Assembly: GCA_005888365.1 (NCBI GenBank)
Contig: VAWZ01000094.1
Coordinates: 5,871-40,976 of the forward strand
Source of the DNA: Actinomycetota bacterium
Lineage (GTDB): Bacteria > Actinomycetota > Thermoleophilia > Gaiellales > Gaiellaceae
Reading direction: 5' to 3'
DNA length: 35,106 nt
Numbering within the stretch: position 1 is the first letter of the stretch; every line of letters begins with the position of its first letter. Made by a program: the position numbers and the translations under genes. Below are positions 1-35,106 of this stretch, piece after piece. Below the pieces are notes generated by a model that made no database searches, had not been told where the DNA came from, and was given only the letters and a program-made list of their open reading frames with translations.

Positions 1-11
1 GCCAAGTCCTC

Positions 12-1151
12 CTATAGCTCGCCACGCTCCAGCCACTCGGCGAGGAAGGGCTCGGTGATCCGGTACTCGCCGCCGGAATCGCGCGAGACGAGCTCGTCCT
101 GGAGGAGGGCGCCGAGCGCCCGCTGGACGCTCGACGGCCCCGGGAGCCCATGGCGGCGGCGATAGTCGCTCGCCAGCGGTCGACCCGGCTCGAGGGCGAG
201 CGCCTGCAGCAGCAGCCGCTGCGCTCTCGCGGCTTTGTCCCAGACGAGCCCGAAGTGCGCGTGCTCCGAGCGCAGGAGCTTCGTCAGGGCAGTCTCGTAC
301 TGCTCGGCTCCGACGGTTCCGCCCTCGGGCGTCTCCTCCCAGAGGAAGTAGCAGAGCTCCTGCGTCGCGTAGGGATGCCCATGGGTTGTGTCCAGCACCC
401 GCTCGACCGTGTATGGCTCGACCGTGCGGCCCGTCTTCGCGAACTGCGACTCGATGAAGCCGCGGAAGAGCGGCGGCGCGATGACGCCGAGCTCCATCTG
501 CTTGGCACTGCGCCAGAACGGCTCGTTCTCGTCGGAGAAGATGCGCTCGAGCATGTGCCGCTTGCTGCCCAGGTAGACGTGCGCGACCTCGGGCTGCCTC
601 TCGAAGACCGAGCGCATGAGCTTCGGGAGATGGCGGTCGATGTCCACGACCTCCTGGAACTCGTCGAGGACGAGTGCGACCTTCCGCCCACGCTCGGCTG
701 CAAGCAGGCCGGGGAGCTCGAGGAGCCGCTCGAGCGTCGCGTCCACGTCCTGGACGTGCCGGCTGCCTGCGAAGCTGAAGCCGAGCGCGCCCGTCTCGGG
801 GTCGACCGTGACAACCGGCGTGATCCGGAGTCCAGCGAACACACGCAATCGCTCCTTCGCGCGGAAGAGCCTCGAGGCGATGTCGTCGTGGATCGTCTCG
901 GCGAGCTTCTCGGCGAGCTTCTCCTTCGTCGGCGTCGTCATCAGGTTGACCTGCGCGACGAGGACACCCGTCTTCCTGAGCCGCTGCGCCGCGCGCCAGA
1001 CGAGCGACGACTTGCCGTAGCGTCGCGGAGCGAAGACGACGATGTCCTGCCCGTTGCGGATGTCGGCGAGGAGCTCGTCGAGCTCGGCCTTCCGGTCGGT
1101 GAACGCGTCGTCGAGGGCGAGCGCACCGTAGCGGAACGGATTCGTTGCCAT
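12..1151 (-). CDS. AAA+ family ATP-binding protein (archaeal-type ATPase-like)
   Basis: 379-aa ORF with Walker A-like APRRYGKSSL, Walker B-like VALVLDEFQEV and a C-terminal winged-helix-like segment. Confidence 0.8.
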   Translation of the reverse strand: MATNPFRYGALALDDAFTDRKAELDELLADIRNGQDIVVFAPRRYGKSSLVWRAAQRLRKTGVLVAQVNLMTTPTKEKLAEKLAETIHDDIASRLFRAKERLRVFAGLRITPVVTVDPETGALGFSFAGSRHVQDVDATLERLLELPGLLAAERGRKVALVLDEFQEVVDIDRHLPKLMRSVFERQPEVAHVYLGSKRHMLERIFSDENEPFWRSAKQMELGVIAPPLFRGFIESQFAKTGRTVEPYTVERVLDTTHGHPYATQELCYFLWEETPEGGTVGAEQYETALTKLLRSEHAHFGLVWDKAARAQRLLLQALALEPGRPLASDYRRRHGLPGPSSVQRALGALLQDELVSRDSGGEYRITEPFLAEWLERGEL

Positions 1152-1170
1152 GTCGCGGTCGAGTCTAGCT

Positions 1171-1221
1171 CGTTACGCTGACCCGGGTTACGCGATACAG
1201 CGTAACGCGATCAAGCGTCAA
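1171..1221 (-). promoter_or_regulatory. Candidate promoter and operator upstream of the AAA ATPase gene
   Basis: Perfect 10-bp inverted repeat CGTTACGCTG (1171-1180) / CAGCGTAACG (1198-1207); minus-strand TTGACG (1216-1221), 18-nt spacer, TATCGC (1192-1197) lies among the arms. Confidence 0.45.
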
Positions 1222-1256
1222 TCTCCGGGCGCCGGAAGACCGCTTAGCCCGGCGAA

Positions 1257-2294
1257 CTACTCGAGGCCGGCTTCGGCCAGCGGGCGGCGGCCCCAGGCGA
1301 AGCGCGTCTCGTACCAGCCCGCCATCGGCTGGAGAGCGACGCCGTGGTCAGAGGAGTGGACGAACCAGCCGTTCCCGACGTAGATGCCCATGTGGCCGAT
1401 CTCGGAGGGCTTTGAGCTCGGCCCGCCCGATCCGAAGAACACGACGTCTCCGGGCTCGAGCTCGTCGAACGGGATGCGCTTGGAGCGTGGCACCTCGCCG
1501 CTCATCGCGTACGTCGTCCTCCCCTTGAGCACGCCCGCCAGCTCCGGGGCACCCGCGAACGGCTGCAGCTTGTAGACCCGCCAGACGAACCCGCTGCAGT
1601 CGAACCCGCCGGGCATCGTGCCGTCGTAGAGCTGCTGCTTTCGTTCAGACGTGCCGGCCCAGACGTACGGCGAGCCGACGAAATGGAGCGCCCGCTGAAG
1701 CACTGCCTGCTGCCAGACGGTCAGGATCGGCGGCAGCAATGCGTCGGCAGCCTCGCGGACGCTCTCCAGGTCGGCGTCTGAGGTCGTCAGCAGGCGCGCG
1801 ACCGAGTACGCGGCCTCGGCTCGCGTCGCGGGCTGTGAGAGCTGTAGCTCGAGCGGCTCCTGCGCACGCGGATGATTCAGACGCAGACCGAGCATACGGG
1901 CAATCGTCTCGGTGCCCAGGTACTGGGTCGGCGTGAGACCGGCCTCGAGCGCCGTTTGCCGGATGTAGCGCGCCTCGGGACGGAGGCCGGAAGCGGTGAC
2001 GAGTCGTGCGTCGAGCTCCCGCATGGTGACCGGGCGATACGGATCGTCGACGGTCAGCGACACGCCGAAGGACGCGAGGAGGTCCGAAAACTCGCCCTCC
2101 GTCAACGGGTCGTCGGGTCGGAAGTCCGCGAGGCTCGGGGCCATGAGCCCATCCGAGACGACGGTTGCGATCTCCGGTGCCGCCCACGAGGTGGACGCGG
2201 AACGTTGTGCGCCGGCCGTTCCGGCCGTGCAGACGAAGAGGAAGACCGTGCAGGAAACGAGAGCCAGGCGGCGCATACGGAGGGGTATCGGCAC
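1257..2294 (-). CDS. Exported NlpC/P60 family cell-wall hydrolase with N-terminal SLH-like region
   Basis: N-terminal signal peptide; DCSGFVWRVY and GHMGIYVGNGWFVHSS catalytic Cys/His motifs. Confidence 0.85.
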   Translation of the reverse strand: MPIPLRMRRLALVSCTVFLFVCTAGTAGAQRSASTSWAAPEIATVVSDGLMAPSLADFRPDDPLTEGEFSDLLASFGVSLTVDDPYRPVTMRELDARLVTASGLRPEARYIRQTALEAGLTPTQYLGTETIARMLGLRLNHPRAQEPLELQLSQPATRAEAAYSVARLLTTSDADLESVREAADALLPPILTVWQQAVLQRALHFVGSPYVWAGTSERKQQLYDGTMPGGFDCSGFVWRVYKLQPFAGAPELAGVLKGRTTYAMSGEVPRSKRIPFDELEPGDVVFFGSGGPSSKPSEIGHMGIYVGNGWFVHSSDHGVALQPMAGWYETRFAWGRRPLAEAGLE

Positions 2295-2345
2295 GCCTTC
2301 TGCCGGTCCTCAGCCCTCGGCTGGACGTTAGTCTGCGCGCCGGGA

Positions 2346-2705
2346 ATGCCGACCAGCACGACGAAATTCGACGACTGCCTGAGCCAGTCGTGGCTCGCGG
2401 CGCGGCTGTCCGTCGCTCCTGTGGAGCTCGACGTGATGCGCCGTGCCGGAGAGCTCGTCGCCGTGCGCAAGCCGGGTTCGACGGAGTGGCTCTACCCCGC
2501 CTGGCAGTACTCGGGCCGCACGCGGCGACGGATCATCCCGCGCCTCGTGAACGCGGCACGCGAGGCGGGCCTCGACGAGGCGCGACTGTACGACGTGCTC
2601 ACCGCACCGCTGGGGCTCGGCGGACGCAGGCGCCTGGCCGACCTCGTGGTCGAAGGACGCGACGAAGAGGTCGTCGAGGCGGTACGGAGCGCGAATCCGC
2701 GCTAA
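2346..2705 (+). CDS. Hypothetical protein (119 aa)
   Basis: In-frame ATG at 2346 within ORF 1872..2705; upstream part is antisense to the NlpC/P60 gene; candidate TAGTCT box 11 nt before the ATG. Confidence 0.6.
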   Translation: MPTSTTKFDDCLSQSWLAARLSVAPVELDVMRRAGELVAVRKPGSTEWLYPAWQYSGRTRRRIIPRLVNAAREAGLDEARLYDVLTAPLGLGGRRRLADLVVEGRDEEVVEAVRSANPR

Positions 2706-3529
2706 CCGGCCGAGCTCAGAGCCGCACGGATGAACGAGACGTCGCCGCTCACCGTCTTCACGTGCAACGGGACGACGTCCTCGTCGGTACCGGACGGCAC
2801 TTCGTCGGTCACGCCGAGCTCCGAGCGCAGGTCGCCGGAGACCGAGACTGCGTCCATCCACACCGCTGTGCCCTGAGCGACGCCGACGCGAGCGTCACCA
2901 GAGACGGTCTGGATGCGGACCTCCCCGTCCTCGACTGCTCGCACCGCCACGTCGCCGGACGTGGTCGCGAGGACGAGCGGCGCCCGCACGAGGCCGATCT
3001 CGATGTCGCCCGAGACCGTCCGGGCTGCTAGCGCCGCCTCGACGCGATCGATCTCCACGTCGCCCGAGACGGAGTTGAGCGCAGAATCGGTCTCGATCGT
3101 CTGGACCGAGACGTCTCCGCTTGCCGTCTTCACCTGCAGCCTTCCGGCGATCTCGCCGAGGTGAAGGTCACCCGAGGCTGTTTTCGCAGCGACCTTCCCG
3201 AAGCGCCCGGAGGCGCTCAGGTCGGCGGAGGCGCCGTCGAAGTCGAGATCGGCACCGGCCGGGCACGTGATCCTGACCTCGACGTCGCTGCCCCAGTTGA
3301 TCGAGATCGGGCCCCAACGGAAACGGTCGCGCTGCTCGATCGAGACCACGTGACCGCCCGGCTGGTCCCGGGCGGAGACCTCGATCTGCTCGATGGCCTC
3401 CTCGCCGCGCCGGCCGCGGGCGACGAGCTCGACGTCGGTCTTCGGCTCGTCCCCGCTCTTCACGGTCACGTGTCCCGCCGGGAGCCGAATCTCCAGTACG
3501 ACGCTTCCGGGGGTCTCGAAGATGGGCAT
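2702..3529 (-). CDS. DUF4097-family beta-strand repeat protein
   Basis: Repeating (T/V)(A/V)SGD-x-x motifs of about 18-20 aa (TASGDLHLG, TASGDVSVQ, SVSGDVEID, TVSGDIEIG, TTSGDVAVR, TVSGDARVG); start MPIFETPG with GAGGAG upstream. Confidence 0.8.
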   Translation of the reverse strand: MPIFETPGSVVLEIRLPAGHVTVKSGDEPKTDVELVARGRRGEEAIEQIEVSARDQPGGHVVSIEQRDRFRWGPISINWGSDVEVRITCPAGADLDFDGASADLSASGRFGKVAAKTASGDLHLGEIAGRLQVKTASGDVSVQTIETDSALNSVSGDVEIDRVEAALAARTVSGDIEIGLVRAPLVLATTSGDVAVRAVEDGEVRIQTVSGDARVGVAQGTAVWMDAVSVSGDLRSELGVTDEVPSGTDEDVVPLHVKTVSGDVSFIRAALSSAG

Positions 3530-3534
3530 CGCGC

Positions 3535-3657
3535 CTACTCCTCGCCCTTCTCGGGGCGGCGCAGGCGCGTTCCCGTCGTGCGCTTCCTCGTCCGGCGCAG
3601 CCGATCGCCCGGATCGATCTTCTTGACGTAGTCGAATGGGAGCGGAGTGAGAAACAT
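3535..3657 (-). CDS. Small basic protein (40 aa), MFLTPLPFDYVKKIDPGDRLRRTRKRTTGTRLRRPEKGEE
   Basis: ATG preceded by AAAGGAG; sits tightly between the RHH stop (3670) and the DUF4097 start (3529); not in the supplied ORF track because of length. Confidence 0.6.
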   Translation of the reverse strand: MFLTPLPFDYVKKIDPGDRLRRTRKRTTGTRLRRPEKGEE

Positions 3658-3669
3658 GGTGGACTCCTT

Positions 3670-4128
3670 TCAGCCCTGGGCGAAGCCTTGAAGTCGGTTC
3701 CGCCTGCCTTTCGCCGAGGGCGACGAGTGAAGAGCGCGTGCGATGGTTTGCACGAGCCACGCGTTCGTCGAGATGCCTTCCTTGTCCGCGGCGGCCTCGA
3801 CGGCCGCCTTGATCGTCTCCGGGAGCCTGAGCGTGATCCGCCCCTTGAGCTCCTCCCCAGCGCCGACCTGGACGGGCTCGGGCACCTCTTCCATGACGAC
3901 GACGAGCTCGGGGTCCCGCCCGGCGAGCCGAACCTCGACCCGCCCGGAGCCGAGCTGCGGCCCGATCTCGGCCGCCGCCTCGCCGAGGACGTCGAGGAGC
4001 CGGAGGTGGAGCGTCGAGCCGAGCGCCTCGCTCAGTCGGCGCGCAGCCTCGGCGGTTGCCTCGTCGCCGAGCCCGGCCGCGCGAGCGAGGTCGGTCTGAA
4101 TCGCCTGGACGTGTCCTTCGAGCTGCAT
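3670..4128 (-). CDS. Ribbon-helix-helix (HicB/Arc-like) DNA-binding protein
   Basis: C-terminal RITLRLPETIKAAVEAAADKEGISTNAWLVQTIARAL matches the RHH pattern. Confidence 0.7.
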   Translation of the reverse strand: MQLEGHVQAIQTDLARAAGLGDEATAEAARRLSEALGSTLHLRLLDVLGEAAAEIGPQLGSGRVEVRLAGRDPELVVVMEEVPEPVQVGAGEELKGRITLRLPETIKAAVEAAADKEGISTNAWLVQTIARALHSSPSAKGRRNRLQGFAQG

Positions 4129-4130
4129 CG

Positions 4131-4165
4131 TGATGTCACTATGACATCATTTCCATGTCTGTCAA
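4131..4165 (-). promoter_or_regulatory. Promoter with overlapping palindromic operator for the RHH operon
   Basis: Minus strand TTGACA (4160-4165), 16-nt spacer, CATAGT (4138-4143); perfect palindrome TGATGTCA-N3-TGACATCA at 4131-4149 covers the -10. Confidence 0.6.
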
Positions 4166-4306
4166 GGCCAAACATGACGTCGGACGTGGTCAAATGTCGC
4201 ATTTTCCTCGAATCCAAGCGCTTTCGAGCCAAGTGACGGATCGTCGCTCGGGCTATTCCAAAGGCGTTAGGACGGAGCCCAACCGGCGAACACCCGAGAC
4301 TCGAAC

Positions 4307-4642
4307 TTAGTCGCCCCAGTCGAAGTCGCGCGGGCGGCCGGTCCAGAGCGCTGGGTCGAGCGCAGGGCCTTCGACGTTCTCGACCGTCTCCTCGCCCGGC
4401 CACGGCAGCCGCTCCGAGCTCAGCTCCGCCGCGGGCTCGCCGTCGAGGGTCTCCTCGATCCGGGCTTGCTCCTCGCTCTTGAAGAGCGGGTGATTCTGCA
4501 GAGGATCGCCGGTCAGGTACGGGTCGAGCGGCATCTCATGGTCGAGGCCCGCGTTTCGCGCCTTTAGGTCCAGGTGCTCCCGAATGGCCTGCGCAAAGAG
4601 TGACTCGCTCTCGACGGAGGTTGGGTCTTCGAGGTCTGACAT
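4307..4642 (-). CDS. Hypothetical acidic protein (111 aa)
   Basis: Intact ORF; GTGGAG upstream of the ATG; candidate -10 TAGACT upstream. Confidence 0.6.
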   Translation of the reverse strand: MSDLEDPTSVESESLFAQAIREHLDLKARNAGLDHEMPLDPYLTGDPLQNHPLFKSEEQARIEETLDGEPAAELSSERLPWPGEETVENVEGPALDPALWTGRPRDFDWGD

Positions 4643-4716
4643 GGCTCCACTCGTCGGGCGAGTCTAGCGCAACCCCCTCGGTGCAAGGCACATCACGGTT
4701 GTGCGAGGATGGAGGC

Positions 4717-4887
4717 GTGGCGCGCCTGACTCCGCGGATCCGTCCGCTGGGCCTCGCCCTCGCGGTGTACGAGACCTGGCGACGCCTGCCGCCCAAGCAG
4801 CGTCAGCACCTGGTCGTCGTCGCACGCCGGCACGGGCCACGCGTCGCCGCCTCGCTCATCCGCCGCGGGCGGCGCTTCAAGACCTAG
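4717..4887 (+). CDS. Hypothetical small basic protein (56 aa)
   Basis: GTG start at 4717 with GGAGG upstream; 56 aa; convergent with sucA, 3 bp between stops. Confidence 0.45.
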   Translation: MARLTPRIRPLGLALAVYETWRRLPPKQRQHLVVVARRHGPRVAASLIRRGRRFKT

Positions 4888-4890
4888 AAC

Positions 4891-7784
4891 CTAGCTTCGG
4901 AAGCCGAGCGCCTCGCGCACGATCCGGTCCTGCTCTCGCTGGTGGAGCGTGGGGTAGCCCTCGCTCGGGCTCGCGCGCCAGGGGCGTCCGACGTACTGCA
5001 CGCGCTCGACGAGCGGCGCGTGCCCGGCCGCGTCTTCGAGTCGATGCCTGATCGAGCGCCAGGCGCCCATGTTCTGCGGCTCCTCCTGCGCCCACACGAT
5101 CTCGCGGAGCTCCGGATAGGAGGCGACGAGCGCCGACACCTGTTCGAGCGGGAACGGGTAGAGGAGCTCGATGCGTCCGACGGACACGGTCGACGCGAGG
5201 CCGCGGACATCGTGGCCCGCGATGTCGTAGTAAACCTTTCCGCTGCAGAGGACGAGCCGCCGGACTGCGTCTTTGTCGCCCGGCTCCTCGAGCACGGGCT
5301 CGAACGAGCCGGTCGTCAGCCGGTCGAGCGTCACGGTCGCCTGCTTCAGCCGGAGCAGCCCTTTCGGCGTCATGACGACGAGCGGACGCGCGGTCGCGTC
5401 GAGCGCCTCGCGCCGCAGGAGGTGGAAGAACTGACCGGAGGTTGTGCAGTTCGCAACGCGGATGTTGTCCTGCGCCGCGAGCTGGAGGAAGCGCTCGAGG
5501 CGGGCGCTCGAATGCTCGGGCCCGTTTCCCTCGTATCCGTGCGGGAGGAGAAGCGTGAGCCGCGAAGTCTGCCCCCACTTCGGGCGGCCGGATACGACGA
5601 ACTGGTCGACGACGACCTGCGCTCCGTTGATGAAGTCGCCGAACTGGGCTTCCCAGAGAACGAGGGCGTCCGGAGCGGCGACCGAGTAGCCGTACTCGAA
5701 CGCGAGCGCCGCGTATTCCGAGAGGGGTGAGTTGTAGACCTCGAAGGAGGCGGCCGCGGTCGGAAGGCTCTGCAGAGGCGTGTAGGTCTCGCCGGTCACC
5801 GGGTCGTGCAGAACGGCGTGGCGATGCGAGAACGTTCCGCGCTCCGTGTCCTGGCCCGAAAGGCGAATCGGGATGCCTTCCTCGAGGAGCGACGCGTACG
5901 CGAGTGCCTCGGCCTGCCCCCAGTCGATCCCTCCGTCCGTGAGCGCCTCGCGCCTGCGCTCGAGCTGACGAGCGAGCTTGGGGTTGACGGTGAAGCCGTC
6001 GGGAACACGCAAGAGCTGCTCGTTCAGCTCTCGGATCCGGCCTTCGGGGACCGCGGTGACGACCGCCTCGCCTGTGTCCCAGCCCGTCTTGGGCTCGGCG
6101 GGAGGCTCGTGTGGAGCGAACGACTCCCGCAGCCGGTCGTGCGCTTCGCGGAGGGCGTTCTGCGTCCGCTCGAGGAGCGCGGCGGCGTCGGATTCGGAGA
6201 GCACGCCCTCGGCAACGAGCCGCGCCGCGTACTTCTCGCGAACCGGAGCCTGCTGCTCGATGCGCTCGGCCATCAGCGGCTGCGTGTATGCGGCCTCGTC
6301 CTGCTCGTTGTGGCCGAAGCGCCTGTAGCCGACGAGGTCGATCACGACGTCGTGGCCGAACTCCTCGCGATACGCGAGCGCGAGCCGGATCGCAGCAAGC
6401 GCCGCCTCCGGGTCGTCGGCGTTGACGTGGACGATCGGGATGTCGAAGCCCTTCGCGAGGTCGCTCGAGTAGCGCGTCGACCGCCCTTCCGCCGGATCGG
6501 TCGTGAATCCGACCTGGTTGTTGGCGATGAGGTGCAGCGTGCCGCCGGTCGAGTAGCCGTCGAGCGAGTGCAGATTCAGCGTCTCCGCGACCACGCCCTG
6601 CGCGGCGAACGACGCGTCGCCGTGGATGAGGATCGGAAAAGCGACTGTCGGATCGTGCAGGGCCGCGCCGACCGAGCGATCGGTCTGCTCGGCCCGAGCA
6701 CGACCCTCGACCACGGGATCGACCGCCTCCAAGTGGCTCGGGTTCGGCGCGAGCGTGACCTGGATCTCCCCGGCTCGTGTCAGCCGGGACTCCGAAGCGG
6801 CGAGGTGGTACTTGACGTCTCCCGTCCCGCCTTCGAGATCGGAGACCAGCGCGTCGAGCCTTCGAACTCGCGCAGGATCGACGAGTACTCACGTCCGACG
6901 ACATGGGCGAGCACGTTGAGCCGCCCGCGGTGCGCGATTCCGATGACGACCTCGGCAGCGCCGTTCTCGGCGGCGAGCTCGACGGCCTCGTCGAGCATGG
7001 GCACGAGCGCGTCGAGGCCCTCGATCGAGAACTGCTTCTGGCCGATGAATGCGCGACGCAGGAACATCTCGAAGGCCTCGACCTGCGAGAGCCGCTCGAG
7101 AAGCCGTTTTCGCTCTTCGGGAGGCAGCGGCCTGCGGAACCTCCCCGTCTCGATCGCCTGGCGCAGCCAAACGCGCTCCGCGTGATCGGCGATGTGCTCG
7201 ATCTCGTACGCGATCGTCCCCATGTAGACCTCTTGCAGCCGCGGCAGCGCCTCGAGCAGCGTCTTTCCCTCGACGGAGAGACGAAGGAGGCGAGCCGGAA
7301 TCTGCGCCTGGACCTCAGCGGTGAGCGGCGGCGCGAGGCGCAGTGGCTCGAGTGCCGGGTCCCCGGGCGGGTCGGAGCCGAGCGGGTCGAGCCGGGCGGC
7401 CAGGTGGCCATGCATGCGGATCGCCTTCACGAGAGCCATCGCTGCAGCAACCGCGCCGAGGAGGCGTTCGTCGAGCTTGGCCGGCGCCGCCTGAGCCTGC
7501 GGTGGCGCCTCGACGGGGAGCTCAGGGGCGGGAGGCGTGGGAGCCGCGCCAGCAGCCGGAGGGGTTGCAGAGACGGTCGCGGGGGCGCGGTTGTCGTCCT
7601 CGGCCGGCCGTGCAGCAATCAGCCTGGCGAGCCCCGGAAGCGCCTCGAGAACACCGTCGTCGGCGCGCTCGAAGAGCTCACGCCAGGCAGGCTCCACGGC
7701 ATCCGGGTTCTCGAGGTACTGCTCGAGGAGAAGTCCGATGTACCCGGCGTTCAGCCCGCCCGTCTGCCGAGGTGAGGAAGCCAC
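4891..7784 (-). pseudogene. sucA: 2-oxoglutarate dehydrogenase E1 component; reading frame broken near 6851-6858 (true frameshift or sequence error)
   Basis: N-terminal part in ORF 6780..7784 (AYEIEHIADHAERVWL, GIAHRGRLNVLAHVVGREYSSILREFEG); remainder in the frame of 4891..6732 (DALVSDLEGGTGDVKYHLAASESRLTRAGEIQVTLAPNPSHLEAVDPVVEG, GYRRFGHNEQDEAAYTQP). Confidence 0.85.
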
Positions 7785-7812
7785 GAGCTCGTTGTACCAA
7801 GCGTGACCGCGG

Positions 7813-8064
7813 TCAGACCAACGCGTGGTTGGTCACGATCGCGATCACCATCCCGACGAAGAACGCGAGCGTCGCGACGACTACCGAGAGGGCGGCGAAG
7901 GTGCGATGTGTATCCGTCATCCGCGCCGCGACGAGCGAGACGAGGATCGCGGCCGTCGCGAGGAGCGCGGGATTGCGGGCGAGCGCGATCCCGGAAAGCG
8001 CGAGGGAGAAGGCGCACAGGAAGCCGGCGACGGTATCCGCGCGTCGAGCTGGGACGGCGCTCAC
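7813..8064 (-). CDS. Small membrane protein (83 aa)
   Basis: GTG start overlapping the upstream TGA (GTGA); two or three hydrophobic helices. Confidence 0.6.
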   Translation of the reverse strand: MSAVPARRADTVAGFLCAFSLALSGIALARNPALLATAAILVSLVAARMTDTHRTFAALSVVVATLAFFVGMVIAIVTNHALV

Positions 8065-8342
8065 GTCTCGGCTCGTGCAGCCAGCCTGCGTGCGTGCGGG
8101 CCGACCGGCCGAAACGGCCGGGGAACACGCTGCGAGGGGCGCCGTAGCTTCCACTCGTCCCAGCCACACGGTGTCAGCGGGGCGAGCACGCCGACCTCGT
8201 CGCCACCCGAGCCGGGCGGCGCCGGCTCGGCCCGAATCGCCCACCACACCACGAAGCCCAGGTACACGAGCGGGATCTTCAGCACCACGAGAAGGAAGAT
8301 CGCTTCCCAGGCGGAACGCACCCGTTCAGTGTACGCCATCAC
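8061..8342 (-). CDS. Small membrane protein (93 aa), translationally coupled to the next gene
   Basis: Hydrophobic segment AIFLLVVLKIPLVYLGFVVWWAI; stop overlaps the downstream start. Confidence 0.6.
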   Translation of the reverse strand: MMAYTERVRSAWEAIFLLVVLKIPLVYLGFVVWWAIRAEPAPPGSGGDEVGVLAPLTPCGWDEWKLRRPSQRVPRPFRPVGPHARRLAARAET

Positions 8343-8471
8343 CTCCGTGGAACCTCTGGCGGCGAGGAGACGGGTCCTTTACACGGTCCACATACTCGAG
8401 TCGCTAGGGTGCCCGGAGCTTTTGACGCCGCAGGTCCCTGACCCAGCACCGTTCGTCACGTCAGAGTCTTC

Positions 8472-9914
8472 GTGAGACGCATCGCCCGCCTCGTCATACC
8501 CCTGTTCGCGCTCGCCGCGCTCTCTTCATTCGCGGCGCTCGCGGCTGTCGCCGCCCCCACCGCGAAGGGAGCCGATCGCATGTGGGTCGGCTTCCACGAC
8601 GATCCCAGCTTCCGCTGGGTGGACGACCGCGAGAGCAGAATCCAGCTCTCGGCGCAGCAGGGCGCGACGATCATGCGACTGCTCGTGCAGTGGAACGTCG
8701 TGGCCGCGCGACGCCCGACGAACGCGAGCGATCCGTTCGATCCCGAGTACAACCTCTCGGACGTGGACGAGGCCGTGCAGACCGCACAGAAGAACGACGA
8801 GGAGGTCATGCTCACGATCTCGGGGACGCCGTCGTGGGCAAACGGCGGCAAGAAGCCGAACGTCATGCCGAGGCGCCTTTCCGACTTCACGACCTTCGCC
8901 AAGGCGATCGCAGCGCGCTACTCGGGCCGGTTCGAGGGCTACCCCTACGTCCGCTTCTGGTCGATCTGGAACGAGCCGAACCTCAACCTGTTCCTGACTC
9001 CGCAGTTCAACACCGCCGGCAAGTCCGTCGCCCCCGCCAACTACGCGAAGCTCTACGCGGCCGCCTACGCCGGCATCAGGGCCGGGAATCCGCTCGCGAA
9101 GATCGCGATCGGTGAGACCTCGCCGCGTGGCCACGATCACCCGGGAGGCCCCGTCATCTCCCATTCGCCGGGCAAGTTCGCGGAGCTCGTCGCGAAGGCG
9201 AACCCGAGGCTCAAGTTCGACGCCTGGGCGCACCACCCGTACCCCTCGAACCCGAACAGCAAGCCGACGCAGCTCGTCAAGTGGCCGAACGTGTCGCTCA
9301 AGTCCCTGCCGCGGTTCGAGCAGAGCCTCAACACTTGGTTCCACCGGAGGTCGACCCCGATCTGGATCACCGAGTACGCTCACCAGACTCGGCCGCCCGA
9401 GGCGCTCGGGGTCCCGTGGACGACCCAGTCGAAGTACATCTCGCAGGCGATGGCGCTCGCGAAGGGCTACCCGTTCGTGCAGATGTTCATCTGGTTCGTG
9501 TACCAGGACGACCCGGGACAGCCGTGGGAGTCGGGCCTGTACACGCAAGGCGGCGTCCCGAAGGCGACCTCGCCGTCTCACTTCGCGGCCGCTGCCAAGC
9601 CCCTCGACGCCCGGAACGGGGCCTACAGCTTCAAGGCCGGGACGCTCACGCCGCTCGTCAATCTGTACGCACGTCGCTACTGCGCGAACGACCCGACGGC
9701 GACCCCCATCGGCATGACCTGGCGAATCTACAGCGGCACGAAGCTGATCGCGGTCGGGCAGCAGAGCTCGTCGCTCAAGCGGGACTGCACGCTCGACGCA
9801 CGCCTCCGCTTCAAGAACCCGATCGCCAAGGGCAAGAGTTATACCGCGGCGTTCGCGCTGAACGACAAGAACGGGATCGACCTCGCACGCAAGCTGACGA
9901 TCCGCGGCACGTAG
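8472..9914 (+). CDS. Exported cellulase-family (GH-A clan-like) glycoside hydrolase
   Basis: GTG start; signal peptide; FWSIWNEPN (acid/base) and PIWITEYAHQT (nucleophile) motifs. Confidence 0.75.
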   Translation: MRRIARLVIPLFALAALSSFAALAAVAAPTAKGADRMWVGFHDDPSFRWVDDRESRIQLSAQQGATIMRLLVQWNVVAARRPTNASDPFDPEYNLSDVDEAVQTAQKNDEEVMLTISGTPSWANGGKKPNVMPRRLSDFTTFAKAIAARYSGRFEGYPYVRFWSIWNEPNLNLFLTPQFNTAGKSVAPANYAKLYAAAYAGIRAGNPLAKIAIGETSPRGHDHPGGPVISHSPGKFAELVAKANPRLKFDAWAHHPYPSNPNSKPTQLVKWPNVSLKSLPRFEQSLNTWFHRRSTPIWITEYAHQTRPPEALGVPWTTQSKYISQAMALAKGYPFVQMFIWFVYQDDPGQPWESGLYTQGGVPKATSPSHFAAAAKPLDARNGAYSFKAGTLTPLVNLYARRYCANDPTATPIGMTWRIYSGTKLIAVGQQSSSLKRDCTLDARLRFKNPIAKGKSYTAAFALNDKNGIDLARKLTIRGT

Positions 9915-9918
9915 CGCT

Positions 9919-10563
9919 TTAGCCCTCCCAGAGAAAGATCTGCATCCCCTCCCACCACTGGGGAGCGCCGCGATCCTTCCCGTCGAGCTTCACGATTCTC
10001 CGCACACGAGGCTGCGCGGCGAGGTAGTCGTCCATGGCCCGATCGACGTCCTCCCAGTCGGTGTCGTCGACGATCACGAGCGCGCGCGGCACGAGGAGAG
10101 GCTCGGCGATCCGCAGACCCTCGACCTGTGCCTCGTAGGCATGCGAGGCGTCGTAGTACCAGACGCCGATGGGTGTCCCGTCGAGCGCGCCCGCGGGAAC
10201 GAGCTCGAAGACGTCACCGACGAGGAACTCCGGCTTGCGCAACCCGAAGCTCGCGAGATTGCCTTCGACCTGCTCGAGGCTACCGCCCCGCAAGCGGAAG
10301 TCGTCGATCCCGATGAAGCGGTGCTCCTCGTTCCCGAGCATCGCCCCGATCAGGCTCGCACCGTGTAGGACACCGATCTCGACGTAGGCCTCCTCGGGAC
10401 CGAGGCACGAGGCGGCGAGGTTGAGCAACGCAAGCACGTTCTCGGCCGCCAGGTTCTCGACCTGGGCCAGGACCGGCTCGAAGCGGCGGTCGAGCGGATG
10501 CTCCGAGCGCGGGTAGTCCTCGAACAGCCCCGGCAGCTCGCGGAGGAAGCGGTCGGCGTCCAC
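9919..10563 (-). CDS. Class I SAM-dependent methyltransferase (Methyltransf_24-like)
   Basis: YVEIGVLHGASLIGAML, FIGIDDF and VIVDDTDWEDVDRAMDDYL motifs. Confidence 0.75.
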   Translation of the reverse strand: MDADRFLRELPGLFEDYPRSEHPLDRRFEPVLAQVENLAAENVLALLNLAASCLGPEEAYVEIGVLHGASLIGAMLGNEEHRFIGIDDFRLRGGSLEQVEGNLASFGLRKPEFLVGDVFELVPAGALDGTPIGVWYYDASHAYEAQVEGLRIAEPLLVPRALVIVDDTDWEDVDRAMDDYLAAQPRVRRIVKLDGKDRGAPQWWEGMQIFLWEG

Positions 10564-10567
10564 CTGG

Positions 10568-11761
10568 CTAAAGATGACTCGTCACGCCGGCGAGGTCCGG
10601 ATCTTCGGACGGCGGCTCGTACCACGAGAGGGCGTAGTGGCCGTCGTCCGTGTCTCGCGCGAGCGCCGACAGCTTGAGCGGACGGAAGGTGTCGCACATG
10701 ACGGCAAGCTCCGTCGTCTCCCGTACTCCGAGGGCCTTCTCCGCTAGCCCGGGCGCCGGGCCGTGCGGCAGCCCAGAAGGATGGAGCGTGATCGAGCCGA
10801 CCGAGATCCCCTTGCGCGACCCGAAGTTTCCGGACACGTAGTAGATCATCTCCTCCGACTGCAGGTTCGAGTGGTGGTACGGGATCGGCACCGCCTCCGG
10901 GTCGAAGTCGAGGTGGCGCGGGCAGAACGAGCAGATGACGAAGTTCGGGCCCTGGAAGGTCTGGTGCGAGGGCGGGGGCTGGTGAATGCGGCCCGTGATG
11001 GGCTCGAAGTCGTGTATCGAGAACGTCCACGGGTAGAGGAAGCCGTCCCAGCCGACGACGTCGAACGGGTGGTAGTCGAGGACGTAGTCCTGAACTCCGC
11101 CGCGGACGCGCACCTTCACGACGAACTCGCCGGACTCCCGGCGCGTCGCGAGCTCGGTCGGCGGGTGGATGTCGCGGTGGTAGTAGGGAGCGCCCTCGAG
11201 GATCTGGCCGTACTGGTTCCGGTACCTGCGCGGGATCTCGATGAGCCCGGGCGTCTCGAAGACCAGGTGGCGCTGCGGGCCCTGCGGGACGAACCGATAC
11301 GTCGTCCCGCGCGGGACGACGACGTAGTCCCCGTCCTTGTACGGGACGTCGCCGAAAATCGTCTCGAGAGTTCCCGAGCCCTCGTGGACGAAGATCACCT
11401 CGTCGCCCTCGCCGTTCCGGAAGAAGTAGTCCATGCTCGACTCCGGGCGGCAGAGCGAGATCTCGACGTCCGAGTTCCACATCAGCGTGCGGCGCCCGCT
11501 GATCTCGTCGCCCTCAGGCTCGACGTCGTACGTGTTCATGCGTCGATGAGCGTGCGTCTCGGGCACCCATTCCTCGCGCTCGATCGGCGTGAACGCGCCG
11601 AGCTCTTTCACACGGCACGGTGACTGCAGGTGGTAGAGGATCGACTCGTTTCCGGTGAAGCCCTCGAGCCCCATCACCTCCTCGGTGAGGAGCCGGCCGT
11701 TCTCGCGGAAGACGATGTGACGCTTGCGCGGAACCTCTCCGCGACGCTGATAGAAGGGCAT
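10568..11761 (-). CDS. hmgA: Homogentisate 1,2-dioxygenase
   Basis: Cupin-type HGD features throughout (VPRGTTYRFVPQGPQRHLVFE, GWDGFLYPWTFSIHDFEPITGRIHQPPPSHQTFQG, GSITLHPSGLPHGPAPG). Confidence 0.85.
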   Translation of the reverse strand: MPFYQRRGEVPRKRHIVFRENGRLLTEEVMGLEGFTGNESILYHLQSPCRVKELGAFTPIEREEWVPETHAHRRMNTYDVEPEGDEISGRRTLMWNSDVEISLCRPESSMDYFFRNGEGDEVIFVHEGSGTLETIFGDVPYKDGDYVVVPRGTTYRFVPQGPQRHLVFETPGLIEIPRRYRNQYGQILEGAPYYHRDIHPPTELATRRESGEFVVKVRVRGGVQDYVLDYHPFDVVGWDGFLYPWTFSIHDFEPITGRIHQPPPSHQTFQGPNFVICSFCPRHLDFDPEAVPIPYHHSNLQSEEMIYYVSGNFGSRKGISVGSITLHPSGLPHGPAPGLAEKALGVRETTELAVMCDTFRPLKLSALARDTDDGHYALSWYEPPSEDPDLAGVTSHL

Positions 11762-11875
11762 TGGCGTCCCTTTCGCTTCGGTTGCACCAGTTCTAGCGCA
11801 GACCGAGCGTACGGAACTCGGGCAGCCCCGTGCTTGGGGGGCGACGCCGAGCGCCGCCCCCCCGATTCGATTCGC

Positions 11876-12247
11876 TTACTGCCCTGGAGCGGGCGCCGAG
11901 GTGTCGTTCTGCCAGAGACCGAAGTGGTTCCCCTCGGTGTCCTTGGCCATGGCGAACCAGCCCATGCCCGGAACCGGCTGGGCCTCTCCCGCCTCGCCCC
12001 CGAGCTCGTTCACGCGCGCCGCGCCCGCGTTGATGTCGTCGACGTCGAAATAGACCCGCAGGCCGCGGTTGTCCCCGTCGGCCGGGAACACGGCCCCCCC
12101 GGTCTCGTTCGGGACGATCTGGGCCATGTGGTACTCGATCGGCCCTTCGATGTCCTGGAACTGCCAGCCGTAGAGCGAGCCCCAGAACTGACGCGCGCGC
12201 GCCGTGTCGCCGGCCGGGAACTCGATGTGCACGGGCTTTCCTGCCAT
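11876..12247 (-). CDS. VOC family (glyoxalase/bleomycin resistance-like) protein
   Basis: MAGKPVHIEFPAGDTARARQFWGSLYGWQF and GMGWFAMAKDTEGNHFGLWQND motifs. Confidence 0.85.
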   Translation of the reverse strand: MAGKPVHIEFPAGDTARARQFWGSLYGWQFQDIEGPIEYHMAQIVPNETGGAVFPADGDNRGLRVYFDVDDINAGAARVNELGGEAGEAQPVPGMGWFAMAKDTEGNHFGLWQNDTSAPAPGQ

Positions 12248-12390
12248 CGCTCCTCCTTTGCAGCGGACTGGGCGAAGCCACGTGGCTTCGCCCTCTTCAT
12301 TCAACACGACGAACACCGCCAGCCGATCTCGACACTTCCAGATCGCGACCTTCTGGAAACGACGCTGCGTCTCCGCGAGCATGGCGCTCG

Positions 12391-13165
12391 ATGGTCGACT
12401 GGTCGCACGAGTTGGCGGTCGTCTGGCTCGCCGTCCTCGTGTTTGCTGCGACGGCACTCGTCACCGCCGCGATCTATGCAGCCGTCACGGCCCTCGCAGT
12501 CGACGAAGGTCGGCAAGATGCCTTCAAGAGGGTCTCACCCGGGATGCTGCCGCCCTTGGGGCTCGTCTTCGGCCTCGTGGTGGGCTTCCTCGCCGCGCAG
12601 GTCTGGAGCGATGCCGACCGGGCTCAACAGGCCGTGCACCGGGAGGCGAGCTCGCTCCGCGCGGTCGACCTTCTGGCCGACCGGTTCCCCGGCGCGCCCG
12701 AGAGACGGATGCACGCGCTCGTGCGACGGCATATCGAGGACGCTGTCCACATTGAATGGCCCGAGATGGCCAGGCAGCGCGCGACCCTGACCGTGATCCC
12801 ACGCCCGCTTGGCTCGGGGCTCCAGCTCGCCTTGTCCTTGCAGCCGACGAACGACGGTCAGACGCTCGCGCAGCGGGAGATGGTCGCGCCGCTCGAGAAC
12901 GCCTCGACGCGCGCCGGCAGCGGATCATCGTCAGCGAGTCCCGCGTGAACGGGTCAAGTGGAGCGCGGTGGTCCTGCTCGCGGCGCTGACTCTGCTCGCC
13001 ATCGTCTTCGTCCACAGCGGCAACCGCGTGACCGCCGCGCTCGCCATGGGGGTCTTCGCAGCCGCCGTCGCCGTGGCGATCGTGATGATCGCGGCGCAGG
13101 ATCGCCCGTTCGCAGGGCAGCTCGGAGTAAAACCCACTCTGCTCGAGCAGGTCGCTCCGCGCTGA
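12391..13165 (+). pseudogene. DUF4239 (bestrophin-like) membrane protein with two frame breaks (about 12901-12903 and 12945-12947), or sequence errors
   Basis: Frame 1: MVDWSHELAVVWLAVLVF..LAQREMVAPLENA; frame 2: LDARRQRIIVSESRV; frame 3: ERVKWSAVVLLAALTLLAIVFVHSGNRVTAALAMGVFAAAVAVAIVMIAAQDRPFAGQ. Together they read as one continuous protein. Confidence 0.7.
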
Positions 13166-13167
13166 CG

Positions 13168-13665
13168 CTAGGGGGCGAGCTCGTCGAGACGCGGCGCTCG
13201 TCGCGGGACGGGTGCCGAGTGGATGATCGACGTGGTCGTCAGGCCGTGCGGCGTGAAGTAGTCGAGGACCTCCTCCAGCTCGTCGATCGAGCGGAGGTGC
13301 AGCTTCATCAGATAGCAGTCCTCGCCGGTGATCCGGTAGCACTCGGTAACCGCCGGAGTTTCCTTGGCGATCTCGGGGATCCTCTGGAGCTGGCCCGGCG
13401 CCGGTCGGACACGAACGACTGCGGAGATCGCGTAGCCAAGCGCTCGCGGGTCGATCTCCGCGTGGTAGCCGGTGATCACGCCGGCACGCTCGAGCCGACT
13501 CACACGCTCCGCGACCGCGGGAGCCGACATCCCGATCCGCCTTCCGAGCTCGGCGATGCCGAGACGACCATCCGCCTGCAGTTCCTTTAGTAGACGAAGG
13601 TTGGTCGGGTCGAGTGTGTTGCCTTCGTAGGTCGTAGCATCTCTTGTCCTGGCTTTGTTAGGCAT
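13168..13665 (-). CDS. Lrp/AsnC family transcriptional regulator
   Basis: LDPTNLRLLKELQADGRLGIAELGRRIGMSAPAVAERVSRLERAGVITGYHAEIDPRALGY HTH plus RAM-like C-terminal domain. Confidence 0.9.
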   Translation of the reverse strand: MPNKARTRDATTYEGNTLDPTNLRLLKELQADGRLGIAELGRRIGMSAPAVAERVSRLERAGVITGYHAEIDPRALGYAISAVVRVRPAPGQLQRIPEIAKETPAVTECYRITGEDCYLMKLHLRSIDELEEVLDYFTPHGLTTTSIIHSAPVPRRAPRLDELAP

Positions 13666-13728
13666 CTCGCTCCAAAGTCCGTCGATTGGCCATTCCATAC
13701 TCGCACAGACGCGAGGATCCTGTGTGGG

Positions 13729-14640
13729 GTGGCCGGATCCTCCCTCGCACAGGCCGAAGAGAGACGCGTCGAGCTTGGAGCGTCTGCTCGTCGTACGGCC
13801 CAATCTGCGCCGCCCCAGGTGTTCTTCGTCGGGAGCGCGATCTTCCACTACCTCGGTCCCGCGTTCGCCGTCCTGCTCTTCGCGCGAGTTGGACCGCTCG
13901 GCGTCGCGTGGCTTCGAATCGCAAGCGCCGCGGCGATCCTCGGCGCCTGGCGACGCCCCTGGCGCCGTGCCGGGTCGTCAGGACGGAGCTCGCGGCGGCT
14001 CGTAGTCGTGTTCGGTTCGGTCCTCGCGCTCATGAACGCGTTCTTCTACCTCGCGATCGACCGGCTTCCGCTCGCGACCGTGGCGGCAGTCGAGTTCCTC
14101 CCGGTGATCGCGCTCGCTGCGATCGGCGTCCGGAATGCGCGGAACCTGGTCGCGCTCGCACTTGCGGTGGCCGGCGTCTACCTGCTGATCGACGTGCGCT
14201 TCGAGAGCGAGCCCCTCGGAGTCGCCTTCGCGTTCGCGAACGCGGGGCTCTTCGCCGCGTACATCGTCCTTGCTCATCGAGTCTCGCGGAGTCCCGGGCT
14301 CGGAGGCATTGACGGGCTGGCCGCGGCGATGCTGGTCGCGGCGGTCGTGGTCACCCCGATCGGCGGCTGGAGCGCGGCTACGGCGCTCCTCGACCCGGTC
14401 GCGATCGCCGCGGGAATCGGCGTCGGTGTCTCCTCCTCGGTGATCCCTTACGTCCTCGACCAGCTCGCGATGGCCCGGCTCGCCCGCGCGACGTACGCGC
14501 TCATGGTCTCGCTCCTCCCGGCCACGGCGACGGTCGTCGGAGTCCTCGTGCTGGCTCAGGTGCCGTCGTGGCTCGAGGTCGCCGGTGTGGGCCTCGTCGT
14601 GGCGGGAGTCGCGGTGCACGCAGAACCGGCCGTCGCGTGA
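13729..14640 (+). CDS. DMT superfamily (EamA/RhtA-like) transporter
   Basis: About 10 hydrophobic helices; divergent from the Lrp/AsnC regulator; true start could be downstream (about 13819). Confidence 0.8.
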   Translation: MAGSSLAQAEERRVELGASARRTAQSAPPQVFFVGSAIFHYLGPAFAVLLFARVGPLGVAWLRIASAAAILGAWRRPWRRAGSSGRSSRRLVVVFGSVLALMNAFFYLAIDRLPLATVAAVEFLPVIALAAIGVRNARNLVALALAVAGVYLLIDVRFESEPLGVAFAFANAGLFAAYIVLAHRVSRSPGLGGIDGLAAAMLVAAVVVTPIGGWSAATALLDPVAIAAGIGVGVSSSVIPYVLDQLAMARLARATYALMVSLLPATATVVGVLVLAQVPSWLEVAGVGLVVAGVAVHAEPAVA

Positions 14641-14651
14641 ACCGTCTCGGC

Positions 14652-14678
14652 CCTCTCCCCGTACAGGTCGGGGAGAGG
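14652..14678 (+). other. Hairpin (perfect 10-bp stem, 7-nt loop) overlapping the Shine-Dalgarno of the next gene
   Basis: CCTCTCCCCG-TACAGGT-CGGGGAGAGG at 14652-14678; AGGAGG SD at 14676-14681. Confidence 0.7.
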
Positions 14679-14687
14679 AGGTCGACT

Positions 14688-15251
14688 ATGAAGCAAGCAC
14701 GACAGACGACGAACTCGAGCAGGCGGGGTCCGCTCGGCCTGATGGTCATCTCGGCGTTGTCGGTAGCTCTGGCAGGCCTCGGGCTCTGGAGTGCCGGGGC
14801 GCTGGCGGGTGCGTCGCAGGAGAGCAGTGCGACCGTCTCCCTTCGCAGCACGAATCTCGGTCGAATACTGGTCAGCGCGAAGGGCCACACCCTCTACCTG
14901 TTCCTGAAGGACCGAAACGCGAAGAGCGCCTGCACAGGGATGTGCGCGCAGTACTGGCCGCCGCTGGTCGCCCGTGCCAAGCCCAGTGCCGGCCCAGGCG
15001 TGAAGGCGGCCTGGCTGGCCACGACGAGACGGGCAGACGGAAAGCTCCAGGTGACGTACAACAGGCACCCGCTGTACACGTACTTGCCCGACAGGCGAGC
15101 GGGGCAGACCAGCGGCGAGGGAAGCTCTGCCTTCGGCGGCAAGTGGTACGTGGTGTCGGCGAGCGGAAGAGCGATCCGAAAGGCAGCGCCTGCCGACACG
15201 ACGCCGACCACGACCACCACCACCCCGTACCCGACCAACCCCTACCCGTAG
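14688..15251 (+). CDS. Secreted COG4315-like repeat protein
   Basis: Signal-type N-terminus; paired repeats LGRILVSAKGHTLYLFLKDRNAKSACTGMCAQYWPPL and VTYNRHPLYTYLPDRRAGQTSGEG; AGGAGG upstream. Confidence 0.8.
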   Translation: MKQARQTTNSSRRGPLGLMVISALSVALAGLGLWSAGALAGASQESSATVSLRSTNLGRILVSAKGHTLYLFLKDRNAKSACTGMCAQYWPPLVARAKPSAGPGVKAAWLATTRRADGKLQVTYNRHPLYTYLPDRRAGQTSGEGSSAFGGKWYVVSASGRAIRKAAPADTTPTTTTTTPYPTNPYP

Positions 15252-15264
15252 CCAATGTGATCCG

Positions 15265-15303
15265 AGAGCTCCGGGGCGCTTACCCGCGGCCCGGAGCTCT
15301 TTC
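15265..15303 (+). terminator. Intrinsic terminator-like hairpin
   Basis: AGAGCTCCGGG (15265-15275) / CCCGGAGCTCT (15290-15300), perfect 11-bp stem followed by TTC. Confidence 0.6.
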
Positions 15304-15322
15304 ACGTCAGGCTTCGGCGAGG

Positions 15323-15395
15323 TGGAGCCAGCCGGGCTCGAACCGGCGACCTCTGCGATGCCATCGCAGCGCTCTCCCAACTGAGCTATGGCCCC
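15323..15395 (-). tRNA. tRNA-Ala(GGC)
   Basis: GGGGCCATAGCTCAGTTGGGAGAGCGCTGCGATGGCATCGCAGAGGTCGCCGGTTCGAGCCCGGCTGGCTCCA; anticodon loop ATGGCAT; 3' CCA not encoded. Confidence 0.95.
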
Positions 15396-15536
15396 AGAAG
15401 AGCCGTCAGTCTAGCGCCGTCAGTCTGGCGTCGAAGTCGAAATTCTTGGCCCAGTTGATATCGAGCCGCTGGTTGTTCCGGCACGGTTCGAGCCGAAGCT
15501 GCAAGCAAGTTCGGGTGGTTTACGATGCAGACAACG

Positions 15537-15893
15537 TTAGCCCGCGACTGCGGCAGGCTCGAGCTTCGGCACATCGCTCCAGAGATCCTCGAGGCGGTAG
15601 AAACCGCGTGTCTCCGGCGTAAAGAGGTGGAGGACCACGTCGAGGTAGTCGGCGACGATCCACTTCGCCTCGCCGAGCCCGGCGGTCGAGCGCGGCAGGA
15701 GGCGGTGCTCCGTCTTCAGCCGGCCGGCGACATCGTCGTAGATCGCCTTCGTCTGCCGCTCGTTGCGGCCGGTCGCGATGACGAAGAAGTCCGTGAAGTC
15801 GCAGACGCCGCGCATGTCGAGGATCGTGACGTCGATCGCCAGCTTCTCCTGGCAGAGAGCGGCGGTATGGCGTGCTTGCTCGAGCGGGTTCAG
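15537..15893 (-). CDS. rsfS: Ribosomal silencing factor RsfS (Iojap/YbeB)
   Basis: LAIDVTILDMRGVCDFTDFFVIATGRNERQTKAIYDDV ... GLGEAKWIVADYLDVVLHLFTPETRGFYRLEDLWSD; inferred CTG start at 15893. Confidence 0.85.
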   Translation of the reverse strand: MNPLEQARHTAALCQEKLAIDVTILDMRGVCDFTDFFVIATGRNERQTKAIYDDVAGRLKTEHRLLPRSTAGLGEAKWIVADYLDVVLHLFTPETRGFYRLEDLWSDVPKLEPAAVAG

Positions 15894-15938
15894 ATGCCTG
15901 TCGGTCCTTTGTCGGTTCGTCGGAGTGTAGCCCTCAGC

Positions 15939-16505
15939 TCAGGAATAGAGGCCCAGCCGCCCGATGAACTCGGCGACCGCCTCGGGAACAAGGCCGTCGA
16001 CGGGCTCGCCTCGCTCGATACGTTCTCGCACGTCAGACGAGGAAACCGGCACCGGCGCCATCTCGAAGAACGAGATGCGGTCGGGCGCTGGGACACGTGC
16101 GAGCGCCTCGCGCACTCGTTCGTCGGGGACGCCCGGCCGCAACGCAACGCCGAGCCGAACCAGCTCGAGGATGCGGGCGGGATCCTTCCAGCCCGGAAAG
16201 TCGGCGAACTCGTCGCCGCCGATGACGAACACCGCGTCGTCCGGCTTTCGCTCCTCGAGCGAGTCGACGGTGCGCGCATGGCGATCGAGCTGGACCTCGG
16301 CGCCCGGAACGTCCGCGAACGCGAGACGTGCGAGCTCGAGGCGGGTCGCGGCGGGAGTCTCCGCGAGCTTGTGCCCGGGATCGGCGACCACGAGTACGAG
16401 TAGGCGCTCGAGCTCGAAGTGGCCTATCGCGGCTCGGGCCAGCGCGACGTGGCCGACGTGCGGCGGGTCGAAGACACCACCGAGGATTCCGAGCACTAGC
16501 TCCAC
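15939..16505 (-). CDS. nadD: Nicotinate-nucleotide adenylyltransferase
   Basis: LGILGGVFDPPHVGHVALA and VPVSSSDVRERIERGEPVDGLVPEAVAEFI motifs. Confidence 0.92.
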   Translation of the reverse strand: MELVLGILGGVFDPPHVGHVALARAAIGHFELERLLVLVVADPGHKLAETPAATRLELARLAFADVPGAEVQLDRHARTVDSLEERKPDDAVFVIGGDEFADFPGWKDPARILELVRLGVALRPGVPDERVREALARVPAPDRISFFEMAPVPVSSSDVRERIERGEPVDGLVPEAVAEFIGRLGLYS

Positions 16506-17680
16506 TCCAGCGTCTCGTCGCCTACCTCGACCTCTGTGCCGCGCTTGACGCCGGCCTTCCGGAGCGCTTCCTCGAGCTCTTCCGGCGGAGGCCGAGTCCC
16601 GACGACGCGGTAGCCGCGGTCGGTACGAAAGATCCGAAACGACGGCCTGGGGCGAGGTCGCGGTCGGTACTCGAGAAAATCGGGAAGCGCATCGTTCCCG
16701 GCAGGCTTCGGAGCCTCTACCGGACAGAGCTCGAAGAGTGCGCGCTCAAGCTCCGCGACGCCCTCGCCGGTCGCGCAGGACAGCAGGAAGGTCTGCAAGA
16801 CGCCGTCGAACGAGATTCTCGGACGCTCCTGCACGAGGTCGACCTTGTTGAGGACCACGACCTCTGGGAGCTCGTCGAGACCTGCCCCGTACTCTGCAAG
16901 CTCGTGGCGGATCGCCTGGTACCGCGCCCGAATGTCGGGCGCCGCGACGTCGAGAACGTGAATCAGGAGGCGCGCACGCTCGAGATGGGCGAGGAACTCG
17001 TGGCCGAGTCCTGCGCCCTCCGCGGCGCCCTCGATCAGTCCGGGTACATCCGCGACCACGAGCTGGCGCCCGTCGGGAGCTTCAACCGTCCCGAGGACGG
17101 GCTCGATCGTCGTGAACGGGTAATCGGCGACCTTCGGCTTCGCGTTCGAGATACGCCGGAGAAGCGACGACTTGCCGGCGTTCGGGAGACCCGTGAGTGC
17201 CGCGTCGGCGACGAGCTTCAAGTGAAGGAGGTAGTCCGCCTCGTCACCCGGCAGGCCGGTCTCCGCGAAGCGTGGAGCCTGACGCGTCGGCGTCGCGAAG
17301 CGGGCATTTCCGCGGCCGCCCGGCCCTCCGTGCGCGGCCACGAAAGCCGCACCGGGCTCGGCGAGGTCGGCGACGAGCGCTCCCGCTGGGTCGAGGATCT
17401 CGGTGCCGACCGGAACGCGAAGCTCCACTGCGTTTCCGTCGGCCCCGTGCCGGCGCTTGCCGCGGCCGTTGCCGCCCCGTCCTGCGCGGACGCGCCTGAC
17501 TCCGTGGAGCGACGAGAGGTCGCGCAGGGTCGGATCAGCGCGCACGGCCACGTCCCCCCCGCGGCCCCCGTCGCCTCCGTCCGGGCCTCCGCGCGGTACG
17601 TGCTTCTCACGGCGAAAGCTGAGGCCGCCGTCGCCGCCGCGTCCGGCCTCGACGTGGATCTGAGCGCGGTCTGAGAACAT
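16496..17680 (-). CDS. obg: GTPase ObgE/CgtA
   Basis: Obg fold GRGGDGGLSFRREKHVPRGGPDGGDGG; G1 GLPNAGKSSLL; VVADVPGLIEGA; NKVD; C-terminal OCT-like region. Confidence 0.95.
   Translation of the reverse strand: MFSDRAQIHVEAGRGGDGGLSFRREKHVPRGGPDGGDGGRGGDVAVRADPTLRDLSSLHGVRRVRAGRGGNGRGKRRHGADGNAVELRVPVGTEILDPAGALVADLAEPGAAFVAAHGGPGGRGNARFATPTRQAPRFAETGLPGDEADYLLHLKLVADAALTGLPNAGKSSLLRRISNAKPKVADYPFTTIEPVLGTVEAPDGRQLVVADVPGLIEGAAEGAGLGHEFLAHLERARLLIHVLDVAAPDIRARYQAIRHELAEYGAGLDELPEVVVLNKVDLVQERPRISFDGVLQTFLLSCATGEGVAELERALFELCPVEAPKPAGNDALPDFLEYRPRPRPRPSFRIFRTDRGYRVVGTRPPPEELEEALRKAGVKRGTEVEVGDETLEWS
17413..17456 (+). repeat. Inverted repeat copy 1 (inside obg)
   Basis: 44 nt; reverse complement matches 18058-18101 with one mismatch (43/44). 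Confidence 0.9.
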
Positions 17681-17711
17681 CGCTCCGCCGCCTCGGCGAC
17701 GGAGCCCGGCG

Positions 17712-18014
17712 TTACTCGGCCCCGGCCGAGACGGACCCGGCCGAGACGGATCCAGCCGAGCCGGCGCTGGCGGAGACCGAGACGAAACGCTTGTCTCCGG
17801 AGCGGCCGAACTCGACGATGCCCTCGCGGAGCGCGAAGATCGTGTCGTCGCGGCCCAATCCGGCTCCGCGGCCGGGCCGGAACTTCGTTCCCCGCTGGCG
17901 GACGATGATCATGCCCGCCTTCACGGGCTGCCCCGCGAACACCTTGACGCCGAGTCGCTTCGACTCAGAGTCGCGGCCGTTACGGGATGATCCGAGGCCC
18001 TTCTTGTGCGCCAT
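17712..18014 (-). CDS. rpmA: 50S ribosomal protein L27 with low-complexity C-terminal extension
   Basis: [48 protein letters not shown]; tail [20 protein letters not shown]. Confidence 0.95.
17722..17766. repeat. 15-bp tandem repeat in rpmA 3' end (about 3 units)
   Basis: CCGGCCGAGACGGAC / CCGGCCGAGACGGAT / CCAGCCGAGCCGGCG. Confidence 0.7.
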
Positions 18015-18020
18015 CTAGCT

Positions 18021-18613
18021 CTACTCCTCCTTCGCGGCGATCGCCGACTCGAGCGCGGCGCCGGCACGGGGCCGACGGAAAAGCAGTGGAGCTTCGCGTT
18101 CGCCTGCTCGAACTCCAGAGCAGCCGCGAGCATCGGGGCGTTCCACTCGGGTGCCGCCTTCCTGATCTCGGCAACGGTCATCTCCTCGTAGCCGGACGGC
18201 ATGCCCTTCACGTGCTCGGTCGTGGGCGCCGCCTCTGCCGGTGCCGGCTTCTCCGCCTTCGCGGGAGCGGAGCGCGCCGTCCGTGTGCCGGCTCCGATCG
18301 ACTCGATCTCGATCTGGGTGAGCGAGGCGCGGAAACCCGTGTGCCGGCGATACCCCGTGCGCTTCTTGTACTTGCCGATTCGGATCTTCGGGCCCTTGAC
18401 CGCACCGACGACGCGGGCTGTGACATGCACGTCGGGATCGAGCGTCGGCGTGCCGTTCCCACCGACGAGGAGCACTGCAGGAGAGATCGTCGCGCCGTCC
18501 TCCTCGTGGAGGCGATCGACGAGCAGCCGCTCGCCCTCGCGGACGCGGTACTGCTTTCCGGCAACCTTGATGATCGCGTAGGTCACGTGTTCGACTCCTA
18601 CCAGAGAGGCCAC
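18021..18613 (-). CDS. rplU: 50S ribosomal protein L21 with C-terminal extension; 3' end apparently rearranged (literal ORF runs to 17921, inside rpmA)
   Basis: TYAIIKVAGKQYRVREGERLLVDRL ... GPKIRIGKYKKRTGYRRHTGFRASLTQIEIESI; the TAG at 18021-18023, in another frame after AALESAIAAKEE, is the likely ancestral stop. Confidence 0.8.
18058..18101 (-). repeat. Inverted repeat copy 2 (inside the 3' end of rplU)
   Basis: GCGCCGGCACGGGGCCGACGGAAAAGCAGTGGAGCTTCGCGTTC on plus; same as obg sense sequence except one base. Confidence 0.9.
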
Positions 18614-18691
18614 GGGCCTGACCCGCGAGCCGGGGCATGATAGCGGACTGAATGCGCCGGAGAAGGCGAGAGCTTGGGATGAGATCCGGCT

Positions 18692-21421
18692 CTAGGCCTC
18701 GCGCCCAGACCCGAAGTCCTCGATCCACTCGGACATCGGGACGTACTCGACTACACCTTCGTCTTCCGGGCCTTCGTCTTCCGGCGCTGTCGTCTCGTCT
18801 GGCGGCTGCCCATTGTCGGTTGCAGCTGAGCCGGTTGCAGCTGAGCCGGTTGCAGCTGAGCCGGTTGCAGCTGAGCCGGTTGCAGCTGGGCCGGTTGCAG
18901 CTGGGCCGGTTGCAGCTGGGCCGGATGCCGCCGACTTGCGGCGCCGATGCCCACCGCGGCTTCCCCGTCTCGTCCGCTTGCGCTTCGGCTGGCCATCGGT
19001 CGCAGCGGACTCCTCGGGCTCTGCCGGTGCGGGCTCGTCCTCATCGGCTTCAGCCGAAGGAAGCCCTAGATCGGGTGGCGGCACGTGGATCGTCGGTCCC
19101 GGCTTCGCGCCGTCTTCGTCGGTCGCCACCTCGGGCGTGACGGCCGCCTTCTTCTTCCGGCCCCTGCCGCCCCGCGTGCCGCGCCGGGTTCGCTTCTTGG
19201 CCGGCGGCTTCTCCTCTTCGTCGGGCTCAACCTCGACCTCTCCCAGCTCCGCGACACTCGGCTCCGCCGATTCCTCGATCACCTCGGGCTCCGCAGCTTC
19301 GGCAGGTTTCTCTTCCTCGGGCTCTGCCTTCTTGCGACCGGGCGCACGGGTCGGCTTCTCCGCTTCAGCCTCGAAGGTGATGCGAGCCCCGGGCACTGCC
19401 TCGTCCGCAAGCGTCGCGTATGCGGCGCCGTTCAGGACCCGCCCGACCTTCGCCTTGATCTTCTTCCCCACGAGGTTGGCGGCTCCGGCGACGACGACGT
19501 CGTACCCGTCGACCTTGCCGACCCCGGCAGCCGCGTCGTGGAGACCGACCTCGACGAGCTTGAGCTCGAGCGTCTGGTCTTCTTTGACCGGCGCAACCGG
19601 AACAAGTACCTCGAGCTTGCCCTGCTCGAGCACCTCGAAGTGGTCGGCGTGGAGATGGCCGTTCGTCGCCGCCACGAGGAAGAACCGTCGGCGCGCGGCC
19701 GCCTCTATCGCAGCGAGACGGTTCCCGCCGGGGCCTACGAGCAGGGAGAGCACACGGGGATGGACTGCCACCCGGAAGGCCTGCACCCGCGCGGCATCCT
19801 TCGCGAGGCCACGCAACTTGCGTTCGACCTCGAGCGCGACCGTTGCGTCCGAGACGACGAACCCGTCCCCACCGCACTCGGGACACCGCCGCGTAAGGAT
19901 CTCCCGTGGCCCGTCCGTGACGTTCTGCCGCGTCATCTCTACGAGTCCGAGCGGCGAGATCTCGACGACGTACGTCTTCGTCCGATCGCTCTCGAGCTCG
20001 GCGCGGAGCGCTTCCTCGACGGTCTCCCGGTTTTTCGGATTGGCCATGTCGATGAAATCGATGACGATGATCCCGCCGATGTCCCGCAGCCGGAGCTGGC
20101 GGACGACCTCCTTCACCGCCTCCAAGTTGTTCTTGACGATCGTGTCCTCGAGCCGGCCGGAGGCGGACTTCCCACGCGATCCGACGAACCGGCCCGTGTT
20201 CACGTCGATGACGGTGAAGGCCTCTGCGTAGTCGAAGATGAGATAGCCGCCCGACGGCAGGTTGACCCGACGCTCGAGGGTCGACTGGATCTCGGCGTCG
20301 ACACCGTACGCCTCGAAGAGGGGCTCCTTCTCGCGGTAGCGCTGGACGCGCTCGATCATGTGCGGAGAGGTCTTCTTCAGGTAGCTGACGATGCGGCGAT
20401 GCGTGCGCTCGTCGTCGATCTTGGCGCCGACGAAGTCGCCCGCGAACAGGTCGCGCACGATCCGAAGAGGCAGCTCCGCCTCCTCGTAGACGAGGCTCGG
20501 CGCCTTGGCCGCCTTGGCGCGCGTCTGGATCGTCTTCCACAGCCGCTGGAGGAAGACGAGGTCGCGCTCGATGTCCTCCGCGGACGCGCCTTCCGCGGCC
20601 GTGCGGACGATGATCCCGCCCCCCTTGGGATCGAGCTTTCCGACGATGCCCTTCAGGCGTGTCCGCTCGTCGTCGTCGAGCCGGCGCGAGACGCCGGAGC
20701 CCTCGCCACTGGGGACGTACACGAGATAGCGTCCGGGGAGCGAGAGCTCCGTCGTCAGGCGGGCGCCCTTGGACTTCATCGGGTCCTTCACAGCCTGGAC
20801 GAGGACCGTCTCGCCGCGCTTGATCAGGTCCTGGATCTTGCGGGCGCCCTTCCGGCCCTCGAGCTCGGGCCCGACGATCTCGTCGACGTACAGGAACCCG
20901 TTCTTCTCGAGCCCGATCTCGACGAACGCCGCCTCCATTCCCGGAAGGACGTTGTCCACGACCCCGAGGTAGATGTTCCCCGCGATCGAGCGCCGCTCCG
21001 GGCGCTCGAGATAGACCTCGGCGACCCGATCGTCCTCGAGCACCGCGACGCGCTGCTCGCCGACGTCGACGGAGATGAGCAGCTCGCGCTTGGCGTCGGG
21101 AAGCGGTGCGCGGCGGATTGGCGTTCGGCGCCGGCGTGCCGCCTTCCGTTCGGGCTTGCGCTCGGGTCGTCCTCGTGCGGGCTGCTTGGGCTCGTCCTCC
21201 GGCTCGGCGGCTGTAGCAGTCGCTGCCCCGGCTCCCGTCTTCTTCCTTCCGCGACCGCCGCGGCTTCCGCGGCGTCTCCTCTTCTTTGCGGGTCCCGGAG
21301 CCTCTTGGGGCTCGGGCTCGGTTTGCAGAACCTCAGTGGGTTCGGGTGCTTCTCCAGCCGCGGCGTCCTCCGCCGCGGATTCCTCGGCCTTCTTGCCGAA
21401 GCGAAACCAGCGTCGTGACAA
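18692..21421 (-). CDS. rne: Ribonuclease E/G family protein (TTG start)
   Basis: S1-like GNIYLGVVDNVLPGMEAAFVEIGLEKNGFLYVDEI; GGIIVIDFIDMANPKNRETVEEALRAEL; Zn-link-like RRCPECGGDGFV; basic RG-rich termini. Confidence 0.93.
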   Translation of the reverse strand: MSRRWFRFGKKAEESAAEDAAAGEAPEPTEVLQTEPEPQEAPGPAKKRRRRGSRGGRGRKKTGAGAATATAAEPEDEPKQPARGRPERKPERKAARRRRTPIRRAPLPDAKRELLISVDVGEQRVAVLEDDRVAEVYLERPERRSIAGNIYLGVVDNVLPGMEAAFVEIGLEKNGFLYVDEIVGPELEGRKGARKIQDLIKRGETVLVQAVKDPMKSKGARLTTELSLPGRYLVYVPSGEGSGVSRRLDDDERTRLKGIVGKLDPKGGGIIVRTAAEGASAEDIERDLVFLQRLWKTIQTRAKAAKAPSLVYEEAELPLRIVRDLFAGDFVGAKIDDERTHRRIVSYLKKTSPHMIERVQRYREKEPLFEAYGVDAEIQSTLERRVNLPSGGYLIFDYAEAFTVIDVNTGRFVGSRGKSASGRLEDTIVKNNLEAVKEVVRQLRLRDIGGIIVIDFIDMANPKNRETVEEALRAELESDRTKTYVVEISPLGLVEMTRQNVTDGPREILTRRCPECGGDGFVVSDATVALEVERKLRGLAKDAARVQAFRVAVHPRVLSLLVGPGGNRLAAIEAAARRRFFLVAATNGHLHADHFEVLEQGKLEVLVPVAPVKEDQTLELKLVEVGLHDAAAGVGKVDGYDVVVAGAANLVGKKIKAKVGRVLNGAAYATLADEAVPGARITFEAEAEKPTRAPGRKKAEPEEEKPAEAAEPEVIEESAEPSVAELGEVEVEPDEEEKPPAKKRTRRGTRGGRGRKKKAAVTPEVATDEDGAKPGPTIHVPPPDLGLPSAEADEDEPAPAEPEESAATDGQPKRKRTRRGSRGGHRRRKSAASGPAATGPAATGPAATGSAATGSAATGSAATGSAATDNGQPPDETTAPEDEGPEDEGVVEYVPMSEWIEDFGSGREA
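18818..18922. repeat. 15-bp tandem repeat, 7 units, in rne C-terminal coding region
   Basis: GGTTGCAGCTGAGCC x4 then GGTTGCAGCTGGGCC x3, encoding (GPAAT)3(GSAAT)4. Confidence 0.95.
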
Positions 21422-21453
21422 GGCGTTCCTCTCGTTCGATCGCGCGCGTGAAA

Positions 21454-21474
21454 AGAGACGCGGTCTGCGTCTCT
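21454..21474 (-). promoter_or_regulatory. Terminator/attenuator-like hairpin in the rne 5' leader
   Basis: Minus strand AGAGACGC-AGACC-GCGTCTCT followed by TTTT, about 30 nt before the rne TTG start. Confidence 0.55.
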
Positions 21475-21572
21475 GACAACGCGCTGCGGGTGTTCAAAAC
21501 CACGGCCATCGGCCTACATGAAGGGTACCAGCAGCGGTCTTCGCGACTCGGCGCTCATTTTGAAGCGAGTTC

Positions 21573-21767
21573 CTAGGCTGCTGCAGGCCGGAGCCGCGCG
21601 CGCCGCCCGCGGACCGCTCGCAGTCGCTGCGAGAGACGAGCCCAGGCCCAGGGCTCGAGCTCGGCGTAGCGCGTCTCTCCTTGACCTCGCGTCGCTTCCA
21701 GATACTCGAACCAGGCGTCGGCCTCCTCGAGCTGAAGGAGCTCTTCGGCCAGCTCAGTGTCCGGCAT
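21573..21767 (-). CDS. Hypothetical small protein (64 aa)
   Basis: MPDTELAEELLQLEEADAWFEYLEATRGQGETRYAELEPWAWARLSQRLRAVRGRRARLRPAAA with GGGAGGAA upstream. Confidence 0.6.
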   Translation of the reverse strand: MPDTELAEELLQLEEADAWFEYLEATRGQGETRYAELEPWAWARLSQRLRAVRGRRARLRPAAA

Positions 21768-21825
21768 CGTTCCTCCCATCGACCCGTTCGGGCGGATGCT
21801 AGGTCCCGCTCCGGACGGACTCCGG

Positions 21826-22614
21826 TCAGACCGGCGCGAGCCTGAGACGCCGGACAGCCTCGGCGAGCGCCCACGTCGTCCCGGCCGCGACGGCGGCGTT
21901 CGCGAGCGGCCCAGGGAGCGTTCCCCCGGCTCTTCTCGCGGCCTCGCGCAAGAGGTAGCTGAGGGCCAGGGCGGCTGTCGCCGCACCGGCGAGCGCGGGG
22001 AGCTCTTGCGGGGTGGCGCCCGCCCGCAGCGAGCGCAGTCGAGCCACGGTGCGCACCTGCTCGAGGGCGAGGACGGGCCGGGACGCGCGCTTCCGTCCTC
22101 CCAACGCCCCGATGAGCGCGGCACGGATCACAGAGGTCCCCACCAGCTTGTCCGAGACGACGTCGTGCAGCACGGGGATGCGCCGGGCGAGATCCGTCCA
22201 ATGTTCGGATGCATCGGCGATCCGGCGGCCGATCTCGTCGATCGGGAACCCTTCTCCGGCACGGCACTCGACGACGAACGGCGTCAGAACGAAGGGTGGA
22301 GTCCAACGCTCTTGCGGCCACAGTTGCACCAGGACGACCGGCACTCCCGCACGATCGGCCGCACGAACGAGCGCCTCGTCCGCCGTGCTCGGCTCTCCGG
22401 CCATCACGTGGACGAGCCCCTCGGCCCCCTGAACCTGCGACGTCGCGTCCGCGACGACCGCGCCCGGCTCCGCCCCGGCGGCAACCTCGCGCGCGAGCTG
22501 CTCGCAGAGCATGCCGCTGACCACGATCCGCCCGGCGCGCGCGGGCTCGGTCTCCTCCTGAATCGCCTGCACCAGCCGGCGAACCTCGAAGAGCTGGGCC
22601 CGAGCGCCGATCAC
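21826..22614 (-). CDS. Conserved-looking hypothetical protein, possibly degenerate GTPase-like/membrane-associated (262 aa)
   Basis: 4-bp overlap with rodA stop; GVPVVLVQLWPQE resembles an NTPase strand; hydrophobic C-terminal helices. Confidence 0.6.
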   Translation of the reverse strand: MIGARAQLFEVRRLVQAIQEETEPARAGRIVVSGMLCEQLAREVAAGAEPGAVVADATSQVQGAEGLVHVMAGEPSTADEALVRAADRAGVPVVLVQLWPQERWTPPFVLTPFVVECRAGEGFPIDEIGRRIADASEHWTDLARRIPVLHDVVSDKLVGTSVIRAALIGALGGRKRASRPVLALEQVRTVARLRSLRAGATPQELPALAGAATAALALSYLLREAARRAGGTLPGPLANAAVAAGTTWALAEAVRRLRLAPV

Positions 22615-23807
22615 GGCCGCAGGCGTCCGAGATTGCCGCGAGCGTGAATTCCCTGGAGAACACCGATCAGGAAGAGGTTCGAGACGATCGACGTCCCCCC
22701 GACCGCGACGAAGGGGAGCGGGATCCCGGTCACCGGAGCGACTCCCATGGTCATGCCCGCGTTGATGAAGATCTGGAAGAGGAAGGCGAAGACAAGGCCG
22801 CCTGCGACCACCGCCCCGAACAGGTCACCTGCGACCGTGACCACGCGCAACCCTCGCCAGACGACGAGGAGGTAGAGCAGGAGGAGAATCGCCGAGCCGA
22901 CGAAGCCCCGCTGCTCCCCGAGCGACGCGAAGGCGAAGTCGGTCGCATGCTCCGGCAGGTAGTCGAGGCGGGTCTGGCTCGCTTCCACGACACCGCGTCC
23001 GTCGAGCCCGCCCGAGCCGACTGCGGTGATCGACTGGTTCACGTTCCAGGTCAGCCCGCCCGGGTCGCGGTCGCGGTTCAGGAAGCCCGTGAAACGGTGG
23101 GCCTGGTACGGCTTGAGCACCTGGACTCCGGAGGCCGGGAGGACCCAGAGCACGGCAAGCGCGAGGAACGTCGCCGCGACGAACAGCACGAGGAGCTGCC
23201 GCCAGCGGACTCCGACGAAGAAGAGGAGTGAGAAAAGCGCCGCGGAGTACACGAGCGCGGTCCCCAGATCGGGTTGCAGGAAGACGAGCAGAATCGGCAC
23301 CGCGCCGAGGCCGATCGCCGACATGATCGTCCTCCAGCGCGTGATCCGGCCCGCGCGCTCGACGAGGAAGGCCGCGAGCGCGAGCACGAACAGGACCTTT
23401 CCGAGCTCGGAAGGCTGGAACTGGATGACGCCGAGATTGATCCACCGCTTCGAGCCGCGGATCGTCTCGGCAGCGACGAACACGATCAGCATCAGCCCCA
23501 GGGTGGTGCAGTAGACGAGGCGCCAGTAGCGAAGTGCCAGGTCGTATGGGACGATCGTGGCGAACACAAGGGCGCCCAGCCCGAGAACCGCCGCGACCGC
23601 CTGCCGCACGACGTAGTAGTTCGGGTCTCCCGGCACGTCGAAGCGAGTGATCCCGCCGACCACCCAGAGCCCGTACCCGATCAACGCGAAAGCAGCGGCG
23701 AGGAGCACCCAGTCGAGACGGCGGAGGAAGCCGACCGAGTCGAACGCACTGGTCTCCCGACGGAGCCCAACCCGGGCGCGCTCGGCGACCTGGATCTGCA
23801 CGGCCAT
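22611..23807 (-). CDS. rodA: Rod shape-determining SEDS protein RodA
   Basis: GSKRWINLGVIQFQPSELGK, FLQPDLGTALV, GIPLPFVAVGGTSIVSNLFLIGVLQ. Confidence 0.93.
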   Translation of the reverse strand: MAVQIQVAERARVGLRRETSAFDSVGFLRRLDWVLLAAAFALIGYGLWVVGGITRFDVPGDPNYYVVRQAVAAVLGLGALVFATIVPYDLALRYWRLVYCTTLGLMLIVFVAAETIRGSKRWINLGVIQFQPSELGKVLFVLALAAFLVERAGRITRWRTIMSAIGLGAVPILLVFLQPDLGTALVYSAALFSLLFFVGVRWRQLLVLFVAATFLALAVLWVLPASGVQVLKPYQAHRFTGFLNRDRDPGGLTWNVNQSITAVGSGGLDGRGVVEASQTRLDYLPEHATDFAFASLGEQRGFVGSAILLLLYLLVVWRGLRVVTVAGDLFGAVVAGGLVFAFLFQIFINAGMTMGVAPVTGIPLPFVAVGGTSIVSNLFLIGVLQGIHARGNLGRLRP

Positions 23808-25825
23808 CAGTCGACGTTCACCCGCACGGCCTGCGGGCCAGGGACGTTGAAGAACTTCTCGAACACCTTCAGCGCCGCGGGAGCCGCGGCTGCCGAGCCG
23901 TGGCCTCCGTTCTCGATCAGGGCACAGACGACGAGCCGGGCGTTGTCGGACGGTCCCCAGCCGCACCACCACGACTGGTCCTCCGTGTGGCCCGCCGGGT
24001 AGCCGGGCAGCTGGACGATCTTCTCCGCCGTTCCCGTCTTGCCGGAGATCGGGACGCGGTAATTGCCGAACACGGCCGACGAGGTGCCGGTCGGGTCGTG
24101 GGTCGCCTTGTACAGCCCGTCCCTTACGGCCTGTAGGGCGGCGGGATCGACACCCGAGGGCTGCGGAGGCTTCGGCGCGAACCGGCGGAGGACGACGTCG
24201 GACGAGCGCTTGCCGTTCCCGGGCTGCTCGACGTCGGAGACGAGGAACGGGGTGACGACGTTCCCGCCGTTCGCGAGCATCGAGTAGAAGACGGCCATCT
24301 GGAGCGGCGTGACGAGCAGGTCGCCCTGCCCGATCGCGAGCTGGATCGAGTTGCCCGGATTCCACGCCCGGTCCCAGTCGCTCCGGAAGTGCTGCTTGCG
24401 CCAGTCCGGCGTGGGAAGGAGCCCCGAGGACTCGCCGCCGATGTCGAGGCCGCTCGTCTGCCCGAACCCGAACTTGCGGGCCCACTGCTGCAGCCGCACG
24501 CGTCCCTCCGGACCGCGCTCGTAGAAGCGATTGCCGATCTCGTCGAAGTACGTGTCGCAGGACTGCGCAAGAGCCTCCGGCAGGGTCATCGGCTTGTCGA
24601 CGTAGGGGTCCCAGTTCGTGAACTTCTGCCGGTCGAGGCCGTAGTAGGCGACGGGGGAGCACTGCAGCGGGTCGTACGCGGAGAAGACGTGCTCCTGCAT
24701 CCCCGCGAGCGCGGTCACCGGCTTGAAGGTCGAGCCGGGCGGGTACGCGCCCGCGATCGCTCGGTTGAGGCCGGGAGTGTTCGCGCGCTTGGCCGCTTCC
24801 GCGTTGAGCAGGGGCGCGAGCTTCTTGGAGTCGACCTTCCCGACGAACAACGAGGGCTTGTACGTCGGGTTCGAGGCCATCGCCAGAACTGCGCCGTCCC
24901 GCGGATCGAGCGCGACGATGGCGCCGCCGTTCGCGGCCCAGTGACTGTCGGCATGGGCGAGGTTGATCCCGTAGCGGAGCGCGAGCTCCGCCGCGCGCTG
25001 GATGCGAGTGTCGATCGTGAGCCGGAGCCCGAACCCGGCACGTGGCTCCTGCCGGGGTTGGAGCGCGCTCACCGGGCGGCCGAGGGAGTCCACGTGGAGC
25101 TGGTCGAGACCGTCGTGGCCGCGCAGGTACGTGTCGTAGGCGCCCTCGATGCCCGTCTGTCCGATCCTGTCGCCCGCGACGTAGCCGTCGCGGTGGAGGC
25201 GCTTCAGCTCGTCCGCGGAGATCTCCCCGACATACCCGAGGATCTGAGCCCCGAGCGACCCGTACTGGTAGTCACGGAGGTACGTCTCGACGATCCGAAC
25301 GCCTGGGAACTGCGCCTGATGCTCGTACAGGTACTCGATCTGCGCCTCTCTGACGGCGGTCTTGACGGTGACCGGCGAGAGGGGGTCGCTCCCGAATTCG
25401 ACAACCTGTCGGGCCAGCGCCCTCGGCGACACGTTCAAGACATGCGCGAGCCGGCGGATGAGCCGTGCCCGGCGAGCCTGGGGCACATCTCCGATCGAGA
25501 GTTGCACCGCGGTTCCCGCGACGTTCGACACCATGAGCCGTCCGTGTCTGTCGAGGATCGGGCCACGCGGAGCCTCGATCCGGACGAGCCGCAGCTGGTT
25601 GTTCTGGGCGGCGGCGAGATAGTGCGTGCCCGAGAGCACCTGCAGTGACCAGAGCCTGAAGAAGAGGACGCCGAAGACGAGCAGCGCGAAGGCGCCGAAG
25701 ATCCCGACGCGGAGCGCGAGCGGCGGCGTCAGCCGATACGGCTCGCGCACGCGCGGGTCAGGCGGCAGGAACCGTCCGGAGGGCGATCTCGGCTCGCGGT
25801 ACGGGCCGGAGCGCCGGTCAGACAA
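23807..25825 (-). CDS. mrdA: Penicillin-binding protein 2
   Basis: SxxK PPGSTFKP, SxN-like QSCDTYFDEIGN region, KTG SGKTGTAEK; N-terminal TM; PBP dimerisation region. Confidence 0.93.
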   Translation of the reverse strand: MSDRRSGPYREPRSPSGRFLPPDPRVREPYRLTPPLALRVGIFGAFALLVFGVLFFRLWSLQVLSGTHYLAAAQNNQLRLVRIEAPRGPILDRHGRLMVSNVAGTAVQLSIGDVPQARRARLIRRLAHVLNVSPRALARQVVEFGSDPLSPVTVKTAVREAQIEYLYEHQAQFPGVRIVETYLRDYQYGSLGAQILGYVGEISADELKRLHRDGYVAGDRIGQTGIEGAYDTYLRGHDGLDQLHVDSLGRPVSALQPRQEPRAGFGLRLTIDTRIQRAAELALRYGINLAHADSHWAANGGAIVALDPRDGAVLAMASNPTYKPSLFVGKVDSKKLAPLLNAEAAKRANTPGLNRAIAGAYPPGSTFKPVTALAGMQEHVFSAYDPLQCSPVAYYGLDRQKFTNWDPYVDKPMTLPEALAQSCDTYFDEIGNRFYERGPEGRVRLQQWARKFGFGQTSGLDIGGESSGLLPTPDWRKQHFRSDWDRAWNPGNSIQLAIGQGDLLVTPLQMAVFYSMLANGGNVVTPFLVSDVEQPGNGKRSSDVVLRRFAPKPPQPSGVDPAALQAVRDGLYKATHDPTGTSSAVFGNYRVPISGKTGTAEKIVQLPGYPAGHTEDQSWWCGWGPSDNARLVVCALIENGGHGSAAAAPAALKVFEKFFNVPGPQAVRVNVD

Positions 25826-26345
25826 CGAGCTCGACCTCGGTCGAGGGCTCGAGCACGAGACGCCCGCCGGCGAGCCGGCGCACGAGCCGGAAGACGGGAT
25901 AAGCGAGCAGGACGTTCAGAAAGACAGCGGGGATCAGGGCCGTCACGAGAGCCTGGTGCGCGACGACCGTCTCACCGAGCATGTAGTGCAGGAGGACGCC
26001 GAAGAAGCCCGCGAGCACGGTGATCACGCCGGTCGCGAGCACGGGCGCGAGAGCGCGGCCGCGGCCGGTCGTCTCGCCGTAGCGTCCGGCCCAGAAGCCC
26101 GCCAGCGTGAGCACGAGCGAGGTCACTCCGAGCGTGTCGAGCGTGACGAGATCGACCACGAGCCCGCCCGCGAAGCCGAAGACGGCGCCCGCGACGGAAC
26201 CGCGCAGGAGCCCCAGCGCGACGATCACGACGAGGAGCAGATCGGGCGCGCCGCCGAAGACGAAGGTCGAGGAGACGACTCCGGCCTGGAGCAACGCAAC
26301 GACGAAGACGAGCGCGCTCGCGCGAAGTGCAGTCGTCACGGTCAT
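25818..26345 (-). CDS. mreD: Rod shape-determining protein MreD
   Basis: Multi-TM 175 aa between mreC and mrdA, overlapping both. Confidence 0.88.
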   Translation of the reverse strand: MTVTTALRASALVFVVALLQAGVVSSTFVFGGAPDLLLVVIVALGLLRGSVAGAVFGFAGGLVVDLVTLDTLGVTSLVLTLAGFWAGRYGETTGRGRALAPVLATGVITVLAGFFGVLLHYMLGETVVAHQALVTALIPAVFLNVLLAYPVFRLVRRLAGGRLVLEPSTEVELVV

Positions 26346-27289
26346 TGGCTCGGGTTTCGGCTCTTCGGGACGAGCACGAGCACTGCGTCGAGGGCGCCGA
26401 AGTCGACGTACGGATCGATCTGCACCTGCTGGAAGAAGTCGGTGTCCGACTGGCCGACGCTCGTCACCTCGCCGATGGGTATCCCCTTCGGGTAGACGGA
26501 GGTGAGGCCGTTCGTGCGCCAGCCGGCGGTGACGATGCTGTCCCCCTCCTTGATGACGTCCTCCTTGCGGACTCGGTCGAGGACGAGCGTCTCACGCGTC
26601 CCTCGTGCGTGCCGCACGATGCCCGTCGCCCGTGTGCGGACGTCGATCGCAGAGGCGGCGGCTTCCTGGTCCGTGAGCAGCTGGATGCGCGCCGACCCCG
26701 AAGTCACACGCGTGACGAGTCCGACGAGATTGCCGTCGGAGCTGACGACAGGGTCGTCTACTCGGATCCCGCGATCCGATCCGACGTCGACGACGATCGC
26801 CTGCGTGAACGCGCCGGCCGGCCGGTCGATGACGGCCGCGGAGACGCCGTTGTAGTCGTGCGGAAAGCTCGCGCTCCCGACGTAGTGGAGCTGCTTGCGA
26901 AGAAAGCGGTTCTCCTGGAGCGCGAACTGTCTCTGGATCGCCTCCTGGCGCAGACTCGAGTTCTCTTTCCGGAGGCGCGCCGCTTCGGAGCGGGCGTGGA
27001 AGAGGCTCTCCGTCCAGTTGTAGGCGTCCCTGAACGGCTGCGCGATCCGATCGACGCCGACGGCGAACGGGCGCAGCACGGTTGCGCCCGCAGACTGGAC
27101 CCCGCTCATCGAGCCGCCTGCTTCCGACCGGAACGAAAAGGTGATGAGGACGAGCGCGAGCAGGACGAGCGAGCCCACAACCAGGCGACGCCGGAGCGGG
27201 CCGGAGCTGCGCTGGGAGAGCGACGTCGCAGGGAGGCGCCGGACGTTCACGCCCAGCGCGGCCGGACGCGCGCTGCGTTGGCGCGGCAT
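26342..27289 (-). CDS. mreC: Rod shape-determining protein MreC
   Basis: N-terminal TM, coiled coil, GAFTQAIVVDVGSDRGIRVDDPVVSSDGNLVGLVTRV. Confidence 0.93.
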   Translation of the reverse strand: MPRQRSARPAALGVNVRRLPATSLSQRSSGPLRRRLVVGSLVLLALVLITFSFRSEAGGSMSGVQSAGATVLRPFAVGVDRIAQPFRDAYNWTESLFHARSEAARLRKENSSLRQEAIQRQFALQENRFLRKQLHYVGSASFPHDYNGVSAAVIDRPAGAFTQAIVVDVGSDRGIRVDDPVVSSDGNLVGLVTRVTSGSARIQLLTDQEAAASAIDVRTRATGIVRHARGTRETLVLDRVRKEDVIKEGDSIVTAGWRTNGLTSVYPKGIPIGEVTSVGQSDTDFFQQVQIDPYVDFGALDAVLVLVPKSRNPSQ

Positions 27290-27328
27290 AGCGGGATGCT
27301 AGCTGGGCACTGCGCTGGACTTCCAAAG

Positions 27329-27419
27329 TGCGCAAGATCGGAATCCGCTAGCGCAGACTCCGATCGCGCGAAGATCCCTAAAGCGCGGCCGCAGAGCGGC
27401 CGCGGTGCTTACGATTTCA
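27329..27419 (-). repeat. Intergenic palindromic repeat element, copy B (mreB/mreC)
   Basis: About 73/91 aligned columns identical to 32863-32952; hairpin plus duplicated GCGGCCGC. Confidence 0.85.
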
Positions 27420-27435
27420 CATACGCGTCCGGCAG

Positions 27436-28506
<1,071 letters not shown>

Positions 28507-29079
28507 CTAGCTGCGCGTTTGCAGCAACTTCGGCGCGTGCTCCTCGAGCAGGGAGACGAGCAACGCGGCCGGGAGCCCGACGACGTTCAGGTAGTCGCCT
28601 TCGATCCGCTCCACGAGCCGTGCCCCGAGCCCCTGGATCGCGTATGCGCCCGCGCGGCCCTCCCACTCCCCGCTCTCGACGTACGTCTCCAGCCCCTCGC
28701 GCGAGAGACGGCGGAACGTGACCTTCGTCGACTCGATCTCGCTCGCCGCGAACCCGGGTCCCAGCAGGCAGAGCCCGGAGACGACCGTATGGGTCTCCCC
28801 GGAGAGCGCGACCAGCATTTGCGCGGCGTCGCCGCGATCCGCCGGCTTGCCGTAGACCCGCCCGTCGAGGACAACGGCGGTGTCGACGCCGAGGGTGAGC
28901 CGGTCGGCGCGCTCGGCCGAGCGTGCCTTGCCTTCCGCATGCCGCCGGACGAGCTCGGAGGGCTCGATTCCCTGAGCGTCGTCCTCGACGTACTCCGGGG
29001 CGACGACCTCGAAAGGGATGCGCAGCTGCTCGAGAATCGTGCGCCGTTGAGGCGACGTCGAGGCGAGAACGAGGCTCAA
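28507..29079 (-). CDS. maf: Maf-like nucleoside triphosphate pyrophosphatase
   Basis: LVLASTSPQRRTILEQL, KARSAE, YAIQGLGARLVERIEGDYLNVVGLP. Confidence 0.92.
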   Translation of the reverse strand: MSLVLASTSPQRRTILEQLRIPFEVVAPEYVEDDAQGIEPSELVRRHAEGKARSAERADRLTLGVDTAVVLDGRVYGKPADRGDAAQMLVALSGETHTVVSGLCLLGPGFAASEIESTKVTFRRLSREGLETYVESGEWEGRAGAYAIQGLGARLVERIEGDYLNVVGLPAALLVSLLEEHAPKLLQTRS

Positions 29080-29999
29080 GCTCGCGCCTCACCGCGGAAG
29101 TGACGTTCGAGCTGCGACCGGTACGCGAGTCCCAGGTCACCGCCGATTTCCGCGAGCCACTCGCTGAAGCGATCCCGCGCCAGCGGCGTCTCGTCGGATG
29201 CGAGGAGGCCGGCGAGCGTCGCGTCGAGCTCGTCGCGAGTAGCGATGACGTCGTGCAGGGCAAGGCCCGCGAACGCGCCGACCGTGTGTGCGACCACCAC
29301 GGGCGCGGTCTGGACCACGGCGCGTCCGCGGACGTGGCTCTTGATCAAGTTGACGAAGTCGAGGAAAGCCCAGCGCTCCGGCCCGGCCGCGTCCAGCGTG
29401 ACGTCCTCGTCACGCGATCCGGCTTGCACGCAGATCCTCGCCGTATCCCAGACCGAGACGGGCTGTACCTCGTAGCGGCCGTCTCCGGGCACGAGGAAGA
29501 GCGGAAGATGCCGGAGCGCCCAGGCGATGTTGTTGACGAGGATGTCCTCCGGCCCGTAGACGAGCGTCGGGCGCACGACCGCATGCGATAGCCCGGACGC
29601 CCGAAGCGCCTCCTCGGTTGCCGCCTTGCCGCGAAAGTAGGGAAAGGGCGAGGTCTCGTCCGCATGGGCGACGCTGACGTGCACGACTCGGCGGACGCCT
29701 GCCGACTTTGCGGCGCGGAAGAGCGAGATCGTGTTCTCGACGGCACGGTCGAACGTCGTTTCATTGCGTTCGAACCGCACCCAATAGGTGTTGTAGAGCG
29801 TGTCGACACCGGTCAGACGTTCGGTCAGCGATGCGTCGAAGACGAACGGGACCGCCTCGACCCGATCCGCGAGCGGATGTGCTGGATCAGGCGGGCGACG
29901 GGTGAGCGCCCGGACTCCACGGCCGCGCGCGAGGAGCTCCTCGGCGATGTAGCGGCCGGTGAAGGAGAACGCTCCGGTGACAGCGTCGAGTTCCGCCAC
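29076..29999 (-). CDS. NAD(P)-binding SDR/NmrA-like epimerase family protein
   Basis: VTGAFSFTGRYIAEELLARG Rossmann start, RPTLVYGPEDILVNNIAW. Confidence 0.82.
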   Translation of the reverse strand: MAELDAVTGAFSFTGRYIAEELLARGRGVRALTRRPPDPAHPLADRVEAVPFVFDASLTERLTGVDTLYNTYWVRFERNETTFDRAVENTISLFRAAKSAGVRRVVHVSVAHADETSPFPYFRGKAATEEALRASGLSHAVVRPTLVYGPEDILVNNIAWALRHLPLFLVPGDGRYEVQPVSVWDTARICVQAGSRDEDVTLDAAGPERWAFLDFVNLIKSHVRGRAVVQTAPVVVAHTVGAFAGLALHDVIATRDELDATLAGLLASDETPLARDRFSEWLAEIGGDLGLAYRSQLERHFRGEARA

Positions 30000-30002
30000 T
30001 AC

Positions 30003-30761
30003 TCAGCTCCGCTTGCGCGCGACCCAGATCTCTTCGGACGGCCACTTCCGGCTCCACTCGGGATCGAAGTCGGTGTAGTACTCGTGTCGCTGCGCGCGCT
30101 CGGGCGCCTGCAGCTCGACGAGCCGCTCGATCTCGAACCCTGCGCCGCGCAGCACGTCGATCCAGCCGCCGTATGTGAGCTGGAACTCGACCCCACCGTC
30201 AGGCGTCCACTCGAGGCGGTGCAGCCCGAAATAGGGGCGCTGGAGCTCGGTGGTCGCGTCTCCGACGTCGGGGAGGCAGAGCGTCGCGAGAGGCGTCCCG
30301 TGGAGGAAGACGAGTCGCCCGCCCGGTCGCAGCAGGCGCGCAGCCTCCGGGACCCAGCGATACGGATCGGCCCAGATCGAGGCGCCGTATTCGGAATGGA
30401 CGAGATCGAACGACGAGTCGGGCAAGGGCACGTTCTCGGCGAAGGCCTCGACGAGCGGAAACTCGAGCCCGAACTCCGCCTGCATGCGGCGAGCTGTAGC
30501 GAGCTGGGCCGGGGTCGGGTCGACGCCCACCGGCCGCGCGCCGCGCCTGGCGAGCCAGGCCGAGAAGTACGCCGTCCCGCAGCCGAGCTCCACGACGTCG
30601 AGCCCGTCGACGCTCCCGAGCACGTCGATCTCCGACTCGGAGATCCCGAAAGGCCCCCAGCTGATCTCGTCCGCCGCCCACGCGCCTTGCGCGTGCTCGT
30701 CCGTGTACTCGGCGTTGACCCTGGTCCAGAGCGCGACGTTCTTGTCAGACGAGCTCGTCAT
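30003..30761 (-). CDS. Class I SAM-dependent methyltransferase
   Basis: DVVELGCGTAYFSAWLARRGARPVGVDPTPAQLATAR, SFDLVHSEYG, LLRPGGRLVF. Confidence 0.87.
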   Translation of the reverse strand: MTSSSDKNVALWTRVNAEYTDEHAQGAWAADEISWGPFGISESEIDVLGSVDGLDVVELGCGTAYFSAWLARRGARPVGVDPTPAQLATARRMQAEFGLEFPLVEAFAENVPLPDSSFDLVHSEYGASIWADPYRWVPEAARLLRPGGRLVFLHGTPLATLCLPDVGDATTELQRPYFGLHRLEWTPDGGVEFQLTYGGWIDVLRGAGFEIERLVELQAPERAQRHEYYTDFDPEWSRKWPSEEIWVARKRS

Positions 30762-31164
30762 CGGGAAACCAGAGCGCGATCTCGGAGGCAGCAGTCTCGG
30801 GCGAGTCCGACCCGTGCACGAGGTTGTCCGGCATGGAGAGCGCGAGGTCGCCGCGGATCGAGCCCGGGGCCGCGTCTGCGGGATTCGTCGCCCCGATCGT
30901 CGCCCGGCAGGTCGCGATCGCGCCTTCCCCCTCGAGGACGAGCGCGAGCGTCGAGCCGGATGAAATGAACTCGACGAGCTCGCCAAAGAACGGCTTCTCG
31001 CGATGCACCTCGTAGTGCAGCTCGGCGAGCTCGCGCTCGACGCGGACGAGCCTCGCCGCCTTGACCTCGAGCCCACGGGTCTCGAACCGGCGCAGGATCT
31101 CTCCGGCCAACCCTCTCCGCATCGCGTCCGGCTTGACGAGGATGAGCGTGCGCTCGACTGCCAT
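30745..31164 (-). CDS. ndk: Nucleoside diphosphate kinase
   Basis: ERTLILVKPDAMRRGLAGEILRRFE, MPDNLVHGSDSPETAASEIALWF (active-site His). Confidence 0.94.
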   Translation of the reverse strand: MAVERTLILVKPDAMRRGLAGEILRRFETRGLEVKAARLVRVERELAELHYEVHREKPFFGELVEFISSGSTLALVLEGEGAIATCRATIGATNPADAAPGSIRGDLALSMPDNLVHGSDSPETAASEIALWFPDDELV

Positions 31165-31188
31165 GCGGCCGTCGAGTCTAGACGCTCG

Positions 31189-31704
31189 CTAGTCGCCGGC
31201 CTTCGTTCGAGGCGCCCGTTCGCGCTCGCGGGTCGTGAGGTCCTCGAGCAGCGGGAGAGCGGGTGTCACCGGCGTCGCGCAGTGCGGGCAGACCTGCCAG
31301 AGCGACTCGAGCGGCTGCCCACACGAGACGCACGCCTGCTTGAGCCGCGTGGTGCATACCGGGCAGACGAGGTACGTCGGCTCGACGCGCGCCCGGCAGA
31401 CGGGGCAGCGCTGGTCGAGTTGGGCGATGCGTTCCTCCATCGCCTTGATCTCGAGCTCGCGCTCGCGCGCGTCCTGCAGATACTCGGGAGGCCGGAAGAA
31501 CATGTAGATGACCGGACCGAGGAACGGCGGCACGAGGCCGACCAGCGTCGCAACGCCGATGAGCCAGGGATCTGCGATCCGCCGTCGTGCGTCCTTGAAC
31601 GTCCAGTACGCGGTCGCGAGCCAGAGGAGCACGAGCACGACGAGCGCGGTGTTCTTCGTGAGCGACCAGCCCTGTGATCCGGAGATGGCGAGCAGAGCGA
31701 ACAT
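31189..31704 (-). CDS. Membrane-anchored double zinc-ribbon protein
   Basis: Two TM helices, then CPVCRARVEPTYLVCPVC and CVSCGQPLESLWQVCPHC. Confidence 0.82.
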   Translation of the reverse strand: MFALLAISGSQGWSLTKNTALVVLVLLWLATAYWTFKDARRRIADPWLIGVATLVGLVPPFLGPVIYMFFRPPEYLQDARERELEIKAMEERIAQLDQRCPVCRARVEPTYLVCPVCTTRLKQACVSCGQPLESLWQVCPHCATPVTPALPLLEDLTTRERERAPRTKAGD

Positions 31705-31706
31705 CG

Positions 31707-31820
31707 TCAGAGCAGAAGCTTGCCGACCAAATAGCCGAGTGCAAAGAATGTGCCGACGAGCGCGGCGACGAAGGCTAGCGCGAACGTCACCACTCCCAGG
31801 CGCTCGCCTACCCTCGACAC
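31707..31820 (-). CDS. Small single-TM protein (37 aa) MSRVGERLGVVTFALAFVAALVGTFFALGYLVGKLLL
   Basis: GTG start with AAGGAGGA Shine-Dalgarno; overlaps the folC 3' end; not in the supplied ORF track because of length. Confidence 0.6.
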   Translation of the reverse strand: MSRVGERLGVVTFALAFVAALVGTFFALGYLVGKLLL

Positions 31821-32869
31821 GCCGCGTCCTCCTTCTGCGCGAGGTCGCCGAGGAGGTAGAGCGACCCGGTCACGAGCACGGGCTCGCCGAGCTCGTGGGC
31901 ACGTGCGAGCGCCGCGACGGGGCTGTCGATCGCCTCGACGTGCTCGAAGTACCGACGCGCGGCGCGAGCGACGTCGGCCGCAGGCAGAGCGCGCTCCGAC
32001 GACGAGCTGGTGGCGACGAGATTGCCCCCGGCGCCTCGCAGGATGCGGAGGATCTCGTCCGCGTTCTTGTCGGAAAGGATCGAGACGACGATCGTCCAGT
32101 TCCCAGGCGGAAGCCGGTCGACGAGAAATCGCGCACCGTGGGGATTGTGAGCACCGTCCCGGATCTCTGCATCCCGGCGCTCGAAACGTCCCGGGAGCTC
32201 AACCGTCTCCGCAGCAGCGATCGCGTGGCCGACAAAGGCCTCCGCGGCCTCGCGCGCCGCGCCGATCCTCACGTCGTGCCCTGTGACGAGGTGAGCCCAT
32301 TCGTCGTCCGGGAGCACGACGACGGAGCCGTCCTGCACGACGGCGAGCTTCTCTCGCGCGATCTCCGCGCGCGTCTCACCCAGGACCTCCGTGTGCTCGA
32401 GGGCGACGTTCGTGAGCAGGACGACGCGCGTCCGAAGGACGTTCGTCGCGTCGAGGCGCCCACCGAGACCGGCCTCGACGACGGCGACGTCGACGTTCGC
32501 ATTCGCGAATGCGAGGAGCGCCGCCCCCGTGACGATCTCGAACTGCGTCGCCCGCGCGCGCTCGGCCGCGGAGCGGACCGCCTGCACAACCGCCTCGAAG
32601 TCGACCTCCTCGCCGTCGAGCCGGATCCGCTCGCTCCAGGATGCGACGTGCGGGGAGATCGTCGTCCCCACCGAGAGGCCCTCCCCGAGGAGAAGCTGCT
32701 CGATCGTGACCGCTGCCGTCGACTTCCCGTTCGTGCCGACGACGTGGATCGCGGGAAACGCGTTCTGCGGATCGCCGAGCACCGCGAGCAGCTCGTGCAT
32801 TCGCGTGAGGCCGAAACCCTCCCGTGGCCAGGGCGAGAGCGAGTCGAGCCACGAGGTACTCGTGCGCAC
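31808..32869 (-). CDS. folC: Folylpolyglutamate synthase / dihydrofolate synthase (start could be GTG 32920)
   Basis: HVVGTNGKSTAAVTIEQLL, SERIRLDGEEV, VEAGLGGRLDATNVL, DGAHNPHGARFL. Confidence 0.9.
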   Translation of the reverse strand: MRTSTSWLDSLSPWPREGFGLTRMHELLAVLGDPQNAFPAIHVVGTNGKSTAAVTIEQLLLGEGLSVGTTISPHVASWSERIRLDGEEVDFEAVVQAVRSAAERARATQFEIVTGAALLAFANANVDVAVVEAGLGGRLDATNVLRTRVVLLTNVALEHTEVLGETRAEIAREKLAVVQDGSVVVLPDDEWAHLVTGHDVRIGAAREAAEAFVGHAIAAAETVELPGRFERRDAEIRDGAHNPHGARFLVDRLPPGNWTIVVSILSDKNADEILRILRGAGGNLVATSSSSERALPAADVARAARRYFEHVEAIDSPVAALARAHELGEPVLVTGSLYLLGDLAQKEDAACRG

Positions 32870-32952
32870 GACCGGAATCCGCTCGCACGGATTCCGGTCG
32901 TGCGAAGACCCCTGAATCACGGCCGCGGAGCGGCCGCGGAGCCCGCGTTTCA
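32863..32952 (-). repeat. Intergenic palindromic repeat element, copy A (valS/folC)
   Basis: Perfect 16-bp inverted repeat CGCACGACCGGAATCC (32865-32880) / GGATTCCGGTCGTGCG (32889-32904), then duplicated GGCCGCGGAGC. Confidence 0.9.
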
Positions 32953-35106
32953 AGAGCCGTCCAGCGCGGCGAGCTCGCGGCGGTAGCGCTCGAGCTTCTC
33001 GCGCTCGGCCTCCACCACCTCGGGCGGTGCCTTCGAGACGAAGCGTTCGTTCGCGAGCATCCCCTCTGCGCGCGCGACCTCCTTCCGAAGCCGCCCGATC
33101 TCTGCGTCCCGGTTGTGGTCGACGCGGGCGCGTTCCGGATGAACGACGGCCGCGAAGATCCTGCGCTCCTCGTCCGAGCCGAGCTCGACCTCCACCCCGC
33201 TCCGACGGAAGATCTGCGCTGCCTCCTGGACGCGGTCGAGCGCGTCGGCGTCGCCCGCGAAGCGGGCGTCCGGCTCCGGCCACGGCGAGACGATCAGCCG
33301 CGCATCGCGACGGGGCAGCATCGACCAGATCTCTTCCGTGACGTGAGACATGATCGGATGCAGGAGCACCAGGAGACGCTCGAGGGCACTCACTGCGGTC
33401 GCTATCGCATCGCGATCGCGATCGTTGAGACGAGGCTTGATCGACTCGGCGTACCAGTCGCAGAAGTCGTCGAACGTGAGGTGGTAGAGGACGGCCGTAG
33501 AGGCCGCGAAGTCGAAGCGGCGCCAGCACGCCTCGACCTCCGCCCGGGCGGCCTCGATGCGGGCGAGGATCCAGCGCTCCTCGAGGTCGCGCGGCTTCGT
33601 CTCGGGAGACACGTCGCCGGCGTTCTGCAGAACGAGCCGTGACACGTTCCAGAGCTTGATGGCGAGGCTGCGGCCTTCCTCGATCGCCTTGAACGAGAAG
33701 CGGACGTCCTGGGTCGAGGAGATCTTGAGCAGGCCGTAGCGGGTTGCGTCGGCGCCGTACTGTTCGATTGCCTGAATGGGGTCGATTCCCGTGCCCAGGC
33801 TCTTCGACATGCGTCGACCGTTCTCGGCGAGCACCGTCGAGTGCACGATCACGTCCGCGAAGGGGATGTCGCCGCGGAGCTCGAGGCCGGCCCAGATCAT
33901 CCGGTTCACCCAGAGGCGGATGATCTCCCGTGCGGTCGAGTCCACGTTTCCCGGGTAGTAGCGGGCGAGCTCGGGAGTCTCGTCCGGCCAGCCGAGCGTG
34001 GCGAAAGGCCAGAGCGCGGACGAGAACCAGGTGTCGAGGACGTCGGGGTCGCGCTCGAGCTCGGTCGAGCCGCACTCGGCGCACGCGCCCGGCTCATCGG
34101 CCTGGACGGTCACGTGGCCGTCCGGGCAGTACCAGATCGGAAGCTGATGCCCCCACCAGAGCTGGCGCGAGACGTTCCAGTCCGGGATCTCCTCGAGCGA
34201 GCGGAGCGCGAACTCGTGCTGGGACGAAGGGTGGAAGCGGACACGCCGCTCACGGAGTGCCAGAAGCGCAGGCTTGCGCGGCTCCTCCATCGCGCACCAC
34301 CACTGGAGCGAGATGAGCGGCTCGATGCGCGAGTGGCACCGCTCACACGTCCCGACCGAGTGCCTGTACGGCTCGGTCCGCTCGAGCCGGCCGCGCTCGC
34401 GCAACCATTCGAGCACGCGCTCGTCGGCCTCTATCTGCGTGAGACCAGCAAGCTCCCCCGCTGCCTCGTTCATCCGGCCGTCGGCTGCGAGGACGGTCAA
34501 CGCGGGAAGATCGTGAGCCCGGCCGATCTCGAAGTCGACCGGATCGTGGCCGGGCGTCACCTTGAGCGCCCCGGTGCCGAACTCGGGGTCGACGCGCTCG
34601 TCGGCGATGACCGGGACGCGCCGCTCGACGAACGGCACGACGACCCCGCGGCCCACGAAGTCGCGATAGCGATCGTCCCCGGGATGCACGGCGACCGCGA
34701 CGTCCGCGAGCATCGTCGCCGGGCGCACGGTCGCCACCGTGAGATGGCCCGAGCCGTCGACGAACGGGTACTGCGCGTAGACGAGGGTGTCGTCCATCTC
34801 CTCGTGGACGACCTCGAGGTCCGAGATCGCGGACTCGTGGAACGGACACCAGTTCACGATCCTGTTGGCGCGGTAGATCCAGCCACGTTCCCAGAGGTGG
34901 ACGAAGAAGCGCATGACCGCGCGGACGTAGTCGTCGTCCATCGTGAACCGCTCGCGTGAGTAGTCGAGCGAGGCTCCGAGACGGCGGTACTGGCCCATGA
35001 TCGTGCGGCCCGTCTTCTCGAGCCACTCCCAGGTTCGCTCGACGAACGCCTCGCGGCCGATGTCCTGCCGCGTCTTCCCTTCCTTCGCGAGCTCCTTCTC
35101 GACCAC
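32950..35106 (-). CDS. valS: Valyl-tRNA synthetase (5' end outside window)
   Basis: DWNVSRQLWWGHQLPIWYC, NGRRMSKSLGTGIDP, C-terminal coiled-coil arm; followed by folC. Confidence 0.93.
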   Translation of the reverse strand: MVEKELAKEGKTRQDIGREAFVERTWEWLEKTGRTIMGQYRRLGASLDYSRERFTMDDDYVRAVMRFFVHLWERGWIYRANRIVNWCPFHESAISDLEVVHEEMDDTLVYAQYPFVDGSGHLTVATVRPATMLADVAVAVHPGDDRYRDFVGRGVVVPFVERRVPVIADERVDPEFGTGALKVTPGHDPVDFEIGRAHDLPALTVLAADGRMNEAAGELAGLTQIEADERVLEWLRERGRLERTEPYRHSVGTCERCHSRIEPLISLQWWCAMEEPRKPALLALRERRVRFHPSSQHEFALRSLEEIPDWNVSRQLWWGHQLPIWYCPDGHVTVQADEPGACAECGSTELERDPDVLDTWFSSALWPFATLGWPDETPELARYYPGNVDSTAREIIRLWVNRMIWAGLELRGDIPFADVIVHSTVLAENGRRMSKSLGTGIDPIQAIEQYGADATRYGLLKISSTQDVRFSFKAIEEGRSLAIKLWNVSRLVLQNAGDVSPETKPRDLEERWILARIEAARAEVEACWRRFDFAASTAVLYHLTFDDFCDWYAESIKPRLNDRDRDAIATAVSALERLLVLLHPIMSHVTEEIWSMLPRRDARLIVSPWPEPDARFAGDADALDRVQEAAQIFRRSGVEVELGSDEERRIFAAVVHPERARVDHNRDAEIGRLRKEVARAEGMLANERFVSKAPPEVVEAEREKLERYRRELAALDGS

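Follow-up and report, generated by a model that had tools for sequence, protein, structure and literature searches.

Copies A and B, two intergenic palindromes in a 35,106-nt stretch of the actinobacterial assembly GCA_005888365.1 (contig VAWZ01000094.1; the stretch and the genome are hereafter called the window and the host), belong to a REP-like family of palindromic repeats that is non-autonomous and specific to the genus; taken together with the mechanism proposed for it below, we consider this reading probable. This REP-like family, here termed family 1, is new; it behaves as REPs do and has neither the sequence tag nor the linked RAYT gene by which membership among REPs is judged. With very slightly less confidence, we regard its second hairpin as a module shared by a set of elements, in which the partner of family 1 would be a MIRU-type coupler (family 2) that sits on RTGA starts across the taxonomic family, keeps its reading frame by compensating indels and hides start codons in copy-specific hairpins.

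A preliminary description of the two loci gave the correct positions and the correct minus-strand sequences for both copies (Table 1). Its hand count of about 73 identical positions in 91 came down to 70 identical columns in 90 upon alignment with MAFFT, and the differences are indeed mostly transitions (14, against 6 transversions). When folded, each copy outperformed 200 of 200 dinucleotide shuffles, with z-scores of -6.1 for copy A and -4.9 for copy B, and copy A used as a BLAST query against the host genome retrieved copy B at E = 1.3e-17. Neither copy is accompanied by a T-tract terminator. At the gathering level, no Rfam family covers the element, in agreement with the earlier view that it could not be assigned to a named family; a match to mir-205 at a permissive Rfam threshold (E = 0.11) was attributed to chance. 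At the valS end of copy A, a TTG overlapping the valS stop codon (TTGA, 32950-32953) opens a reading frame that crosses the element and continues into folC. At its right end, alignment points to a GTG that is likely the folC start and would replace the ATG of sister genomes.

Table 1. Coordinates of the palindromic copies and neighbouring genes in the window, and loci of the second repeat family
Feature	Position	Strand	Remarks
Copy A, family 1	32863..32952	-	between valS and folC; opens with the TGA stop of valS; 100.1 bits (model R1)
Hairpin 1, copy A	32920..32938	-	CGCGGCCGC TCC GCGGCCG; fold and helix 1 covariation
Hairpin 2, copy A	32865..32904	-	CGCACGACCGGAATCCG TGCGAG CGGATTCCGGTCGTGCG; 31.2 bits, E 8e-9 against model R2
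Copy B, family 1	27329..27419	-	between mreB and mreC; 113.3 bits (model R1)
Hairpin 1, copy B	27384..27404	-	fold and covariation
Hairpin 2, copy B	27331..27370	-	fold and covariation; 32.5 bits, E 3.3e-9 against model R2
valS (valine--tRNA ligase)	32950..35106	-	NCBIfam NF004349, 802.6 bits, cut-off 704; 5' end beyond the window
folC	31808..32869	-	NCBIfam TIGR01499, 239.9 bits, cut-off 162.65
mreB	27436..28491	-	NCBIfam TIGR00904, 503 bits
mreC	26342..27289	-	NCBIfam TIGR00219, 114.6 bits, cut-off 92.75
GTG, likely folC start	32867..32869	-	in the 3' arm of copy A hairpin 2; placed by aligning folC starts from G008 and G009
Family-2 loci	L134, L137, L139, L140:4024-4222, L142-L151 (G000), L275-L314		139-198 nt

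The preliminary description had proposed a search for further copies by BLASTN or a covariance model. In the host genome (2.66 Mb), copy A as a query returned 59 BLAST pieces; the lowest E-value for another locus was 1e-23. A covariance model (R1), built from 19 copies, reached still lower E-values against other loci and produced 124 raw hits, of which about 57 are family-1 copies once the members of the second family, and hits to the reverse strand of palindromes already counted, are subtracted. Neither a lack of further copies nor a lack of covariation, the two outcomes named beforehand as speaking against the element, was encountered, and the proposal of a dispersed, structured, REP/MITE-like element is borne out by the many genomic copies and their covarying stems. 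Family-1 hits were present in 10 of 10 other genomes of the genus, from 1 to at least 64 per genome. Among genomes of other genera, 4 of 50 had hits, at most six each: three of these genomes fall in the same family (one by a single marginal match) and one in the same order (again by a single marginal match). Within the named genome collection, every exact match to the hairpin-2 pattern came from an uncultured actinobacterial MAG. The layout of family 1 comprises about 90 nt, with hairpin 1, a linker containing AGGGAT.TTC, and hairpin 2. Matches to hairpin 2 only also occur, and at six loci (L121, L136, L152, L125, L133 and L035) two to four family-1 copies or hairpin-2 units form tandem clusters, spaced by about 52-110 nt.

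Statistics of the structure were computed from 73 copies of three genomes. In these copies, 94.8% of the cells in the two hairpins are paired, and 17 of the 25 pairs have changed on both sides (6 of 8 in helix 1 and 11 of 17 in hairpin 2). The covariation score of 0.198 was reached by 0 of 500 shuffles (0.121 +/- 0.004), and slid controls scored 0.045-0.055. The compensatory change from C-G to T-A that had been noticed between copies A and B recurs family-wide, the column pair 74/108 being CG in 45 copies, UA in 19 and GC in 3. Since template switching can also give correlated changes in palindromes, covariation alone is no proof of selection. On the strand as first quoted, G.T cells outnumber A.C cells by 135 to 25, and by 60 to 25 when two wobble-rich columns are left out (p = 2e-4). 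Thus, the quoted strand is the structured one, as had been supposed, either in an RNA or in single-stranded DNA. Close to the base of hairpin 2, one C.T step and one G.T step are retained.

Where does the element sit with respect to genes? Using gene calls from a home-made codon model seeded with identified genes, we found 20 copies in tandem-sense and 15 in tandem-antisense contexts relative to the element strand, 19 between convergent genes, 1 between divergent genes and 2 at contig ends. The common orientation relative to transcription that had been pointed out holds for copies A and B; it is no rule of the family, in which contexts are mixed. The suggestion of an operon-internal processing site with a fixed orientation is likewise not supported, because one copy in three is flanked by convergent genes and the antisense copies read against tandem genes. 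The constant feature of family 1 is contact with a stop codon, not orientation: (i) for 27 of 28 tandem copies, the distance from the element to a stop codon is at most 12 nt, whereas only 8 of 28 have the start codon on the other side equally close; (ii) the median distance in tandem copies is 5 nt to the stop versus 38.5 nt to the start (Wilcoxon p = 3e-4); and (iii) most of the convergent copies (n = 19) touch both stop codons. In a few operon copies, a frame begins at one RTGA and extends to the following one, a likeness to MIRUs (see below) that is suggestive only.

Sister genomes indicate how the copies reached these sites. At the valS/folC junction, the two genes are adjacent and the element is absent in G007, G008, G009 and G010. 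At the mreB/mreC junction, G008 carries a decayed copy (32.3 bits, stem lost) and six other genomes of the genus carry none; several further host sites are empty in G007. Family-1 copies at unrelated loci are 75-89% identical, which together with the empty orthologous sites shows that the family has spread by copying. The spread is not recent, as no sign of recent movement appears at that level of identity. The host and G008 share one filled site (L128 in G000, L179 in G008), where both sides of the hairpin-2 stem have changed; this shared site fits functional retention as well as an old insertion. Other repeats occupy the mreB/mreC junction elsewhere, GAGAGACCTGACCCCGCTCGTTCC about six times in G007 (L112) and GGGTCAGACCCC in G004 (L115); possibly, these are cognate repeats of the Y1 transposases in the two genomes.

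Family 1 shares much with the REPs of the GTAG/CGTC super-families (PMC3733652, PMC8266576). Both are short imperfect palindromes with stem mispairs, present in tens of intergenic copies, and both lie next to gene 3' ends, avoid divergent promoters and occur in clusters or tandem units. Published convergent REPs lie within 20 bp of both 3' ends, and unidirectional ones adjoin the 3' end of the upstream gene at a varying distance from the downstream gene (PMC3733652). In REPs of these super-families, a GTAG or CGTC tetranucleotide marks one hairpin end, and GTAG REPs flank a RAYT gene. In contrast to a REP, family 1 combines two dissimilar hairpins in one 90-nt unit and, in contrast to the GTAG/CGTC REPs, it has no GTAG/CGTC tag and no linked RAYT. 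MITEs derived from IS200/IS605 resemble it in having two terminal-type hairpins on one strand and no ORF of their own, and differ in that a shallow look found no IS200/IS605 copy with the same ends as family 1. The host has one Y1_Tnp gene of RAYT size, and relatives have more Y1 genes. This RAYT-like gene (L094:4409-4996, G000:C38) stands alone between a nuoF-like gene and an apparent formate dehydrogenase gene. As a candidate for an autonomous partner between inverted copies, we considered a 0.7-kb segment enclosed by two copies on C15 (L135) and rejected it, as by eye it resembles a glutamine-amidotransferase-type gene and not a transposase.

The presence of the RAYT-sized Y1_Tnp gene, the imperfect hairpin with its conserved mispairs and the REP-like distribution at gene ends could mean that a RAYT (TnpA-REP) transposase of the same genomes mobilises family 1, which would then be a true REP. 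However, GTAG adjoins hairpin 2 in only 8 of 73 copies and CGTC adjoins hairpin 1 in only 5 of 73. No recognisable repeats flank the host RAYT gene and no cognate hairpins lie alongside it. Moreover, twelve stretches around Y1 genes of G000, G004, G005, G007, G008, G010 and G036, all incomplete genomes, yielded no clear copy within about 5 kb of the genes, only matches of at most 17 bits, and the number of Y1 genes is unrelated to the family-1 copy number (Spearman -0.01, across incomplete MAGs). RAYT mobilisation of family 1 is possible but unsupported, and we judge the reading as a true REP unlikely. Slightly less credit still is due to the idea that the element is primarily a functional RNA 3'-end structure (a terminator or exonuclease barrier) under selection, whose dispersal is incidental. 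It would account for the contact with stop codons, for the near absence of divergent contexts (1 of 57), for the preserved stems and for the orthologous copy with a compensatory change in G008. Yet a T-tract is missing at copies A and B, and both lie inside operons whose downstream gene needs expression (valS/folC and mreB/mreC). Furthermore, the unpaired linker is conserved across unrelated loci and is not needed by a terminator, and the element is missing from most orthologous junctions, the G008 copy at mreB/mreC having lost its stem. Finally, a GC-rich genome holds many short inverted repeats, among which two GC-rich stem-loops could resemble each other by chance; BLAST E-values down to 1e-23, the conserved unpaired segments and the genus-wide occurrence refute this explanation.

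What is the mechanism of dispersal? For the preferred reading, a non-autonomous REP-like family, we propose that a trans-acting protein would bind single-stranded DNA, recognising the folded, G.T-tolerant strand with the conserved C.T and G.T steps at the foot of hairpin 2, and would copy the element into gene 3' ends. The element would be tolerated there because the genes stay intact and because its ends often supply the stop codon (TGA on the left and CTA, that is TAG, on the right). The transcribed hairpins probably serve either to form a bidirectional 3' end of the mRNA or to stabilise it, and in co-directional gene pairs some copies may keep translation continuous between the genes.

Hairpin 2 is not confined to family 1. 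Fifteen of the host hits to R1 belong to a separate repeat of about 195 nt (family 2) with hairpin 2 inside, and hairpin 2 of copies A and B matches the nested unit of family 2 (model R2). A short form of family 2 (about 139-148 nt, model R2) occurs in the host, in most genomes of the genus and in other genera of the family, and family 2 is also present in two genomes of another family. In a class-wide draw, we found it in 22 of 199 genomes, a single one of which falls outside the family. The long form is the short form with an exact insert of 54 nt (18 codons) that corresponds to the hairpin-2 unit. Thus, hairpin 2 moves as a unit. At the junction that holds L145 in the host, G006 has a family-2 copy (L181) with different internal hairpins, which shows an exchange of internal modules in family 2.

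An RTGA opens family 2, and the RTGA at the other end doubles as the start of the gene downstream. An ORF of 62-68 aa runs from RTGA to RTGA in each of the 15 long copies, and among 40 further copies 37 possess an element-length ORF that terminates at the start of the following gene, 36 of them in the exact pattern. Altogether, an ORF overlapping the downstream start was found in 52 of the 55 copies examined (L288 included). Three of the 40 depart from the exact pattern, namely two copies without such an ORF and L288, which is shifted by a few bases; in addition, the ORF of L298 begins with an ATG outside RTGA, and L312 has a truncated start. The ORFs use two frames, and in long copies with an early shift a 2-nt deletion close to the end compensates for it, so that the open frame is kept and not the peptide. 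Sister genomes have, for example, the undivided RTGA junction (L188, L192 and L197 versus L151) or the undivided start (L206 and L207 versus L150). The last hairpin of family 2 (TCAT...ATGA) carries the downstream start codon in its 3' arm and is copy-specific: over 53 tails, own arms pair at a mean of 6.8, a value favoured by choosing the best-pairing arms in each copy, versus 2.8 +/- 0.2 for exchanged arms. Two host copies, L139 and L150, lie between divergent genes with an apparent -10 box just upstream, at apparently leaderless starts; L206 and L207 are the empty sites for L150. Such positions make the start codon, and not only a stop/start overlap, the target of family 2.

This arrangement recalls mycobacterial MIRUs, which are inserted at start codons and have an internal ORF coupled at -4 nt (Supply et al. 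1997, per PMC12548453). Family 2 resembles them in start-codon insertion and in a predicted ORF coupled with -4 nt spacing, a likeness of layout, and differs in having hairpins of its own and the start-codon hairpin. Family 1, with 19 copies between convergent genes and 15 in antisense, is not a MIRU. In a limited literature search, we found no report of MIRU-like repeats outside mycobacteria.

Family 1 adds a REP-like family with neither a tag nor a visible transposase, in a phylum missing from the phyla quoted from the survey of GTAG/CGTC REPs, among which no Actinobacteria appear (PMC3733652). Its filled and empty sister sites, together with the exact anchoring at stop codons, provide a system for asking how repeats choose gene ends. 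The shared hairpin also brings to light family 2, whose insertion at start codons leaves operons unbroken, and the frame-keeping indels and start-codon hairpins of that repeat make the notion of mobile translational couplers directly testable outside mycobacteria. If the reading of family 2 as such a coupler is true, MIRU-type coupling repeats would be no mycobacterial peculiarity.
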